Source: Bacteroidales bacterium
GTDB taxonomy: Bacteria > Bacteroidota > Bacteroidia > Bacteroidales > UBA932
Reading direction: 5' to 3'
DNA: 64,000 bases
Assembly: GCA_017443025.1 (NCBI GenBank)
Contig: JAFSPG010000007.1
Location: forward strand, 1 to 64,000
Shown here: piece by piece, positions 1 to 64,000 of the stretch
Position numbering within the stretch: the first letter of the stretch is position 1
How the letters are laid out: each line of letters starts with the position of its first letter
Translations under genes and position numbers: made by a program
Notes under the pieces: generated by a model
Told to the model about the DNA's origin: nothing
What the model saw: the letters and a program-made list of their open reading frames with translations, nothing else
The model's database searches: none

Positions 1-30
1 CCTGAGCCAGGATCAAACTCTTCTTTGTAT
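1..30 (-). rRNA. rrs: 16S ribosomal RNA, 5' end only
   Basis: The complement of positions 1-21 is the universal 16S 5' primer site (AGAGTTTGATCCTGGCTCAG). The gene runs leftward out of the window, so only about the first 30 nt are present. The exact mature 5' end, about 8 nt before that site, is an estimate. Confidence 0.95.
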
Positions 31-114
31 AATTCTATTTCCTAGCTCGCTGTTCGAAATTGACGCTCTCGATCTTTTATTGTTCGGTACTTGCTTCTTG
101 TACTTAGTCTTTCA

Positions 115-131
115 GTATTTTCAAAGAACGG
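115..131 (-). promoter_or_regulatory. boxA-like antitermination site in the rRNA leader
   Basis: On the minus strand the leader reads GTTCTTTGAAAATA, resembling the boxA-type element of bacterial rRNA leaders that recruits the Nus antitermination complex. It lies about 20-30 nt after the predicted transcription start and about 85 nt before the 16S start. The assignment rests on motif and place only. Confidence 0.45.
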
Positions 132-153
132 TCGTTTTTCTCAAAACGGGCTG

Positions 154-184
154 CAAAGATACGTACTTTTTCCGAACTGCCAAA
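154..184 (-). promoter_or_regulatory. rRNA operon promoter (Bacteroidota type)
   Basis: On the minus strand, TTTG (184-181) is followed after exactly 19 bp by TATCTTTG (161-154). This matches the Bacteroidota housekeeping promoter TTTG-N19-TAnnTTTG. Transcription should start near 148, giving a leader of about 115 nt before 16S. The upstream side is A/T-rich, as in strong promoters. Confidence 0.85.
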
Positions 185-245
185 TTTTTTTAAAAGTTTT
201 TTAGCCATTTTTTTAAGGACATTTCTACCACTCGGCAATAATTGT

Positions 246-253
246 TAAATTTG
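246..253 (+). promoter_or_regulatory. -7 box for the chromate transporter pair
   Basis: TAAATTTG at 246-253 fits TAnnTTTG. A TTTC about 20 bp upstream (222-225) is a weak -33 match. The predicted start near 259 lies 14 nt before the first ATG, and the site is divergent from the rRNA promoter. Confidence 0.6.
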
Positions 254-272
254 CCTCGAAAAAGACCAGGAA

Positions 273-830
273 ATGCAACCTTCCTTACTGTCCATAGCAG
301 GCGTTTTCGCCAAAATCGGAGCCTTTACAATCGGGGGCGGATATGCAATGATTCCCCTGATAGAGAAGGAGTTGATCCGTCGCAAATGGCTCACCCAGGA
401 AGAGCTTCCGGACGTAATTGCCCTCGCGCAGTCTGCCCCGGGCGTGCTGGCCGTCAACGTATCCATCTTCACCGGCTATAAATTACGTGGTGTCAAAGGG
501 AGCATAGCAGCTACCATCGGAGCCAGCCTCCCATCCTTTGTCATCACCCTCGCGATAGCGATGTTCATCAGCAACTTCCAGGATAATCCCTGGGTTATAA
601 AGATTTTCAAGGGGATAAGGCCCGTCGTGGTGTCGCTGATTGCAGTTCCGATGATCAACATGGCCCGCAAAAGCAACAAGAGCTGGTGGGCCTGGCTTAT
701 ATCGGCCGCCGCGCTGGTCGGCGTTGCCGTCCTCAGCATCTCACCTATTTATATACTCCTGACAATCATCGTCCTGGCGCTTGCAATAAGGTGGTTCCTG
801 GACAAAAGGCAGAAGGAGGGCCTGTCGTGA
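273..830 (+). CDS. Chromate transporter, first half-protein of a CHR pair
   Basis: A 185-residue inner-membrane protein of the CHR (chromate ion transporter) superfamily. The N-terminal half carries the family signature FAKIGAFTIGGGYAMIPLI (about residues 12-30) and a QSAPGVLAVN motif, followed by several hydrophobic helices. Each protein of a short CHR pair corresponds to one half of full-length ChrA, and the two are thought to work together as an anion antiporter. Its stop codon overlaps the next gene's start by one base (TGATG), so the two halves are translationally coupled. CHR family membership is clear. The physiological substrate is not proven and may not be chromate. Confidence 0.88.
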   Translation: MQPSLLSIAGVFAKIGAFTIGGGYAMIPLIEKELIRRKWLTQEELPDVIALAQSAPGVLAVNVSIFTGYKLRGVKGSIAATIGASLPSFVITLAIAMFISNFQDNPWVIKIFKGIRPVVVSLIAVPMINMARKSNKSWWAWLISAAALVGVAVLSISPIYILLTIIVLALAIRWFLDKRQKEGLS

Positions 831-1426
831 TGGACGAACTGACCCTTCTCTTTCAGCTTTTCACGACCTTCTTCCTTATCGGAGTTTTCACATTCGGAGG
901 AGGATACGCGATGCTGTCGTTGATTCAGTCGGAGGTGGTTCTCGGCCACGGATGGCTCAGCGAAGGTGAATTCGCCGATATCGTCGCCATCTCCCAGAGC
1001 ACCCCCGGGCCCATAGGCATCAACTGCGCCACCTATACCGGATATGAAGTCCTCAATGACGTCAGCCCGCTGATGGGAGTCATCGGTTCGACGGTAGCGA
1101 CGCTGGCCCTGGTGCTCCCCTCCTTCATCATCGTCCTGATGCTGGTAAAAGCCTATAAGGCCTTCCTCGGAAACAGATATTTCGATGCAGTCATGAGCGG
1201 CCTCAGGCCTGCCGTCGTCGGCCTTATCGGCGCAGCGGCGGTAATTCTGGTACTGAACTTCAGTTGGGCTGACGGTGCTCCAAGAATAGATATAATTGAA
1301 GATAATTTCCCCGACTGGAAAAGCTGGGCGCTTTTCGGAGCCGCCCTCGTAGCTTCCATGAAGTTCAAGGTCGGCCCCATCAGCATCATCTGCGCCGGAG
1401 CCCTCGCCGGCCTCCTCCTCTACTGA
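830..1426 (+). CDS. Chromate transporter, second half-protein of a CHR pair
   Basis: A 198-residue membrane protein, homologous to the preceding half: it repeats the signature FTFGGGYAMLSLIQ (about residues 19-32) and QSTPGPIGIN. The ATG at 830 was chosen because it overlaps the upstream TGA and follows an AGAAGGAGGG Shine-Dalgarno at 811-820. The longer in-frame reading from 686 would run inside the upstream gene. Together the two genes reconstitute a bipartite CHR transporter. The gene ends 17 nt before the convergent hexosaminidase gene ends. Confidence 0.88.
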   Translation: MDELTLLFQLFTTFFLIGVFTFGGGYAMLSLIQSEVVLGHGWLSEGEFADIVAISQSTPGPIGINCATYTGYEVLNDVSPLMGVIGSTVATLALVLPSFIIVLMLVKAYKAFLGNRYFDAVMSGLRPAVVGLIGAAAVILVLNFSWADGAPRIDIIEDNFPDWKSWALFGAALVASMKFKVGPISIICAGALAGLLLY

Positions 1427-1442
1427 GGAGAGGGTGGAGCAA

Positions 1443-3170
1443 CTACTGGCCCAATGGGCCGGTGTAGCCGGGGAGGCCGGGCTCGCCGAAGATATTTCGG
1501 CTGTAGCTGTATCCGAGGGCATCGTAGATTCTCATCATCCTGGCCACGCCCTCTTTGAAGCGCTCATAATCCTTGCGCTCAGGCTGGCACCACTGGAGCT
1601 CGCTCAGGGCATCCATCCTCGGAAGAACCATATACTCCGCATGGGCAGGCGTAGAGATATATTCCGTCCACAGGTTCGCCTGCACGCCCAAAATATGCTT
1701 CTGCGCCTTGGCCGGAATGCCTTCCAAGGGCTCGAAGGAATAAGTCTTCTCGATAGGGCTGGGGCAGCAGATGGCAAAAGGCTCCTTTTCGACGGCCTCG
1801 GACTGATAATAATCGAAGTAAAGGTAGCCTGCAGGCACCATTATGGCATCGAAGCCATTCTTGGCCGCTTCGATGCCCCCCGCGGCGCCGCGCCACGACA
1901 TCACGGTAGCACCTTTGGCAAGATTACCCTCGAGAATCTCGTCCCAGCCTATGATTTTACGGCCGCGGGCGTTGAGATAATCCTGAACACGTGCGGTAAC
2001 ATAATTCTGCAGATACTGCTCCGCCGTATGCTTTTCATCGGTCTTGAGGCCAAGCTCTGCGATACGCTTCTGGCAGTCGGGGCATTTTTCCCAGGCGGAC
2101 TTGGGGCATTCATCCCCGCCGATATGGATATACTCCGAAGGGAAGAGCTCAATTATCTCATCGAGCACGCCCTCGATAAACTCGAAGGTCTTTTCCTTGC
2201 CGGGGCAGAGCACCTCATTGGCGACGCCCCAGATTTGCCAGACCTTGTAAGGGCCACCTGTGCAGCCAAGCTCAGGATAAGCGGCCATGGCGGCAATCAT
2301 ATGGCCCGGCAGGTCGATTTCAGGGATAACCGTAATATGTTTGGAAGCGGCATAGGCCACCACCTCGCGAATTTCGTCCTGCGTATAATAGCCTCCGTGA
2401 GGGATTCCGTCGCCCACATAAGGTTCGAAGTTCTTGAGAAGCATAGTCTCGGGGCGAGTAGAGCCCACAGATGTAAGGCGAGGATATTTCTTAATCTCGA
2501 TACGCCAGCCCTGATCGTCGGACAGATGCCAGTGGAAGCGATTGATTTTATGCAGGGCCATGACGTCAAGATACTTCTTGACGAAATCGACACCGAAGAA
2601 ATGACGCGACACATCGAGATGCATACCCCTGTAGGCAAACCTCGGAGAATCCTCGATATGCACGGCCGGGATTTTCCAGAACTTGCGACAGAGCGATTTC
2701 GGGCAAGGCTTAGGCTTCTGGCAAGTCTCGATCTCCGTGCAAATAGCGTCAGGGTTGAAGTATTTGTCGGGTAGCAGCTGACTTAGCGACTGGATGGCAT
2801 AGAAGAGGCCGGCAGCCGTTGAAGCCTTGATGTCGGCGCACTCGGGAGTAATGTCGATGACGTATTGCTCCTCTGCAAGCTTTTTATCGATGATAAAGCG
2901 GATGCCGCTGTCCTTCAGGCCTTCTACGCCCTGACGGGGAGAACCGAGAGCGTTTCCGAGACGGATGGCAAACTCGGCGATATGCTCACGGCCAAGTTCA
3001 CAGACAGCCGGGTCGATGCTGATTGCAGCCCTGGCGACATCGAAGGAGCCTTCGCCGAAGTTGACGATCTGAGGCTCGGGGATGATACAGATAGTTTCGT
3101 TTTTTGGTGAGCAGCAGGCCGATGCCAGGATGGCGAGGGCCGATGCCGCAAGAAGAAATCTTAGTTTCAT
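1443..3170 (-). CDS. Beta-N-acetylhexosaminidase (GH20) lipoprotein
   Basis: A 575-residue exported enzyme that removes terminal N-acetylglucosamine or N-acetylgalactosamine from glycans. The ATG at 3170 starts a lipoprotein signal peptide with lipobox LASAC (lipidated Cys19); an upstream in-frame Met lacks a signal fit. After the N-terminal GH20b-like domain comes the catalytic TIM barrel, with AYRGMHLDVSRHFF, FHWHLSDDQGWRIE and the HIGGDE motif whose Asp-Glu pair drives substrate-assisted catalysis. An unusual Cys-containing insertion (C-x6-C-x5-C-x5-C pattern, encoded near 2685-2755) precedes the barrel. It likely acts at the cell surface or in the periplasm on host or mucin-type glycans. 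It forms a single-gene unit with its own promoter. Confidence 0.93.
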   Translation of the reverse strand: MKLRFLLAASALAILASACCSPKNETICIIPEPQIVNFGEGSFDVARAAISIDPAVCELGREHIAEFAIRLGNALGSPRQGVEGLKDSGIRFIIDKKLAEEQYVIDITPECADIKASTAAGLFYAIQSLSQLLPDKYFNPDAICTEIETCQKPKPCPKSLCRKFWKIPAVHIEDSPRFAYRGMHLDVSRHFFGVDFVKKYLDVMALHKINRFHWHLSDDQGWRIEIKKYPRLTSVGSTRPETMLLKNFEPYVGDGIPHGGYYTQDEIREVVAYAASKHITVIPEIDLPGHMIAAMAAYPELGCTGGPYKVWQIWGVANEVLCPGKEKTFEFIEGVLDEIIELFPSEYIHIGGDECPKSAWEKCPDCQKRIAELGLKTDEKHTAEQYLQNYVTARVQDYLNARGRKIIGWDEILEGNLAKGATVMSWRGAAGGIEAAKNGFDAIMVPAGYLYFDYYQSEAVEKEPFAICCPSPIEKTYSFEPLEGIPAKAQKHILGVQANLWTEYISTPAHAEYMVLPRMDALSELQWCQPERKDYERFKEGVARMMRIYDALGYSYSRNIFGEPGLPGYTGPLGQ

Positions 3171-3197
3171 TATCCGGTTATTTTTTGTGGTCTGCTT

Positions 3198-3205
3198 CAA
3201 ATTTA
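3198..3205 (-). promoter_or_regulatory. -7 box for the GH20 hexosaminidase gene
   Basis: The minus strand reads TAAATTTG (3205-3198), matching TAnnTTTG. The expected start near 3192 is about 20 nt before the chosen ATG at 3170 and supports that start. No convincing -33 TTTG is seen at the right distance. Confidence 0.5.
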
Positions 3206-3213
3206 GCAATTAT

Positions 3214-3245
3214 TTTGGATTTCTTCTGCCGCATCACTAAATTTG
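3214..3245 (+). promoter_or_regulatory. Promoter for the cyclophilin lipoprotein gene
   Basis: TTTG (3214-3217) and TAAATTTG (3238-3245) are separated by 20 bp. The predicted start near 3251 leaves a leader of about 130 nt that contains the whole REP-like element at 3281-3369. Confidence 0.65.
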
Positions 3246-3280
3246 TACAGACAGCAAATGCAATGAATGTCCGTGAGATA

Positions 3281-3369
3281 AGATCTCTCCACTCGCTTCG
3301 CTCGGTCGAGATGACAAGAGTGATGTCATTTCGAGCGGAGACCGAAGGTCAAAGTCGAGAAATCTTTTA
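3281..3369. repeat. REP-like palindromic element, inverted pair (copy A)
   Basis: Two inverted units make up the element. Positions 3281-3316 read ...ACTCGCTTCGCTCGGTCGAG..., and 3324-3369 carry a degenerate inverted unit ending GAGAAATCTTTT. The same unit recurs at 4109-4143, 32371-32460 and 39482-39530. It occupies the 5' untranslated region of the cyclophilin gene and ends 13-14 nt before its ATG. Confidence 0.85.
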
Positions 3370-3382
3370 AATACTTTATGAT

Positions 3383-4108
3383 ATGCGAATATTTAGAATC
3401 ATTCTTTTTGCAGCGGCGGCAGTAGCGCTCGCCGCCTGCGGCAACAACGCAGCACAGAAAGCCCAGAAAGCCGCAGAGGCAGCGGCCCTCAAGGCAGCAC
3501 AAGACTCAATCGCAGCCGCGGAGCTGGCTGCAAAGGCACAAATCATCAGCGAGAAAATCAAAATGTTAGCAGAAGAACCCGTATTTGTAATCGAGACCAG
3601 TCTCGGCACCATCAAGGTAAAACTCTACAAGAAGACCCCCCTTCACCGCGCCAACTTCGAAAAGCTCGCCCTTGAAGGATACTACGACGGACTGCTGTTC
3701 CATCGCGTAATCAACGGCTTCATGATTCAGGGCGGAGACCCTTTGACCAAAGACCCGTCCAAGGTCGGCCAGTACGGCACCGGTGGCCCTTCATATACAA
3801 TTCCGGCGGAATTCATTCCGGAATACAAGCACAAGAAAGGCGCCCTGGCCGCAGCCCGCAGGGGCGATGCAGCCAATCCCATGAAAGAATCCTCCGGCTC
3901 GCAGTTCTATCTGGTGCAGAGCCCCGAGGCCTGCGCCGCGCTTGACGGCGACTATACCGTCTATGGCCAGACAATCGAAGGTCTCGATGTAATCGACAAG
4001 ATTGCGGCCGTGCCCACCAATCCCCGTGGCCTGCCGAACAACCCCGTAAAAATCATCTCCGTCAAGCTCGACCCCGCCTTCGAGCCCGTCCCTGCTCCCG
4101 CGGAGTAA
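3383..4108 (+). CDS. Cyclophilin-type peptidyl-prolyl isomerase lipoprotein
   Basis: A 241-residue envelope protein that catalyses cis-trans isomerisation of prolyl bonds, a folding aid for exported proteins. Residues 1-19 form a lipoprotein signal peptide (lipobox LAAC, Cys19). An Ala/Lys/Gln-rich, probably helical linker follows to about residue 65. The cyclophilin domain starts near residue 70 with VIETSLGTIKVKLY and contains LLFHRVINGFMIQGGDP, the conserved FHRVI...Q.GD core including the catalytic Arg, and GSQFYLV. It is flanked on both sides by REP-like elements and transcribed from its own promoter. Confidence 0.93.
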   Translation: MRIFRIILFAAAAVALAACGNNAAQKAQKAAEAAALKAAQDSIAAAELAAKAQIISEKIKMLAEEPVFVIETSLGTIKVKLYKKTPLHRANFEKLALEGYYDGLLFHRVINGFMIQGGDPLTKDPSKVGQYGTGGPSYTIPAEFIPEYKHKKGALAAARRGDAANPMKESSGSQFYLVQSPEACAALDGDYTVYGQTIEGLDVIDKIAAVPTNPRGLPNNPVKIISVKLDPAFEPVPAPAE

Positions 4109-4143
4109 GCTCTCTCCACTCGCTTCGCTCGGTCGAGATGACA
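4109..4143. repeat. REP-like palindromic element, single unit (copy B)
   Basis: One unit (CTCTCCACTCGCTTCGCTCG core, then GTCGAGATGACA) begins directly after the TAA stop of the cyclophilin gene. It is nearly identical over 30 nt to the first unit of copy A, so that gene is bracketed by the repeat. Confidence 0.85.
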
Positions 4144-4248
4144 CCAATCGAAAAATATTTTTTTCGTGGCGAATGAGTTTTGGCACAGACCTTGCAAATA
4201 CTCTTAACCGAATAGTTTTTTCATAGGTTAAGTTTTAGGTTAGATTGC

Positions 4249-4279
4249 AAAAAGGGCCGCAGTGATGCGACCCCTTTTT
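4249..4279. terminator. Bidirectional intrinsic terminator
   Basis: Arms AAAAAGGG-C-CGCA and TGCG-AC-CCCTTTTT form a stem with a small internal loop, with a T run on either strand. It lies just beyond the 3' end of the minus-strand barrel gene (4300) and also downstream of the plus-strand cyclophilin gene. Confidence 0.75.
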
Positions 4280-4299
4280 GTATTTATGTGGTTCTAAGA

Positions 4300-4833
4300 T
4301 TAGAACTTGTAGGTAACTCCAAGTCCAACTACGAGGGAACCGTCGTTGTAAAGCTTGTTGAGGGTGTATTTAGCCTCAGCAGCAATTGCGATGGTCTCGG
4401 AGATAGGATACTCGATACCGCAACCGAGGTTGGCACCGATCTTCTTGTCAGAAGCGGAAGTGGGGATTGCGGGAACATCGTATTCATCAAGATACTCGAG
4501 ATACTCGTTGGGAACACCGGGGATGTCAACCTTTACATAGGTGTAGTTAACACCAGCGAAAGGATATACATTAACGGAACCGAGGTTGAAGATGTAGTGA
4601 ACGTTTACATCAGCGCTCCAGCTCTTAACGTTGTCCTTCTTAAGGAAATAGGTGAAGGAAGCCTCAGGACGGATCTGGTCGAGAACATTGTACTGAACCT
4701 TTGCACCAACACCGATGAGACCGGGATCAGCGGTAACATAGGAACCGTAAACGCCAGCGGCGAATTTACCCTGCTGTGCGAAAGCGGAAAGGGATACGAT
4801 AGCAGCAACTGCTACAAGAACGATTTTTTTCAT
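4300..4833 (-). CDS. Small outer-membrane beta-barrel protein
   Basis: A 177-residue protein with a Sec signal peptide (residues 1-19, cut after SAFA). Alternating amphipathic strands follow, ending in VVGLGVTYKF, the aromatic C-terminus recognised by the BAM complex. It resembles eight-stranded OmpA/OmpX/OmpW-like barrels that Bacteroidota annotate as porin family proteins. A central, probably extracellular, loop is rich in Glu, Tyr, Pro and Asp. No enzymatic motif is present. It is a single-gene unit with a -7 box and a terminator; the exact role is unknown. Confidence 0.8.
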   Translation of the reverse strand: MKKIVLVAVAAIVSLSAFAQQGKFAAGVYGSYVTADPGLIGVGAKVQYNVLDQIRPEASFTYFLKKDNVKSWSADVNVHYIFNLGSVNVYPFAGVNYTYVKVDIPGVPNEYLEYLDEYDVPAIPTSASDKKIGANLGCGIEYPISETIAIAAEAKYTLNKLYNDGSLVVGLGVTYKF

Positions 4834-4883
4834 AATAAAAAGTATTAGTTAGTTAATAAATGGTATTCAAGCCTTTAACGGCG

Positions 4884-4891
4884 CAAATATA
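4884..4891 (-). promoter_or_regulatory. -7 box for the small outer-membrane barrel gene
   Basis: The minus strand reads TATATTTG (4891-4884), a full TAnnTTTG match. The start near 4878 gives a leader of about 45 nt. Confidence 0.55.
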
Positions 4892-4914
4892 TGTATTTTT
4901 CTTTTAGTTGATAC

Positions 4915-5790
4915 TCAATCAGCCCATTTTTTGCGTATAAAACGTTTTAATTTACCCCATTCGGCCTCTTTTACGAGTACATTTTTCGCAGAATCAAGCA
5001 AATAAAAGCAAGGATAATACTGGATTTCATATAGTCTTTCCTCCTTTATTGAGCCTGATAGATCATATCCCGCCTGCCAGGAATCCGGATATTTATGAGC
5101 ACGCCATAGCTCATAATCTGTACCCGGGAAGATAGCCACAACCTTGAGTTTCCCCTCTTTCTGAAGTTTATCCAAAAGCTCCATCCCGGACATTTCCTCC
5201 TGCACTTCACGGCAGATGGAACAGTCGGGATTTGTAAACATCAGCAAAATATAGGGGGCGTCTACATTAGATATATGGTATTCCCTTCCCTCTTTGTCGG
5301 CAAAGACAAAATCTTCCGCCTTGGAACCAGTCTGATTCCGCTCCACTACTTCCAACTGCAGGCCAAGAACATCCTTGATCTCAGAAGGAGCATCTGAAGC
5401 CATTGCGGCCTTCAAGAAATCAGCATACATCCAGTCATTGAAAAGCGGCGACTTGGCATCGTGCAGGAAGTGAGAGAACCAATATATGAGCTTACCCAAA
5501 GCGCTGTCGTGACGGGACGAGCGCACCAGCATCGCCGACAAAGCGGCATCTGAAACCGAAGGCTCCGTGTTGCTCAGCAGGTATATGAAATCCAAGGCCG
5601 GCTTTGAGGAATCCAACACCGACACATCGGTAAAATCGACTTTCTCCCAGAAGTGGAGGGCCAGGTAGGCCGTCCTTGCCTCCGGGGTGGTCAGGGAATC
5701 CGGAACGTCGGGGTAAGGAAACGCCGCCTGGCCGCTTAGCGTGAATCGGCACAGGACCAGCGCCATAAGCAGTATTTTAAGCCTCAACAC
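4915..5790 (-). CDS. Exported thioredoxin-fold protein with DUF5106-like N-domain
   Basis: A 291-residue exported protein, last of a five-gene operon. Residues 1-21 are a signal peptide. Residues 25-155 are helical and resemble the DUF5106 region found fused to thioredoxin domains in Bacteroidales. From about 160 a TlpA/AhpC-like thioredoxin fold follows, with the redox pair C190-S-I-C193 in FTNPDCSICREV and a cis-Pro-like YYPCFYLLD. The start is a GTG at 5790 that abuts the upstream stop codon; an internal ATG would lose half the signal peptide. It probably reduces or isomerises disulfides in the periplasm, perhaps of its Cys-containing operon partners, which is inference. Confidence 0.75.
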   Translation of the reverse strand: MLRLKILLMALVLCRFTLSGQAAFPYPDVPDSLTTPEARTAYLALHFWEKVDFTDVSVLDSSKPALDFIYLLSNTEPSVSDAALSAMLVRSSRHDSALGKLIYWFSHFLHDAKSPLFNDWMYADFLKAAMASDAPSEIKDVLGLQLEVVERNQTGSKAEDFVFADKEGREYHISNVDAPYILLMFTNPDCSICREVQEEMSGMELLDKLQKEGKLKVVAIFPGTDYELWRAHKYPDSWQAGYDLSGSIKEERLYEIQYYPCFYLLDSAKNVLVKEAEWGKLKRFIRKKWAD

Positions 5791-6540
5791 TTAGAATCCG
5801 GGGCGGAAAGTATAACCTATAGTAAGCATTCCATTGCTCTTCGTGCCGTACTGGAAACCAAAATCAAGGCTTCCGGGGCCAACGAACCAGCAGAATCCTG
5901 CCAGGAACTGCAAGTCGAAGTTGGATACCGGCTTTACGAGGTAGGCTACGCCTATGCCGGCATAAGGGGCAAGATTCACATCTTTTATCTTAAAAGGAAG
6001 ATATGCGCGCGTGGAAACACCGAGCGACAGCGTGAATTCCGTTTGGCCGCCTCCGGTCATACCGCCTGCGGAAATGGAGCCCGAAGCATCGAGATAATCT
6101 TTGAAAAGGAAGGTACCGCACCTTAATGTGCCTGTGAAGTTATGGCTGCCGCTCTGGCCGGAGGCCGAGCCTCCCACGTAGTAGTACCAGCGGCTGTAGC
6201 CCTGCCTTTGCAATTCGATGGAAGAGTAGTCGTCCATTTTCATGTCCATCACCGACCAGCTGTCGACGAGAACGTAAGCGGAATCCTTCATCATCCAGAT
6301 TTCACCGCCCTGACGGGTAGTGGATATGTTGATTTTCGGCTGACCGCAGTTCTTGTAATAATGGTTTATCCATATACTCTTTTCCTGGGCCGACAAAGCG
6401 TCGTACTGCTCAGTGGAACGGAGGAACAGAGTGCCGTCGTGGGCGAAAGACTTGGAGAATTTATCATCCTTCTGGGCGAACAGAGAGGCCGAGAAGAAAA
6501 GAATCGTAGCCAGTGGCAGTATTATTTTTCGCAGTATCAT
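5791..6540 (-). CDS. Exported outer-membrane-like protein of unknown family
   Basis: A 249-residue protein with a clear signal peptide (cut after SLFAQ, about residue 22). A polar N-terminal region of about 100 residues comes next, then an array of predicted beta strands (APYAGIGVAYLV, FDLQFLAGFCWFVG) ending in MLTIGYTFRPGF, the aromatic end of an outer-membrane barrel. I do not recognise a named family. The ATG overlaps the upstream TGA (ATGA), so it is translationally coupled to the TPR-barrel gene. Its stop codon directly abuts the GTG of the thioredoxin-fold gene. Shared operon and export suggest it works with them at the outer membrane. Confidence 0.7.
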   Translation of the reverse strand: MILRKIILPLATILFFSASLFAQKDDKFSKSFAHDGTLFLRSTEQYDALSAQEKSIWINHYYKNCGQPKINISTTRQGGEIWMMKDSAYVLVDSWSVMDMKMDDYSSIELQRQGYSRWYYYVGGSASGQSGSHNFTGTLRCGTFLFKDYLDASGSISAGGMTGGGQTEFTLSLGVSTRAYLPFKIKDVNLAPYAGIGVAYLVKPVSNFDLQFLAGFCWFVGPGSLDFGFQYGTKSNGMLTIGYTFRPGF

Positions 6541-7730
6541 TTCTTCTTGGTATTAAGGTCGATATAAATAGTCTTTCCGAGGGATACGGAATATCCGATC
6601 TTTCCTCCGCCGGAGAACGGTATCGTAAATCCCAGCATTATATCAAACGACGATTTCCTGTCCTTGGACGGGAAAGTCAGACCTGCGCTGGGGGCAAGGC
6701 AGAAGACATTGCTTTCTTTGGAGAACATGTCGCTTACGCCGAGGCCGAGCACCAGATTCTTCATGGTCTTATAGGCCGACAGGCCTACGCTCCCCGAGGT
6801 ACTTCCGGAGGCGCTGTTGATGCCAAGATTCAGCGATGCGCTGAAATTGCTGCTCGTATAGAGACCAGCGCGGGCATTCAGGGAGGTCATACCGGAGGCA
6901 AAGGTCGCTCCGCCGTAGAGAAGCAGGCGTGGAGTGCCATAGCCAAGGATATTGTCCTTAAGCCAGCTGGTCTTTGCCGGGGCCGGAGACTTCTTGCTTT
7001 TGATATAGAGCAGGTGGTCGTTGTAAACCTGACGGCGGCCCTGGTTGGCTCCTGTCGGGGGGAGCATGTTCAGCGCGGCTTCGAGCGACTGCGTAGCCTT
7101 CTCATAATGCTTCATCTTCTCCCAGACCGTACTCTCGCTTACATACAGGATGGGCTCTTTGGGGTACTGTGCCTTAAGGTCGCCGAGCATGGCCAGGGCC
7201 TGTACGTAACGGCCCTGGGCCGCGAGGGCGTTGGCCATCTTCAGGGACTCCTTCGGGGTGCGGCTGATGACTCTGGAGCTGCAGCTGTGCCTGGCATTGA
7301 GGCCGGGGCAGTAAGAGGCGATGTATTCCGGCACGATTGCACCTTTGCCGACTTCTTCGGCGGCTTCGGTGAGCCCCATGACGCTGAGAATCTGTGCTGA
7401 ATAGAAATCAGCATATTTGCCGCCGAGGGCACGGCTCCTTTCGAGGTTCATAAGGGATGCATCGAAATCGTGCCCGAGCGCCAGGGCGTAGGCGTACTCG
7501 CCGAGAAGGTCGGCGGGTACGCCCTCCCCGGCGCTCCTCTGACCCTTCGCGCGCTCAACAGCTTCGGAATAAGAGATTATAGCATCGGAGATTCGGTCTG
7601 AGCAGAGAAGCTCAACTCCTTGCGCATGGAAAGAATACTTCGCGAACTCGCGCGAGAACTGGGCAAGCGCCGCCTGCCCGAGAAGCAGAGCGCATAAAAG
7701 GCTCATGCAGATTTTTACTGTTCCTTTCAT
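6537..7730 (-). CDS. Exported TPR-repeat and beta-barrel protein
   Basis: A 397-residue protein with a signal peptide (residues 1-23, cut after ALAQ). The N-terminal half is helical with TPR-like repeats (ISYSEAVERA, LMNLERSRALGG, MANALAAQGRYVQALAMLGDL, HYEKATQSLEAALNML). From about residue 265 the C-terminal half is strand-rich with Gly/Ser periodicity and ends in KTIYIDLN, resembling a small outer-membrane barrel. TPRs bind proteins, so an outer-membrane scaffold is plausible. It is the middle gene of the operon, 4 nt after the 275-residue gene and overlapping the next by 4 nt. No specific family is recognised. Confidence 0.72.
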   Translation of the reverse strand: MKGTVKICMSLLCALLLGQAALAQFSREFAKYSFHAQGVELLCSDRISDAIISYSEAVERAKGQRSAGEGVPADLLGEYAYALALGHDFDASLMNLERSRALGGKYADFYSAQILSVMGLTEAAEEVGKGAIVPEYIASYCPGLNARHSCSSRVISRTPKESLKMANALAAQGRYVQALAMLGDLKAQYPKEPILYVSESTVWEKMKHYEKATQSLEAALNMLPPTGANQGRRQVYNDHLLYIKSKKSPAPAKTSWLKDNILGYGTPRLLLYGGATFASGMTSLNARAGLYTSSNFSASLNLGINSASGSTSGSVGLSAYKTMKNLVLGLGVSDMFSKESNVFCLAPSAGLTFPSKDRKSSFDIMLGFTIPFSGGGKIGYSVSLGKTIYIDLNTKKK

Positions 7731-7734
7731 GGCT

Positions 7735-8562
7735 CTACTTGGGTAATTGTTTCTTGTAATTGGAGCAGTCGCCTATCATGATGCAACTGCCGTCGCCGAA
7801 TGTCAGGAACAGATCGTCGCCGATTATATCGATGGCCACGGCGCTCTTCTTCGAGAGCTGGAGCCTGCGATAATCGTCATTGAGCAGGAAGGTTCCTTTG
7901 TCGGTACTCAGGAATATCATCCCCATGGGATGGACCGCGATAGCATCTACGGCCCTTTTGTCGGAATAAATCTTAGTCTTTTTATTACCGCTCACGAGGA
8001 AGACATCCTTTCCGTCGGCGAAGAAGATATCTCCGTTGATGTATCCGGCAAGGACTACGCCCTTTTTAGACTGATGCAGAACGTGTCCGTTCTTGTTGAT
8101 GTAGTCGCAGAATACTACGGATTTCGCGGTGGAATAAAGCAGGCCGTCTGCGGCCGGGAAAACTTTGGTGACCGGAGCGTCGGCTTCAAGCAGTGTATAA
8201 TCGGCACCTTTCTCCCAGCTGCGGCAGATTATATTGCCATCGGCGTAGAAGAAGGCCTTGCCGAACCAGCGGACGTCAGCCGCAGGCTGCTTCAGTGGAA
8301 TCTCGAAAACATATAATGTGTCGAGTTTGATTGTAGCGGCGATATTGGCGATTACGGCCACTGGGCAATCCGGAGCGTATTCGCGAACCATAAAGCCTTT
8401 ATCGAGAAGGCCTTTATCAGCCGGGATAACCTCGGCGATGCTGCTGCCCTCGGGAACCAGGACATTATCCTGGCCGGTGGTGGCTTTCTGTTTTCCGGCG
8501 GCTGTTGCGCTTACGGAGGCCATGCACACAAGTGCGAGCGAAATCAAGAATAACTTTTTCAT
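7735..8562 (-). CDS. Exported protein of unknown function, possibly propeller-like
   Basis: A 275-residue protein with a signal peptide cut near ATAAG. The mature part is strand-rich with repeated short blocks (FFYADGNIICRS, LLYSTAKSVVFCDYI, DIFFADGKDVFLVSG, MIFLSTDKGTFLL, LFLTFGDGSCIM), suggesting a beta-propeller-like fold. Five Cys lie in the mature part. The start at 8562 is preferred because AGGAGG lies 6 nt upstream of it; the ATG at 8568 touches the same AGGAGG with no spacing. It follows the 380-residue gene and precedes the TPR-barrel gene in one transcription unit. No known family is recognised. Confidence 0.68.
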   Translation of the reverse strand: MKKLFLISLALVCMASVSATAAGKQKATTGQDNVLVPEGSSIAEVIPADKGLLDKGFMVREYAPDCPVAVIANIAATIKLDTLYVFEIPLKQPAADVRWFGKAFFYADGNIICRSWEKGADYTLLEADAPVTKVFPAADGLLYSTAKSVVFCDYINKNGHVLHQSKKGVVLAGYINGDIFFADGKDVFLVSGNKKTKIYSDKRAVDAIAVHPMGMIFLSTDKGTFLLNDDYRRLQLSKKSAVAIDIIGDDLFLTFGDGSCIMIGDCSNYKKQLPK

Positions 8563-8576
8563 ACTCATCCTCCTTT

Positions 8577-9719
8577 TTATCTGCCCCAGGCAGCGCTATA
8601 GGTTCCACCGGTGTATGCGCCTGCGACTGACTCGCGGGCTTTGGTATCGGCCCTGTCCTTGAATTCCTGCCAGTTGTAGTCGGGGACCTTGCCCGTCCTG
8701 ACGGCTTCCATCGTCTTGTCCTTGAAGTTGTCGACGAGATCCATCGTGTAGTTCTTGTAGAATTTACCAAAGTCGGCCACGCCGGAAATCGTTCCGGCAA
8801 GTTTCACAAGCCCGCCCTTCATCGGCGACAATCCCTTGGAGAGGTTTGCCCAGGTCATGCTCTCGCAGGCGTTCGAGGCCAAATCCTTGGCCTGGCGGAC
8901 GGACTCGCTTTCGTCGAGCCACTCCGTGAACTGATTGTACTTCTTCTTGATGAAGGACTCATCCTCTTCCTTAGGCTCCTCGCTGATGAAGTTTTCGGTG
9001 TCGGGCACGTAATGGACTTCGGTGCTTACCACTTCCATCTTAGGCGCCGCAGGGGTATTCTGCGCCGCGGGAGTGTTCGGGGACTTGAAAACGTCCACGA
9101 ATACAAGGTCATCGGAGTGATTGTCGGTGCCGAGAGACTTGAAGGTGCCGCTGAAAGCGTCCTCGTCAAAACCCGGGCGGTCGTCCTTGACCTCCTCCGG
9201 CTTCTTCTCTTCTTCCCGGAAGAGGGCTTCGATATCTTCTTTGGTCAACTCGTCGAACTTGTCGTCGCCGGTTTGAACCGTCCCGAACTGGTTTGAATTC
9301 TGACCTCCGATAATGTTCATTAACGTGGCATTATCCTTGGCCCAGTCCTTCACTTCGTTTGCCGGACTCGCGGAATAGGTACTTCCGCTGCCCTTGTAAA
9401 TGGTGCCTGTGCCGGCACCAGGTTCAGCGGCACCGGGGAGGGGTGAACCCACGCAGGGCGTAGTAGAAATAACAACGGTGCAACCATCTTCTGTATGCCG
9501 GGCATTGGTTGCCGCCCTTGCAGCTTCGCACTCAGCCTTTGTCGAGAAGGTAGGCCGAACTGACGAAATTGCGCTTTTGTTGAGATAGGTACCCGCGCCA
9601 AAACAATCCCCGTAAACATTCACTTGAAGCTGGAAAGAATACTGGGCGCTGGCCGTGATGGTAAATGTGAAAAACAAGATTGCAGCGAGCAGAAGCCCGC
9701 CATACTTAAGACGAATCAT
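8577..9719 (-). CDS. Exported protein of unknown function with Cys-containing head and acidic linker
   Basis: A 380-residue protein, first gene of the five-gene operon. A signal peptide (residues 1-25) is followed by a head of about 65 residues with four Cys (39, 64, 80, 89) that could form two disulfides. A Gly/Ser/Pro linker, a strongly acidic low-complexity region (about 155-270, rich in Glu, Asp, Lys, Pro) and a helical C-terminal region follow. The stop codon TAA is immediately followed by the next gene's Shine-Dalgarno. I recognise no family. The architecture suggests an extended periplasmic or surface protein, and the operon's thioredoxin-fold protein is a candidate for handling its disulfides. 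Confidence 0.66.
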   Translation of the reverse strand: MIRLKYGGLLLAAILFFTFTITASAQYSFQLQVNVYGDCFGAGTYLNKSAISSVRPTFSTKAECEAARAATNARHTEDGCTVVISTTPCVGSPLPGAAEPGAGTGTIYKGSGSTYSASPANEVKDWAKDNATLMNIIGGQNSNQFGTVQTGDDKFDELTKEDIEALFREEEKKPEEVKDDRPGFDEDAFSGTFKSLGTDNHSDDLVFVDVFKSPNTPAAQNTPAAPKMEVVSTEVHYVPDTENFISEEPKEEDESFIKKKYNQFTEWLDESESVRQAKDLASNACESMTWANLSKGLSPMKGGLVKLAGTISGVADFGKFYKNYTMDLVDNFKDKTMEAVRTGKVPDYNWQEFKDRADTKARESVAGAYTGGTYSAAWGR

Positions 9720-9796
9720 AGCGCTAATTGTCTGTATTTCGTGCTAATATACATTTTACATTTGACAATTCCAAATCCGCGCGAACAGCCTGAGCG

Positions 9797-9933
9797 GTGC
9801 AGTCGTCCCAAAAAATTGGGACGTCCGCGCCGAAAACCGCCAAAAACAGTGCAGTCGTCCCAAAAAATTGGGACGTCCGCGCCGAAAACCGCCAAAAACA
9901 GTGCAGTCGTCCCAGTTTTTGGGACGACTGCAC
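9797..9933. repeat. 52-bp tandem repeat, 2.6 copies, with nested palindromes
   Basis: Copies begin at 9797, 9849 and 9901 with an exact 52-bp period. Each of the first two contains the perfect inverted repeat GTCCCAA-AAAA-TTGGGAC. The third is truncated and instead forms one perfect 14-bp stem (9901-9914 with 9920-9933, 5-nt loop). The block lies between the TonB receptor gene (ends 9957) and the operon starting at 9719. Its stems followed by T-rich DNA on the minus strand could act as terminators. Confidence 0.88.
9901..9933 (-). terminator. Candidate terminator of the TonB receptor gene
   Basis: A perfect 14-bp stem with a 5-nt loop is followed on the minus strand by TGTTTTTGG. It sits 24 nt after the receptor's stop codon. 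The T run is interrupted, so termination strength is uncertain. Confidence 0.55.
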
Positions 9934-9956
9934 CGATAAAAATAATTCTTCTGTAA

Positions 9957-12900
9957 TTAGAAACTGAGTTTTGCGCTCAAGAGCATCTGCCAGGTGTTGT
10001 AAACGTTCTTGTAAGTGTTTACAACAGGCTTGTTGAAGGTGTACACACCGTTCTTGTAAGTGAGGATGTTCTCCCTGCTGATCTGCTTGCTCAGACCCCA
10101 GTCGGAATTGAGCAGGTTGGCAAAGTTGATGATATCCACACCGAGAGTGAGGGTGTTGGTGTGACCTGCCACGTTGAACTTGAAGTCCTGGGCAACCTTC
10201 ACGTTGAAGCGATTCTGCCAAGGAGCAACCTTTGCGCCGCGCTTGGAGTACTCGCCACGGTGATGCTTGGTGTAGCTGTCGTGCTCGATGAAGTCGCGGA
10301 AAGCTTCTTTGTTCTCCTCGCTGGTGAACTTCATCACGGAGAGGTCAAGGTCATCCGGGATGTACATCAGGTTGTAGGAACCACCTTCACCGGTAACGTT
10401 ATCCATTGCATAGGAATAGCGGGAATAGGAATATCCGCCAATCCAGCAGTGATTGTAGCCCTCATAGAAGACACCAATCGTGGTAGCAAGGTGCTTGCCT
10501 TCAGGAATGCGCCAGCTGACGTTTGCAATCAGGCGGTGAGGAGATACGAAGCCGGAATAGCCGAGCTCAGGCTCGTTGGAACCGTTGACTGCATAGTTGC
10601 CGCCGGAGAAGAGGGAAGAAACCTGGTCGCCGTAGCCTTCCTGGACGGTCTTGGAAACGCTGTAGGTGTAAGCTGCCATTGCAGAAAGTCCGAAGGAGAA
10701 ATCTTTCTGGAGCTTGGCGGTTACGGAAGCGTAGTATCCGTGCTTGTCGATATTGGTCAGGTAGTAAGGGGTTACTGAGCCGTTCTGGGAGTTCTTGATG
10801 TTCTCGGAATTCCAGAGGCTGCGAGGAGTGGGCTCGCCCGGGAGACGGATGCCACCGTCAACCTTCTTGTAACCGAGGCGGAGGGCTGCGACAGTCTCGA
10901 GGTCGCGGCTGTAGATACCCTCGACGCTACCCTTGATTCCGAAAGGAAGCTGGACGTCTGCAGCAAGGCTGAACTTGGCGGCAGTAGGCATCTTCAGCTT
11001 GGTGTCGATGATGGTAGCCTGGGTAGGAGCGGCAAGATCCTGCTTTACGAAGGTTCCGCCATAGATGTCGGCGAGGATGTCGGCGGTATTGGTGTGGAAG
11101 TTAGGCCATACACCCTGAGTTCCCCTCGGGAGGATGTACTGAGCCTGGAGGCAGTTGCTGTTGCCGGCTACGGATACGATCCATACGAAAGGAATACGTC
11201 CGGTGTAGATACCTGCGCCACCACGGAGGATGAGCTTACGGTTCTTCAGGACATCCCAGTTGAAGCCGATACGAGGCGAGATGGAAGGAATGCTCTGAGG
11301 CATGTGCTGGGTCGAGAGACCGTGGATGGAATTGTCACCCTGAGCGAGTTCTGCAAATTCCTTGTTGAAATTATCCTTCAGCTTAGGATAGTAAGGGAGC
11401 TCGAAGCGGAGGCCGGCAGTGAGCTTGAAGTAATCGCTGAAGTTGATTTCGTCCTGGGCGTACCAGGAGGCCTGAACATATTCAAACGCAGGATAAGTCT
11501 GCGAGAGATTGTCGTTGTTGGGGTGAGTGATAGCGAAAGCTGCGGGAGCGCCGCCGGCCTTGAAATCCTCCCAGCTGTCGTAAACATAGTATCCGAGACC
11601 GCCCTGCATGAAGCCGTTCTTGGTCTTGTTGTACTCGAACTGACCACCGAGGAGGAAGTTGTGGATTCCGTTGGTTATGGTGATTTCGTCGGTAACGGTA
11701 TATGTGTTGACGTCGCGGAGATTACCGTAGGTGAAGGGGTCCGGCCCGAAGGAAGTGATCACGGCATTGGTATCGCCGTAGGGCTCCATGATATCCACCG
11801 TAGGGAAGTTTCCGCCTTCGAAGGAACGGGGCTCATTCTGGCGTGACCAGGTCAGACGGAGCATGTTGGACACTTTGTCGCCGAAGCGGCTGTTGAGCTC
11901 GGCAGCGACGGAGGTGTAGTTACGCTCCTGATAGTAACGGTTGCTCTCGAAGAACATTGCATAGTCCGAAGTACGGCCGAAAGCCTTGCGGTCGTAAGGA
12001 TTAGGGACGATAGGGTTGACCGAGTTCGAAGGAGAGTTGGAATCGTAGTTATGGGTATGGCTGAACCTTACATTGAGTTTGTGGTTCTCGTTGATGATCC
12101 AGTCGAGACGGGCCATGATCTTATAGTCAGGAGTCTTGAGGGAATAGCCCTGATAACGTCCTGGATTATATCCATAGTTGTCGTGAAGATAACCGAGAAC
12201 CTCGTTCATGAAGGTATCGGTAGGGCGGACCACCGTGCCACCGGGCTGGAAGTCGTCGCCGGTCCTGCCGGCACCTTCGCTGACCACCTTGCTGGAACCG
12301 GGGACATTATCCCAGGTGTATTCGCCGTTTACAAAGAAGAAGAGCTTGTTCTTGATGATAGGGCCACCGATGGAGACACCGAGGGTGTTGTCAAGGAAGT
12401 CGCTCTTGGGAATATCTTTCCCTTCAATCTTAAAGCCACGAACCTTTTCGCTTGTGTAATAGTCGTACACGGAAGCGTGAAATTCATTGGTACCGCTCTT
12501 GGTAACAGCGTTGATTGCACCGCCGGTAAAGCCGGACTGGCGGACATCGAAAGGAGTGATGCTAACGCTGAGCTGGTCAAGGGCGTCCAGTGAAATAGGA
12601 GAGCCGTTGCCAGGCAGGTTGGAACCGATACCGAAGGCGTTGTTGAAGGCTGCACCATCGACGGTGACATACGATGAACGGTAGTTACCGCCGCCGATTG
12701 CAAGGCCGTTGCTGGTTGAAGATGCCTGAGGAGTGAGCTTCATTACGTCGTTCATGCTGCGGCTGACGGTAGGGAGGGCCGACATCGTCCTCTGGCTTAC
12801 CGATGTGCCGACTCCTGAGCGCTGGAGCTGCATGCTTGAATCGTTGCCGTCGGCTACGAATACTGCTGCATCAAGCGTCAGGCTTTCGTCCTCAAGGGTA

Positions 12901-13220
12901 GCGTCGAGTGTAAGAATCTCACCGAGGGGGGCATAGATACCTACATGCTCGACCTTGCGGTAACCAAGCATTTCGACAGTCACTTTGTAAGGGCCGCCAG
13001 GGACAGTACCGTTGATACGGTAATTACCCTTTGCGTCGGATACAGTGAAATAAGAAGCACCCGTAGGCTGATAGACAGCGACCACGGTAGCGCCTGCTAC
13101 GGCACCTTCCTTGTCGGCAATACGGCCGGCAATAGATGATGTGGTAACCTGAGCAAACGAAGAGACGGCAGCCAACACTGATATAACAGCGGCTGCAACA
13201 AATCTAAAAGATTGATTCAT
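9957..13220 (-). CDS. Oar-like TonB-dependent outer-membrane receptor
   Basis: A 1087-residue outer-membrane transporter. A signal peptide (about residues 1-23) is followed by a carboxypeptidase-regulatory-like beta-sandwich (about 27-110, SSIAGRIADKEGAVAGATVV). The TonB plug comes next (about 130-240, with LTPQASSTSNGLAIGGGNYR and GGAINAVTKSGTNEFHAS), then a long barrel ending in LLSAKLSF with a terminal Phe. This matches Oar-like receptors rather than SusC: no SusD partner is nearby and the plug lacks the SusC signature. It would import an unknown ligand using the TonB/ExbBD proton-motive system. It has its own strong promoter. The exported operon at 4915-9719 follows on the same strand. 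Confidence 0.9.
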   Translation of the reverse strand: MNQSFRFVAAAVISVLAAVSSFAQVTTSSIAGRIADKEGAVAGATVVAVYQPTGASYFTVSDAKGNYRINGTVPGGPYKVTVEMLGYRKVEHVGIYAPLGEILTLDATLEDESLTLDAAVFVADGNDSSMQLQRSGVGTSVSQRTMSALPTVSRSMNDVMKLTPQASSTSNGLAIGGGNYRSSYVTVDGAAFNNAFGIGSNLPGNGSPISLDALDQLSVSITPFDVRQSGFTGGAINAVTKSGTNEFHASVYDYYTSEKVRGFKIEGKDIPKSDFLDNTLGVSIGGPIIKNKLFFFVNGEYTWDNVPGSSKVVSEGAGRTGDDFQPGGTVVRPTDTFMNEVLGYLHDNYGYNPGRYQGYSLKTPDYKIMARLDWIINENHKLNVRFSHTHNYDSNSPSNSVNPIVPNPYDRKAFGRTSDYAMFFESNRYYQERNYTSVAAELNSRFGDKVSNMLRLTWSRQNEPRSFEGGNFPTVDIMEPYGDTNAVITSFGPDPFTYGNLRDVNTYTVTDEITITNGIHNFLLGGQFEYNKTKNGFMQGGLGYYVYDSWEDFKAGGAPAAFAITHPNNDNLSQTYPAFEYVQASWYAQDEINFSDYFKLTAGLRFELPYYPKLKDNFNKEFAELAQGDNSIHGLSTQHMPQSIPSISPRIGFNWDVLKNRKLILRGGAGIYTGRIPFVWIVSVAGNSNCLQAQYILPRGTQGVWPNFHTNTADILADIYGGTFVKQDLAAPTQATIIDTKLKMPTAAKFSLAADVQLPFGIKGSVEGIYSRDLETVAALRLGYKKVDGGIRLPGEPTPRSLWNSENIKNSQNGSVTPYYLTNIDKHGYYASVTAKLQKDFSFGLSAMAAYTYSVSKTVQEGYGDQVSSLFSGGNYAVNGSNEPELGYSGFVSPHRLIANVSWRIPEGKHLATTIGVFYEGYNHCWIGGYSYSRYSYAMDNVTGEGGSYNLMYIPDDLDLSVMKFTSEENKEAFRDFIEHDSYTKHHRGEYSKRGAKVAPWQNRFNVKVAQDFKFNVAGHTNTLTLGVDIINFANLLNSDWGLSKQISRENILTYKNGVYTFNKPVVNTYKNVYNTWQMLLSAKLSF

Positions 13221-13253
13221 AGGTTTGATTGAAGTTTAGAAAATTTCCTGACA

Positions 13254-13284
13254 CAAAAATAAAACATTTTGAAATCGCCGCAAA
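13254..13284 (-). promoter_or_regulatory. Promoter of the Oar-like receptor gene
   Basis: On the minus strand TTTG (13284-13281), exactly 19 bp, then TATTTTTG (13261-13254) match the Bacteroidota consensus. The start near 13248 leaves a leader of about 28 nt before the ATG at 13220. Confidence 0.8.
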
Positions 13285-13365
13285 ATCTATATCGTTTTAC
13301 TTTGACATTTTTTTCAATCAATCTGAAAAAACGAAATTAAATCGGCGCGAATCAGGAAAAATCAT

Positions 13366-13373
13366 TAACTTTG
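13366..13373 (+). promoter_or_regulatory. -7 box of the metK promoter
   Basis: TAACTTTG at 13366-13373 fits TAnnTTTG. Transcription starting near 13380 would produce a leader of about 80 nt containing a small hairpin and the SAM-II-like element. Confidence 0.7.
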
Positions 13374-13390
13374 CAGTCCTTAACATATCA

Positions 13391-13459
13391 GGAAGCTATG
13401 CTTCCGAAGTGGAAAGATTTGGCTGCTTGCAACCACTGTTTAAAAAATGCTAAAAAACT
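13391..13459 (+). promoter_or_regulatory. SAM-II-like riboswitch in the metK leader
   Basis: The leader shows the ordered SAM-II (metA element) motifs: P1 5' strand AGTGG (13408-13412), GATTTGG, GCTTGCAA, P1 3' strand CCACT (13433-13437), GTTTAAA and GCTAAAAA (13449-13456). ATTT in the loop can pair with AAAT just before GCTAAAAA as the pseudoknot. GCTAAAAA ends 3 nt before the ATG, so ligand binding would mask the initiation region and shut off S-adenosylmethionine synthesis. A separate hairpin GGAAGC-TAT-GCTTCC (13391-13405) precedes it. SAM-II is best known from alphaproteobacteria. The match is by eye. Confidence 0.72.
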
Positions 13460-14719
13460 ATGAACTATCTGTTTACTTCCGAATCCGTTTCTGAAGGGCA
13501 CCCTGATAAGGTAGCCGACCAGATTTCCGATGCAATCCTCGATGAATTCCTCCGCCAGGACCGCCGTGCCAAGGTAGCCTGCGAGACATTCTGTTCTACC
13601 GGCCTTGTGGTCGTGGGTGGAGAAGTCCGTTCCGATGACGCCTACGTCGATATTCAGGATGTCGTCCGCCGGGTAATCGACCGAATCGGTTACAACAAAG
13701 CCGAATATATGTTCGACTCCAATTCCTGCGGCGTTCTGTCGGCCATCCACGAGCAGAGCGGCGACATCAACCGTGGCGTCGAGAGAGAAAATCCCGAGGA
13801 GCAGGGAGCCGGCGATCAGGGCATAATGTTCGGTTACGCCTGCCGCGACACCGAAGATTATATGCCTCTCCCCCTCGCGCTTTCGCATCTTGCGCTGAGG
13901 ATTCTGGCCGATATCCGCCGCGAGGCCGCGTCCCCTATGCCATACCTCAGGCCCGACGCCAAGGCACAGTTCACCATAGAGTATGACGATGCCACCCATA
14001 AACCCCTGCGCATCCACACTATGGTGCTCTCGACGCAGCACGACGAATTCGATACAGATGAGAAAATGCACGCGCGCATCACGCGCGACGTACGCGAGGT
14101 CTTGATTCCGCGAATCAAGGCTCAGCTGCCGGCCGAAACCGCAGCACTTTTTGATGCCGATTTGATTCTGCACGTCAATCCTACCGGAAAATTCGTGATT
14201 GGCGGCCCTGCAGGCGATACAGGCCTTACCGGGCGCAAGATTATCGTGGATACCTACGGCGGCCGCGGTGCTCACGGCGGCGGAGCCTTCTCCGGCAAGG
14301 ACCCGTCGAAGGTCGACCGTTCCGGAGCCTATGCCGCCCGCTATATAGCCAAGAATCTCGTAGCTGCAGGAGTGGCCGACGAAATGCTGATTCAGGTTTC
14401 TTATGCAATCGGAGTGGCAAAGCCGCTGAGCATTTACGCCAATAGTTACGGAACCGCCCGGGCCGGCCTGAGCGACAGCCAGATAGCAGCCCGCATCGGC
14501 GAACTCTTTGACCTCCGACCGGCTAAAATCGTCGAGAAATTCGGCCTCGACAATCCTATCTACGAACCCACTGCCGCATACGGCCACATGGGCCGCAAGC
14601 CCTTCACCCGCAAGGTGAAACTGCGCCGCGGCGGCCGCGAAGAAGAGCGCGAAGTCCGCTTCTTCGCCTGGGAGGAGCTCGACGCCGTCCCCGCCATCCG
14701 CGCCGCCTTCGGCATTTAA
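13460..14719 (+). CDS. metK: S-adenosylmethionine synthase
   Basis: A 419-residue cytoplasmic enzyme that makes S-adenosylmethionine from ATP and methionine. It has all three MetK domains and motifs: [17 protein letters not shown] near the N-terminus (ATP and metal binding), [12 protein letters not shown] near residue 115 and [19 protein letters not shown] near residue 275 (phosphate-binding loop). Length is close to Bacteroides MetK (about 430). The start codon follows the SAM-II-like element by 3 nt, giving product feedback control. The gene is monocistronic, convergent with the ComF-like gene. Confidence 0.97.
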
Positions 14720-14721
14720 AC

Positions 14722-14738
14722 AGCCGCCAAAACGGCCG
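14722..14738. repeat. 17-mer shared inverted with the 22.6-kb intergenic block
   Basis: AGCCGCCAAAACGGCCG directly after metK is the exact complement of CGGCCGTTTTGGCGGCT at 22618-22634. GCCG...CGGC can form a small hairpin that may end both convergent genes, metK and the ComF-like gene. Confidence 0.6.
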
Positions 14739-14748
14739 CACCGGTTAG

Positions 14749-15579
14749 CTATGAAGAGTGCGCGAAGGCTAGGGTAAGGATGGAGATATTAAAATCTTTC
14801 CGGATTATTAGGAGAGCTTCGCGGCAGGCGTAGAGCGTCGAACCGGTCGTAAACACATCGTCAATAAGTAATAAGTTTGACTGCTCGGGAAGCGAGGAGA
14901 GCGCTTTGGGGCGGGCGGTGAAGGCGCCGGCGACGTTGGAGAGGCGGTTGTCGGTGCCGAGGGTGGTCTGGCTGTGCGTCGAGCGGTGACGACGGAGGAT
15001 GTCGCCGCGGCAGGGGACGCCGAGGTGCCGCGCTATTTCTCGGGCAATCACCTCGGCCTGATTGAGCCCGCGCGAGAAGCGTCGCCGCCAGTGCAACGGC
15101 ACCGGTATCACCGCATCGAAGTGCACCGGCCAGCTCCGGCAGGAGGCTTTGGATGGCGTGGCCGGCAAGCCGCTCGCCGGTTCGCCCAACAGGCGCTCGG
15201 CGGCGAGGCTGGCGAAGAAGCGGCCGAGGGCTACGTTCCCGCCGTATTTGAGTGCCTGAGTGATGTTGGCATAGTCACCCTCATAATAGAAGAGCGCCGC
15301 CGCGGGAGCATACGGCTCCAAATTGGGAACTGCTTCGGTGGAGCCTTCAGCGGCCCAGGCCCCGTCGCCGACAGGCGCCTCCCTTCTCTGCAATCCCCGC
15401 TGAATCAGCGCGTTGAAGGCATCGGCCATGGCGTTGCGCCCGCCAAGCCGGTGATACGTAAAAGGCATATCTGCCAGACAATGCAAGCAGATATGCCTTT
15501 CGTGTTGTAAGAGTGTGCGTCCGCAGACCACGCACGTTGCCGGGATAAGGATATCCCTCGCCGCCCTGAAGATATTCAT
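14749..15579 (-). CDS. ComF-family phosphoribosyltransferase-like protein
   Basis: A 276-residue cytoplasmic protein of the ComF/GntX family. The N-terminal zinc ribbon has CVVCGR and CLHC (residues about 16-19 and 31-34). The C-terminal phosphoribosyltransferase fold contains FDAVIPVPLHWRRRFSRGLNQAE and the PRPP-binding loop LLIDDVFTTGST (about residue 240). ComF relatives support uptake of transforming DNA in competent bacteria, but here there is no competence gene neighbour, so the role is open. It ends next to metK and starts about 50 nt after fabG's stop on the same strand. Confidence 0.88.
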   Translation of the reverse strand: MNIFRAARDILIPATCVVCGRTLLQHERHICLHCLADMPFTYHRLGGRNAMADAFNALIQRGLQRREAPVGDGAWAAEGSTEAVPNLEPYAPAAALFYYEGDYANITQALKYGGNVALGRFFASLAAERLLGEPASGLPATPSKASCRSWPVHFDAVIPVPLHWRRRFSRGLNQAEVIAREIARHLGVPCRGDILRRHRSTHSQTTLGTDNRLSNVAGAFTARPKALSSLPEQSNLLLIDDVFTTGSTLYACREALLIIRKDFNISILTLAFAHSS

Positions 15580-15631
15580 TCAATTACGGGAAAACGGCCG
15601 GCAACTACCGTGATCTTTCAAATAGAATTTT

Positions 15632-16378
15632 CTACATGTTCATTCCACCGTCGACCTGAATTACCTGGCCGGAAACGTATGATGACATATCGCTGGCAAG
15701 GAAAGTGGCGACATTGGCGATATCTTCGACGGTACCTCCGCGACGGAGAGGAATTCTCTCCATCCACTCGGCGCGAACTTCCTCGGGGAGAGCCTGTGTC
15801 ATGGCAGTCTCGATGAAGCCGGGAGCGATGGCATTGGCACGGATGCCCTTTCGGCCCATCTCCTGGCCGATACTCTTGGCAAGAGCGATAAGGCCGGCCT
15901 TCGAAGCGGCATAGTTGGCCTGTGCGGCATTGCCGTGAACGCCAACCACGGAAGACATATTGATGATACTTCCTGCTTTCTGACGCATCATCACGGGAAT
16001 GACGGCGTGAATGAAGTTGAATGCTGATTTGAGGTTGACGGCAAGAACGGCATCCCACTGCTGCTCGGTCATCTTGAGCATGAGTCCGTCCTTGGTGATA
16101 CCTGCATTGTTGACCAGAATATCAATCTTTCCGAAATCAGCCTTGATCTGCTCGACCACCTCGTGAGTTTCGTCGAAGTTGGCGGCATTGGAGGCGTATG
16201 CCTTGACCTTGTGGCCGAAAGCTTCGATTTCGGCGACGGTCTTCTCGGCATCTTCATTTATGACGAGATCGGTAAAAGCGATGTCGGCTCCCTCGGATGC
16301 ATATTTGAGGGCGATGGCTTTTCCGATTCCTCTGGCAGCTCCGGTAATGAGTGCTACCTTTCCTTCTAAAAGTCCCAT
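15632..16378 (-). CDS. fabG: 3-oxoacyl-[acyl-carrier-protein] reductase
   Basis: A 248-residue short-chain dehydrogenase that reduces 3-oxoacyl-ACP with NADPH in fatty-acid elongation. It has the cofactor loop TGAARGIG (residues 12-19), NNAGI, and the catalytic Ser-Tyr-Lys in NMSSVVGVHGNAAQANYAASK. The ATG at 16378 (MGLLEGKVALITG) gives the normal family N-terminus; a longer in-frame reading from 16453 would extend across the promoter. The match to FabG is strong, though SDR paralogs can be hard to tell apart. Confidence 0.92.
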   Translation of the reverse strand: MGLLEGKVALITGAARGIGKAIALKYASEGADIAFTDLVINEDAEKTVAEIEAFGHKVKAYASNAANFDETHEVVEQIKADFGKIDILVNNAGITKDGLMLKMTEQQWDAVLAVNLKSAFNFIHAVIPVMMRQKAGSIINMSSVVGVHGNAAQANYAASKAGLIALAKSIGQEMGRKGIRANAIAPGFIETAMTQALPEEVRAEWMERIPLRRGGTVEDIANVATFLASDMSSYVSGQVIQVDGGMNM

Positions 16379-16429
16379 AAAAATCTTTTTAAATAACAAT
16401 CGGCCTTTTTCAAGACCCGTAATGCACGG

Positions 16430-16460
16430 CAAAATTAACTTATCTGTCCGCAATTACAAA
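16430..16460 (-). promoter_or_regulatory. fabG promoter
   Basis: On the minus strand TTTG (16460-16457), exactly 19 bp, TAATTTTG (16437-16430). The start near 16424 gives a leader of about 46 nt and excludes the longer coding start at 16453. Confidence 0.78.
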
Positions 16461-16468
16461 ATATTTTG

Positions 16469-16476
16469 TAATTTTG
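16469..16476 (+). promoter_or_regulatory. -7 box of the nhaA promoter
   Basis: TAATTTTG at 16469-16476, divergent from and interleaved with the fabG promoter. A GGAGGA Shine-Dalgarno-like stretch follows at about 16488-16494. Confidence 0.55.
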
Positions 16477-16508
16477 CGTAGATTGAAAGGAGGAAGACAT
16501 CATTTGTT

Positions 16509-17894
16509 ATGAGACTTATTCCGATGTACACCTGGAACAAAGGGTTCCGCAATTTCGAACACAGGCACGAATCATTCCTGAACAGGCCATGGTCGCAGGG
16601 ACTTATCCTGCTGACTTGTGTCGTGTTGGCCATGCTCCTTGCCAATCTTCCTTTCACCAGAGTTGGCTACAAGGAAGTCCTTGAGACTCCTCTCTCCATT
16701 CATCTCGGGAACTTTGTCTTCCCTCACGGAATGACGGTCGAGAAGTTCATCAACGACATTCTGATGGTCGTGTTCTTCTTTGCCGTAGGCCTTGAAATCA
16801 AGAGGGAAATGGTATATGGCGAGCTCAGCTCCAGGAAAAAAGCCCTGATGCCGGTAATTGCCGCCTTCGGCGGAGTCATCTTTCCTGCCCTCATTTACAC
16901 CTTCGTCAATATTGGCACGGATGCCGCTTCCGGATGGGGAATCCCCACAGCCACGGATATAGCCTTTGCCATAGGCATAATGTCGGTGCTAGGCGACCGT
17001 GTACCTGTATCGCTGAAGATTTTCCTGACCGCACTGGCCATCGCCGACGACCTTATAGCCATCCTCGTCGTCGCCATCTTCTACGGCGGCCACATAAAAC
17101 TTCTGTATCTGCTCGGAGCCGCCGTGCTTATCTTCTTTATCTATCTGATGAACAGGGTGGGCGAGAAAAGGAGCTGGTACTATATGATTCCGGCCATTGG
17201 AGTATGGATTCTCTTCTATTATTCGGGAATCCACGCCACGATGTCGGGAGTAGTGATGGCTTTCCTGATTCCGATGAAGCCCCGTTTTTCCCGTGAATAC
17301 TACTATCACAAAAGGGTTACGTTCCGCAGGCTTCTTCACGAATATGACTCATATGAAGAGCCGGGAGGCTTCCCCAATGCGTTGCAGAGGGGCCTTCTCC
17401 GTCAGCTCAGCCATACTTCCCTCAACTGCATCGGCCTGAGCTATCGCCTTGAGCATTCGCTGGCCCCCTGGGTTAATTTCGTAATCATGCCGATATTCGC
17501 CCTGGCCAATGCCGGAGTTTATATTCCGGGTTTCGAATTCTTCAATGTCTTCCACTTCGACCCCACCCTCGGAAGCGTCAGCATGGGTGTCTTCCTCGGG
17601 CTCGTGGTTGGAAAGCCGCTTGGCATTACCCTGGCATCGCTCATCGCAGTTAAAACCAAAATTGGGACAATGCCGGCCGGAGCCTCCTGGAAGATGCTCT
17701 TTGCCGTGGCCTGCCTGGGAGGTATAGGATTTACGATGTCGATATTCGTAGATACCCTTTCATTTGCCGATTATCCTGAATACACCGAACACTTCCGCGA
17801 TATGGGCAAGGTGGCCGTCCTTATGGGCTCGCTGGCCGCCGCTGTCCTCGGTTCCGTCCTGGTAACAGGTGTGAATAAACTGTCATCAAAGTAA
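16509..17894 (+). CDS. nhaA: Na+/H+ antiporter NhaA
   Basis: A 461-residue inner-membrane antiporter that exports Na+ in exchange for H+, giving pH and salt homeostasis. About 11-12 hydrophobic helices are evident. Family motifs include FFFAVGLEIKREMVYGEL, PTATDIAFAIGIMSVLG and ALAIADDLIAILV with the ion-binding Asp pair (about residues 180-181), and the C-terminal GGIGFTMSIFV. A hydrophilic insert of about 50 residues near residues 260-310 makes it longer than E. coli NhaA (388). The aminopeptidase gene follows after one base, suggesting co-transcription. Confidence 0.95.
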   Translation: MRLIPMYTWNKGFRNFEHRHESFLNRPWSQGLILLTCVVLAMLLANLPFTRVGYKEVLETPLSIHLGNFVFPHGMTVEKFINDILMVVFFFAVGLEIKREMVYGELSSRKKALMPVIAAFGGVIFPALIYTFVNIGTDAASGWGIPTATDIAFAIGIMSVLGDRVPVSLKIFLTALAIADDLIAILVVAIFYGGHIKLLYLLGAAVLIFFIYLMNRVGEKRSWYYMIPAIGVWILFYYSGIHATMSGVVMAFLIPMKPRFSREYYYHKRVTFRRLLHEYDSYEEPGGFPNALQRGLLRQLSHTSLNCIGLSYRLEHSLAPWVNFVIMPIFALANAGVYIPGFEFFNVFHFDPTLGSVSMGVFLGLVVGKPLGITLASLIAVKTKIGTMPAGASWKMLFAVACLGGIGFTMSIFVDTLSFADYPEYTEHFRDMGKVAVLMGSLAAAVLGSVLVTGVNKLSSK

Positions 17895-17895
17895 T

Positions 17896-19290
17896 ATGTT
17901 CGATAAACAAGTTTACGTATCCCGCCGCAAGGCGCTCCTTGAGAAAATGGCCGCTCAGGGAGAGAAGGGAATTCTGTTCTTCCTCGGTAACGTGGAAGCT
18001 CCGGCCCAGTATAAAGACAATTGCTATAAATGGCGCCAGGAGAGCTGCTGGCTGTATTATTTCGGTATCGACGACCCTCGCTATGCCGCCATTCTGGATA
18101 TAGAGAGCGGGCGCGAGACGGTATATGCCGATGATGTCAGCATCGACGACATCATCTGGATGGGCCCGCAGCCGAGCGTACTGTCGAAGGCCGAAGGCGT
18201 GGGCGTGGCGAATGCCGCCCCGTACGTAAAGGCTTTCGAGGATGTCGCCGCGGCCAAGGCGGCCGGCCGCAAGGTACACTTCCTGCCCCCGAGCAGATAT
18301 TATAACACGATGACTCTCGAGAAGCTCTTCCCCGGCGAAAAGCCTTCGGAAGCCTTCGTCGAGACTGTCATCTCGCAGCGCATCGTTAAGGAGCCCTGCG
18401 AGATTGAGGCAATCGACGACGCCTGCGCCCTCGGATACGAGATGCATTCCCTCGGCCGCGACTGCATAAAGGAGGGAGTTCTCGAGCAGGATATCGTGGG
18501 CAAGATGGAAGGTCTCACCCTCAGCAAGGGCTGGGGCGTATCCTTCCCTACCATCCTTACCCAGCACGGCGAAACCCTGCACAATCACCTCCACGACAAA
18601 CTCATCGAGCCCGGAAAGCTTATGGTGATAGATGCCGGAGCGGAGAGCAACATGCACTATGCTTCCGACTTTACCAGGACCTATCCGACCTCCGGAAAGT
18701 TCACCACAAAGCAGAGGGAAATCTATCAGATTGTCTGCGACTGCAACAACTTTGCTTTCAGCATAACCCGTCCGGGAATAACCTACCGCGACGTCCATAT
18801 CCAGACCGCCCGCAAGATGCTCGAAGGCCTGCGCGACCTTGACCTTGTGCGCGGCGACCTCGACGAGATGATTCTCGAGGGAATCCCCGGACTCTTCCAG
18901 CCACACGGTCTCGGCCACAATATGGGCCTCGACGTACACGACATGGAAGACCTCGGCGAGAATCTCGTCGGTTACGACCGCGGCCAGAAGCGCTCCAAAC
19001 TGCCCGGCCTGGGCAGCCTTAGGATGGCGCGCGAGCTCCGCGAAGGTTTCGTCATCACCGACGAGCCGGGTATCTACTTTATCCCTGCCCTGATTGAGAA
19101 GTGGAAGAAAGAGGGCCTCGGCGAAGGCTTTGTGAACTTTGCCAAGCTTGAGAGCTACTACGACTTCGGCGGCATCCGCCTCGAGGACGACGTGCTTGTT
19201 CTCGCCGACGGTGCCCGCCGCTGCGGCCCCAAGCGCCTTCCTATTACTCCTGCGGAAGTTGAGGAGGCAATGGCTGCTGCGAAATCCTAA
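17896..19290 (+). CDS. pepP: Xaa-Pro aminopeptidase (M24B)
   Basis: A 464-residue metallopeptidase releasing the N-terminal residue from peptides with Pro in second position. The N-terminal creatinase-like domain (1-170) precedes the pita-bread catalytic domain. Its metal ligands are visible in VIDAGAESNMHYASDFTRTYP (two Asp), HGLGHNMGLDVHD (His), DEPGIYFI (Glu) and GIRLEDDVLV (Glu). It starts one base after nhaA's stop and lies 6 nt before the DUF456 gene, so the three probably form one operon. Cytoplasmic, no signal peptide. Confidence 0.94.
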   Translation: MFDKQVYVSRRKALLEKMAAQGEKGILFFLGNVEAPAQYKDNCYKWRQESCWLYYFGIDDPRYAAILDIESGRETVYADDVSIDDIIWMGPQPSVLSKAEGVGVANAAPYVKAFEDVAAAKAAGRKVHFLPPSRYYNTMTLEKLFPGEKPSEAFVETVISQRIVKEPCEIEAIDDACALGYEMHSLGRDCIKEGVLEQDIVGKMEGLTLSKGWGVSFPTILTQHGETLHNHLHDKLIEPGKLMVIDAGAESNMHYASDFTRTYPTSGKFTTKQREIYQIVCDCNNFAFSITRPGITYRDVHIQTARKMLEGLRDLDLVRGDLDEMILEGIPGLFQPHGLGHNMGLDVHDMEDLGENLVGYDRGQKRSKLPGLGSLRMARELREGFVITDEPGIYFIPALIEKWKKEGLGEGFVNFAKLESYYDFGGIRLEDDVLVLADGARRCGPKRLPITPAEVEEAMAAAKS

Positions 19291-19296
19291 TCACTG

Positions 19297-19776
19297 ATGA
19301 TTGCTGATATCCTCTTCATAGCCCTGGCAATATCGCTTGGGATTATAGGGATAGTCGGCAGTTTCCTGCCGGTACTTCCCGGGCCGCCAATCAGTTGGCT
19401 CGGGGTGCTGGTGATGTACCTTCGCTTCGGCTCCATTTCAGGCAAGACACTTCTGGTGTGGCTTGCGATAACGACCGTAGTGACAGTTGTGGATTTTATC
19501 GTCCCCGGATGGCTTTCAAAGGTTACCGGGGCCAGCAAGGCGGCCGGCTGGGGAGCCACAATCGGAATGATTATCGGGATTTTCTTCTCCCCTGTCGGGA
19601 TGATTATTTTCGGAATGCTCGGTGCCTTCCTGGCTGAAATTCTCTTCGGGAGCAAGGAGGGTACCACGTCAGTGGTCGCGGCCTTCGGCGCTTTCGCCGG
19701 CTTCTTCTTCGGCACCTTCATCAAGCTGATCGCCGCCGCCTGGATGTTCTTCCTCATCATCGCCGCCATATTCTAA
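19297..19776 (+). CDS. DUF456-type small membrane protein
   Basis: A 159-residue, very hydrophobic protein with about four to five membrane helices and Gly-rich segments (LGIIGIVGSFLPVLPGPPISW, GWGATIGMIIGIFFSPVGMI). These are characteristic of the DUF456 family, whose biochemical role is unknown. It is the last gene of the nhaA-pepP unit and is followed by a perfect hairpin at 19782-19806. Confidence 0.82.
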   Translation: MIADILFIALAISLGIIGIVGSFLPVLPGPPISWLGVLVMYLRFGSISGKTLLVWLAITTVVTVVDFIVPGWLSKVTGASKAAGWGATIGMIIGIFFSPVGMIIFGMLGAFLAEILFGSKEGTTSVVAAFGAFAGFFFGTFIKLIAAAWMFFLIIAAIF

Positions 19777-19781
19777 AGTCT

Positions 19782-19806
19782 CACCCTGGCAGTCAATGCC
19801 AGGGTG
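19782..19806. terminator. Hairpin between convergent genes
   Basis: CACCCTGGCA-GTCAA-TGCCAGGGTG is a perfect 10-bp stem with a 5-nt loop, 6 nt after the DUF456 stop. No T tract follows on either strand, so it may be a processing or stability hairpin rather than a classic terminator. Confidence 0.5.
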
Positions 19807-19889
19807 CCAGTGACAGCTGCCACCGATACTTCTCTCCTGCCGATGGGTGCAGAGTGCGCGGCCGTTTCGCAATATGCACCGCCTCCGCG

Positions 19890-21461
19890 TCACAAAAGCC
19901 GCCGCCAGGAGTTCTTGCCGGTGCGGACGTTGAACTCGCGGCCGTCGGCGATGAGGGTAAAGGGAAGGTTGGAACTGACTTTGATGTCTTTTTCGGTAGC
20001 GATAATGGTGCAGACTACCTCCCCGAAGCGGTAATTCTTTACACCCACTTTGCCCTTGGGATGCTTCTCGAAGTCGCACATCAGGGTGTTTTCAAAGGCA
20101 TTGGCTTCCTTGATTCCGATTATATCCTCGATGAAAATGGATATCGGACCGAGGGCTGACCAGCCGCAGAAATCCGGGCGGACCACCTCGCCCTGCTTGT
20201 TCCTTGCCGGCTCGTTGGCCGTAGGGCTGTAGCATTCCCAGATAGTGTGAGGCTCATAATCCGCATAGGTCCGGTACATCTGCTTCAGAATGGCAAGGCC
20301 GATTTCGCGGGCCAGGTCGTACTCGCCAATCAAGTCTGTGGCCTTAAGTGCCATATAGGTGGTGGGCAGCCAAATCGAGCCGCGCCAGTATCCTCCGTCG
20401 GCGATGAAATCCTCATCGTCCCGCGACAGCGAGGGCGTAGGGAAGTCTCCGCCAAATTCCGCCGGCTCGCGAAGATGCCTGATCATCCGGGCTGCGCGCG
20501 AGGAATCCGCCATCCCGGCCATCACGGGCCACCAGGAGGTAATGGTCTTGACCTTGCATTTTTCTCCGCCATCGAGGATATCGTAGTAGAAACCATCTGC
20601 TTCGTCCCAATATAGGGCGTTCAGTTTTTCGCTCAGCGCAGAATGAATATTCTGCCAGCAGGCCGCCTGGTCTGAGTCGCCGAGCAGGGCGGCGATTCGG
20701 CTCATGCAAAGGACCGAAAGCCCCTGCTGGGCGAGGGCATCAACCCAGCGGAGGTCAGGATTTTCCGGGCAGTCCTTACGCGGAGTCGGGCTGGACGTCC
20801 TGCCTCTTGGGGTGTTGTCCATTCCGCTCTGGTTTCCGCCCCAGGCGTATCCGTTGCCGTGCTTTCTAAGGGCGACTTTGATTCCTGCTCCGTGCGGCCT
20901 TCGGGCAGAGGGGTCGAAGGAGTCGAACATCTCGAACCAGCGCTGTAGATAACGTTCCTCTTTAAAGACTATTTCAAGACGTGCTTTGTCGCCGGTCTGA
21001 AGGGCGTAGCAGTATTCCGTCCAAGCCAAAAGGGGAGGATTGTCGGGATGCTGCACGCGGAGCGTAAGCATCTTTCCTTCGTCTTTGCCGCACCATTTGT
21101 TGCCAAGCACCTTCGGAAGGGGAATGCTCGCGTCGGAGAGCAGGATTCCATAAAAATTATCCAGCGACTCTATGCCCGGGAAAATCCCAGGGCAGTATTT
21201 GCAGAACTGCCCCATAAGGCAGGTATCCCAGACCCAGATGCGGTCGGAGCGATGAGCTTCGTCCATATATACCGGAGCAGGGATTCCGGGGATGGTGTCT
21301 ATGTGCTGATATGCCAGCTCCCAGGCTTTGTCATACAGCTCGACAAACTCCGGGCAGGCATCGTACACGGGCCTCGGCACAGCCTCGAGCACTGGCGAGG
21401 CCGGCCCCCTGGCACAGCCTGCCGCAACAACACAGGCAAACAAAATAGAACGTATCTGCAT
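19890..21461 (-). CDS. MGH1-like / trehalase-superfamily glycoside hydrolase lipoprotein
   Basis: A 523-residue protein with a lipoprotein signal (lipobox VAAGC, Cys16), then an (alpha/alpha)6-barrel of the MGH1-like/GH63-GH37 group. Signature stretches are DRIWVWDTCLMGQF, GNGYAWGGNQSGMDNTPRGR, GGDFPTPSLSRDDEDF and GGYWRGSIWLPTTYM, which hold the acid/base residues of the clan. A small beta domain sits at the C-terminus. It likely hydrolyses an alpha-glucoside or mannosyl substrate at the cell surface, but the specificity cannot be read from sequence. It is transcribed divergently from the transposase gene. Confidence 0.82.
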   Translation of the reverse strand: MQIRSILFACVVAAGCARGPASPVLEAVPRPVYDACPEFVELYDKAWELAYQHIDTIPGIPAPVYMDEAHRSDRIWVWDTCLMGQFCKYCPGIFPGIESLDNFYGILLSDASIPLPKVLGNKWCGKDEGKMLTLRVQHPDNPPLLAWTEYCYALQTGDKARLEIVFKEERYLQRWFEMFDSFDPSARRPHGAGIKVALRKHGNGYAWGGNQSGMDNTPRGRTSSPTPRKDCPENPDLRWVDALAQQGLSVLCMSRIAALLGDSDQAACWQNIHSALSEKLNALYWDEADGFYYDILDGGEKCKVKTITSWWPVMAGMADSSRAARMIRHLREPAEFGGDFPTPSLSRDDEDFIADGGYWRGSIWLPTTYMALKATDLIGEYDLAREIGLAILKQMYRTYADYEPHTIWECYSPTANEPARNKQGEVVRPDFCGWSALGPISIFIEDIIGIKEANAFENTLMCDFEKHPKGKVGVKNYRFGEVVCTIIATEKDIKVSSNLPFTLIADGREFNVRTGKNSWRRLL

Positions 21462-21671
21462 AATTGAAATGGCGAATTTGAGCCATCTTTACAAATGTCG
21501 CAAATCCCAACAACTCCGCAAAATATTTTTGGGCGCCCCATTTAAAGAATCGTAAAAAAATCATAAGAATCGTATAAAATTTGACCAACTCGAGCAAAGT
21601 TTCATAGGAATCCCCGAAATATGTGACAATACTTGCAGCGTCGGATTCTTCCGCTTAATCGAAAACACGTT

Positions 21672-22529
21672 ATGGAAAAGTATTATCACCTGCACTCTTC
21701 TCCCCTTTTACATTGTCCATTATTCAGAAACGATGTCGGCCGGAGATTTTTTCTGAATCATCTTGCCCTTGTGCTGATTGACAGCCGCGTCAAGATATAT
21801 GTATATTGTTTGATGGATAATCATATTCATTTTCTTGTGAGCGGCGAAGAAAACGATATTATTGAGCTGTTTGCCGAAGTAAAAAAGATTTATGGAAGAT
21901 TTCTCGTTGAGGAAGAAAGCCATATTCCAATTAGTCTTGATAAATTTTCAATATCAATGAGGGTAATTTCTGGCGGAGAAGATTTCAAGATAGTAACGGC
22001 CTATATCCTTCGTAATGGTCTGGTGGCCGGCCTGGGCTCGCCATACAGTTATAAATGGTGTTCTGTCCAATTGTATTATAACCCTTTCGTGGAATTATTC
22101 CGAGGAATAGGGGCCTGGGATTACGGAATGCGTAAAATCAGGTCCGTTATAAAAACCAGGCAACCTATCCCGGAGAGGCTTTCATTTTTTGACGATATGA
22201 TAAGTCCGCTTTGCTGGTGCGATTATAAAAAGGTTGAAAAAGTATTTGGCAGTTCCTCCGAATTCTTCAAGTACCTTGGGAGATGGACCGTCGAAAACGA
22301 AGAGGAATCAAAGCTGGAAGCTACAGAGAAAAATGCATACACCGACAGTGCTCTCGTCTCAAAGTTGAAAGATTATTGCTCACTTCAAGGCGTCGGTTCC
22401 GTTGACGATTTATCTGCCGCAGAATTACGTAACCTCATAAGGATGGCGCATAACCGCTGGGGCGCCTCGAAAAAGCAGATTGAGAGAGTCATCGGGATTT
22501 CCGCCTCCATGGTGCAGAAATACTACTGA
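21672..22529 (+). CDS. REP-associated tyrosine transposase (RAYT/TnpA-REP type)
   Basis: A 285-residue single-domain Y1 HUH transposase. The HUH motif is in YCLMDNHIHFLVSG (about residues 50-63). The catalytic Tyr is most likely in the helix VKKIYGRFL (about residue 80). A C-terminal region (NRWGASKKQIERVIGISASMVQKYY) looks like a helix-turn-helix. RAYTs are non-autonomous housekeeping-type relatives of IS200/IS605 transposases and are linked to spreading REP palindromes. The ATG at 21672 gives the usual N-terminus. A more AT-rich coding region than its neighbours suggests acquisition. No IS ends are seen, and the repeat-rich block at 22605-22760 lies directly downstream. Confidence 0.85.
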   Translation: MEKYYHLHSSPLLHCPLFRNDVGRRFFLNHLALVLIDSRVKIYVYCLMDNHIHFLVSGEENDIIELFAEVKKIYGRFLVEEESHIPISLDKFSISMRVISGGEDFKIVTAYILRNGLVAGLGSPYSYKWCSVQLYYNPFVELFRGIGAWDYGMRKIRSVIKTRQPIPERLSFFDDMISPLCWCDYKKVEKVFGSSSEFFKYLGRWTVENEEESKLEATEKNAYTDSALVSKLKDYCSLQGVGSVDDLSAAELRNLIRMAHNRWGASKKQIERVIGISASMVQKYY

Positions 22530-22604
22530 GAAATGAGCCCTGAATCCGTTGCTATGTACGTGGCAGGCCTCCTGGCTCCACCGTAACCGCCCATGTCATC
22601 AGAC

Positions 22605-22760
22605 CGCCCGTCTTGCGCGGCCGTTTTGGCGGCTTTTGTGACGCGCAGGTCGATTTTGGAGGGGGTCGGCGGCCATAATCAGCCAAAAACGGTCGCGCAC
22701 CGGTGTAATTTTCGGGGTCGGCGTCTAAAAACCGCCGTTTTGTGACGCGCAGGCGGAGCG
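22605..22760. repeat. GC-rich intergenic block with direct and inverted repeats
   Basis: This non-coding stretch after the transposase gene carries a 16-nt perfect direct repeat, TTTTGTGACGCGCAGG (22634-22649 and 22738-22753, 104 bp apart). It also carries CGGCCGTTTTGGCGGCT (22618-22634), which recurs inverted after metK. CCAAAAACGG and AAAAACCGCCGTTTT variants suggest several palindromic units, possibly decayed REP elements of the adjacent transposase. Confidence 0.65.
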
Positions 22761-22771
22761 GTTTGCGAGGA

Positions 22772-22803
22772 TTTGTATTTGCCTGGGGTTTCGTGTATCT
22801 TTG
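22772..22803 (+). promoter_or_regulatory. Promoter of the acetyl-xylan-esterase-like gene
   Basis: TTTG (22772-22775), 20 bp, TATCTTTG (22796-22803). The start near 22809 supports an ATG at 22830 (or 22818) and excludes one at 22773. Confidence 0.75.
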
Positions 22804-22829
22804 TGGCAGGATTATCAATGCTTCCGACT

Positions 22830-24131
22830 ATGTTTTCTGTATTTAAGTGCGGCACTGCGGCGCTACTATTCTTCATTCTGAACCTGTTCTACGCCTATGG
22901 ACAAGATGTCCGGCTTAAACTGAACCGTCCGGAGGGGATTTATTCGAAGGGCGATACAGTTCGCGTATATGGCTTGTGCCCTGATGCCCGGGGACCGCTG
23001 GATGTGGAAATCCGTGTGGACGGAATCACGCGCGAGAGCAGGAGCATCAGTCTGGATGCCTCAAGCTATAAGGAAATCTACACGGAAATCTGTGACTCCG
23101 CCAAATGGGTGGCCTTAATCGTAAAAACCAGTGATAATAAGGCGATTGACATAGGATATCTGGTAAATCCTGAGACCTTCAAACCGGGATACAGGACTCC
23201 GGGGAATTTGCGTCGTTACTGGAACAAAGAAATTTCCCGGATGCGGAAAGAACCTATGACGGTGAAGATAGACAGCGTCCAGGCGCCGGCCAAGTATATC
23301 GGGCAGGTAACTTGCTGGCATGTTGAGCTGTCAATGCATCAAGGCTTCCCCGTAAACGCGTATGTCAGTATTCCGATAGGAGCAAGAGCCGCTTCGTTAC
23401 CTATCCGCATTCAGACCCACGGCGCCACGGAAATAACTGAAATCCGTACTCAGAGCATACTGAAAACGGCCTGCCGCACTGCCCTTCAAGGCACTATCGG
23501 CGTGGACATCAATGCTCACGGAATGAAGGATGGTGCCTCGCCGGAATACTACCGCGAACTGGAAGATGGCCTCTTGAAAGACTATTCCGACCAAGATCTC
23601 AAAGACCGCGAGTCGTGGTACTTCCGCCTGATGTACCTGCGCCTGGTCAGGCTGGTGGACTATCTTGTCACACTCCCGCAGTGGGACGGACGGAATATTA
23701 TGGTTGCCGGACACAGCCAGGGAGGTGGACAGGCTCTGGCGCTTGGTGCCATCGACTCGAGGATTACGCACGTATATGCCGACGAGCCCGCTCTTAGCGA
23801 CCACGGCGGTATCCTTCTGGGACGCTGTAGCGGATGGCCTTTTTCAACACGGCGCCAAAACGTCCCTTCAACAAAATTGGCACGTAAAGTTCTTCCATAC
23901 TTCGATGGCGCCATTCTGGCAGGAATGTACCACGGAAAACTGTACATCAGGGCCGGGCTTGTCGACTACATCTGTCCTCCCACAGCAGTATGGTCCGTGT
24001 ACAACAATGCCGGAACTGCCGACAAGACAATCACCTCTTTCCGCTCCCGGCACCATACAAACGTGGTATGGTATGACAAGGAAGAATTCGACGCCCTGTC
24101 AGATGGCTTCCCAAAAATAGAGTGGTATTGA
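22830..24131 (+). CDS. Exported acetyl xylan esterase-like alpha/beta hydrolase
   Basis: A 433-residue exported protein. A hydrophobic signal peptide (to about residue 24, before QDVRL) is followed by a beta-sandwich N-domain of about 90 residues, then an AXE1-type alpha/beta hydrolase. Catalytic residues are visible: the nucleophile in AGHSQGGGQAL, Asp in GLVDYICPPT, His in SRHHTN. AXE1 enzymes remove acetyl groups from xylan or related sugars. The fusion of a carbohydrate-binding-like N-domain to this fold is common in Bacteroidota. The actual substrate is not known. It is transcribed alone and ends at a bidirectional terminator. Confidence 0.85.
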   Translation: MFSVFKCGTAALLFFILNLFYAYGQDVRLKLNRPEGIYSKGDTVRVYGLCPDARGPLDVEIRVDGITRESRSISLDASSYKEIYTEICDSAKWVALIVKTSDNKAIDIGYLVNPETFKPGYRTPGNLRRYWNKEISRMRKEPMTVKIDSVQAPAKYIGQVTCWHVELSMHQGFPVNAYVSIPIGARAASLPIRIQTHGATEITEIRTQSILKTACRTALQGTIGVDINAHGMKDGASPEYYRELEDGLLKDYSDQDLKDRESWYFRLMYLRLVRLVDYLVTLPQWDGRNIMVAGHSQGGGQALALGAIDSRITHVYADEPALSDHGGILLGRCSGWPFSTRRQNVPSTKLARKVLPYFDGAILAGMYHGKLYIRAGLVDYICPPTAVWSVYNNAGTADKTITSFRSRHHTNVVWYDKEEFDALSDGFPKIEWY

Positions 24132-24153
24132 TTATCACCGTAGCAGGAGCACA

Positions 24154-24189
24154 CAAAAAACGGGCGGCCCGGAGGGGCTGCCCGTTTTT
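24154..24189. terminator. Bidirectional terminator between esterase and tsf genes
   Basis: CGGGCGGCCC-GGAG-GGGCTGCCCG forms a 10-bp stem (one G-T pair), flanked by AAAAAA on the left and TTTTT on the right. It serves both convergent units: the esterase and the ribosomal protein operon that ends with tsf. Confidence 0.9.
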
Positions 24190-24207
24190 ATGCGGATAAA
24201 CAGAGTG

Positions 24208-25197
24208 TTAGTCGGAGAGGGAGAAGCGCTTGAAGGCGAGAACCTTTGCCTCTTTGTCGGCAGAAGCGATGTACTGGGCAACAGACATTTTGTTGTCCCA
24301 TACAAAGTCCTGCTCCTCGAGGGTCTGCTCCTTGAAGAACTTCTGAACGCGGCCGTTGGCGATGTTCTCGACCATCTGGGCAGGAAGGGAAGCAGCCTTC
24401 TCTTCGCCGACGGTCTTGATAATCTCGCGGGCCTGTGCAGCCTGTTCGGGAGTCAGCCAACCCTTGGCGGTGTTGGACTCGATGTGGTCTTCGCTGTCGA
24501 CGTGAGCGGGGTTGATGCCAACCTTCTTGAGAGCGGCCTCAACTGCCTTCTTAACGAGCTCTTCTTTGGTCTTCTGGATAGCTACGGCCTTCTCCTGGTC
24601 GATGACTTCCTGAGGACATTCAGCTTTGTTGACTGCAACGGGGTTCATGGAAGTTACCTGCATGGCAACATTCTTTGCGACCTCGGCGGGAACTTCCTTG
24701 TTGAAAGCAACGATTGCACCGAGCTTGCCGTTGAAGTGAACGTACTGGGAGATGAAGGGAGCCTGGAGAGTGGCGTAGAAAGCGAGGACGTGCTTCTCAC
24801 CGGTCTTTCCGGTCTGAGCGGAGATTTCCTCATCGACGGTGTGTCCGTTGGAGCACTTTGCAGCCTTGAGGGCCTCGGCGTCGGCGGGGAAAGCAGCGAT
24901 GGCAGCGTCTGCGATTTCAGCAGCGAGGGCCTTGAAATCGGGAGTGGCGCTTACGAAGTCGGTTTCGCAGCCGAGGCAAACGAGCACGGCCTTGCCACCT
25001 TCGATGCGTGCGAGCACGGCACCTTCGGTAGTCTCACGGTCAGCACGCTTTGCAGCAACGAGCTTACCTTTTTCGCGGATGATCTCGACGGCTTTGTTAA
25101 AATCGCCATTGGCCTCGATGAGAGCCTTCTTGCAATCCATCATACCGGCGCTGGTCATCTGACGCAGCTTCATTACATCTTTAGCTGTAATTTCCAT
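24208..25197 (-). CDS. tsf: Elongation factor Ts
   Basis: A 329-residue guanine-exchange factor for EF-Tu in translation elongation. The N-terminal UBA-like domain has MKLRQMTSAGMMDCKKAL, the family hallmark. The core domains include LVCLGCETDFVS and VAMQVTSMNPVAVNK. Length fits Bacteroidota EF-Ts (about 275-330). Last gene of rplM-rpsI-rpsB-tsf, 19 nt after rpsB, followed by the bidirectional terminator. Confidence 0.97.
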   Translation of the reverse strand: MEITAKDVMKLRQMTSAGMMDCKKALIEANGDFNKAVEIIREKGKLVAAKRADRETTEGAVLARIEGGKAVLVCLGCETDFVSATPDFKALAAEIADAAIAAFPADAEALKAAKCSNGHTVDEEISAQTGKTGEKHVLAFYATLQAPFISQYVHFNGKLGAIVAFNKEVPAEVAKNVAMQVTSMNPVAVNKAECPQEVIDQEKAVAIQKTKEELVKKAVEAALKKVGINPAHVDSEDHIESNTAKGWLTPEQAAQAREIIKTVGEEKAASLPAQMVENIANGRVQKFFKEQTLEEQDFVWDNKMSVAQYIASADKEAKVLAFKRFSLSD

Positions 25198-25216
25198 TGT
25201 TTTTCTCCTTTAATAA

Positions 25217-26185
25217 TTACTCAGCGGGTTTTTCTTCGGCGGGAGCCTCAGCAGCCTTCTTGGTAGCCTTCTTAGCAGCGGGCTTCTTGGCGGGCTTTGC
25301 CTCAGCGGCGGGAGCCTCTTCAGCCTTGGGGGCCTCGGGAGCAGCCTCAGCAGCGGGAGCCTCAACGGGCTCAGCTGCCGGAGCGGCCTCGGCCTCGGGC
25401 TTTGCAGTCCTGCGGGCGCGAATCTTCTTGGCTGCTACGGGCTTGCCCTCAGCGGGAGCCTCGGCGGCCTCAGCCTCACCTTCTTTTTCCTTCTCGAGCT
25501 TGCGCTCGGCAAGGCCTTCCTGGATAGCTTCGCAAAGAACGCCGGTGATGTACTCGATGGACTTTGCGGCATCATCGTTAGCCGGAATCACGTAATCAAT
25601 AGGGGTGGGATCGCAGCAAGTATCAACCATTGCGATTACCGGAATACCCAGGCGGTTTGCCTCTTTAACTGCGTTGGCTTCCTTCTGGATGTCAACTACG
25701 AAGATAGCTGAAGGCAGGCGGCTCATGTCGCGGATAGAACCGAGGTTCTTCTCGAGCTTGGCCCTCTGACGGTCGATCTGGAGACGTTCGCGCTTTGCGA
25801 GTTTGTCGAACGTTCCGTCTTCCTTCATCTTGTCGATGGTGTTCATTTTCTTGACAGCCTTGCGGATGGTCGGGAAGTTGGTAAGCATACCACCGGGCCA
25901 TCTTTCTGTCACGGCGGGCATACCGACAGCGTTGGCCTTCTCGGCGACGATGTCTTTTGCCTGCTTCTTGGTGGCTACGAAGAGGACTTTGCGGCCGGAA
26001 CGGGCCATTTCCTTCATAACTTCTGCAGCCTCGTCAATTTTAACTATACTCTTGTGCAGGTCGATGATGTGGATTCCGTTGCGCTCAATGAAAATATAAG
26101 GAGCCATTTTAGGATTCCATTTGCGGGCGAGATGTCCGAAGTGAGCACCTGCATCGAGTAATTCCTGGAAATTTGTTCTTGGCAT
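25217..26185 (-). CDS. rpsB: 30S ribosomal protein S2 with long Ala/Lys/Glu/Pro tail
   Basis: A 322-residue small-subunit protein required for S1 docking. The S2 core (about residues 1-230) has LLDAGAHFGHLARKWNPKM, VGMPAVTERWPGGMLTNF and IPVIAMVDTCCDP. The core is followed by about 85 residues of low complexity made almost only of Ala, Glu, Lys and Pro (for example EAAPAAEPVEAPAAEAAPE). That makes it 40-80 residues longer than most S2 proteins, and the tail is probably disordered. The gene is preceded by an unusually long 227-nt spacer after rpsI with several hairpins. Confidence 0.96.
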   Translation of the reverse strand: MPRTNFQELLDAGAHFGHLARKWNPKMAPYIFIERNGIHIIDLHKSIVKIDEAAEVMKEMARSGRKVLFVATKKQAKDIVAEKANAVGMPAVTERWPGGMLTNFPTIRKAVKKMNTIDKMKEDGTFDKLAKRERLQIDRQRAKLEKNLGSIRDMSRLPSAIFVVDIQKEANAVKEANRLGIPVIAMVDTCCDPTPIDYVIPANDDAAKSIEYITGVLCEAIQEGLAERKLEKEKEGEAEAAEAPAEGKPVAAKKIRARRTAKPEAEAAPAAEPVEAPAAEAAPEAPKAEEAPAAEAKPAKKPAAKKATKKAAEAPAEEKPAE

Positions 26186-26240
26186 TGTTTTAATCTTTTG
26201 TCTTGTTTTAAAAACTGTCCCTTTTGAGCTTTGCCTTTCT

Positions 26241-26350
26241 GCCCAAAGGGCCTCTTTTCATCAATCTCGGAGTAGCGTATCCTTGATACGGTCTCTTTGA
26301 TTTTCCGCAGTCTCGGCAATCCTGGGTAACTTGCGAAGATTCACATCTTC
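26241..26350 (-). promoter_or_regulatory. Structured leader upstream of rpsB
   Basis: The 227-nt rpsI-rpsB spacer is long for this operon and holds three perfect small hairpins: GCCC-AAA-GGGC (26241-26251), GTATC-CTT-GATAC (26277-26289) and GAAGAT-TCAC-ATCTTC (26335-26350). It may be an S2 autoregulatory leader or hold processing sites. I see no coding potential in it. Confidence 0.4.
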
Positions 26351-26412
26351 AAGCAGCAAGGTCCACTGGGATTTGATGCACCGGACTGTGCTCGTAAACC
26401 AGGTTCTGCAGA

Positions 26413-26805
26413 CTAACGTTTGCTGAACTGGAAGCGACGACGTGCGCCAGGCTGACCGGGCTTCTTCCTCTCGACCTCGCGTGCATCGCGGGTAAGGAAA
26501 CCGGCGGCCTTCAGTGCAGGACGGTAGGCCTCGCGGTCGACCTCGCAAAGTGCGCGGGCGATGCCGAGTCTGAGGGCCTCTGCCTGACCGTGGAAGCCAC
26601 CTCCGTCGAGATTGGCCTTAACGTCAAACTGACCAGCGGTACCGGTAACTTCGAAAGGCTGATTCGCAATGTACAGGAGAGAATCATCGGAGAAATACTC
26701 GCTGATTTCCCTTCCGTTGATTGTGATGTTGCCTTTTCCGGCACTCACATAAACACGAGCCACAGCTGATTTACGTCTTCCAAGGGCGTTAACTGTTTTT
26801 TCCAT
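26413..26805 (-). CDS. rpsI: 30S ribosomal protein S9
   Basis: A 130-residue small-subunit protein whose C-terminal tail contacts P-site tRNA. It shows the family core [34 protein letters not shown] and the basic end [16 protein letters not shown]. It follows rplM by 9 nt, in the conserved rplM-rpsI pair. Confidence 0.97.
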
Positions 26806-26814
26806 TTGCTCTGT

Positions 26815-27267
26815 TTAGATTTCGTTCAACTTAATGGTTTTAGGGTTCTGGGCCTGGTGAGGATGCTCAGGACCTGCATAGATGTGCAGGTTACCGAGGA
26901 TTTTGTCACCAAGACGGGTCTTGGGGAGCATACCCTTGACTGCTCTCCTGACCAATTCAGTAGGTCTGTGACGAAGAATCTCAGCAGGCGTGGTGAAGCG
27001 CTGGCCACCGGGATAGCCGGTGTAGCGAACGTACACGCGATCGGTCATCTTCTTGCCTTTGAGGGCGACCTTCTCGGCGTTGACGACGATAACGTTGTCG
27101 CCGCAGTCAACGTGAGGAGTGAAGCCGGGTTTGTTCTTGCCACGGAGGACAAGAGCTACCCTTGCAGCAAGACGACCGAGTGCAAGATCCGTTGCATCGA
27201 TGACGACCCACTCTTTCTTTACAGTAGCTGCATTGAGCGATACTGTTTTGTAGCTTTGTGTGTCCAC
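26815..27267 (-). CDS. rplM: 50S ribosomal protein L13
   Basis: A 150-residue large-subunit assembly protein. It contains EWVVIDATDLALGRLA, TPHVDCGDNVIVVNA and LRHRPTELVRRAVKGMLPKTRLG. I chose a GTG start at 27267 (VDTQSYKTVSLN...), which aligns with the MDTLSYKT-type start of Bacteroides L13. The in-frame ATG at 27330 lies inside the predicted promoter and cannot be used. First gene of rplM-rpsI-rpsB-tsf. Confidence 0.93.
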   Translation of the reverse strand: MDTQSYKTVSLNAATVKKEWVVIDATDLALGRLAARVALVLRGKNKPGFTPHVDCGDNVIVVNAEKVALKGKKMTDRVYVRYTGYPGGQRFTTPAEILRHRPTELVRRAVKGMLPKTRLGDKILGNLHIYAGPEHPHQAQNPKTIKLNEI

Positions 27268-27301
27268 TGTCTTGATCTTTAATGGTTTATACAAAAAAAT
27301 T

Positions 27302-27328
27302 GCGATCCCTACGCAAAATAGGGACCGC
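27302..27328 (-). promoter_or_regulatory. Leader hairpin at the 5' end of the rplM mRNA
   Basis: GCGATCCCTA and TAGGGACCGC are inverted around a 7-nt loop (one G-U pair in RNA). The hairpin lies right after the predicted transcription start and about 35 nt before the start codon. It could be an L13 autogenous control element or a 5' mRNA-stabilising stem. Confidence 0.55.
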
Positions 27329-27359
27329 AAATATAGGAATAATTTGCGTATCAGCCAAA
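27328..27359 (-). promoter_or_regulatory. Promoter of the rplM-rpsI-rpsB-tsf operon
   Basis: On the minus strand TTTG (27359-27356), 20 bp, TATATTTG (27335-27328). Start near 27322. Confidence 0.78.
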
Positions 27360-27364
27360 AAAAA

Positions 27365-27694
27365 CTAGTCTAACCAGTCCAATGCTGCGGCGCTTCCGAC
27401 TGCCGAGGCGGCGATAAGGATTATGATCACCCAGATAAGTGAAACAATCAGGAAGATGATGGAGATTACGAGACCTGCTGTAGCGAGGCCCTTGGGCTCC
27501 TTCTTCATACCCATCGCTGAAAGGATGAGGCCTACGAGAGCAAGCACAAAATTCAGGAAAGGTACCCATACCATAAACGCAGAGCAGAGAGACACGACGA
27601 AGCCGGCGATGCCGAGGCCGTTGGAAGATTTTTGTTCCGGAACCTGCTGGACGTAGATAGGCTGAGGAGCTGTAGGATTGTTCTGGTTTTCCAT
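27365..27694 (-). CDS. Small membrane protein, DUF4190-like
   Basis: A 109-residue protein. It has a Pro/Gln-rich cytoplasmic N-terminus (MENQNNPTAPQPIYVQQ), then two to three hydrophobic helices with a Gly-rich first helix (NGLGIAGFVVSLCSAF) and GLATAGLVISIIFLIVS. This pattern resembles DUF4190 membrane proteins. The ATG at 27694 was chosen; the open frame upstream to 27835 overlaps dusB and is not needed. It lies between dusB and the ribosomal operon, with no clear functional partner. Confidence 0.75.
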   Translation of the reverse strand: MENQNNPTAPQPIYVQQVPEQKSSNGLGIAGFVVSLCSAFMVWVPFLNFVLALVGLILSAMGMKKEPKGLATAGLVISIIFLIVSLIWVIIILIAASAVGSAAALDWLD

Positions 27695-27776
27695 AGCTAA
27701 ATGTATTTTGTTGTTAAAAATTTCCCACTTGGCTGGCAAATATATGAACTTCGCCACTAAATTCCAACACATTGGA

Positions 27777-28814
27777 CTATAATCCGTAAACGGAGGCGGA
27801 TTCAGCAAGAGGAGTGTCGCCCCAGCGGGCTGCAATTTCGTCTAGAATGGCCAGGACCGCCGAGGGATCGCGCTCGGTAACGAGGCGCATCCTCGTCTCT
27901 TTGAAATCAGGCAGGCCCTTGAAGTAGCAGCTCAGGTGGCGGCGCATCTCGTACACGCCAGTCACGGGGCCTTTCAGGTCGAGCGACAGGCCCATATGGC
28001 GCTTCGCCAAGGCCACCCTGTCGCGAACAGGCATAGGCGGAAGCAACTCCCCCGTAGCGAGATAGTGATTGATTTCGGTGAATATCCACGGATGTCCGAA
28101 GGAGGCACGGCCCACCATAATGCCATCGACGCCATATTTTTCAAAGGCCGCTGCGGCCTTTTCGGGCGAATTTATATCTCCGTTTCCGATGACGGGGATA
28201 TGCATCCTCGGATTGTTTTTCACCTCCCCTATCAGCGACCAGTCGGCTTCGCCCTTGTACATCTGGCAGCGGGTACGACCGTGGATGGTAATGGCGGCAA
28301 TGCCCACGTCCTGCAGCCTTTCGGCGAGCTCAACGATGATTTTGGAATTGTCGTCCCAGCCGAGACGGGTTTTGACTGTGACGGGCTTGCCCGGCACTGC
28401 TTCGACCACCGCCTTCGTGATGGCCACCATCTTGTCGGGCTCCTTCATCATTCCGGAGCCCGCTCCCCTGCCGGCGATTTTCGATACGGGGCAGCCGAAG
28501 TTTATGTCGATGAAATCGGCGCCGTGCCCGCCGGCTATCTCAGCCGCCCTGGCGGCCATGCCGGCGGCCTGCACGAGGGCGTCGGGGTCAGCGCCATAAA
28601 TCTGAATGCCCACGGGAGCCTCCTCCGGCAGGGTGCGCATCTTAGCTATGGCCTTGGCGGCATCGCGGATGAGGCCGTCGGAGGAAACGAATTCGGTATA
28701 GACGGCCGCCGCGCCGCATTCCCTGCAGAGAATACGGAACGATGCGTCGGTGACATCCTCCATAGGAGCCAACAACACCGGCCTCGGGCCCAAATCCACA
28801 TTTCCTATCTTCAT
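27777..28814 (-). CDS. dusB: tRNA-dihydrouridine synthase
   Basis: A 345-residue flavoenzyme reducing uridines to dihydrouridine in the D-loop of tRNAs. The FMN-binding TIM barrel begins VLLAPMEDVTDASFR. The catalytic-Cys motif is INFGCPVSKIAGRGAGSGMM (about residue 105). TVKTRLGWDD, ITIHGRTRCQMYKG, IPVIGNGDI and DGIMVGRASFGHPWIF follow. A helical RNA-binding domain forms the end. Divergent from lpxK with about 60 nt between them. Confidence 0.95.
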   Translation of the reverse strand: MKIGNVDLGPRPVLLAPMEDVTDASFRILCRECGAAAVYTEFVSSDGLIRDAAKAIAKMRTLPEEAPVGIQIYGADPDALVQAAGMAARAAEIAGGHGADFIDINFGCPVSKIAGRGAGSGMMKEPDKMVAITKAVVEAVPGKPVTVKTRLGWDDNSKIIVELAERLQDVGIAAITIHGRTRCQMYKGEADWSLIGEVKNNPRMHIPVIGNGDINSPEKAAAAFEKYGVDGIMVGRASFGHPWIFTEINHYLATGELLPPMPVRDRVALAKRHMGLSLDLKGPVTGVYEMRRHLSCYFKGLPDFKETRMRLVTERDPSAVLAILDEIAARWGDTPLAESASVYGL

Positions 28815-28833
28815 AAATGCTAAAAGCGCCTCG

Positions 28834-28841
28834 CAAAAATA
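28834..28841 (-). promoter_or_regulatory. -7 box of the dusB promoter
   Basis: TATTTTTG on the minus strand (28841-28834), with start near 28828, about 14 nt before the dusB ATG. No good -33 element is seen. Confidence 0.45.
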
Positions 28842-28862
28842 CGCATTTTACGGAATTCTTGC

Positions 28863-28870
28863 TACCTTTG
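28863..28870 (+). promoter_or_regulatory. -7 box of the lpxK promoter, predicting a leaderless mRNA
   Basis: TACCTTTG (28863-28870) lies only 6 nt before the lpxK ATG at 28877. The transcription start would therefore fall on or next to the start codon. Confidence 0.6.
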
Positions 28871-28876
28871 CGTGCT

Positions 28877-30013
28877 ATGTTGGACAAAATTCTCCTATTC
28901 CCATATTATCTGGCCTTGAAAACAAGGCACGCTCTCTACAACAAAGGGCTCAAAAAGGTACATCGCAGCGAAGTCCCCACGGTTTGCGTAGGCAACATCA
29001 CCGTCGGAGGCACCGGAAAAACGCCCCATACGGAGATGATTCTGAGGCTTCTGCTCCGGAGCAACGAATGGGGAATGAAAGACATAGCCGTACTCTCCAG
29101 AGGGTACAAGCGCAGCAGTAAGCACTTCCAGCAGGTCACGCCCGAGAGCGGAGCCGGCTTTGCCGGCGACGAACCGGCACAAATCAAGAAGAAATTCCCG
29201 GGCATTACCGTAGCGGTCGATGCCGACAGGATTGAAGGCTGCCGCTTCCTGGCGCACCCCGAAGAGCTCGCAACTGACAAAAACGGACAGTTCTGCGTCG
29301 ACAAGCACTTCCGGGCCGCAGATTTGATAGTTCTCGACGACGCCTTCCAGTACCGTGCCCTCAAGGCCGACTTCAACGTCGTGCTGATAGACTACAACCG
29401 TCCCCTCCACATAGACAGCCTGCTACCCCTCGGGAGCCTCAGGGACCTTCCGGAGCGCCTGAAAGAGGCCGACGCCATCATCGTCACAAAATGTCCTGCG
29501 GCTATGGAAAGTTGGGAGAGAGTGTCGTTCCTGGAGCCCCTTGGAATAGATTTCGAGCCCTCGACCTGCTTCGGAAGACTGAAAAACGGCAAAGAGATGC
29601 CCATTCTGTTCTCGGTAATCAATTACTGCCCGCTCGAGCCGGTATTCCCGGAGCACGCAGACAACCGTTACAGCTACTCCCCAAGGGCAATCCTCATTAC
29701 CGGAATAGCAAAGGCCGCACCCCTGGCAAGATATCTGAGCGACCGCTTCAAGATTCTGCGCCATTTTGATTTCGCCGACCATCACAGTTTCTCCAGAGCG
29801 GACATCCACTCAATCGAAGCTGCAATAGCCGACAATCCCACAGCCACGGTGATTACCACCGAAAAAGACGCTCAGAGAATCATTGACTGCAAGTACATCT
29901 CCGACAGCCTGAAGGAGCGCCTTTTCAGCATTCCGGTAGAAGCCTCCTTCCTCTCGCAGAAAGAAGAAGTGGTATTTACAGAAGTGATGCTTGAAAAACT
30001 CTCGCGGAGTTAG
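28877..30013 (+). CDS. lpxK: Tetraacyldisaccharide 4'-kinase
   Basis: A 378-residue inner-membrane-associated kinase that phosphorylates the 4' position of the lipid A precursor. An N-terminal amphipathic/membrane helix (LDKILLFPYYLALKTRHALY) is followed by VCVGNITVGGTGKTPH with the Walker A motif (about residues 46-53). VLSRGYKR, GDEPAQIKKKFP and LDDAFQYRALKADFNVVLID come next. The ATG at 28877 aligns with known LpxK starts; the earlier in-frame ATG at 28817 lies upstream of the promoter. The 3' end overlaps the convergent aro gene by 4 nt. Confidence 0.95.
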   Translation: MLDKILLFPYYLALKTRHALYNKGLKKVHRSEVPTVCVGNITVGGTGKTPHTEMILRLLLRSNEWGMKDIAVLSRGYKRSSKHFQQVTPESGAGFAGDEPAQIKKKFPGITVAVDADRIEGCRFLAHPEELATDKNGQFCVDKHFRAADLIVLDDAFQYRALKADFNVVLIDYNRPLHIDSLLPLGSLRDLPERLKEADAIIVTKCPAAMESWERVSFLEPLGIDFEPSTCFGRLKNGKEMPILFSVINYCPLEPVFPEHADNRYSYSPRAILITGIAKAAPLARYLSDRFKILRHFDFADHHSFSRADIHSIEAAIADNPTATVITTEKDAQRIIDCKYISDSLKERLFSIPVEASFLSQKEEVVFTEVMLEKLSRS

Positions 30014-31059
30014 TCTTTGCCCTTTTCCTGTTCCAGGACGGAATAATCGTGTACGACGTTGAATATTTTCTCGACCATCGAAGGATCGAGTCCGGTTTCG
30101 GATGCCGCCTTGCGGAGTGAGCAGAGAACCGCCTCCCATCGGCCTGTCTGCAATATCGAAATGTTATGCTCCGCCTTGAGTCGGCCGATTTCGCGGCTGA
30201 CTTCCATCCTCTCGGCCAGAAGCGACAGTATTGAAGAATCTATATGGTCAATTTCGGAGCGAAGGCTTTCGAGGCGGCTCAGATACCACTCGTCGTTGCT
30301 GTCGGCCCGGCGCCAGGACAGCTCTTCAAGCAGCTGTCCGAGCTGCTCGGGCGATAGCTGCTGCGCGGAATCGCTCTTGGCCGCATCCGGGGCGTAATGA
30401 GACTCTATCATCAGCCCGTCGGCACCCAGATCAAGGGCCTTTTGGGACAGTTCCTTTATATATGACTTGTCGCCCGCCATGTGGCTGGGATCGACGATGA
30501 ATGGAATGTCGGGGAATTGCAGGCGGAGACGGACTCCAAGCTCCCAGAGCGGAGCGTTGCGGTATGGGGACGGATACGGGGTGGTGAATCCTCGATGGAT
30601 GGCGGACACTTTCGTGAGCCCGCATGAGAAGAATCTCTCGATGGCTCCGGCCCAGAGCTCGAGGTCGGGGCTGACCGGATTCTTGACCATGACCGGAATG
30701 TCGCTGCCGCGGAAGGCTTCGGCGATTTCCTGGACGAGAAAAGGATTGGCGGTAGTACGTGCCCCAATCCAGACCATGTCCAGCCCGGCGGCGATGCAGG
30801 CCTCGGCGTGCGCTGCAGAACCGACCTCGGTGCAGATCTTCATGCCGGTTTCGCGCCGGACGGCCTGGAGCCAGGCCAGGCCCTCCGCGCCTACGCCTTC
30901 GAAGCCGCCGGGATGGGTGCGCGGCTTCCAGAGCCCGGCACGGAAGACTCCGATGCCGAGGGCTTTAAGGGCGCGCGCCGTCTCAAGCAGCTGCCTCGGA
31001 GACTCGGCGCTGCAGGGGCCGGCGATTACGTAGGGAACCGGCTGGGAAGATTCTTCCAT
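30010..31059 (-). CDS. Bifunctional DAHP synthase / chorismate mutase
   Basis: A 349-residue fusion catalysing the first step of aromatic amino-acid synthesis (phosphoenolpyruvate plus erythrose-4-phosphate) and the chorismate-to-prephenate step. The AroA/KdsA-type barrel (1 to about 250) has IAGPCSAES, FRAGLWKPRTHPGGFEG, VMVKNPVSPD and FIVDPSHMAGDKS. The C-terminal AroQ helix bundle (about 260-345) has LRSEIDHIDSSILSLLAERMEVSREIGRLK. This fusion is typical of Bacteroidota. Third gene of pyrH-frr-aro, 10 nt after frr. The mutase part may feedback-regulate the synthase. Confidence 0.94.
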   Translation of the reverse strand: MEESSQPVPYVIAGPCSAESPRQLLETARALKALGIGVFRAGLWKPRTHPGGFEGVGAEGLAWLQAVRRETGMKICTEVGSAAHAEACIAAGLDMVWIGARTTANPFLVQEIAEAFRGSDIPVMVKNPVSPDLELWAGAIERFFSCGLTKVSAIHRGFTTPYPSPYRNAPLWELGVRLRLQFPDIPFIVDPSHMAGDKSYIKELSQKALDLGADGLMIESHYAPDAAKSDSAQQLSPEQLGQLLEELSWRRADSNDEWYLSRLESLRSEIDHIDSSILSLLAERMEVSREIGRLKAEHNISILQTGRWEAVLCSLRKAASETGLDPSMVEKIFNVVHDYSVLEQEKGKD

Positions 31060-31069
31060 CTTGGCCGGA

Positions 31070-31639
31070 TTAAACGGTGAGGATGTCTTTCTCTTTGGCG
31101 GCGATGATTTCGTCGACCTTCTTGACGTTCTTGTCGGTCACTTTCTGGACCTCGTCTTCGCCTTCGCGCTGAGCATCTTCGGTCATTTCAGAAGCTTTCT
31201 GAGCCTTCTTGAGCTGCTCAACTGCATCGCGGCGGGCATTGCGGACGGCAACTTTGGTGTTCTCGCCGGCAGCCTTTGCCTTCTTGATGAGTTCGCGGCG
31301 GCGCTCCTCGGTGAGGGCGGGAACCACGCAGCGGATAATCTCTCCGTTGTTGGAAGGAGTGAGGCCGAGATTGGCGTCGAGTATGGCCTTCTCAATCTTT
31401 CCGATAAGGCTCTTTTCCCAGGGCTGAATGGCAAGTGTCTTGGCGTCGGGGGTTGTAACGGAAGCTACCTGCTGGATGGGGGTAGGAGTGCCGTAATAAT
31501 CGACCATGACTCCGTTGAAGACGGAAGGATTGGCTTTGCCTACGCGATAAGTCTTGAGGTCTTCCTCGAGATAGGCGATGGCATCCTGCATCTTCTTATC
31601 GGCTGCGTTAACGATGTTTTTTGCGTTTTCGGGTAACAT
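31070..31639 (-). CDS. frr: Ribosome recycling factor
   Basis: A 189-residue factor that, with EF-G, splits post-termination ribosomes. It has the conserved motifs KTYRVGKANPSVFNGVMVDYYG, IQPWEKSLIGKIEKAI and CVVPALTEERRRELIKKAKAAGE, and full family length. It follows pyrH by 10 nt, the common pyrH-frr arrangement. Confidence 0.97.
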   Translation of the reverse strand: MLPENAKNIVNAADKKMQDAIAYLEEDLKTYRVGKANPSVFNGVMVDYYGTPTPIQQVASVTTPDAKTLAIQPWEKSLIGKIEKAILDANLGLTPSNNGEIIRCVVPALTEERRRELIKKAKAAGENTKVAVRNARRDAVEQLKKAQKASEMTEDAQREGEDEVQKVTDKNVKKVDEIIAAKEKDILTV

Positions 31640-31649
31640 ATAATGTATT

Positions 31650-32354
31650 TTATTTATGAACCAAAGTTCCGACCTGCTCTCCGCCGAGTATTCTGCTCAG
31701 GTTGCCGGAGACGGTCATGTCGAAGACGATGATGGGCATGTTGCCTTCGGAACAAAGGGCGAAAGCCGTCTGGTCCATCACTTTCAGATGTTTGGTGATG
31801 GCTTCGTCGAAGGTGAGGTCGGCGTACTTCACTGCCGAAGGATCTTTCTCGGGGTCGGCGGTATAGACTCCGTCCACGCGCGTCCCTTTAAGAATTGCAT
31901 CCGCATGAATCTCGAGCGCGCGCAGGGCTGCGCCGGAGTCTGTGGTGAAGAAGGGATTGCCGGTGCCGCCGGAGATGAGAGCCACGCCGCCGCTTTCGAG
32001 GAACTCAACTGCAGCGTCGCGGTTATAATAACGGGCAATGGGCTCCATCGGGGTTGCGGTGAACACGCGCGCATCCACGCCTTCTTCTTTAATAAATGTA
32101 GCGAGGGCGAGAGAATTGATTACCGTGGCAAGCATTCCCATCTTGTCGCCATCAACGCGGTCGAAGCCCTTTCCGGCGCCCTGAAGGCCACGGAAGATGT
32201 TTCCGCCGCCATTGACAATGGCCACCTGCATACCTTTTTTTACAGCAGCAGCAACTTCAACGGCTACCGCCTTGAGGCTTTCCGGGTCGAGGCCGTGTCC
32301 TGCGCCTCCGCCCAGGCTCTCGCCGCTTATCTTCAATAATACTCGTTTGTACAT
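31650..32354 (-). CDS. pyrH: UMP kinase
   Basis: A 234-residue cytoplasmic kinase converting UMP to UDP. It contains YKRVLLKISGESLGG, VAIVNGGGNIFRG, VINSLALATFIKEEGVDARVFTA, LISGGTGNPFFTTDSGAALRA and the C-terminal DMTVSGNL...GEQVGTLV. The ATG at 32354 gives the normal N-terminus. The frame stays open further upstream through a REP-like element to 32498, which is not part of the protein. First gene of pyrH-frr-aro, with the REP element filling its 5' untranslated region. Confidence 0.96.
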   Translation of the reverse strand: MYKRVLLKISGESLGGGAGHGLDPESLKAVAVEVAAAVKKGMQVAIVNGGGNIFRGLQGAGKGFDRVDGDKMGMLATVINSLALATFIKEEGVDARVFTATPMEPIARYYNRDAAVEFLESGGVALISGGTGNPFFTTDSGAALRALEIHADAILKGTRVDGVYTADPEKDPSAVKYADLTFDEAITKHLKVMDQTAFALCSEGNMPIIVFDMTVSGNLSRILGGEQVGTLVHK

Positions 32355-32370
32355 ATATATACTTCTATAT

Positions 32371-32460
32371 AAGATTTCTCCACTCGCTTCGCTCGGTCGA
32401 AATGACAGAAAGGTCATGTCGAACCACTTCTTGTCATGTCGAGCGAAGTCGAGACATCTT
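32371..32460. repeat. REP-like palindromic element, inverted pair (copy C)
   Basis: Units at 32372-32407 and 32432-32460 are inverted relative to each other and match copies A, B and D. The element lies between the pyrH promoter (32468-32499) and its ATG (32354), entirely inside the predicted 5' untranslated region, 16 nt from the start codon. Confidence 0.87.
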
Positions 32461-32467
32461 CGGAGAA

Positions 32468-32499
32468 CAAAAGTATCGTTTTTCCTCGAAACTTCCAAA
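32468..32499 (-). promoter_or_regulatory. pyrH promoter
   Basis: On the minus strand TTTG (32499-32496), 20 bp, TACTTTTG (32475-32468). The start near 32462 places the REP-like element as the first transcribed structure of the mRNA. Confidence 0.7.
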
Positions 32500-32545
32500 C
32501 TTCGGCCCCTTAAACGATTTTTATAAAATTTTTCGAGAACGCCTC

Positions 32546-32576
32546 TTGCAAAATAGGGAGGATAACGTTAAATTTG
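32546..32576 (+). promoter_or_regulatory. Promoter of the nucleobase salvage cluster
   Basis: TTG (32546-32548), 20 bp, TAAATTTG (32569-32576). Start near 32582, 13 nt before the ATG at 32595. A TTG codon at 32574 is inside the -7 box and cannot be the start. Confidence 0.7.
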
Positions 32577-32594
32577 GACTTCAAAAAAATCCCT

Positions 32595-33956
32595 ATGGCA
32601 AAATCATCACCTGAAGGCATTTTTGACGCGCGCACGCTGGGCGCCGGAAAAATGCTCACCCTTGGCGTCCAGCACCTCTTCGCGATGTTCGGAGCCACAG
32701 TCCTCGTTCCGGTCCTTACCGGTCTTTCGATGAGTGCCACTTTGCTTTTTGCGGGGTTAGGCACTCTTCTTTTTCATCTCCTTACCAAAATGAAGGTCCC
32801 GGCCTTCCTCGGCTCATCCTTCGCCTTCCTCGGCGGATACGCCGCAGTAGTGTCGATGGGGCAGTCGCAGGGCCTTTCGGCAGCCGAGTCGCTGCCCTAT
32901 GCCTGCATCGGAGTCTTTGCAGCCGGCATCATCTACTTTATCCTGGCAGGCCTGTTCGCCGCCTACGGAGCCGGAAAGGTAATGAGATTCTTCCCGCCTG
33001 TGGTAACCGGTCCCATCATCATAGCCATCGGTCTTACCCTCTCGGGCTCAGCCATCGGAAACTGCAACCAAAACTGGTGGATAGCCCTGCTGGCCATAGC
33101 CATCATCATAGTCTGCAACATCTGGGGAAAGGGCATGATTAGAATCATCCCCATCCTGCTGGGCGTGCTCGGCTCGTACATCGTAGCCGCCTGCTTCGGG
33201 ATGTGCGACTTCTCCGCCGTCAAGGATGCCGCCTGGATAGGCCTCCCCTTCCAGTGGGAAAACACCGCCTTCCACGTGGCTTCCAACCCCAACACCGGTC
33301 TCATCATATCGGCAATCATAGCAATCGTCCCGATTTCGCTTGCCACGATGATGGAGCATATCGGAGATATGTGCGCAATCTCTTCCACCACCGGCATAAA
33401 TTATCTTGAGAATCCCGGCCTGCACCGCACCCTCATGGGCGACGGCCTGGCCACCATGGCCGCCTCCCTCTTCGGCGCCCCGGCCAATACCACTTACGGA
33501 GAGAACACCGGAGTCCTCAACCTCTCCAAGGTCTATGACCCGAGAGTCATCCGCATCGCAGCCCTCTTTGCAATCCTGCTGAGCTTCTGCCCCAAGTTCT
33601 CGGCCCTTATCGGTGCCATGCCGGCAGCCACCATCGGCGGAGTTTCGCTGGTGCTCTACGGTATGATTTCAGCTGTGGGCGTACGTAACGTCGTTGAAAA
33701 CAACGTCGATTTCAAGGCCTCGCGCAACGTTATCATAATGGCCCTCATCCTGGTGCTCGCAATCGGCATCAAGTACGGAGCCGGCGACGCCATCGACCTC
33801 GGCTTCACCAAGCTCTCAGGCCTTGCAGTGGCAGCCCTCGTGGGTATCGTCCTGAATGCCGTCCTGCCCGGTAAAGACTACGAGTTCGGCAAGAACGACA
33901 TCGGCGACATGGCAGTCGACTTTGAGATTAATCCTTCTCTCAGAAAGAAGAAATGA
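32595..33956 (+). CDS. uraA: NCS2 uracil/xanthine permease
   Basis: A 453-residue inner-membrane transporter of the nucleobase-cation symporter-2 family, with 12-14 helices. Signature stretches are LGVQHLFAMFGATVLVPVLTG (helix 1), SSFAFLGGYAAV, ITALVPISLATMMEHIGD-like IVPISLATMMEHIGDMCAI (substrate Glu) and GDGLATMAASLFGAPANTTYGENTG. These favour uracil transport, though uracil and xanthine members are similar. The stop overlaps the apt start by 4 nt, so uptake and salvage are coupled. A close homologous family member sits two genes downstream. Confidence 0.9.
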   Translation: MAKSSPEGIFDARTLGAGKMLTLGVQHLFAMFGATVLVPVLTGLSMSATLLFAGLGTLLFHLLTKMKVPAFLGSSFAFLGGYAAVVSMGQSQGLSAAESLPYACIGVFAAGIIYFILAGLFAAYGAGKVMRFFPPVVTGPIIIAIGLTLSGSAIGNCNQNWWIALLAIAIIIVCNIWGKGMIRIIPILLGVLGSYIVAACFGMCDFSAVKDAAWIGLPFQWENTAFHVASNPNTGLIISAIIAIVPISLATMMEHIGDMCAISSTTGINYLENPGLHRTLMGDGLATMAASLFGAPANTTYGENTGVLNLSKVYDPRVIRIAALFAILLSFCPKFSALIGAMPAATIGGVSLVLYGMISAVGVRNVVENNVDFKASRNVIIMALILVLAIGIKYGAGDAIDLGFTKLSGLAVAALVGIVLNAVLPGKDYEFGKNDIGDMAVDFEINPSLRKKK

Positions 33957-34486
33957 CGGATTCGGAACTCATAAAGACCTTGCGCATAGTGCCTGACTAT
34001 CCCGTCAAGGGCATCATGTTTTTCGACGTGACCACCCTTTTCAAGGATGCTGCAGCAATGCGCGAAGTCGTGGAGCGAATTTATAAGCTCTACAAGGACA
34101 AAGGCATCACCAAGGTGGCAGGCATAGAGTCGCGCGGCTTCATCGCCGGGGCGGCTGTGGCCGAGAAACTCGGCGCCGGTTTTGTGCCGGTGCGAAAACC
34201 CGGCAAGCTGCCGGCCGAGACGATTTCCGAGAGCTATAACAAGGAATACGGCACCGACACCATCGAGATTCACGCCGACGCCATAAGCCCCGACGACGTA
34301 GTTCTCATCCACGACGATATCCTTGCTACCGGAGGTACCGCTTCAGCCGCCGCAAGGCTCGTAAAGAGTTTCCATCCCAAAGCCATTTATGAAAACTTTA
34401 TAATTGACATCACGGATGTGCCCCGCAGCGCCCCGATTCCGGACGACATCGAGGTTACATCACTGCTGAAACTATCCGAAACCTAA
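33953..34486 (+). CDS. apt: Adenine phosphoribosyltransferase
   Basis: A 177-residue cytoplasmic salvage enzyme making AMP from adenine and PRPP. It has MFFDVTTLFKD near the N-terminus, VAGIESRGFIAGAAVAEKLGAGFVPVRKPGKLP, and the PRPP-binding loop VVLIHDDILATGGTASAA (about residues 117-134). Full family length. Overlaps uraA by 4 nt and is followed by the Tsx-like channel gene. Confidence 0.96.
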   Translation: MTDSELIKTLRIVPDYPVKGIMFFDVTTLFKDAAAMREVVERIYKLYKDKGITKVAGIESRGFIAGAAVAEKLGAGFVPVRKPGKLPAETISESYNKEYGTDTIEIHADAISPDDVVLIHDDILATGGTASAAARLVKSFHPKAIYENFIIDITDVPRSAPIPDDIEVTSLLKLSET

Positions 34487-34519
34487 CCTTTATATATAAA
34501 CGTTCATAAATTACATTTT

Positions 34520-35281
34520 ATGTCCAAAAAATTCATCTTTACCGCTGCTGCATTTGCAGCGCTCGCTTTCGCTCAAGGAGCAAAAGCCCAGACCAATCTC
34601 CAAACTTTCTATGATTTCGGGAAGAACCGTGACCACATCACGACCACTCTCGAGGGCTTCTACAATGACAAGTGGGGCAACACCTTCTTCTTCATTGATT
34701 ATGATTTCAGTGACCCTAATTCAAAGGGCAAGAAATTCCTCCCCGGCGGCAGCTACATGGAAATCGCCCGTTGCCTCAACTTCTGGCACGACTCAAAGCT
34801 CGCTCCTCTGAGCCTTCAGGTCGAGTACAACGGCGGCGTAAAATTCGGCAACCACAACTTCCTCTTCGGCCTTGACTACTTCATTCACAGTGCCGATTTC
34901 AAGAAAACTCTCAACTTCAAGGTACTCTATAAAACATTCACCAAAGGCATCAAGAGCAAACTCCCCGTTCAGTTCACAATGGTATGGGGCGTCAAAGACC
35001 TCTTCGGAGTCACCGGCCTGACCTTCAGCGGCTTCGCCGATATCTGGGGCGAGAATGTCGTCAACTGGGCAGAGCTGGTATCCAGCGAGGAAGGCTTGAT
35101 TACCAATCTCAAGGAGCGCAAGTTCGTCTTCATCTCCGAGCCTCAGCTCTGGTACAACATCGGCCAGCACATCGGTGTACCGAACCTCCACATCGGCACC
35201 GAGATTGAGCTCTCCTGCAACTTCGCCGGCTACGACGGCTTCTATGCACGTCCCTGCCTCGGCACAAAATGGGTATTCTAA
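34520..35281 (+). CDS. DUF5020 / Tsx-like outer-membrane channel
   Basis: A 253-residue outer-membrane protein. It has a signal peptide (about residues 1-23, cut after AKAQ), strand-rich sequence with aromatic girdles (NTFFFIDYDFSD, NFLFGLDYFIHSADF) and a terminal Phe (CLGTKWVF). This resembles DUF5020 proteins, which are related to the nucleoside-specific channel Tsx. Its place between apt and a purine permease supports nucleoside or nucleobase passage across the outer membrane. Function by context is inference; barrel class is well supported. Confidence 0.85.
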   Translation: MSKKFIFTAAAFAALAFAQGAKAQTNLQTFYDFGKNRDHITTTLEGFYNDKWGNTFFFIDYDFSDPNSKGKKFLPGGSYMEIARCLNFWHDSKLAPLSLQVEYNGGVKFGNHNFLFGLDYFIHSADFKKTLNFKVLYKTFTKGIKSKLPVQFTMVWGVKDLFGVTGLTFSGFADIWGENVVNWAELVSSEEGLITNLKERKFVFISEPQLWYNIGQHIGVPNLHIGTEIELSCNFAGYDGFYARPCLGTKWVF

Positions 35282-35298
35282 GGCAGGAGGCATAACTT

Positions 35299-36624
35299 AT
35301 GGCAAATATTCTTGAAAAGGCCTTGGGTTTCAAGGCCGGGGAGCATAGTTTCCGTACCGAAGTTTTAGCCGGTATCACCACCTTCCTTACGATGGCCTAC
35401 ATCCTGGCCGTCAACCCCAGCATCTTCAGCGCCCTCGACATGCCCAAGGGCTCCGTCTTTACCGCCACAGCACTGGCAGCCCTCATCGGAACTCTGGTCA
35501 TGGCCATTTATGCCAAGAAGCCTTTCGCCCTTGCCCCAGGCATGGGCCTCAACGCCTTCTTCGTATTCGGAGTATGCCTCGGAATGGGATACAGCTGGCA
35601 GTTTGCCCTCACGGCAGTATTCATTGAAGGTATAATTTTCATTATCCTGACGCTGACAAAGGTTCGTTCCTGGCTGGTCAATGCCCTCCCGGGCACGCTT
35701 AAAAAGGCCATCGGCGCAGGTATCGGCCTCTTCATCGCCTTCATCGGCCTTGAGAATGCCGGCATCATCGTCAACAACGACGCCACCCTGGTAAGCCTCG
35801 GCAGCATCACCGAAGGCAAGGCCCTGGTGGGCATGATCGGCCTCTTCATAACCGCCGGCCTCGTAATGGCCAAGGTTCGCGGAGGCATCCTCTGGGGTAT
35901 CCTGATTACCTCAGCCATCGGCCTGCTTATCAAGGACCCCGCCACCGGCGCGGCCATCACCACCCTCCCGGAAAGCGTGGTCTCCATGCCCGACAGCGTA
36001 AGCCCTATCTTCTGCAAGTTCGAGTGGAGCCACGTGCTGAGCCTTGACATGCTGGTTGTGGTATTCACCTTCCTCTTCATCGATATGTTCGACACTATGG
36101 GTACCATTATCGGCGTACATCAGGGAGCCGGCCTCATCAAGAAGGGCGGCGACGAAATACCCGGCGTCGAGAAGATGTTCCTGGCCGACTCCATCGCCAC
36201 CGTTGCGGGCGCCTGCCTCGGCACCTCCACCACCACGACTTACGTTGAGAGCGCTGCCGGCGTAGGCGAAGGCGGACGTACTGGCCTCACGGCCCTTTCC
36301 ACCGCCATCTGCTTCGTGCTGGCCCTGCTCTTCTCCCCTGTCTTCCTCGCCATCCCCGGTGCCGCTACGGCTCCCGCCCTTATCATCGTGGGCGTGATGA
36401 TGATGCCTTCCGTGAAGACCATCCACTGGGAAGACTACTGCAAGTCGATTCCGGCCTTCATCACTATCATAATGATGCCTCTGGCCTACAGCATCTCCGA
36501 CGGTATCCTCCTCGGCGTAATCTCCTATGTCCTCTGCCACGCCATCAGCGGCAAGTTCAAGGACATCTCGATTACTATGTGGGTACTGGCGGTACTGTTC
36601 ATCGCCAAATATATCTTCATCTAG
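35299..36624 (+). CDS. Guanine/hypoxanthine permease (NCS2, AzgA/PbuG type)
   Basis: A 441-residue inner-membrane purine transporter with about 13 helices. Family motifs are EVLAGITTFLTMAYILAVNP, ALAPGMGLNAFFVFGV, FTFLFIDMFDTMGT and TSTTTTYVESAAGVGEGGRTGL, which hold the substrate-binding Asp/Glu. This is the AzgA-like subgroup for adenine, guanine and hypoxanthine. Last gene of the nucleobase cluster, 17 nt after the channel gene, ended by the terminator at 36648. Confidence 0.92.
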   Translation: MANILEKALGFKAGEHSFRTEVLAGITTFLTMAYILAVNPSIFSALDMPKGSVFTATALAALIGTLVMAIYAKKPFALAPGMGLNAFFVFGVCLGMGYSWQFALTAVFIEGIIFIILTLTKVRSWLVNALPGTLKKAIGAGIGLFIAFIGLENAGIIVNNDATLVSLGSITEGKALVGMIGLFITAGLVMAKVRGGILWGILITSAIGLLIKDPATGAAITTLPESVVSMPDSVSPIFCKFEWSHVLSLDMLVVVFTFLFIDMFDTMGTIIGVHQGAGLIKKGGDEIPGVEKMFLADSIATVAGACLGTSTTTTYVESAAGVGEGGRTGLTALSTAICFVLALLFSPVFLAIPGAATAPALIIVGVMMMPSVKTIHWEDYCKSIPAFITIIMMPLAYSISDGILLGVISYVLCHAISGKFKDISITMWVLAVLFIAKYIFI

Positions 36625-36647
36625 ACTTTTACACGTCATTTTATATG

Positions 36648-36677
36648 CGCCCGCAGCTTAAGAACTGCGGGCGTTTT
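36648..36677 (+). terminator. Intrinsic terminator of the nucleobase cluster
   Basis: CGCCCGCAG - 8 nt - CTGCGGGCG followed by TTTT, 24 nt after the permease stop codon. Confidence 0.88.
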
Positions 36678-36705
36678 GTTTCTTTCGAGAAATGACGTAT
36701 ATTTG
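36675..36705 (+). promoter_or_regulatory. Promoter of the sdhC-like gene
   Basis: TTTG (36675-36678), exactly 19 bp, TATATTTG (36698-36705): a full consensus match. The -33 element overlaps the T tract of the preceding terminator. Start near 36711, leader about 27 nt. Confidence 0.82.
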
Positions 36706-36737
36706 CGGAGATTTAGCGAAAATAAAAAAACAATTAT

Positions 36738-37433
36738 ATGGCAAACGCATTTCACTATTCAATCGGAAGGAAGTTTCTCCAGGCTATCAGCGGAGCATTT
36801 CTCGTGATTTTCCTCCTGCTTCATCTTACCATCAACTCCTTCTCGATCATAGATTCCTTCACGGGTCAGTTCGGTTCTCCTGAAGGCCTCTTCGCAAAAG
36901 GCTGCGAATTCATGTCACTTCCCATCGTTACGATGATGACACCCGTCCTCGCCCTCGGCTTCGTCATTCACATCTGCTACGGTATCTACCTCACCTGGTA
37001 CAATATCAAGGCCCGCGGAGGATATCACCGCTACGAGGTGCCGAGCAAGGCCGCCGCAGATTCCTGGTCGGCAAGGAACATGTGCGCATTGGGAGTAATC
37101 ATCCTTGGCGTACTCTTCTTCCACCTCACCCACTTCTGGGCTTACATGCAGCTCCCCGTGGTTACCGGCATCAGCCACGTGGTAGATCCTTACGTACTCC
37201 TGACCACAACTTTCGGCAAATGGTGGATTCTCGCCATTTATATCGTTTGGTTCATCGCCATATGGTTCCACCTCTGCCACGGTTTCTGGAGCATGTTCCA
37301 GTCAGTCGGCTGGAATAACGGCATCTGGATGAAGAGGCTCAAAGTGATTGGCTACGTAGTAGCCACCCTTATCTTCCTCGGCTTTGTAGCAGTCGCAGTA
37401 AACGCCTGCCTCCACGCCCACGGAATCATCTAG
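36738..37433 (+). CDS. sdhC: Succinate dehydrogenase/fumarate reductase cytochrome b subunit
   Basis: A 231-residue membrane anchor of the b558-type (SdhC/FrdC) family, with five helices and conserved haem-ligand His residues (LLHLTINSF, VIHICYGIYLTW, FFHLTHFW, WFHLCHGFWSMFQSVG). It binds quinone and haem and docks the flavoprotein and iron-sulfur subunits. In most Bacteroidota sdhC is followed by sdhA and sdhB. Here a strong terminator follows and the next gene is convergent hemW, so the other subunits must be elsewhere. The coding end overlaps hemW by 8 nt. Confidence 0.92.
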   Translation: MANAFHYSIGRKFLQAISGAFLVIFLLLHLTINSFSIIDSFTGQFGSPEGLFAKGCEFMSLPIVTMMTPVLALGFVIHICYGIYLTWYNIKARGGYHRYEVPSKAAADSWSARNMCALGVIILGVLFFHLTHFWAYMQLPVVTGISHVVDPYVLLTTTFGKWWILAIYIVWFIAIWFHLCHGFWSMFQSVGWNNGIWMKRLKVIGYVVATLIFLGFVAVAVNACLHAHGII

Positions 37434-38502
37434 TAGAAATTAGTAAATAAATTATATCGTCCGAGACGAAGAAGTGATTCTCCGCGATGCGGAGCCTTCC
37501 GTCTCGGTTTTTTTTAAGTGCTCCTTTTTGAAGAAGTGCAGATACGGCTTCCGGATTAGCGTTGGCGAGGAGGTCTGATTCGGGCATTCCGTCGGCCGCG
37601 CGGAGGGCAAGCATCACTTTTTCTACTGCTTCGTCGTGCATCGTGAGCGTCTCCTGCTCGCGATGCCAGCCCGTCAGGGCCTGAGTGTTCCAGGAGCGGG
37701 TAAGGCGCCCGTCGAAGGAATGGGCGCCGGGGCCGAGGCCAACGTAAGGCGCCCTGGCCCAGTAGGCACCATTGTGCACCGCTTCGTAGCCCGGGATGGC
37801 AAAATTCGAGACCTCATAGTGCCTGTATCCGGCTTCTGAAAGCAGCCTGCAGAGGGTATCGTACTGGCTGAGGCACTGCTCCTCGCCCGCTTGCGCGAAG
37901 GCTCCGGAGCGAGCCAGCTCATCCAGTGCACTCCCCTCCTCGACGGAAAGCTGATATGCGGAGATATGCTGCGGCCGCAGTGCCAATGCCTTGCGGAGAG
38001 TATCATTCCATATCTCATCCGTAAGCAGCGGGAATCCAAAGATTAAGTCAATGCTGATATTTTCTATGCCCGCCTCCCTGATGATTTCAATGGCACGGAC
38101 AGCCTGTGCGGCGTCGTGCCGGCGGTTCATCCAGCGAAGAATACCGTCGTCGAACGACTGCACTCCGAGGCTGATGCGGTTAACGCCCATTCCGGCAAGG
38201 GCAGAGGAATATTCGGGAGTAATATCGTCGGGATTGGCCTCAACTGTGAATTCTTCATATCCTCCAGGCAGGGCCTCAACTATCCGGCGCAGATACTTTA
38301 AAGGCAGCACTGAGGGCGTGCCTCCGCCGAAATAGAGGGTGCGCGGGCTCGCAGCGGCGAGAATTTCCTCGCGGCGGGCCTCTATTTCACGGCAAACGCC
38401 CTCGCAGTAGGATGCGAAGGCGTTATCCTTGTTGCACAGCTCCGAGTAGAATCCGCAATATATGCAGAAGCTCTTGCAGAACGGAACGTGTACGTAAATC
38501 AC
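37426..38502 (-). CDS. hemW: HemW-like radical SAM protein
   Basis: A 358-residue cytoplasmic protein with the radical-SAM cluster motif CKSFCIYC (C-x3-C-x2-C, residues about 9-16), followed by YFGGGTPSVLP, TVEANPDD and NRISLGVQSFDDGILRWMNRRH. It is related to oxygen-independent coproporphyrinogen oxidase HemN but is of the HemW haem-chaperone type: it lacks HemN's N-terminal extension. The last 25 codons contain the sdhC terminator on the opposite strand. It follows the coiled-coil gene by 3 nt. Confidence 0.9.
   Translation of the reverse strand: MIYVHVPFCKSFCIYCGFYSELCNKDNAFASYCEGVCREIEARREEILAAASPRTLYFGGGTPSVLPLKYLRRIVEALPGGYEEFTVEANPDDITPEYSSALAGMGVNRISLGVQSFDDGILRWMNRRHDAAQAVRAIEIIREAGIENISIDLIFGFPLLTDEIWNDTLRKALALRPQHISAYQLSVEEGSALDELARSGAFAQAGEEQCLSQYDTLCRLLSEAGYRHYEVSNFAIPGYEAVHNGAYWARAPYVGLGPGAHSFDGRLTRSWNTQALTGWHREQETLTMHDEAVEKVMLALRAADGMPESDLLANANPEAVSALLQKGALKKNRDGRLRIAENHFFVSDDIIYLLISTR
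37461..37515 (+). terminator. sdhC terminator embedded in the hemW coding sequence
   Basis: Outer arms CCGAGACG and CGTCTCGG enclose an inner hairpin CTCCGC-GAT-GCGGAG and are followed by eight T (37508-37515). It lies 28 nt after the sdhC stop, within the 3' end of the opposite-strand hemW gene. Confidence 0.85.
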
Positions 38503-38505
38503 TTT

Positions 38506-39393
38506 TTACTTGAGTGTAAGAGTCGTCTCTCCGAGAGCAGCCTTTTCGGTAAAGGCCTCGATGGTGTATGTTCCCTTGGAGAATACGCTGATATCGTTGA
38601 GATAGATGGTCATCTCCACTTCTTTTCCCTCGTAATCAACTTCGCGGGAGGCAGAGGCGATAATCATATCTTCGCCGAGTTGGAATGAAGTTGATGAAGC
38701 GTTGGTAAGAACGAGCCCCTGAGGATCCTTTATACGGAGATATACGCGTACGGGGCCGCGGGGAGCCAGTTCATTTTCTACGAGACTGAGCGTGGTGACG
38801 AGCCTCTTGACACGGCTGCTGCGTTTGGTGGGCTTGTCGGATTTATTGACGGCCTCGGCGTGCAGGCCACGGGCCTTGATGATGGAGCCGGCAGCTACGC
38901 GGTCTGAGAGATTGTCGACTTTTCTGCTGAGTTCCTTGTTTGCCCTGCGGGCCTCAGCAGCCTCCTTGCGAGCTGCGGCTGCATCGGCGGTGAGCTTGTG
39001 GTTGAGGGTGTTCAGCGAATCAATCTGGACGATGTAGTTGCGCATTATGCTGCGGAGGGTTCCGAGTTCCTTCTCGTACTGACGCATCTTGCTGCGGTTG
39101 GTGGCTTCGGTCTTCTTGAGCCTTTCAATCAGGGCGGCTACCTCTGCGCGGGAAGTATCGAGCTGGGCGTTGAGGGCGGCATTGTCGGACGACAGGCCGT
39201 CGTACTCCTGCTGAAGGTCAAGGAGCTGAATAGTAAGCTCGGCCTTTTCGCCTTCAAGGCTGTTCACGATGGAATTGTTCTGAATCAATGTATATGTAAG
39301 GACGATGGCCAGAACGACCACCACGCCTATAAGGGCGTACATTACCTTTTTAGCTTTGGCTTCCAGAGTGGGTTTATTCTCGGTGTTTTCCAT
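38506..39393 (-). CDS. Membrane-anchored coiled-coil protein of unknown function
   Basis: A 295-residue protein. It has a short cytoplasmic N-terminus, one membrane helix (about residues 19-41, MYALIGVVVVLAIVLTYTLI), a long coiled coil (about 45-165, with heptads rich in Leu, Glu, Lys, Ala) and a strand-rich C-terminal domain (about 195-295, RGPVRVYLRIKDPQGLVL). It probably projects into the periplasm. Similar topology is common in uncharacterised Bacteroidota proteins; no enzymatic motif is seen. First gene of a two-gene unit with hemW. Confidence 0.78.
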   Translation of the reverse strand: MENTENKPTLEAKAKKVMYALIGVVVVLAIVLTYTLIQNNSIVNSLEGEKAELTIQLLDLQQEYDGLSSDNAALNAQLDTSRAEVAALIERLKKTEATNRSKMRQYEKELGTLRSIMRNYIVQIDSLNTLNHKLTADAAAARKEAAEARRANKELSRKVDNLSDRVAAGSIIKARGLHAEAVNKSDKPTKRSSRVKRLVTTLSLVENELAPRGPVRVYLRIKDPQGLVLTNASSTSFQLGEDMIIASASREVDYEGKEVEMTIYLNDISVFSKGTYTIEAFTEKAALGETTLTLK

Positions 39394-39416
39394 AATTCCT
39401 ATAGGTTAATTATTTG

Positions 39417-39424
39417 CAAAAATA
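39417..39424 (-). promoter_or_regulatory. -7 box for the coiled-coil gene
   Basis: TATTTTTG on the minus strand (39424-39417), about 24 nt before the ATG at 39393; no clear -33. Confidence 0.45.
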
Positions 39425-39457
39425 ATACTTTATGCGAGATTTTTCGCACAGAAGCGG

Positions 39458-39465
39458 TATATTTG
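39458..39465 (+). promoter_or_regulatory. -7 box for the 155-residue membrane protein gene
   Basis: TATATTTG (39458-39465). Start near 39471, so the REP-like copy D (39482-39530) fills the leader up to the ATG at 39536. Confidence 0.6.
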
Positions 39466-39481
39466 CATATTCCGCGCCAAA

Positions 39482-39530
39482 ATGACACCGTTGTCATTTC
39501 GAGCGAGCGAAGCGAGTCGAGAAATCTTTT
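39482..39530. repeat. REP-like palindromic element (copy D)
   Basis: The unit TGTCATTTCGAGCGAGCGAA... ending GAGAAATCTTTT (39492-39530) is preceded by a short inverted ATGACA. It matches the inverted unit of copies A and C and stops 5 nt before the ATG at 39536. Confidence 0.85.
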
Positions 39531-39535
39531 ATATC

Positions 39536-40003
39536 ATGCGATACATCATCCGAAGCATCAAATACTTCATCTACTTCACTCTTCTTCTGGTCGTCATGCT
39601 TACGGCTCTAAGGCTGCTGCACATGACCGGCGACGCCACCGATATCCCCTCGATGTTCAAGGACGGCTACAACTCCCTGCTCTACATCGCCCTGATGTTC
39701 GCCGGAGTGTCGGCCATCTATCCCCTTGTGGCCTTCGCCAAGATGAAGGCCCTGGTGGCGGGTGATGACGCCGAAGCCTCTAAAACCGTCAAGGAATATA
39801 TGGACGGCCGCGGATATCTCCTCGAAAAGGAAGATGCCGAATCAATGTCTTTCCGCCTTCGCTCCACCGGAGGACGCATCCTCAAGATGATGGAAGACCG
39901 CATCATCTTCGAAAGGACTTTTTCGGGCTATGTGGTCAAGGGACTCCGCAAGGATGTGGTCAGAATCATCCACGGAGTCGAGGCCAAGGCAAGGCAGGAA
40001 TAG
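39536..40003 (+). CDS. Two-helix membrane protein of unknown function
   Basis: A 155-residue protein. It has two membrane helices (about 8-28 and 48-70) and a cytoplasmic domain of about 85 residues (MDGRGYLLEKEDAESMSFRLRS...). I recognise no family. The ATG at 39536 is used; the frame remains open upstream through REP copy D, but that part is repeat DNA. Adjacent convergent DUF3109 gene starts its end at the next base. Confidence 0.72.
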   Translation: MRYIIRSIKYFIYFTLLLVVMLTALRLLHMTGDATDIPSMFKDGYNSLLYIALMFAGVSAIYPLVAFAKMKALVAGDDAEASKTVKEYMDGRGYLLEKEDAESMSFRLRSTGGRILKMMEDRIIFERTFSGYVVKGLRKDVVRIIHGVEAKARQE

Positions 40004-40669
40004 TTATTTACCGAGGATGTATCCGGCCGCCGCTTCGAGGGCCTCGTAGAATTCTTTGCCGTAAATGTCAGTCAGGGGCTCTTTCAGGAACTGATACACC
40101 CTTATCCCCTCCCGCTCGCCTTTGGCTACGGCGTCGGAACATATCTTCCACCTGTGATAATTGAGTGCCTGGCCTCCGCCGGGCATTTTCGTTACCCTTA
40201 TGGGATAAAGGCGGCACGATGCGGGCTTGCGGAAGGGAATCTTCCCCTGAATGAAGCAGCGCTCTATCGAGCAGAGAACGTTGCCGTTTTCATAAAGGCA
40301 ATATGCGCAGTCCTCCAGCCCGGGAGTTCCAAGGGTTCCGTCCGGGCTGCCGGGAATGGAGTCAAGCCCGGAGACTTTATGAGGAGTTTTCACGGTTGGA
40401 GTCACAAGGTCGCCTTCACGGTCAACCTCAAAGAATCCGTTGCTCTCGGCCGACTCGCGGCCTTCGGGAGTCATCAGCGGGGAAAAAACCTCATAGTGCT
40501 TCTCGAGTTCTTCGGTTTCTTCTTCCTGAACGGGGGCGCCGGCATCGCCTATGGCGCAGCAGCAGCCTCGACAGACCTCGTAGTCGCATGCAAAAAACTC
40601 GGTTATGACTTCCTCGGACACGAGGATGTCGCCTATCTGTATGATTGTACCGAAACGATTATCTGCCAT
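40004..40669 (-). CDS. DUF3109-family Cys-rich protein
   Basis: A 221-residue cytoplasmic protein with a Cys cluster (CDYEVCRGCCC, about residues 28-38) and later Cys in DCAYCLYENGNVLCSIERC and CRLYPIR. This resembles DUF3109/YkgJ-like proteins thought to bind zinc or an iron-sulfur cluster; no reaction is known. The ATG at 40669 matches the family N-terminus (FGTIIQIGDILVS). An upstream ATG at 40684 would overlap the M16-like gene by 11 nt. Follows that gene on the same strand. Confidence 0.83.
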   Translation of the reverse strand: MADNRFGTIIQIGDILVSEEVITEFFACDYEVCRGCCCAIGDAGAPVQEEETEELEKHYEVFSPLMTPEGRESAESNGFFEVDREGDLVTPTVKTPHKVSGLDSIPGSPDGTLGTPGLEDCAYCLYENGNVLCSIERCFIQGKIPFRKPASCRLYPIRVTKMPGGGQALNYHRWKICSDAVAKGEREGIRVYQFLKEPLTDIYGKEFYEALEAAAGYILGK

Positions 40670-40673
40670 TGTT

Positions 40674-43550
40674 CTAATGTTCAATGACGGTGCTGTCGCG
40701 GAGCATTACGCGGATGCTGTCGAGGGATACCGGCCTCAGGGAATCTGCGGGCTGCGTGCGAAGAGTATCAGCCGGAGGAATGATTCCGAGAATATATCTG
40801 CGGTACAGGTTCAGCAGGCCGGTTGAGTCTGAGACCTCGGAGGGAGAGCCTACAGCCGGGAGCTCCGGCTCCGGAGTTTCCTCCGGCTTCAGCTCCGGCT
40901 CCGGGATAGCCGGAACGGCCACGAGGGCCTGCCCGCCGGAAAGAAGCTTGGAAATCAAGGCCACAATTTTGGCTTTTGTCAGGGCTTCGGCCTTGGCGGC
41001 GGCTCCGGAAAGGAAATCCATTCCGTACATATATCTGAGCTCAAGCAGCCTCGTAAAGGATTCGGAGTCGTTTTCCCAGACGAGACATGCGTTCAGCGAT
41101 GAGGATTTGGCCTTTGCCAGCTCTTCGTTACTGATGCTTTCGGGGGTTTTCAGTACCTCGAGAGCCTGACTGGCCTTACTGATGACTCTATCCACGGAAT
41201 TCTCCCTTATCATCGAGGCCGGCAGGCCCTGGAAGCTGGCCGGGGAGAGCTGAAACTGCACGCTCAGGCGGTCTTCGGGGTACATCCTTATATTCCAGTC
41301 AGCCTGGCAGAACCATCCCAGAGGGGCGATGGCCTTGGCAACTGCATCCCTCATCAATTCGACGGCTACTCCGGAAGCTATGAAATTCTGGAGACTGAGA
41401 ATCACCGAAGGTGTTGTGAAACCCATATCCACCGAGGGCTCGGAGGCCGCAGGAAGCACCACCTTGCTCTTGCCGCTCAAATACTGCGAACTGCCACGGA
41501 ATCTTGGCACGACGGAGCCGGAAGCTGTCTTGAATCGCCCGAGATTGGAGGTAAGGACTTTACAGAGGGCCTCTTCGCTGATATCTCCGTTTATTACCAA
41601 TACTGCATCCCTTATGCCTTCGAAGCTCTTGCTGAAGAAACTTTCAGCCTTGGCGGGAAGGTCGTCCGGAAGCTTAACCCTGCGCTTTGTTAGGGGATAT
41701 AAGCCCTTGGGGCAAAGAATGCTGTCGATTCTCCAGGCTCTTTCTACGGAGGGATCGGTCGGGAGCATACGGGCCAGACGAAGGTTCTCCCTGTAGTAAT
41801 CGTATAGCTTTTTGTCCACGCTCCTTTCAGCCACTACAGCCGAGAGAGACTTTAGCAGCAGGGCAAGCTTCGATGTAGGCAGATGACCGCCGATACGGAA
41901 TTCGTTAGGCGAAACGCTGACATCGAAGGTAACGGCATTCGAACTCAGCATTTCGCGGAAGCGGTATCCGGGCATCGAGCCGATATTGCCGAGCAGAAGC
42001 ATGTCTCCTACGTAAGGGCCGTGAATGGGCTGCAGTCCGGGAATCTGCGAATAACCGCCCTTGAAAAGAAGGGAGAAACGCAGGATGTTGTTCATTGTTG
42101 AATCCCGGTGGTATATCACACGGATGCCGTTGCTGAGGGTGATAATCCTTCCGCCGGTCATAGGTTCGTCGTCGATTTGCGCCACCTTTACCCTGGAATT
42201 CTTCAGGAAATTCATCGAGGTGGTGTCAGCGCCGGCTGCAGTAACGGGCTTGAACTTGATTTCCCGGTCGATGGCCCAGGCGTCGTCAAGCATCGACTGC
42301 AATTCTTCGGAGGTGAAACTTCCCTTCGGGGCATCGAGCTTTACGGAAAGGTTTTTATATCCGTCCAGGAGCGCCTGCATGAAGTTGTTGAAGAGTTTTG
42401 TACCCTGAACGGGATCCATCCTGCGGGCTGCGACGAAAGAGAAGCGGCTTGCCCTTGACGCAAGCGGACGACCATACATGAAGGCCTTTATACAGGCTTC
42501 CGTGAGCTCGTTGTTGGTAACGAGTTCGTCGCCGGATTTATCGACATATCTGGCAAGTACCCTCTGGTGGACATCTTTATATTCGGGGATATCGACACCC
42601 TCGGCGTCGAGGGTGGAAAGAGTTTCAATGAGGAGTCCTGTGGCAGCCTTGATATCCTTGTCGAGGACGGTTACCCGGACGGAGAAGGATTCGTCGTCGC
42701 CGGTAAGGCCGCTGTCAATGTAAGTGGCACCGAAGCCTGCTACCGGCAGGCCTTTTTCGCGGAAAGCCTCAGCCAGCCTCTTTTCTATCAATGCTCCCAT
42801 TTCGTCGCACAGCAATTCGGTGACTATGGGGAGCACCGTGGACATTTTGTCGGCGGGAGTGCGCGGGCTGAACCATTTCATCTCGATGCTCGACAAGCCT
42901 CCGCTGCTCTCGGTAATACTTATGTGCGGCTTCAGGAAGGGCTCCCACAGGTAAGATTCCGCCGCTGGAGCAGGACGCTTCTGCACCAGCATCGACAGCA
43001 TCTCCAACTTGCCTATTATGGTGGAGGTATTGATATTTCCTACCACAATCACCGCCTGATTGCCGGGGGCATATCTGCCAAGCGCGGCGGCTGGGGCCGA
43101 GCTGATGACTTCGAATGTCATCAGCAGGGTGGAATCGACTGCCTCGAGACTGGAAGTGACCGGTACCCTTTCGAAACGGAAGATGGTGGCATCGTCGTGT
43201 ACGCTTGCATATCCTTCCCTCGAAGGCCATACAGACTTGGAAACCAGATATTCAAGGGGAGAACGGCGGCCGAAACGGGGCAAGTCGGCAAGGGCTCCGC
43301 GCGAATGTACCTCGGAGATTCCCTTGTCCTTTACTGTTTCGCTGGAAAATCCGGCCTTCTGGACGAGGGAAATATCTACCAGATTGCCGTCAACGGCACT
43401 TTCAACTATGTAATAGGATATCCCGTTTTCGAGGCGCCCGGTGGTTATTCTTGAATCCGTAGGGAGAACAGGGAGAGTCTGGGCTGGCACAATTGTTGGG
43501 GAAAAGGCCGCAAGTACAGTAAAGACAATGTTGTATATAGCCGTTTTCAT
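40674..43550 (-). CDS. M16-like (insulinase-fold) exported protein without zinc motif
   Basis: A 958-residue exported protein (signal peptide to about residue 24, IVPAQ) built like an M16 peptidase with four homologous domains. The M16 start TGRLENGISYYIV and middle-domain features such as AVIVVGNINTSTIIGKLE (first half) and AVLVINGDISEEAL (second half) are evident. Where the catalytic H-x-x-E-H should stand there is GISEVHSRGALADLPRFG, with no such motif anywhere. It therefore looks like a catalytically inactive M16 homologue. Such proteins often pair with an active partner, but none is encoded nearby. Last 3 nt lie 4 nt before the DUF3109 start. Confidence 0.82.
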   Translation of the reverse strand: MKTAIYNIVFTVLAAFSPTIVPAQTLPVLPTDSRITTGRLENGISYYIVESAVDGNLVDISLVQKAGFSSETVKDKGISEVHSRGALADLPRFGRRSPLEYLVSKSVWPSREGYASVHDDATIFRFERVPVTSSLEAVDSTLLMTFEVISSAPAAALGRYAPGNQAVIVVGNINTSTIIGKLEMLSMLVQKRPAPAAESYLWEPFLKPHISITESSGGLSSIEMKWFSPRTPADKMSTVLPIVTELLCDEMGALIEKRLAEAFREKGLPVAGFGATYIDSGLTGDDESFSVRVTVLDKDIKAATGLLIETLSTLDAEGVDIPEYKDVHQRVLARYVDKSGDELVTNNELTEACIKAFMYGRPLASRASRFSFVAARRMDPVQGTKLFNNFMQALLDGYKNLSVKLDAPKGSFTSEELQSMLDDAWAIDREIKFKPVTAAGADTTSMNFLKNSRVKVAQIDDEPMTGGRIITLSNGIRVIYHRDSTMNNILRFSLLFKGGYSQIPGLQPIHGPYVGDMLLLGNIGSMPGYRFREMLSSNAVTFDVSVSPNEFRIGGHLPTSKLALLLKSLSAVVAERSVDKKLYDYYRENLRLARMLPTDPSVERAWRIDSILCPKGLYPLTKRRVKLPDDLPAKAESFFSKSFEGIRDAVLVINGDISEEALCKVLTSNLGRFKTASGSVVPRFRGSSQYLSGKSKVVLPAASEPSVDMGFTTPSVILSLQNFIASGVAVELMRDAVAKAIAPLGWFCQADWNIRMYPEDRLSVQFQLSPASFQGLPASMIRENSVDRVISKASQALEVLKTPESISNEELAKAKSSSLNACLVWENDSESFTRLLELRYMYGMDFLSGAAAKAEALTKAKIVALISKLLSGGQALVAVPAIPEPELKPEETPEPELPAVGSPSEVSDSTGLLNLYRRYILGIIPPADTLRTQPADSLRPVSLDSIRVMLRDSTVIEH

Positions 43551-43572
43551 TGATTCTCTCGGTGATTTCGTA

Positions 43573-43580
43573 CAAAAATA
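43573..43580 (-). promoter_or_regulatory. -7 box for the M16-like gene
   Basis: TATTTTTG on the minus strand (43580-43573). Start near 43567, about 17 nt before the ATG at 43550, which excludes a longer start at 43607. Confidence 0.6.
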
Positions 43581-43592
43581 CAATATTTTTAG

Positions 43593-43600
43593 TAATTTTG
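43593..43600 (+). promoter_or_regulatory. -7 box for the TPR protein gene
   Basis: TAATTTTG (43593-43600), back-to-back with the M16-like promoter. Start near 43606, leader about 50 nt. Confidence 0.6.
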
Positions 43601-43655
43601 CGCCCAATCGGCTATGTCCGTGTCAAATTGAAGTTAACTTTTAACCGTATAGAAA

Positions 43656-44603
43656 ATGAAAAAGTTGTTTGTCATTCTTGCGGCCGCTATGATGACCGCC
43701 GCCATTGCATCCGCTCAGGATACCATGGCCACTGCTTCCGAGAAGTACAATGCTGGTCTCGAGCAGTTTAACGCCGGCGACAAACTCGCAGCCCTCGATT
43801 CTTTCAAGGAGGCCCTCAGAATCAGCGAGGCCCTCGGCAGCGAAGGTGAGGTTCTCGCCGCCAACTGCAAGAAGGCCATCCCCGGTCTTCTCCTTTCTCT
43901 TGCAAAACAGTGCAACAACGAGAAGAAATTTACCGATGCAGTGAAATACGCCGAAGAAGCCGCCAAGACCGCTGAGTCTTACGAAGACTTCGACACCCTC
44001 GGCGCCGCCAACGAGCTGCTCCCTACCCTCAAGGTTTCAGAGGCATACTTCGATGCCGACAACCTTCTCAAGGCAAAAGATTTCGCAGCTGCAGCCGAAG
44101 GATATAAGAAAGTTCTTGAACTGGATCCTTCACACGCCAATGCAGCCCTCCGCCTCGTTCAGGCTTACACCGAGGCCGGCGACATTGACAACGCAAAGGC
44201 TTCGCTCGAAACCGCCAAGGCTCTCGGCAAAGAGGCCGACGCCAACAAAATCATCGGCAAGGCTTATCTGAAAAAGGCTTCAGCAGCCCTTAAGGCAAAG
44301 AACTTCTCTGCAGCTCTCACAAACGCACAGAGCGCTTCTGAATTCATCCAGGAAGGCAATGTTTACCTGATCGCAGGACAGGCTGCTTCCAAGATGCCCG
44401 GCAAAGAGAACCTTGCCATCGAGAACTTCTCGAAGTATCTCGAGGTTTCTCCCAAAGCCAAGAACGCCGGCCCTATCGCCTACACCGTCGGAGCTCTGTA
44501 TCAGCAGCAGAAGAACAACGCCAAGGCTCTGGAGTTCTACAAGAAGGCCGAATCTCTCGGATATGCCCAGGCTGGCGAGATGATTAAAGCCCTCAGCAAA
44601 TAA
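43656..44603 (+). CDS. Exported TPR-repeat protein
   Basis: A 315-residue exported protein (signal peptide about 1-20, cut after AIASAQ). Almost entirely helical TPR repeats follow (YNAGLEQFNAGDKLAALDSFKEAL, GYKKVLELDPSHANAALRLVQAY, IENFSKYLEVSPKAKN as short blocks). TPRs are protein-interaction scaffolds, here in the periplasm. Many Ala/Lys residues and strong codon bias suggest high expression. The U32 peptidase gene follows after one base, so they are co-transcribed. Confidence 0.85.
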   Translation: MKKLFVILAAAMMTAAIASAQDTMATASEKYNAGLEQFNAGDKLAALDSFKEALRISEALGSEGEVLAANCKKAIPGLLLSLAKQCNNEKKFTDAVKYAEEAAKTAESYEDFDTLGAANELLPTLKVSEAYFDADNLLKAKDFAAAAEGYKKVLELDPSHANAALRLVQAYTEAGDIDNAKASLETAKALGKEADANKIIGKAYLKKASAALKAKNFSAALTNAQSASEFIQEGNVYLIAGQAASKMPGKENLAIENFSKYLEVSPKAKNAGPIAYTVGALYQQQKNNAKALEFYKKAESLGYAQAGEMIKALSK

Positions 44604-44604
44604 G

Positions 44605-46467
44605 ATGACTTATCTCGAGCTTCTGGCTCCTGCAAGAAATGCGGATATCGGCATCGCGGCAATTGACTGCGGTGCCGATGCCGTGTATATCGCAGGGCCG
44701 GCGTTCGGGGCAAGGAAAGATGCCGGCAATCCGGTTTCGGAGATTGCCCGGCTCTGCGAATACGCCCACCGTTTCGGGGCGCGTATTTTCGTTACCGTCA
44801 ACACTCTCATCTTCGAAAGTGAACTGCAAGAGTGCTACCGTCTGATGCTCGATTGCCAGAAGGCCGGAGCCGATGCCCTGATTGTTCAGGACCCTGCCCT
44901 GCTTGCTCTGGCAGCCGGCGGCCCGGAAGGCAAAGGAGAGAAAGTTTCAATTCCACTTCACGCCTCAACGCAGTGCTCTATCCGGACACCTGAAAGGGCT
45001 GCAGCCCTGGCCGATGCCGGTTTTTCGAGGGTAGTGCTCGAAAGGCAGCTGTCGCTTGAGGAAATCCGCCGCATCGCAGCATCTGTCGATGCGGAAATCG
45101 AGGCCTTCGTGCACGGCGCGCTATGCGTGAGCTACAGCGGCGAGTGCTATCTGTCGGAAAAGCTCGCCGGGCGCAGCGCCAACCGCGGCGCCTGCATACA
45201 GGCCTGCCGCGGCAGGTACGACCTCAGCGACGACAAAGGCAACGTACTTGCACGGAACAAAGCCTTCCTTTCGCTGAAGGACTTCAACCTGCTCGGAAAA
45301 CTGCTCCCCCTGGCTGAGGCGGGAGTAACTTCATTTAAAATCGAGGGCCGCCTGAAAAGCGCCTCTTACGTAAAGAACGTGGTGAAGGCCTACTCCGACG
45401 CCTTTGACAAAATTGTCAGCACCTATCCGGACAAATACGCAAGGGCTTCATTTGGCCGCACCGAAGGCTGCTCATTTACTCCAGACGTAGACAAGACCTT
45501 CAACAGGGCCTATACCGAACTGTTCATAGGCGGCAGGCGCGGGCACTGGGCCGCCACGGATGCGCCCAAAAGCATGGGAGAGCGCATCGGAGAGGTGATA
45601 TCCGTAAAGCCCGCCGGAAAAAATACGATAGAAGTTTCGCTGCGCAGCAAGGCCCAGCTCAGAAACGGCGACGGCTTCGCCTTCGTAAGCGGCGAGGGCA
45701 TCACCGGATTCCGCGGAGACATCTGCCGTGGCGGCACCATAATCTGCAAAAGGACTGAGGGACTTGTCCCGGGAACAGTCCTTTACAGGAACATCAGCTC
45801 TGAATTTGAAAAGATTCTGGCCTCCGACGGCAGCCACAGGGTATTGGACGTCGATGCGACGATATCAATCTCAGGCTCCTCTCAGGAGGGATATAAACTT
45901 GAAGCCCGCCTGACTTCTTCCGACGGAAGGAAGCTGCTACACGTGGAGGCACTCGGCAACCTTCCAGTAGCCACTAACCGCGAAAGGATGCTCGCAATGA
46001 TTGAGGCCCAGCTCTCAAAGAGCGCCGGGCATTACGTATTCCACGCGGCCATAGATGCGGGCCTGCCGGAGGATCTGCCACTTATCGGAGCAGCGAGGCT
46101 GAATGAGTTCCGGCGCAATCTGGCGATTGTTCTGGACGTACTCCCCTGCAACAGGATTCCTCTCGGCGCTTCGCGTCCGAATCCCGGAGGAGCCGCATTC
46201 ATCCGCCCGGAAGAGAGCTACAAGGCCAATGTAGCAAATCATATTTCAGAAGGGATGTACGGCCCCGGCGAGAAGGCTTACGAGCTCAGCCACAGAAAAG
46301 GCGCCGAGCTTATGCGCAGCAAGTACTGCATCCGCTACGAGCTTGGGTACTGCCCGAAAGAAAAAGGTCACTCAAAGCCCGCAGGCAAGTGGTTCCTTTC
46401 AGGTAACGGACAGCCCCTCGAACTCGTATTCGACTGCGCGAAGTGCGAAATGGCCGTTATTGGCTAA
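44605..46467 (+). CDS. Peptidase U32 family protein (RlhA-like)
   Basis: A 620-residue cytoplasmic protein of the U32 family. It has an N-terminal barrel with LELLAPARNADIGIAAIDCGADAVYIAG, HASTQCSIRTPERAAALADAG, EAFVHGALCVSYSGECYLS and RGACIQACRGRYDLSD, the Cys cluster likely holding an iron-sulfur centre. A DUF3656-like middle and a C-terminal tail with further Cys follow. Length and domain order resemble E. coli RlhA, which hydroxylates 23S rRNA C2501. Related U32 proteins hydroxylate tRNA; peptidase activity is doubtful. Overlaps the convergent lipoprotein gene by 11 nt. Confidence 0.86.
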   Translation: MTYLELLAPARNADIGIAAIDCGADAVYIAGPAFGARKDAGNPVSEIARLCEYAHRFGARIFVTVNTLIFESELQECYRLMLDCQKAGADALIVQDPALLALAAGGPEGKGEKVSIPLHASTQCSIRTPERAAALADAGFSRVVLERQLSLEEIRRIAASVDAEIEAFVHGALCVSYSGECYLSEKLAGRSANRGACIQACRGRYDLSDDKGNVLARNKAFLSLKDFNLLGKLLPLAEAGVTSFKIEGRLKSASYVKNVVKAYSDAFDKIVSTYPDKYARASFGRTEGCSFTPDVDKTFNRAYTELFIGGRRGHWAATDAPKSMGERIGEVISVKPAGKNTIEVSLRSKAQLRNGDGFAFVSGEGITGFRGDICRGGTIICKRTEGLVPGTVLYRNISSEFEKILASDGSHRVLDVDATISISGSSQEGYKLEARLTSSDGRKLLHVEALGNLPVATNRERMLAMIEAQLSKSAGHYVFHAAIDAGLPEDLPLIGAARLNEFRRNLAIVLDVLPCNRIPLGASRPNPGGAAFIRPEESYKANVANHISEGMYGPGEKAYELSHRKGAELMRSKYCIRYELGYCPKEKGHSKPAGKWFLSGNGQPLELVFDCAKCEMAVIG

Positions 46468-47635
46468 GCATTTCGAAGACAATTTCCACATCTCCATAAC
46501 GGTATGCTTCGCCGCTGGCTTTTTCGAGGAAGGCGGAAGAAAGGCTGCCGCGCCATACGATATCGTCTCTTGAACGGATTGGAATGGTGATTCCCAGCCC
46601 ATATGTCTTGGAGTAGATTTTAAGTTCAATTTCGGCTTTCCAGGAGGTCCATGTGCCCCCGTCATCCTCGCTGATAAGGAAGGGACAGCGCGAAAGCTGG
46701 CCCGTCCAGTCGGTTACGACCACGGTATTGACAGGCAGAACCTCTCCCACGTCCTTTCGCTTGACTTCCAGCATGAAGTCGGTGACGGAAGGATTGTAAA
46801 GCAGCATTTCTTCGTCGGTTGCCGCCTTGAAATTCTCCACCGAAGCGAATTTTATGAAGAATTCGGAGCCGCCGGCAAGCCATGAATCATAATTGCGGGT
46901 TGCCATAAAGCTTCGGAGAATAAGGGTTCGACTGTTTTCAACATCCTCCCCTTCCGCTTTCGTACCGGATGGTTTTCCTATGATGATATCTCCGCCTCCT
47001 GTGTCACCGATTTCCCTTCGGAGCAACTCAAGTGAGGTATAGGCGGCATCATCGTTGGAATTGACCACCCATACCGGATGATTCACGGCATAGTTCTCGT
47101 CCACCTCGATTTCCCTTACTGTCAGGCTGCCTGAGGAATCCTTTTCGAGAAGATAGGCGGTATTGACCGAGGAGCCGTCGCCGGGGTCGAAGGTGATAGC
47201 GGGATAGGAAGTGCCGTCCCAGTTTTCAGACCAGGGCCAGTAGATTTGCAGGCCGGACTGCTCCAGGGCCAGCAGGGAAAGCCCCCCGGAGGCCTTTGTC
47301 TGTTCCGGGCCGAGATACTCGGCAATCAGGTCCCTGAGCGGCGTAGAATAGTACTTGCCCGATGCCTTGGTGGGAGAGTCTCCCACTCCGGCTCCCGGCT
47401 GCGAGAAGAGGCCGGCCATAGTGTACTCTTCGTCGTAACCGTTGACCGAAGATGCTGAAACGGCGTCGAAGACTTCGCCTATCTGCTCTGCGCCTATCGG
47501 AAGGCTCGACAGCATTCTGGCCACTTCGCGGGAGGATACTCCTGATGAAGGCTCGGCTTCAAGTGGAATGGTGCGCTCGACTTTTTCACAGGAAAAAAGC
47601 AGCGCCGAAAGGAAAAATAGCAGTGTCTTTTTCAT
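46457..47635 (-). CDS. Surface lipoprotein of unknown function
   Basis: A 392-residue lipoprotein (lipobox LLFSC, Cys16). The mature protein is strand-rich and acidic, with a central block LQIYWPWSENWDGTSYPAITFDPGDGSS and a C-terminal part rich in aromatic-charged strands (WKAEIELKIYSKTYGLGI). I recognise no family. A SEDDGGTWTSW stretch recalls an Asp-box but stands alone. No gene partner on its strand nearby. Confidence 0.7.
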   Translation of the reverse strand: MKKTLLFFLSALLFSCEKVERTIPLEAEPSSGVSSREVARMLSSLPIGAEQIGEVFDAVSASSVNGYDEEYTMAGLFSQPGAGVGDSPTKASGKYYSTPLRDLIAEYLGPEQTKASGGLSLLALEQSGLQIYWPWSENWDGTSYPAITFDPGDGSSVNTAYLLEKDSSGSLTVREIEVDENYAVNHPVWVVNSNDDAAYTSLELLRREIGDTGGGDIIIGKPSGTKAEGEDVENSRTLILRSFMATRNYDSWLAGGSEFFIKFASVENFKAATDEEMLLYNPSVTDFMLEVKRKDVGEVLPVNTVVVTDWTGQLSRCPFLISEDDGGTWTSWKAEIELKIYSKTYGLGITIPIRSRDDIVWRGSLSSAFLEKASGEAYRYGDVEIVFEMLSQ

Positions 47636-47724
47636 AGCGCAAATTGTTTTTGCAAAATGACAAAGAATTATCCGTTTACTGAAAAATGTAAACGAATAAA
47701 CTGCAAAAAAGCCTTTACACTATT

Positions 47725-48630
47725 CTAGGAGGCCGATTTTTTATAAATCACAAAGCGATTTTTGCCGAAATAATCCTTGACCGGAGCTACTTCGGTGAAG
47801 CCTGCGGAAGAAAAAACAGCAGCCGTTTCGGGGCCGAGGGCCTCGTTGATTTCCGAAAGGCCCATACCGCTGGGCGCGAGGAGGGCCTTGCTCCAGGCGG
47901 CGATTCCGCGATAGAAAAGCAGGGGATCGTCGTCCGGCACGAAGAGGGCAAGGGCCGGCTCGTAATCAAGCACATTAGGGCGCATCTCAGCTTTCTCCTT
48001 TTCCATCACGTAGGGAGGGTTGCTGAGTATAAGGTCGAATTCTCCAAGCCCGGGCTGCTCGGCCAGAACGTCGGCCTGGATAAATGTCGGTGCAAGGGCT
48101 CCGGTCTTTTTCAGTTCCGCCGAAAAGTCCTGACTCCTGGCTACCTCGAGGGCATCTTCGGAGATATCCACACCCGTGACCTTCACCCCGGGTACGGCAA
48201 GTGCCACGGCCCAGGCGATGCAACCGGAGCCGGTGCAAAGGTCGAGCACCCTGACGTTCTGCGCGGCGGCCCCATAAGGAGCGCGTGAGCGCTGTATCCT
48301 TCCGGCTTCGGCCACTGCTTCACGCACGAGCATTTCAGTTTCAGGGCGCGGAATCAGGACGGCGGGGGTAAGCCTGAACGTCAAATCGCAGAATTTGGCC
48401 CGCCCGAGAACATACTGAATCGGCTCCCCGGCGCGCAGCCTTGCCAGCGCGGCCTCGAGGCCTGCAATCCGGCCCTCCGGAATCTCAAAGGAGGGCTCAA
48501 CAATATGGGTGTAGCTTTTGGTCCCAAGAAGATGGGAGCAGAGCATTAGAACCATATTGTGCGCCTCGGCGGCCGGATACAGAGTTTCCAGCGCCAAAGA
48601 AGCGTTGCTTATAAATTCAGAAAGAAGCAT
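47725..48630 (-). CDS. prmC: Release factor glutamine methyltransferase
   Basis: A 301-residue SAM-dependent enzyme methylating the GGQ glutamine of release factors RF1 and RF2. The N-terminal helical domain is followed by LIPRPETEMLV, the SAM motif VLDLCTGSGCIAWAVA and the catalytic NPPYV (about residue 200). Third gene of PBP1A-ddl-prmC, 9 nt after ddl. Confidence 0.95.
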   Translation of the reverse strand: MLLSEFISNASLALETLYPAAEAHNMVLMLCSHLLGTKSYTHIVEPSFEIPEGRIAGLEAALARLRAGEPIQYVLGRAKFCDLTFRLTPAVLIPRPETEMLVREAVAEAGRIQRSRAPYGAAAQNVRVLDLCTGSGCIAWAVALAVPGVKVTGVDISEDALEVARSQDFSAELKKTGALAPTFIQADVLAEQPGLGEFDLILSNPPYVMEKEKAEMRPNVLDYEPALALFVPDDDPLLFYRGIAAWSKALLAPSGMGLSEINEALGPETAAVFSSAGFTEVAPVKDYFGKNRFVIYKKSAS

Positions 48631-48639
48631 TCCTGCAAA

Positions 48640-49656
48640 TCAGGCGTTCTCGATTATCTCGCTAAGGAACTCAGTAATGTCGATGCCGGCCGTGCGAATC
48701 ATCTTCGGAACGAGCGAAGCGTTGGTCATGCCGGGAATGGTATTCACTTCGAGGAAGTACAGGCCTTCTTCCGAGACGATATAATCGACACGGACGACTC
48801 CAGAGCATCCAAGATGGGCATAAATCTTTTTGGTGACCTCCTGAATCTGCTTGGTCAGGGCTTCGTCGATTTCGGCGGGGCAGACTTCCTCGCTGTGGCC
48901 GTTATACTTGGCGTCGTAGTCGAAGTATTCGTTGTCGGTGATGATTTCGATGACGGGGAGAACATTCAGGGCGCCACCTTTGCCCCTGTATACGGCGCAG
49001 GTAACCTCCCTACCCACTATGGCCTTTTCGGCCATTACGGTGTCGCCCTCGACGAGGGCGCAGCCGAGAGCCTCCTCAATGTCTTCGGCCTTCTTGACCT
49101 TGGTGACACCGAAACTGGAGCCGCCGGCGGTAGGTTTGATGAAAACGGGATAGCCGAGATTCTCGGTGACGAATTTGGTGAAGGCCTTGACGTCGCCGCC
49201 CTTGCGGATGAGGGCATCCTTGGCGAGATGTACGAAATCGACATCGCGGAGGTAGCTCTTGCAGGCGAATTTGTCGAAGGTGACGGCCGACACGAAGGAA
49301 GAACAGCTGCTGAAGGGAATGCCAAGCATTTCAAGATAGCCCTGGAGCAGGCCGTTCTCGCCGGGAGTGCCGTGCTGCATTATGTATGCAAAATCAAACT
49401 TTATGGTCTCGCCGTAAACATTCACCGAGAAATCATTCTTGTTGATTTCCGGACGGGCTTCCTCGGGGAACTGTATCCTCATTGCGCCCTTTTTTCGGAA
49501 CGACACCAGATTCCACTGCCCGTAGCGGGCGAAGATTTCATAAATGCTGTACTTGGAGTCGTCGATGCGGGATGCCACATACTCTCCGCTCCTGCAGGAA
49601 ACCTGCCACTCTGATGAATCGCTTCCGTATATTACGGCGATATTGATATGTTTCAT
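48640..49656 (-). CDS. ddl: D-alanine--D-alanine ligase
   Basis: A 338-residue ATP-grasp enzyme making the D-Ala-D-Ala dipeptide for peptidoglycan. It contains HGTPGENGLLQGYLEMLGIPFSS, GYPVFIKPTAGGSSFGVTKV, YFLEVNTIPGMTNASLVP and KYNGHSEEVCPAEI. The ATG at 49656 was selected (MKHINIAVIYG); an in-frame ATG at 49674 overlaps the PBP1A gene. It follows PBP1A by 10 nt, coupling precursor synthesis with polymerisation. Confidence 0.96.
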   Translation of the reverse strand: MKHINIAVIYGSDSSEWQVSCRSGEYVASRIDDSKYSIYEIFARYGQWNLVSFRKKGAMRIQFPEEARPEINKNDFSVNVYGETIKFDFAYIMQHGTPGENGLLQGYLEMLGIPFSSCSSFVSAVTFDKFACKSYLRDVDFVHLAKDALIRKGGDVKAFTKFVTENLGYPVFIKPTAGGSSFGVTKVKKAEDIEEALGCALVEGDTVMAEKAIVGREVTCAVYRGKGGALNVLPVIEIITDNEYFDYDAKYNGHSEEVCPAEIDEALTKQIQEVTKKIYAHLGCSGVVRVDYIVSEEGLYFLEVNTIPGMTNASLVPKMIRTAGIDITEFLSEIIENA

Positions 49657-49666
49657 AACGATGCTT

Positions 49667-52042
49667 TTAGTCAAAATAATAATCCGCTCCGTGCGATGAT
49701 GCCGACGATACCATATCGTCTTCGCCGCCCGAGCAGTCCAGATTCTTGTTCATTCCCGCAGGGCGGGTAAAGATATCGTTCTCGGAAATGCCCAGGGTGC
49801 CGTCCTTGAGAACCTTCTGCATGAAAATTCCCCAAATCGGAAGGGCCATGTTGGAGCCGCCGCCGAGCGCTATTTCCTGGAAATGTATCTGCCGGTCTTC
49901 GCCGCCTACCCATACTCCTGCCGTTATCGAAGGAGTGTAGCCGATGAACCAGCCGTCGGAATTGTCGTTGGTGGTGCCGGTCTTTCCTGCGATTTCGCCC
50001 TTGAGCTGATACCTGAAACGAAGGCGGGCGGCAGTTCCCTGATTGACTACGCCCTGCATCAGGTTGACCATTAGGTAGGCCGTCTCGCGACTGATGGCCT
50101 CGTGGCTATGATTGACAAACTCCGATATGACATTGCCCTGATTATCCTCAATGCTCGTCACGAATATCGGAGTGGTGAAGACGCCTTGAGAGGGGAAGGT
50201 ATTGTATGCGGCCACCATCTCGGCTATCGAGAGGTCAGGGGAGCCGACACACATTGAAGGCACGGCATCGACGTGGCTGCTGATACCCATCTGACGCATC
50301 ATCCGGAGCATCGCCTCCGGGCCGAACTGCTTCATCAGATAGGCTGAAATATTGTTGGAGGAATGCGTCAGGCCCCATTTCAGGGTGACGGTATTGCCAA
50401 TCCATTCGTCTTTATCTGTGCTTCGCGGTGTCCAGGTATCATCTCCGACTATGAAGGTCTGCGGCACGCATACCGTCTTGTCGCAGGGAGTCATCCCGCC
50501 CTGCATTGCAAGGGTATAGAGGAAGGGCTTGATGGTCGAACCAACCTGCCTTTCGCCCTGGCGGATGTTGTCGTATTTGAAGTAGCGGTAGTTGGGGCCG
50601 CCTACATAGGCCTTTATCCTTCCGGTAACGGGCTCGATGGCCATGAACGCAGCGCGGAGGAAAGATTTATAATAGCGGATGGAATCGTCCGGAGTCATCA
50701 GGGTATCGATATATCCGGGGCTCTTCCAAGAGAACACGCGCATCTTTACCGGCTCGCTGAAGCTGGCGAGGATTTCCTTCTCGGACATTCCGGAGGCCTT
50801 GAGGGCGCGGAATCTGTCGCTGCTGCGGCGGGCCCTGGTCATTATACCTTTAATTACATCCTTGGGTACGTCGTTGGCGAAGGGCCTGTCGGGCTTGCGG
50901 CGAAGATCGCGGAAGAAACTCTTCTGAAGATTCTCTCCGAGATGCTCGGCAACTGCCTGCTCGGCGTATTTCTGCATCTTATAATTAATTGTGGTATGGA
51001 TGCGGAGGCCGTCGCTGCCAAGATTATAGCGGCTGCCGTCGGGCTTGAAATTCTTGTTGAGCCAGCCATAAAGGTCGTCGTCGGCCCAGCGGAGGGAGTC
51101 GCGGACATAATTCTCGTGATAGGCATAGCTCGACTCCTTGGGCTCTTTTGCGCTCATATAGCTGCGAAGCATATCCTTGAAATAAGGTGCCAGGCCGGAG
51201 TTGTGGTCCTGCGGCTGGAACGAAAGAAGGATGGGAAGCTTCTTGATGGAATCACACTCTTCCTCTGTAATCACCCCGCGGGAGCACATGCGGTCGATGA
51301 CGGTATTGCGGCGTGCGAGAGATTTATCGGGATTCGTAATGGGATTGTAGCGTGTAGGCTTGTTGATGATGCCGATTAGCGTAGCGCTCTCCTGGATGTT
51401 GAGGTCCTTGGGGTCCTTGCTGAAGAAGCGACGCGAAGCCATCTTGATACCGTCGGCGTCATAGCCGAATGAAACGGTATTGAGATACATCGTGATAATC
51501 TCGTCCTTGGTGTAGTCGCGCTCGAGCTTTACGGCCGTCACCCACTCAGACAGCTTGGCCCAGATTACTCCTATGGGGCCGGAACTCTTTTCCCTTGTCT
51601 TATAAAGGTTCTTGGCCACCTGCTGGCTGATGGTACTTCCGCCGCCCTGACCTTTATCGCGGAGGAGGAGCGTCTTGAAGAGGACCCTGCCCAGGCCGGG
51701 GAAATCGATACCGGAGTGCTGGTGGAAGCGGGCGTCTTCGGTAGCTATAGCCGCCTCTATGGCATAAGGCGAGATTTCGTCGTAACGGACGAGAATACGG
51801 TTTTCGTTGGAGCGAAAGGTGGTGAGGACCTCTCCGTCGTCGGCGAGAATCTGGGTGACAAGGACATTCTTGGGATTCTCTATTTCATCTCCTGACGGAA
51901 GGTCGGCGAAGAGAATGACGGCAGTAATGAAAAGGAAGAGCAGAGCGAACGGAGCTGAAAAAGCTATCCAGAACCATTTCACTATCTTCTTCTTTTTTTC
52001 ATTGGTCAGGCCTGACTTCTTGCTTGACTTCTTAGCTGCCAT
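49667..52042 (-). CDS. mrcA: Penicillin-binding protein 1A (bifunctional class A)
   Basis: A 791-residue inner-membrane enzyme that polymerises and cross-links peptidoglycan. A lysine-rich cytoplasmic tail and one membrane helix (about 28-50) precede the glycosyltransferase domain (EDARFHQHSGID with the catalytic Glu near residue 100, GGSTISQQVAKNL). The transpeptidase domain has VGSTIKP (active Ser near residue 500), SSN in THSSNNISAYL and KTGTTNDNSDGW (near 684). First gene of the PBP1A-ddl-prmC operon. Confidence 0.95.
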   Translation of the reverse strand: MAAKKSSKKSGLTNEKKKKIVKWFWIAFSAPFALLFLFITAVILFADLPSGDEIENPKNVLVTQILADDGEVLTTFRSNENRILVRYDEISPYAIEAAIATEDARFHQHSGIDFPGLGRVLFKTLLLRDKGQGGGSTISQQVAKNLYKTREKSSGPIGVIWAKLSEWVTAVKLERDYTKDEIITMYLNTVSFGYDADGIKMASRRFFSKDPKDLNIQESATLIGIINKPTRYNPITNPDKSLARRNTVIDRMCSRGVITEEECDSIKKLPILLSFQPQDHNSGLAPYFKDMLRSYMSAKEPKESSYAYHENYVRDSLRWADDDLYGWLNKNFKPDGSRYNLGSDGLRIHTTINYKMQKYAEQAVAEHLGENLQKSFFRDLRRKPDRPFANDVPKDVIKGIMTRARRSSDRFRALKASGMSEKEILASFSEPVKMRVFSWKSPGYIDTLMTPDDSIRYYKSFLRAAFMAIEPVTGRIKAYVGGPNYRYFKYDNIRQGERQVGSTIKPFLYTLAMQGGMTPCDKTVCVPQTFIVGDDTWTPRSTDKDEWIGNTVTLKWGLTHSSNNISAYLMKQFGPEAMLRMMRQMGISSHVDAVPSMCVGSPDLSIAEMVAAYNTFPSQGVFTTPIFVTSIEDNQGNVISEFVNHSHEAISRETAYLMVNLMQGVVNQGTAARLRFRYQLKGEIAGKTGTTNDNSDGWFIGYTPSITAGVWVGGEDRQIHFQEIALGGGSNMALPIWGIFMQKVLKDGTLGISENDIFTRPAGMNKNLDCSGGEDDMVSSASSHGADYYFD

Positions 52043-52082
52043 CTCTTATGCGGTTTAGGCCTTGCGGCCACGATTCAGATTA

Positions 52083-52090
52083 CAAAAATA
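52083..52090 (-). promoter_or_regulatory. -7 box of the PBP1A promoter
   Basis: TATTTTTG on the minus strand (52090-52083). Start near 52077, leader about 35 nt. Confidence 0.5.
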
Positions 52091-52124
52091 AAAACAAATT
52101 TTGATTATTGAGAGGATTGTTCCG

Positions 52125-52132
52125 TAACTTTG
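52125..52132 (+). promoter_or_regulatory. -7 box of the topA promoter
   Basis: TAACTTTG (52125-52132), with TTTTG about 21 bp upstream (52099-52103). Start near 52138 excludes the ATG at 52108. Confidence 0.65.
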
Positions 52133-52164
52133 CACGCGTAATGTGTAATGTACGTGCGTACGCT

Positions 52165-54462
52165 ATGACAGAATTGAAAAATTTACTCATCGTTGAGTCT
52201 CCGGGCAAGGTAAAAACCATCCAGAAGTATCTGGGAGGCGACTTTACCGTTAAGGCCAGCTTCGGCCACATCAGAGACCTCGGACAGAAGGGAATGGGCA
52301 TTGACATCAGCAACGGGTTCAAGCCCGTTTACGAAATTCCCTCCGACAAGAAAAAAATCGTGGCGGAACTCAAAAAGCTTTCCGAGCAGGCTCAGACAGT
52401 CTGGCTGGCTTCCGATGAAGACCGCGAGGGAGAAGCCATCTCCTGGCATCTGTACGACGTTCTCGGCCTCAACGAAGCCAAATCGAAACGTATCGTATTC
52501 CACGAAATAACCAAAGATTCCATACTGTCGGCCATAAAGAATCCGAGAGGAATAGACCTGAATCTCGTCGATGCCCAGCAGGCCAGGCGAGTTCTCGACC
52601 GCCTCGTAGGCTTCGAGCTCTCCCCTATCCTGTGGCGAAAGATTCAGCCCAAGCTCAGCGCCGGACGCGTACAGAGCGTAGCCCTCAGGCTGATTGTCGA
52701 CCGCGAAAGGGAAATCATCGGTTTCAAGAAGGAGTCCTATTATAGAATAGAGGCCTCTTTCCACCCCGAAGGTACCGTAGCAGGCGTAAAGGTCAAGGCT
52801 ACCCTTGACAGGCACTTCCAGACGATGGAAGAGGCCGAAGCCTTCCTGCGCGACAGCATAGGAGCCAAGTTCTCCATCTGCGACATAGCAGAGAAGGAGG
52901 GCACCAGGATTCCTGCCGCTCCCTTCACCACCTCAACCCTTCAGCAGGAAGCTGCCCGCAAGCTGCACTTCCCTGTAAGCACGACGATGAGAGTCGCACA
53001 GTCGCTATATGAAAAGGGTCTGATTACCTATATGCGTACCGACTCCACCAACCTCTCGTCGCTGGCGCTGAATACTGCCAAAGCTTTCATCTGCGACAAT
53101 TTCGGGCCCGAGTATTCGCTTCCGCGTCAATATGCAACCCGCACGAAAGGCGCACAGGAGGCACACGAGGCAATCCGCCCCACTTTCATTGAGAATGTTT
53201 CCATCGAAGGAAACGGTCAGGAGAAAAAGCTCTACGACCTTATATGGAAGAGAACTGTCGCCTCCCAGATGGCTGATGCCAGAATCATCAAGACTACTAT
53301 AAAAACAGCCTCCGACAAGCGTAGCGAGCTGTTCGAGACTCAGGCTGTAAACGTCCTCTTCGACGGCTTCCTGAAACTCTACATCGAAGGCGCCGACGAC
53401 CCTGTGAACGACACCGATGAAACCTTCCTTCCCAAGCTTTCGCTCGGGCAGGCGATGATTTCCAGAGATATGAAAGGCGAGTGCAAGTTCACCCTTCCTC
53501 CCTACCGCTACTCCGACGCATCTCTCATTAAAAAAATGGAAGAACTCGGCATCGGACGTCCCTCCACTTATGCCCCGACCATCACCACCCTTACCACCGG
53601 CCGCGGATATGTGGTCAAAGGCGATAAGGACGGGCAGAAAATCCCGGTGGTAAACCTTACTCTCAAGAATGGCGAAATCACCCGCGAGAATGCAGTTGAG
53701 ACAATCGGTACGGAGAAGGGCAAACTGATTCCTCAGGATATCGGAATTATGGTAAACGATTACCTGATGAAGAACTTTGCCAACATCATGGATTATGACT
53801 TCACGGCCACCGTCGAAAAGGATTTCGACGAAGTGGCCGACGGCAAGAGGGTATGGAATTCCGTCATCGCCGAATTCTACTCTCCCTTCCATAAGCAGAT
53901 TGAGGATGCCATTTCGGACAAGACCTTCAACCACGTCAGCCGCGAACTCGGAAAAGAGCCCGGAACGGGCCTTCCTGTCGTTGCCAAGTTCGGCGTATGG
54001 GGGCCTTTCATCCAGATAGGCGAGGGAGAGTCAAAGCGTTATGCCCATCTCGCTCCCGGCCAGCTCATCGAGAGCATCACGCTCGAGGATGCCCTGAAAC
54101 TCTTCGCCCTGCCCCGCAAGGCCGGAAGTCTTGACGGCCTGGATATCATCGCGGCAAAAGGCAAGTTCGGACCTTATATCAGGTATAACGGCAAGAATTT
54201 CTCCCTTCCCCGCGGAGTCAACCCGCTCACTGTAACTCAGGAGCAGTGCATAGAGCTTATCCGTCAGGCCACCGAAGCCGGAGCCGCAGAGAAAGAAGTG
54301 CTGAGGGATTTCGGAGAATCCGGCATCAGGATTCTCAACGGCAGATACGGCCCTTACATCAAGAAGGACGGAGTGAATTACAAGCTCCCGCGTAATGTCG
54401 ATACCGCCTCCATCACAAAAGAAGAGTGCCTCGATATAATTAGCAAGAGTAAAACTAAATAA
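52165..54462 (+). CDS. topA: DNA topoisomerase I
   Basis: A 765-residue type IA topoisomerase that relaxes negative supercoils. The Toprim domain begins LLIVESPGKVKTIQKYLGGD and includes SDEDREGEAISWHLYD. The active-site Tyr is in GLITYMRTDSTNL. The C-terminus has three topoisomerase C-terminal repeats (KFGVWGPFIQIG, KGKFGPYIRYNG, NGRYGPYIKKDG) instead of zinc fingers, common in Bacteroidota. The lrp gene follows after 6 nt. Confidence 0.97.
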   Translation: MTELKNLLIVESPGKVKTIQKYLGGDFTVKASFGHIRDLGQKGMGIDISNGFKPVYEIPSDKKKIVAELKKLSEQAQTVWLASDEDREGEAISWHLYDVLGLNEAKSKRIVFHEITKDSILSAIKNPRGIDLNLVDAQQARRVLDRLVGFELSPILWRKIQPKLSAGRVQSVALRLIVDREREIIGFKKESYYRIEASFHPEGTVAGVKVKATLDRHFQTMEEAEAFLRDSIGAKFSICDIAEKEGTRIPAAPFTTSTLQQEAARKLHFPVSTTMRVAQSLYEKGLITYMRTDSTNLSSLALNTAKAFICDNFGPEYSLPRQYATRTKGAQEAHEAIRPTFIENVSIEGNGQEKKLYDLIWKRTVASQMADARIIKTTIKTASDKRSELFETQAVNVLFDGFLKLYIEGADDPVNDTDETFLPKLSLGQAMISRDMKGECKFTLPPYRYSDASLIKKMEELGIGRPSTYAPTITTLTTGRGYVVKGDKDGQKIPVVNLTLKNGEITRENAVETIGTEKGKLIPQDIGIMVNDYLMKNFANIMDYDFTATVEKDFDEVADGKRVWNSVIAEFYSPFHKQIEDAISDKTFNHVSRELGKEPGTGLPVVAKFGVWGPFIQIGEGESKRYAHLAPGQLIESITLEDALKLFALPRKAGSLDGLDIIAAKGKFGPYIRYNGKNFSLPRGVNPLTVTQEQCIELIRQATEAGAAEKEVLRDFGESGIRILNGRYGPYIKKDGVNYKLPRNVDTASITKEECLDIISKSKTK

Positions 54463-54468
54463 TAAGCC

Positions 54469-55017
54469 ATGGCAAGCTATCAAATCGACCAAGTCGATCG
54501 CAAGATTCTATCCTTGCTCGTCAAGAACGCCAGGATGCCTTTCCTGGAAATCGCCCGTGAATGCGGCGTGTCAGGCGCAGCCATTCATCAGAGGGTAAGA
54601 AGACTCGAAACCGCAGGTGTCATCACCGGATCCCGCCTGCTGGTAAAGCCCCAGGCTCTCGGCCTGAACATATGTGCCTTCGTAAGCATCTCGCTTTCCG
54701 AGGCCAACAAGTACGCCGAAGTAGTCGCCTCGCTGAAACAGATTCCGGAAGTGGTTGAATGCCACTTCGTTACCGGAAAGTATACTCTCCTTGTAAAGAT
54801 GTACTGCTTCGACAACGACCACCTTATGGAAGTTCTCCTGAATACTATCCAGAAGATTCCTTTCATTCAGGCTACCGATACGATGATTGCCCTTGACGAA
54901 GCCGTCAACAGGCAGGTATGGGTAAAGGATTTCAAGAGCACCAGTTTTACCGCCGGAGGCAAGGAAGAGACTGGCGAAAAAGCCGCAAAGAGAGTTAAAC
55001 GCCAGAAAAAGGACTAA
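54469..55017 (+). CDS. Lrp/AsnC-family transcriptional regulator
   Basis: A 182-residue DNA-binding regulator. The N-terminal helix-turn-helix is VDRKILSLLVKNARMPFLEIA...GAAIHQRVRRLE. The RAM ligand-binding domain is about residues 70-145 (VVECHFVTGKYTLLVKMYC), followed by a basic tail (KKRVKRQKKD-like). Lrp-family proteins sense amino acids; ligand and targets here are unknown. Probably co-transcribed with topA; overlaps the convergent ispD by 4 nt. Confidence 0.92.
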   Translation: MASYQIDQVDRKILSLLVKNARMPFLEIARECGVSGAAIHQRVRRLETAGVITGSRLLVKPQALGLNICAFVSISLSEANKYAEVVASLKQIPEVVECHFVTGKYTLLVKMYCFDNDHLMEVLLNTIQKIPFIQATDTMIALDEAVNRQVWVKDFKSTSFTAGGKEETGEKAAKRVKRQKKD

Positions 55018-55730
55018 TTCTCATTTTCAATATCAGCTTTGATGGCGCCGGCAAGAACAAGATCTTCCGGCGTCGTTATTTTTATGTTGAATTTGTCGCC
55101 GGGAATGAACTGAACCGGTATGCCGGAGGCTGCGGCCACAGAAGAATCATCGGTATAGGAAACGTTGTACGCCGCGGAATAGGCCAGCTTGATTTCTTCG
55201 GACAGAAACATCTGTGGAGTTTGTACCGAAAACAGAGTCTGGCGGTCGACCGGAGCCGCACCGGGTACAAGTTCGAGCAATGGGCCTTCGCCCCGGCAGA
55301 GCACCTTGAAAGTATCGGTGGCCGGGAGGCAGGGAACCAGGCCGCGGCAGCCTTCCTCCATCTTCTGCAGCATCTCATTTACAAGAGTGGCGGAAATGAA
55401 TGGACGGACTCCGTCGTGGATGGCGACTATAGCTCCGTCAGGGACTTTTTCGAGCGCTGCCTTGACCGAATGGAAGCGGGTAAGCCCGCCCTCGACCAAA
55501 ATCTGGGGAACGGTGAGGTTGTGCTCGAGGCAATACTGCTTCCAGTACGGCAGATGCTCCTTGGGGAGCACTGTCACGAATCGGGCTTCAGGAGCGGCTT
55601 CGTGAAGAGCTTCGATGGTCAGATGGAGAATGCTTTTCCCTCCTATGGAGAGAAATTGCTTCGGCTTGCCGGCTCCCATCCTCGTGCCCGATCCTCCTGC
55701 GGAGACTATGAAATAAACAGGCCTTTCCAT
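55014..55730 (-). CDS. ispD: 2-C-methyl-D-erythritol 4-phosphate cytidylyltransferase
   Basis: A 238-residue enzyme of the MEP isoprenoid pathway. N-terminal VSAGGSGTRMGAGKPKQFL (CTP-binding loop), AIHDGVRPFIS and VDRQTLFSVQTPQMF are hallmark motifs. The ATG at 55730 starts the family N-terminus. The frame is open far upstream but reads antisense to mreB there. It has its own -7 box, divergent from mreB. Confidence 0.95.
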   Translation of the reverse strand: MERPVYFIVSAGGSGTRMGAGKPKQFLSIGGKSILHLTIEALHEAAPEARFVTVLPKEHLPYWKQYCLEHNLTVPQILVEGGLTRFHSVKAALEKVPDGAIVAIHDGVRPFISATLVNEMLQKMEEGCRGLVPCLPATDTFKVLCRGEGPLLELVPGAAPVDRQTLFSVQTPQMFLSEEIKLAYSAAYNVSYTDDSSVAAASGIPVQFIPGDKFNIKITTPEDLVLAGAIKADIENEN

Positions 55731-55754
55731 ACAGTCGTAATGACGTCTTGGGAA

Positions 55755-55762
55755 CAAAAGTA
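55755..55762 (-). promoter_or_regulatory. -7 box of the ispD promoter
   Basis: TACTTTTG on the minus strand (55762-55755). Start near 55749, about 18 nt before the ispD ATG. Confidence 0.55.
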
Positions 55763-55838
55763 GATTTTTTTCCGCAAAGTGGAAAAATTTATTTACAATA
55801 ATCTGAAGATTTTGTATTTTTACAAAAATTATAAAAAC

Positions 55839-56861
55839 ATGGCATTTTCGTTCTTCACCCAAGAACTTGCTATGGATCTCGGGACAGCCAATACCGTCAT
55901 TTTCCAAAACGACAAAATCGTCCTTGACGAGCCGAGCATCGTAGCAATCGACAACAATACAGGCAAATGCATCGCCCTCGGCCAGAAGGCCAAACTGATG
56001 CACGAAAAGACCAATCCAGGAATCAAAACCGTAAGGCCCCTGAGGGACGGCGTCATCGCCGACTTCAACGCCGCCGAGATGATGATCCGCGGCTTTATCA
56101 AGCAGGTCAACAATCACCGCCACTCCATCTTCACCCCGAACCTGAAAATCGTCATCGGCATACCCTGCGGCAGTACCGAGGTCGAAATCAGGGCCGTCCG
56201 CGACTCCTCCGAACACGCAGGAGGCCGCGACGTTTACCTGATTTACGAGCCTATGGCTTCAGCTCTCGGTATCGGCCTCGACGTCGAGGCTCCGAAGGGC
56301 AACATGGTAGTGGATATCGGAGGCGGCACGACTGAAATCGCAGTCATCTCCCTCGGAGGCATAGTAGAGCAGGAAAGTATCCGTATTGCCGGCGATGTAT
56401 TCACCTCCGACATACAGTACTACATGCGCCAGCAGCACAACCTCAAAATCGGAGAAACTACTGCCGAGAGAATCAAGATTGCCGTCGGTTCCGTGCTCCC
56501 TGACCTTGAGGTTGAACCTGAGCCCTATGTGGTACGCGGCCCTAACATGATGACAGCCCATCCTGTAGATGCCACCGTCACCTATCAGGAGATTGCCCAC
56601 TGCCTCGACAAATCCATCGCCAAGCTGGAAGCGTCCATAATGCACGTGCTTGAAGCCACTCCTCCCGAGCTCTATTCCGATATCGTGGAGAACGGTATTT
56701 TCCTCTCCGGCGGCGGCGCACAGCTCCGAGGCCTGGCACAGCGCTTCTCCGAGAAAATGAACATTAAGTTCCACGTGGCCGAGGATCCTCTGCGCGCAGT
56801 TGCCCGCGGAACCTGCCTGGCCCTGAAGAACACCGAGAATTATTCCTTCCTTATGCGATAA
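55839..56861 (+). CDS. mreB: Rod-shape actin homologue MreB
   Basis: A 340-residue bacterial actin forming membrane filaments that guide side-wall synthesis. An amphipathic N-terminal helix (MAFSFFTQELA) precedes the phosphate-1 motif MDLGTANTVI. The ATP-binding phosphate-2 motif is VVDIGGGTTEIAVISLGG, and GIFLSGGGAQLRGL is the adenosine motif. Start at 55839 fits family length. First gene of mreB-mreC-mreD-mrdA-rodA. Confidence 0.97.
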   Translation: MAFSFFTQELAMDLGTANTVIFQNDKIVLDEPSIVAIDNNTGKCIALGQKAKLMHEKTNPGIKTVRPLRDGVIADFNAAEMMIRGFIKQVNNHRHSIFTPNLKIVIGIPCGSTEVEIRAVRDSSEHAGGRDVYLIYEPMASALGIGLDVEAPKGNMVVDIGGGTTEIAVISLGGIVEQESIRIAGDVFTSDIQYYMRQQHNLKIGETTAERIKIAVGSVLPDLEVEPEPYVVRGPNMMTAHPVDATVTYQEIAHCLDKSIAKLEASIMHVLEATPPELYSDIVENGIFLSGGGAQLRGLAQRFSEKMNIKFHVAEDPLRAVARGTCLALKNTENYSFLMR

Positions 56862-56872
56862 AAAGCATCTGA

Positions 56873-57700
56873 ATGTCGGGAGGCAGTAACATTTACCGAA
56901 ACATTATCAATGCCGCAGTTTTCATCTTTATGGAAATCGCGGCTTTGAATATGTTACGCGACAGCAGTGTCGGTAAAGGTTTCTTCGTTTCCAAGCTCTC
57001 GCACGACTTCATAGGAGCTCTCTGGGGAGGCGCCCAGGGTATCGCCAACTACTTCGCCCTCGGCAAAGTCAACGAAAGCCTCTCGAAGGAGAACTTCGCC
57101 CTCCGCGCCATGGTGCGCGAAATGGATGCCCGCAGGGATTCCCTGAAAGCCGCGGCCGCCGCCTCCGGCAGGGCACACGCTGCCGGATACAGCTACATCT
57201 GGGCTGAGGTCGTGAAAATCAGCCGCAATAAACTGCACAATTACCTTATCGTCAACAAAGGCGCGAAGGACGGAGTGAAACCGCATTCCGGGATTATCAC
57301 CGACCAAGGCATAATCGGCATAATCGATACCGTCGGCACGAATTACTCCTACGCGATTTCGTTTATGAATTCCGGTTCCCCGATCAGTGCCCGTCTGGGC
57401 AGGGTGGGAGCCGTAGGGCCACTGTCGTGGAACGGAAAAGACGATGCCACACTCCACTCTATCAGCCTTCAGAACAAGTTCGCTCCCGGGGATACCATCT
57501 TCAGCAGCGGCATCTCCGACATCTTCCCGGCCGATATCCCGCTTGGACTCGCCGGAAAATCAAAAATCATCAACGGAGCCACCTATGAAATCGATGTCAA
57601 GCTGCTTCAGGATTTCAGCCGGCTGCGCTACATAACCATCGTACACAACGACGCCAGGGACGAAATACTCTCGCTGGAGAAAAAGGAGGAACGCAAATGA
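56873..57700 (+). CDS. mreC: Rod-shape-determining protein MreC
   Basis: A 275-residue bitopic protein linking MreB to the periplasmic wall enzymes. One membrane helix (about residues 10-30), a coiled-coil stretch (about 60-100, VNESLSKENFALRAMVREMD) and the MreC beta-barrel core (VKISRNKLHNYLIVNKGAKDG, PHSGIITDQGIIGIIDTVG) are visible. It overlaps mreD by 4 nt. Confidence 0.93.
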   Translation: MSGGSNIYRNIINAAVFIFMEIAALNMLRDSSVGKGFFVSKLSHDFIGALWGGAQGIANYFALGKVNESLSKENFALRAMVREMDARRDSLKAAAAASGRAHAAGYSYIWAEVVKISRNKLHNYLIVNKGAKDGVKPHSGIITDQGIIGIIDTVGTNYSYAISFMNSGSPISARLGRVGAVGPLSWNGKDDATLHSISLQNKFAPGDTIFSSGISDIFPADIPLGLAGKSKIINGATYEIDVKLLQDFSRLRYITIVHNDARDEILSLEKKEERK

Positions 57701-58203
57701 GATACAACCTTATATCCGTCCTGATTCTGGTATTCGCCCAGGCCCTGATTTGCAATTTCTTGCATATCAGTCATTTCCTTACTCTGAGCATCCTTCCCGT
57801 GCTGGTTTTATGCCTGCCCACGAAATACAGCACCCTTTTCGCAATGGTGGCAGCTTTTGCCATAGGCTTTGCCGTCGATTTCATGGCCGAGGGAGTACTG
57901 GGGCTGAATGTCTTCGCCCTCGTTCCGGTGGGGCTTGCCAGAAGGAAAATCTGCGATACCATCTTCGGAAAGGAACTCGTGGCCAGAGGCGACGATTTCT
58001 CCGTAAAGAAATACGGAGTCGCCAAGGTTGCCCTGGCACTGGCTGCCGCTCAGGCGCTTTTCCTCGTTTTCTATATCTGGGCAGACGGAGGACGCAGCTG
58101 GCCTGCAGGCACGAACATTTTCCGCTTCCTGCTGTCGTTGCTCGCCGGCATGGCCGCTTCCCTGCCTCTTGCCAATTCGCTTACCCGGGAGGGTAGGTCC
58201 TGA
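57697..58203 (+). CDS. mreD: Rod-shape-determining protein MreD
   Basis: A 168-residue inner-membrane protein with five to six hydrophobic helices and little conserved sequence, as usual for MreD. Identity rests on size, topology and the position between mreC and mrdA. Stop overlaps the mrdA start by one base (TGATG). Confidence 0.87.
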   Translation: MRYNLISVLILVFAQALICNFLHISHFLTLSILPVLVLCLPTKYSTLFAMVAAFAIGFAVDFMAEGVLGLNVFALVPVGLARRKICDTIFGKELVARGDDFSVKKYGVAKVALALAAAQALFLVFYIWADGGRSWPAGTNIFRFLLSLLAGMAASLPLANSLTREGRS

Positions 58204-60041
58204 TGACAAGTTCCCGGAAGAATAAGCTTCTGACAGGGCTGGTAGTCGCCAGCCTTATTCTGGTTATAAAGCTGTTCGTTATCCAGATAGCCCAGGACAA
58301 ATACAAGATTGACTCCCGTAACAATTCGATGGTATATGATATCATTTACCCGACCAGGGGGGTCATATACGACAGGAACGGAAAGATTCTCGTAGGAAAC
58401 AAGGTCGCCTACGACATTATGGTCACTCCGCGCGAGGTTCAGCCCTTCGACACGGCCCTGTTGGCCAGGACTCTCGACGTTAGCGAAGAGTTCATCAAGA
58501 CGAAAATGGCGGAATATGCCAGAGACCGCCGAAAAATCGGCTATCAGTCGGTAGTCCTGCTCAAACAGCTGCCGGCTGAAACATATATGAAATTCGCCGA
58601 ATTCTCCTATATGTTCCCCGGCTTCCGCGGGCAGACTCGAAGCATACGCGATTACCCTTTCAACGCCGGAGGCAACCTACTCGGTTATGTGTCAGAAGTG
58701 GACGCCGCCTATATGAAGAGGCATCCCGGAGAATACCGAAGCGGGGATTACGCCGGAAAAACAGGGCTTGAAGCCAGCCGCGAAAAGGAGCTTCGTGGAG
58801 AGAAAGGCTACCAGATTTATCTGCGTAACTCCAAGAACCAGATTGAATCCCGCTTCAACGACGGAGAGTCCGACCAGGAAGCCGTTCCGGGCAAAGACAT
58901 AGTAACTACCATCGACGCCACCCTCCAGCAATACGGACAGGAGCTGATGAGGGGCAAGGTGGGTTCGCTGGTTGCAATCGAGCCGGCGACCGGCGAAATC
59001 CTTACTCTGGTGTCGAGCCCCGGTATCGACGTTGATATCCTTGCCGACATAGGCAAGAATTACCAGAAAATTATCAAGGACCCGTATAAGCCGATGTTCA
59101 ACCGTGCAGTGCAGGCATCCTATCCTCCGGGCTCGGTATTCAAGCTTGTAAACGGCCTGATAGGCCTGCAGGAGGGCACGCTGAAGCCTACCGACGCCTA
59201 TCCCTGCACCAAGGGATACCATTTCGGCAAACATACCCTGGGCTGCCACGCCCATCCGTCTCCGCTGCAGCTGGAGCAGGCGGTAATGATGTCGTGCAAC
59301 GGTTACTTCTGCTACGTTCTCCGCAACATGCTCGAGAGCAACAAATACAAGGATATTGCCCAGGCTCTCGACAAATGGAACGACTACGTGAGGAGTTTCG
59401 GCTTCGGCAGCCCTCTCGGCAGCGATTTTCCTTCGGAGCTGGGCGGAACCGTTCCTTCGTCGAAGCTTTACAACCGCCGTTACGGCAAGGGCGGATGGAA
59501 GTTCACCACTATCATCTCCATTTCCATCGGCCAGGGCGAAATCGGTGTCACACCTCTTCAGATTGCCAATCTAAGCGCCATAATGGCAAACCGTGGATAC
59601 TATATCATCCCCCACCTCATAAAGGATTCCCCAGAAGTGGAAATCGACAGCAAGTACAAAGAGCGCCATTATACCCTCGTTGATACTACTCAGTTTCATA
59701 AGGTGATCCCCGGCATGTGGCGTGCGGTCAACAGCGGATTCGGCTCGGGAGGCACCGCCAGCATCGCCGCGGTGCCCGGCCTGGATATCTGCGGCAAGAC
59801 CGGCACGGCCCAGAACCCCCGCGGCGACGACAATTCGGTCTTTATCTGCTTTGCGCCCAAGGATAATCCGAAGATTGCCGTGGCCGCATACGTTGAAAAT
59901 GCCGGCTTCGGGGCGGCATGGGCTGCGCCTATCGCCTCGCTGCTCATTGAGAAATATCTTCGCGGCGACATTTCGCGCAAGGATTTGGAAAAGCGAATCA
60001 TGGATGCCGATATAACGTGGAAGGTCAAGAAGGATAAATGA
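58203..60041 (+). CDS. mrdA: Penicillin-binding protein 2, elongasome transpeptidase
   Basis: A 612-residue class B PBP that cross-links side-wall peptidoglycan. An N-terminal membrane helix (about 8-28) is followed by the dimerisation domain (TRGVIYDRNGKILVGNK). The transpeptidase domain has SVFK (YPPGSVFKLVNG, Ser near 312), SCN (MMSCNGYFCY, near 364) and KTG (CGKTGTAQNP, near 530). Works with RodA, encoded directly downstream with a 4-nt overlap. Confidence 0.96.
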   Translation: MTSSRKNKLLTGLVVASLILVIKLFVIQIAQDKYKIDSRNNSMVYDIIYPTRGVIYDRNGKILVGNKVAYDIMVTPREVQPFDTALLARTLDVSEEFIKTKMAEYARDRRKIGYQSVVLLKQLPAETYMKFAEFSYMFPGFRGQTRSIRDYPFNAGGNLLGYVSEVDAAYMKRHPGEYRSGDYAGKTGLEASREKELRGEKGYQIYLRNSKNQIESRFNDGESDQEAVPGKDIVTTIDATLQQYGQELMRGKVGSLVAIEPATGEILTLVSSPGIDVDILADIGKNYQKIIKDPYKPMFNRAVQASYPPGSVFKLVNGLIGLQEGTLKPTDAYPCTKGYHFGKHTLGCHAHPSPLQLEQAVMMSCNGYFCYVLRNMLESNKYKDIAQALDKWNDYVRSFGFGSPLGSDFPSELGGTVPSSKLYNRRYGKGGWKFTTIISISIGQGEIGVTPLQIANLSAIMANRGYYIIPHLIKDSPEVEIDSKYKERHYTLVDTTQFHKVIPGMWRAVNSGFGSGGTASIAAVPGLDICGKTGTAQNPRGDDNSVFICFAPKDNPKIAVAAYVENAGFGAAWAAPIASLLIEKYLRGDISRKDLEKRIMDADITWKVKKDK

Positions 60042-61474
60042 TAATACAGATTTTCAAAAGCAGGAGCATCAAGCACTCGTACGACTGGAAGCTGGTAGGA
60101 ATCTATCTGGTTCTGGTCCTGTTCGGGCTTGCTAATATTTATGCTTCCATCCATTCCTCAAACCCTTCATCTGTGTTCGACCTTTCTACCCGAAGCGGTA
60201 TGCAGTGCCTGTGGATTGCCTCCTCGCTTGGGCTCGCCGCACTTATCCTGTTCGCCCTTCCGGCCCGAATGTGGGAAAGTTCGGCGATACCGCTCTACAT
60301 TGTGGTGGGATTCCTGTTGTTTGCGGTTATTTTCATGGGCGTGGAGGTAAAGGGTTCCCGCTCCTGGTTCAGTTTCGGGGCTATCCGCTTCCAGCCGGCC
60401 GAAATATCAAAAATCACCACTTCCCTGCTCCTGGCTTTCGTAATGAGCAGGCCGGGCTTCCGTTTCAGCAGCCTCAAAGACCTGATTAAGGTGGGGATGG
60501 TGGTTGGTATCCCTATGCTGATTATCCTCGGCGAAAGCGAAACCGGTTCGGCGCTCGTATATGTCGGCTTCCTCTTCGTGATGTACAGGGAGGGGCTTAC
60601 GGGCTGGCTGCTTGCCTTCCTCGGCTTCGTGATTCTGCTGTTCATAATGACGCTCACGGCTTCGCCTTATGCCGCGCTCGTAACCCTTCTGGCGATACTT
60701 CTTCTTTTCAACCTGTTCAGAAAAGGTTTCCGGATTGACCTCGCCTTCCTGGCGCTCGGAATCATTTTACTCGCAGCCTTCCTGCCTGCCATCGTGAATG
60801 CCATCGGCATTTCTCTCGGGCCGGTGGCGATTATGACTTTGCTTCTGCTTTGTGCGGGAGCCGTGGCCCTTTGGATTGGGTACAAGAACAAAAACCGCTT
60901 CCTGACCTATTCCACTGCGGCCCTTGCCGCGGGTATTCTGCTCGTTTTCTCGACCGACATAATCTTCAACAAGGTCCTTCAGGAGCATCAGCGCAAGAGG
61001 ATAGAGGTACTGCTTGGCATCAAGGACGACCCTTCTGGCGTGGGATACAACGTCAACCAGAGCATGATAGCCATCGGCTCCGGCGGTTTTTCGGGCAAGG
61101 GATATCTCTGCGGGACGCAGACAACCTACGGCTTCGTGCCCGAGCAGAGCACAGACTTCATCTTCTGTACCGTAGGTGAGGAATGGGGATTTCTCGGCTG
61201 CATCGCTGTAATCGGACTGTACGTACTGCTAATCTGGAGAATTATCACCAATGCCGAGAGGAGCCGGGAGCATTTTACCCGGATATACGGATATTGCGTG
61301 GCCGCGTGCCTGTTCATGCACCTTTTTATCAATATCGGAATGACCATCGGCCTTATGCCGGTCATCGGTATCCCTTTGCCGATGATGAGTTACGGAGGTT
61401 CATCGCTTTGGGCATTTACAATTTTAATTTTTATATTTGTGGTGCTTGATCATCAGGAAAAGAAATATTTTTAA
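60038..61474 (+). CDS. rodA: RodA, SEDS-family peptidoglycan polymerase
   Basis: A 478-residue inner-membrane glycosyltransferase that polymerises lipid II with PBP2. Ten or so helices are seen. Family motifs are GSRSWFSFGAIRFQPAEISKI, MIAIGSGGFSGKGYL, TDFIFCTVGEEWGFLG and the C-terminal GIPLPMMSYGGSSLW. It is longer than E. coli RodA (370) because of extra hydrophobic segments around residues 200-300. Last gene of the rod-shape operon. Confidence 0.95.
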   Translation: MIIQIFKSRSIKHSYDWKLVGIYLVLVLFGLANIYASIHSSNPSSVFDLSTRSGMQCLWIASSLGLAALILFALPARMWESSAIPLYIVVGFLLFAVIFMGVEVKGSRSWFSFGAIRFQPAEISKITTSLLLAFVMSRPGFRFSSLKDLIKVGMVVGIPMLIILGESETGSALVYVGFLFVMYREGLTGWLLAFLGFVILLFIMTLTASPYAALVTLLAILLLFNLFRKGFRIDLAFLALGIILLAAFLPAIVNAIGISLGPVAIMTLLLLCAGAVALWIGYKNKNRFLTYSTAALAAGILLVFSTDIIFNKVLQEHQRKRIEVLLGIKDDPSGVGYNVNQSMIAIGSGGFSGKGYLCGTQTTYGFVPEQSTDFIFCTVGEEWGFLGCIAVIGLYVLLIWRIITNAERSREHFTRIYGYCVAACLFMHLFINIGMTIGLMPVIGIPLPMMSYGGSSLWAFTILIFIFVVLDHQEKKYF

Positions 61475-61492
61475 CCCTTAAAATCAATCTAT

Positions 61493-61882
61493 ATGAAAAA
61501 AATCCTCGTACTCGCAATCAGCGCCCTCGTAATGGTCGCCTGCGGCGGAAACAAGAATGTCGGTGAACCCGTACAGAAACTCGCTGATTTGATGGAGTCA
61601 GCTGTAGGTAGCATCAATTTTGAAAATCCCGATTCTGCTGCCGTTGCCGCACTCGAAGTCGAATTCATGAACTTCATCGACGAAAATGCAGCCTATGAAC
61701 TCACCGAGGCAGACAGAGAGTATCTCGCTGATAAGATATACGATATTACAATTTCTTCCGGTGCTCTTAATGAGCTCGACGAAGCTTCAAAGGCTCTCGC
61801 CCTGTCCACCGCCAAATCAGCCATCAAGACTGCCCTTGACGGATACAAGACCATCGGAGACCTCAAGGATATGGATCTTTAA
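61493..61882 (+). CDS. Small lipoprotein of unknown function
   Basis: A 129-residue lipoprotein (lipobox VMVAC, Cys17). The mature part is mostly helical and acidic, with no recognised family. It begins 18 nt after rodA and may share its transcript. A related role in the envelope is only a guess from position. Confidence 0.68.
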   Translation: MKKILVLAISALVMVACGGNKNVGEPVQKLADLMESAVGSINFENPDSAAVAALEVEFMNFIDENAAYELTEADREYLADKIYDITISSGALNELDEASKALALSTAKSAIKTALDGYKTIGDLKDMDL

Positions 61883-61903
61883 GTCCTATCGGACAATAAA
61901 GTC

Positions 61904-62353
61904 ATGAAACGGTTTTTAATCATAGCCATCCTCGCTCTGACAGCAACTTCGCTCAGGGCGCAGGATGATACAGCTCTCCAGTTCAAGGACAAACGCGTCC
62001 AGGAAAGAGCCATCAAAGCCGGCGACGCCAACCGCGACGGCATCCTCACCAAGGCCGAGGCCGATTCTATCAAAATCCTCAATATGATGGCTTATCGTAT
62101 CGACATGTTCCAGGTGTCATCATATGAAGATTTCGTTAATTTCCCGAATCTTGAAAAGGTTCATCTTGGCTACAGTGACCTCGAAACCGTAGACCTTTCA
62201 AGAAATCCGAAACTTGAAGAAATCGTTATCGGCGACAGCAGCCTCAAGACCCTGATTCTCGCCTTCGGCTGCAACCCCAAGATTATCTTCCCTACTCTTA
62301 TGGAGCAGCTGGTAATCAAGAGGGTAGCCTGCCCCGGATATATTCCCTGGTAA
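61904..62353 (+). CDS. Exported protein with EF-hand loop and LRR-like tail
   Basis: A 149-residue exported protein (signal peptide cut after RAQ, residue 20). Residues 41-52 (DANRDGILTKAE) fit a canonical calcium-binding EF-hand loop with acidic or amide residues at 1, 3, 5 and 12. The rest (FPNLEKVHLGYSDLETVDLS, PKLEEIVIGDSSLKTLIL) has Leu spacing like leucine-rich repeats. The combination resembles short Bacteroidota surface proteins. Function unknown. Confidence 0.7.
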   Translation: MKRFLIIAILALTATSLRAQDDTALQFKDKRVQERAIKAGDANRDGILTKAEADSIKILNMMAYRIDMFQVSSYEDFVNFPNLEKVHLGYSDLETVDLSRNPKLEEIVIGDSSLKTLILAFGCNPKIIFPTLMEQLVIKRVACPGYIPW

Positions 62354-62365
62354 AATTTCATTATT

Positions 62366-63910
62366 ATGAAGGGTAAATACTTGCTTGGGTATGATATCGG
62401 GACTTCGTCCGTAAAGGCATCCATTGTCGATGCCTCCGACGGAAAGTGCATCGCAAGCGCTTTCTATCCCAAAACCGAAGCTCCAATTATTTCGATGCAG
62501 GACGGATGGGCCGAGCAAGAGCCCGAAATGTGGTGGGAACACCTTAAACTGGCGACGCGGGAAGTTCTCGCTCAGGCGGCCGGGCAGAAGCCTTCGGCCG
62601 TCTCCAGTTCCGGCCTTAGGCCGGATACTTCCGGAGTCAGTTCCTGCATAGCAGCCATTGGCATTTCATATCAGATGCACGGTCTGGTATGTCTGGATAA
62701 AGAGGGGTCGGTCCTGCGCCCCTCCATTATCTGGTGCGATTCCCGTGCAATTCCCTATGGCAAGAAGGCCTTGAAGGATCTCGGAGAGAAGCAGTGCCTC
62801 GAGCATCTGCTCAATCAACCAGGGAACTTCACTGCATCCAAACTGGCGTGGGTAAAGGAGAACGAGCCCCGTCTGTTTGACCGAATCCATAAGATAATGC
62901 TGCCCGGCGATTATATCGCCTACAAGATGAGCGGCGAGATGTGTACCACGGTGAGCGGGCTGAGCGAAGGAATGTTCTGGGATTTCAAGAACAACGCTCC
63001 GGCCGGCTTCCTGATGGATTATTTCGGTTTCGGCAAAGATATCCTCGCAGAGATTCGTCCTACTTTCTCGGAGCAGGGCCAGGTAACGCCTGAAGCGGCC
63101 AGAGAACTCGGTCTCTCCGAAGGAATTCCGATAACCTACCGTGCCGGAGACCAGCCAAACAACGCTCTGTCACTTGATGTATTCGAACCAGGAGAGGTTG
63201 CCGCTACAGCCGGTACTTCCGGAGTGGTTTACGGCGTCAGCGGAGAAGTTGCCTATGACCCGATGTCGAGGGTGAACACCTTCGCCCACGTCAATCACGG
63301 TGATGGGAAGACGCGTCTTGGCATTCTCCTGTGCATAAACGGAGCCAGCTGCCTGAATTCATGGGTACGCCGTAACTTTGCATCCGACCTGCCGGGATAC
63401 AAGCATATTGATACTCTGGCCGCAGCCGTGCCTGCAGGTTGCGGCGGGATAGGTGTCCTTCCCTTCGGAAACGGAGCGGAAAGGATGCTCATGAACAAGG
63501 AAATCGGTTGCAGGATATACGGAATCAACTTCAACCGCACCGACAGGAATTATATTCTCCGTGCCGAGCAGGAAGGTATCGTGTATGCCTTCAAGTACGG
63601 TATGGACATAATGTCGCAGATGGGTATGAAGGTCGAGAAGATTCACGCCGGCAATGCCAATATGTTCCTGAGCCCGGTATTCCGCGACGGCCTGGCTTCC
63701 GTCACCGGCGCCAGCATCGAGCTGTACGACACCGACGGAGCGGCCGGTGCCGCAAGGGGCGCGGGCATCGGGGCCGGCATTTATGCCGGGCCTGCCGAGG
63801 CCTTCGCATCCCTTGAGCGCGTGGCCGTCATCGATCCGGGCGATCCCAAACCTTATGAAGAAGCATATGCCCGCTGGATGCGTGAGCTGTCCAGGGCAAT
63901 TTCAGAATAA
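62366..63910 (+). CDS. xylB: Xylulokinase
   Basis: A 514-residue FGGY-family kinase that phosphorylates D-xylulose, the step after xylose isomerase. N-terminal phosphate-binding DIGTSSVK, GISYQMHGLVCLD, IIWCDSRA, TYRAGDQPNNALSL and ATAGTSGVVYG are present. It lies 20 nt before xylA. A short insert near residues 70-90 (KPSAVSSSGLRPDTSG) is unusual but does not disrupt motifs. Confidence 0.93.
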   Translation: MKGKYLLGYDIGTSSVKASIVDASDGKCIASAFYPKTEAPIISMQDGWAEQEPEMWWEHLKLATREVLAQAAGQKPSAVSSSGLRPDTSGVSSCIAAIGISYQMHGLVCLDKEGSVLRPSIIWCDSRAIPYGKKALKDLGEKQCLEHLLNQPGNFTASKLAWVKENEPRLFDRIHKIMLPGDYIAYKMSGEMCTTVSGLSEGMFWDFKNNAPAGFLMDYFGFGKDILAEIRPTFSEQGQVTPEAARELGLSEGIPITYRAGDQPNNALSLDVFEPGEVAATAGTSGVVYGVSGEVAYDPMSRVNTFAHVNHGDGKTRLGILLCINGASCLNSWVRRNFASDLPGYKHIDTLAAAVPAGCGGIGVLPFGNGAERMLMNKEIGCRIYGINFNRTDRNYILRAEQEGIVYAFKYGMDIMSQMGMKVEKIHAGNANMFLSPVFRDGLASVTGASIELYDTDGAAGAARGAGIGAGIYAGPAEAFASLERVAVIDPGDPKPYEEAYARWMRELSRAISE

Positions 63911-63930
63911 CACTAACAAAACTGATAACA

Positions 63931-64000
63931 ATGAACGAATATTTCCCTACCATCGGAAAAATCCCTTTTGAGGGTGCGGATAGCAAGAATCCCCTTGCCT
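63931..64000 (+). CDS. xylA: Xylose isomerase, N-terminal fragment (runs off the window)
   Basis: Only the first 23 codons are present (begins MNEYFPTIGKIPFEG, then DSKNPLA). They match the Bacteroidota XylA start, FFPGIEKIKFEGKDSKNP-like. The enzyme converts D-xylose to D-xylulose, feeding XylB. Its position 20 nt after xylB supports the call. Confidence 0.9.
   Translation, partial: MNEYFPTIGKIPFEGADSKNPLA

Follow-up and report, generated by a model that had tools for sequence, protein, structure and literature searches.

The locus studied here raises the question of why a short palindrome should lie just ahead of a start codon, pointing towards the gene, when similar palindromes are found in the same attitude ahead of two other genes. 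The initial annotation regarded this recurring position as something not expected of random insertion. The window, that is, the whole stretch of DNA that was analysed, comprises 64,000 nt of a Bacteroidales bacterium contig (JAFSPG010000007.1), and the two other genes are pyrH and a gene for a cyclophilin-type peptidyl-prolyl isomerase. The coordinates of these features, together with loci from other genomes that are discussed below, are collected in Table 1.

As described previously, the copy at this locus (copy D) is flanked by TATATTTG on its upstream side and by the ATG at 39536 on its downstream side. We take TAnnTTTG to be the Bacteroidetes -7 motif, and TATATTTG is hence putatively promoter-like. 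All three leader copies are indeed in the sense orientation, but the gaps between the ...AATCTT end and the start codon are 7 nt at copy D and 16 nt at both pyrH and the cyclophilin-type gene, rather than the 5, 14 and 16 nt first given. Three copies in the window had also been implied, and the actual number is six, including head-to-head partners of the pyrH and cyclophilin-type leader copies and a degenerate copy. An in-frame upstream ATG (39482) is present inside what may be a decayed inverted arm upstream of copy D. The 155-aa product of the downstream gene matched no Pfam family, and 14 further genomes in the genus have an orthologue of the gene.

Table 1. Features at the copy D locus, elsewhere in the window and at selected loci of other genomes
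Feature	Position or locus	Strand	Basis
Promoter-like motif (putative), TATATTTG	39458-39465	+	sequence
Possible decayed inverted 5' arm, CCAAAATGACA	39478-39488	-	by eye
Copy D, TGTC-tagged palindrome, TGTCATTTCGAGCGAGCGAAGCGAGTCGAGAAATCTT	39492-39528	+	pattern and covariance-model match
Downstream gene, 155 aa	39536-40003	+	codon-usage caller
pyrH (AA_kinase family)	31650-32354	-	Pfam, gene caller
pyrH leader copy, sense to pyrH	32371-32407	-	pattern match
Partner copy, ATGTC stem, head to head with pyrH copy	32432-32459	+	pattern and covariance model
Partner copy, ATCTC stem, head to head with 3324-3366	3280-3316	-	pattern match
Cyclophilin-type gene leader copy	3324-3366	+	pattern match
Cyclophilin-type peptidyl-prolyl isomerase gene	3383-4108	+	Pfam, gene caller
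Degenerate copy, 3' end overlapping stop codon of 3383-4108	4107-4143	-	DNA search, covariance model
In-frame housekeeping insertions (dnaG, metG, urocanase, rlmN-like, prmC-like, dnaX-type)	L003, L006, L048, L147, L156, L165, L175		
Directional tandem duplication, ~9 nt 5' flank plus 5' arm	L161, L162, L321, L326 and others		

Two further features of the window were noted in passing. An Rfam scan gave a SAM-II riboswitch (RF01726, 57.8 bits; 13403-13463) as its sole hit, which lies directly 5' of the S-adenosylmethionine synthetase gene (13460-14719) and is unrelated to the palindrome. A perfect tandem repeat of two 52-nt units, with a small palindrome inside, occupies 9797-9900, just downstream of a gene for an outer-membrane beta-barrel protein (9957-13220, minus strand).

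A dispersed family of palindromes

We searched the genome from which the window derives (1.66 Mb, 19 contigs) with copy D and obtained 45 matches at E <=10, the query itself included. The pattern TGTCATNTCGANCG-N(0,30)-NGAGANATCT found 43 exact copies in this genome and the reversed pattern none, so that the repeat is present beyond chance. With a covariance model there were 50 matches, 49 of them at E <0.01, and 49 was taken as the copy count; strict copies were 28-43 nt in length. The family consists of TGTC-AT...AT-CT palindromes dispersed in gut Bacteroidales genomes. Counting the window's own genome in each case, the family was present in 12 members of one panel of 41 genomes. Of the 151 genomes in the genus (the genus being inferred, and the pattern limited to the ATTTC stem), 56 were positive, as were, across the phylum, 78 of the 395 genomes, representing 29 of the 171 genera. 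The seven best named relatives of pyrH, at 74-82% identity, came from Bacteroidales MAGs, among them Candidatus Cryptobacteroides avicola. Among the open-access papers searched, we found none relevant by title for the letters of the element, and none on intragenic REPs in Bacteroidales or on palindromic repeats in Cryptobacteroides.

The stem was modeled as A-T, T-A, N-N', T-A and C-G pairs, followed by GA/GA and then by S-S' and C-G. Across 31 distinct aligned copies, 217 of 217 stem cells were paired and 19 two-sided changes were counted, a number reached by none of 500 shuffles. Support for the stem comes from N-N' and S-S', since only these two pairs were free under the search pattern. N-N' occurred as four Watson-Crick types, and the proposed GA/GA pairs were invariant across copies and thus carry no covariation information. 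The two covarying stem pairs therefore support the predicted hairpin, and the longer copies appear by eye to have an additional hairpin at the tip. Folded thermodynamically as DNA, the element was no more stable than shuffled sequences, and the RNA folds of the three leaders gave z scores of +1.8, +0.9 and +0.3 against shuffles, none being stronger.

A wider scan, using the GTCAT tag, the ATCT tail and a 5-bp stem, added further stems, for example ATTCC, ATCCC and ATGCC. The GTCAT...ATCT arrangement was found at 201 places in 1.05 Mb of sequence, all of it fetched for holding elements, compared to 1 to 5 places with any one of four scrambled tags; the 201 include a few apparent chance matches, and some half-plus-full pairs are counted twice.

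Position and direction relative to start codons

We recorded the distance and orientation of copies of the family relative to the nearest gene edges in two sets of genomes. Set 1 held 140 copies from four genomes (49, 45, 28 and 18), and set 2, for which the test was fixed in advance, held 105 copies from five other genomes. The latter were five of the 56 matching genomes, each with at least 8 listed places and outside set 1; for G073, the 26 of 58 places that were listed were used, and half-plus-full double matches at one locus were counted once. Gene starts were predicted from codon usage, with 28 long ORFs of the window as the training set of the caller. From the total of 245 copies we left out 77 inside genes (57 in set 1 and 20 in set 2) and 16 for which the gene edge was unknown on at least one side (9 and 7), and tested the remaining 152.

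The spacers, measured without the element, had a median of about 97 nt in set 1 and 102 nt in set 2. Counting both orientations, 31 copies of set 1 lay within 25 nt of a start, where uniform placement predicted 31.0, and 24 of set 2, where it predicted 26.9, so neither set showed enrichment. The recurring position is therefore what uniform placement in short spacers would give. The direction is not: within the same 25 nt the ratio of sense to antisense copies was 26:5 in set 1 and 22:2 in set 2, or 48:7 pooled (p 1.3e-8). The genome-wide comparison that had been proposed for this locus thus yielded no distance bias and a clear orientation bias, and the earlier statement that the recurring position is not expected of random insertion holds for the direction of the copies and not for their position. 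The real signal is the recurring direction. Sense copies near starts, taken alone, exceeded the number for random position and orientation (26 vs 15.5 and 22 vs 13.5), an excess that is put down to orientation because the two orientations combined show none; an apparent enrichment near starts was accordingly discarded once both had been counted.

The bias was also seen under an alternative rule in which starts were extended to upstream ATGs, with 30:8 in set 1 and 24:5 in set 2 within 25 nt; in set 1 this rule gave six further copies a start called upstream of the element. Farther from the start the bias was weak or lost. At 26-60 nt the sense to antisense ratios were 4:5 and 11:4, the second set leaning sense, and at 61-150 nt they were 3:11 and 7:7. 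Stop codons showed no asymmetry: within 10 nt of a stop there were 20 copies by the 3' end and 18 by the 5' end in set 1, and 16 and 13 in set 2.

The orthologous loci bear on how the leader copies came to be where they are. Two pyrH relatives have the motif TACTTTTGTT and, after it, a leader that measures 17 nt in L064 and 29 nt in L066; the window's pyrH has this motif too, followed by the head-to-head element pair and then by the ATG. The strict element was missing at all 11 pyrH-relative loci inspected, out of 80 fetched, and at all 14 further loci whose gene is orthologous to the one at 39536, the leader being seen at the correct start in some of these 14 only. Since the orthologous loci examined are without the element, the leader copies seem to have entered short 5' UTRs as lineage-specific insertions.

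Our preferred reading, to which we assign a probability of roughly 0.6, is that copy D is a dispersed, hairpin-forming, TGTC-tagged palindrome of the REP type that was inserted in a short 5' UTR and whose orientation was filtered by selection. What is observed directly is the family, the two covarying stem pairs, the orientation bias and the lack of the element at those orthologous loci that were inspected. Copies would land fairly evenly in short intergenic spacers, with selection filtering them afterwards. A sense copy before a start would be tolerated, as the common forms are without an ATG and have the A/T-rich end GAGAAATCTT; the sense element holds an ATG only in the form with an ATGTC stem. 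In the antisense element there is CGAAATGACA, and with it an ATG, which, in its A-rich context, would be set beside the true start, and such copies would mostly be lost. Antisense copies, which bring AAATGACA beside the real start, have thus most likely been purged by selection, and copies inside genes may persist where they are in frame at tolerant sites. Near starts, set 1 has eight antisense copies; in four of them the gene start was called at the element's own ATG, and three of the other four had an upstream ORF ending across the start codon, numbers too small to test. The bias peaks around starts and is not seen at stops, which favors a filter at translation initiation over a general strand preference. 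Avoidance of an ATG does not explain the absence of ATCTC among the sense-leader copies; under the alternative rule, 36 of 36 such copies in set 1 had the ATTTC stem, and other stems occur in 22 of the 140 copies overall.

An unlikely alternative to selection is that the direction was fixed at the time of insertion, by a mobilising enzyme acting with a fixed direction on single-stranded DNA, such as the non-template strand near transcription starts. The 5' flank of the element is pyrimidine-rich, at 70% in the nearest 9 nt (the tag's own T included) compared to 50% further out, and Y1 (HUH) transposases acting on single-stranded DNA have been proposed as the mobilisers of GTAG REPs (PMC6006769). 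However, orientation is unbiased at stops, the in-gene forward to reverse counts of 37:20 and 8:12 are compatible with the 3:2 that stop-free frames, counted by eye, would give, and the family is absent from all 32 Y1_Tnp-match loci that were scanned.

We consider it less probable again that the sense copies have been exapted and are kept as translational or mRNA-stability control elements. The sense bias at starts would fit such a role, as would the single stem type of all set 1 sense-leader copies, the location of copy D and of the pyrH copy between a promoter-like motif and the ATG, and two pairs of related genes from different genomes in which both members have a leader copy. These two are, however, the only cross-genome matches among 36 set 1 leader proteins, the element is missing from the orthologous leaders examined, copies near starts are not in excess, the RNA folds are weak, and the gaps between element and start vary from 1 to 24 nt. 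A dedicated regulatory role is not needed to explain the copies, and a regulatory-looking position can come from short spacers together with an orientation filter.

It had also been observed that the frame of the gene stays open through the repeat at copy D and at pyrH, and our reading of the ORFs agrees: that of copy D reads MTPLSFRASEASREIFYI-MRYI, and the pyrH leader, read by eye, gives LSFRPSEASGEI in an ORF open to 32498. Among 37 forward copies within genes, each of the three frames is found open (in 4, 6 and 27 copies), so that an open leader frame is weak evidence; such openness is expected of the element's sequence and does not show N-terminal coding. That the leader genes initiate within or ahead of the repeat, and so translate the element as an N-terminal extension, is very improbable: the in-frame ATG upstream of copy D, the open pyrH frame and the many in-frame copies inside set 1 genes would agree with it, but the forward frames are open regardless, the inspected pyrH relatives begin at, or a few residues from, the M-Y-K-R-V-L-L-K used as the start in the window, and forward copies in genes prefer VISSExEKS (27/37) over the leader frame LSFRxSEASxEI (6/37).

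Copies within genes and partial copies

In set 1, 65 copies overlapped a called gene and 57 of the 140 lay away from gene ends, some of them sharing a gene. Of these mid-gene copies 20 were reverse and 37 forward, and the frame that reads VISSExEKS was shared by 27 of the latter. In set 2, 20 of the 105 copies were inside genes, 8 forward and 12 reverse, so the forward lean of set 1 was unrepeated and was set aside. The VISSExEKS frame bias, for which the test had been noted beforehand, came to 5 of 8 in set 2 (p 0.09) and was not significant. Among 20 host proteins scanned, 17 had a Pfam family, including DnaG primase, methionyl-tRNA synthetase, an MFS transporter, CitG and urocanase (twice). 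Also among the 17 are a protein that we label MiaB-like radical SAM, PrmC-like and RlmN-like methyltransferases, whose own N-terminal models scored just under the cut-off, and proteins of the Mur-ligase and DNA polymerase III gamma/tau types. In the urocanase and the RlmN-like protein, element-free relatives align on both sides of the insertion spot, where length varies. Two genomes (G000 and G006) have an element at the same loop of urocanase, and the urocanase of a third (G005) carries a diverged one.

Many copies were preceded by a partial copy of themselves. In the first material, 34 of 184 full GTCAT...ATCT copies had their own 5' arm repeated, starting 18-30 nt upstream, and in 9 of the 34 at least 7 of the 9 nt before this arm were identical to those before the full copy (2000 re-pairings gave a mean of 0.8 and a maximum of 4). 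In the second material, 50 of 130 copies had an upstream half copy, with 23 of the 50 flank-matching (re-pairings mean 1.8, maximum 8), and an arm was present within 50 nt downstream in only 4 of 130. The spacer between arm and full copy was mostly about 8-13 nt, with a mode of 9, and the half copy had the same stem letters as the full copy in 29 of 36 cases in the first material and 40 of 53 in the second. The upstream and downstream counts and the flank matches point to a directional duplication that ends near the hairpin apex. Among head-to-head dimers a 9-nt spacer was the most frequent in the first material (10 of 27) and occurred in 0 of 6 in the second. As a tentative suggestion, hairpin-guided copying might spread or remodel the palindromes and leave these partial 5'-side copies, consisting of about 9 nt of flank and the arm to near the apex. 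If true, this would be a footprint of how CGTC-type REPs, which are without a known transposase, arise and move.

Comparison with known palindromes and transposases

The nearest known kind is that of the CGTC/TGTC-tagged REPs, including Rickettsia RPE-4 and RPE-6, and because the tag and stem base agree while the stem build and tail differ, the present family is a variant and not a plain member. In Di Nocera et al. 2013 (PMC3733652), the CGTC superfamily includes RPE-4/RPE-6 and Neisseria dRS3, and G. forsetii is among the positive species; the tag is often TGTC, the stem base is A-T, head-to-head dimers are often of unlike stems, transposase genes are not associated, and copies occur within Rickettsia genes. 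Here the tag is TGTC in all strict copies, as the pattern requires, and in a looser GTCAT scan a T precedes in 96% of 314 copies; the A-T stem base was present in 31 of 31 aligned copies, its letters being fixed in the pattern and thus not independent. The superfamily has a stem of 8-9 bp, a loop of 4-5 nt, an unpaired tail that is mostly CCA and a predominance of head-to-head pairs. Our family instead has 5 + 2 standard pairs split by GA/GA, a variable tip, and a CT tail followed mostly by C or T. Its paired copies were 27 head to head, 7 head to tail and 3 tail to tail of 37 in the first set, and 6, 2 and 4 of 12 in the second, where head-to-head pairs were less dominant. CGTC REPs are reported mainly downstream of coding regions (PMC3733652), whereas the present copies, where they precede start codons, are mostly in the sense orientation. 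At L247, L290 and L292 we saw further GTCAT palindromes whose GC-rich stems are fully paired (e.g. GTCATGCCCGGCCACGACCGGGCATCT); these, too, follow half copies, and they look closer in build to the classical CGTC REPs.

The GTAG REPs and REPINs with RAYT (TnpAREP) are likewise short tagged palindromes that are dispersed and form inverted pairs, but the tag here is TGTC and not GTAG/GTGG, and no Y1 gene lies beside the family in the loci scanned. The strict element was found within ~1.5 kb at 0 of 32 Y1_Tnp-match loci scanned, a subset of many more Y1 matches; among these, L280, L290 and L292 hold other GTCAT palindromes, L275 holds a probable chance match, and the Y1 match of L032 is probably spurious. 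At 21633-22529 the window itself encodes an IS200-like protein that scores weakly against the Pfam family Y1_Tnp. No link to this gene or to a second match (C15) was found, no element being present within 1.5 kb, and a third match (C17) overlaps a cytidylate-kinase-like ORF and is, by eye, probably spurious. TnpAY1 subclass 2.6 (RAYT group 5) of the Bacteroidetes is described in PMC6006769 as having 'atypical secondary structures', non-GTAG hairpins and copies elsewhere in the genome. Compared by that description only, it resembles our family in phylum and in its dispersed non-GTAG hairpins, and differs in that here no physical link to a Y1 gene was seen in the loci scanned.

The in-frame insertions into conserved genes predicted here from sequence work like those of the Rickettsia palindromic elements. 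RPE-1 and similar MITEs are in-frame palindromes in conserved protein genes, as here, but according to PMC10969869 and PMC2229807 they measure ~105-150 bp, compared to 28-43 nt for our strict copies. A REP-type family with in-frame gene insertions is now placed in gut Bacteroidales, and its directional 5'-arm duplication signature could make the mechanism by which CGTC-type palindromes spread testable.
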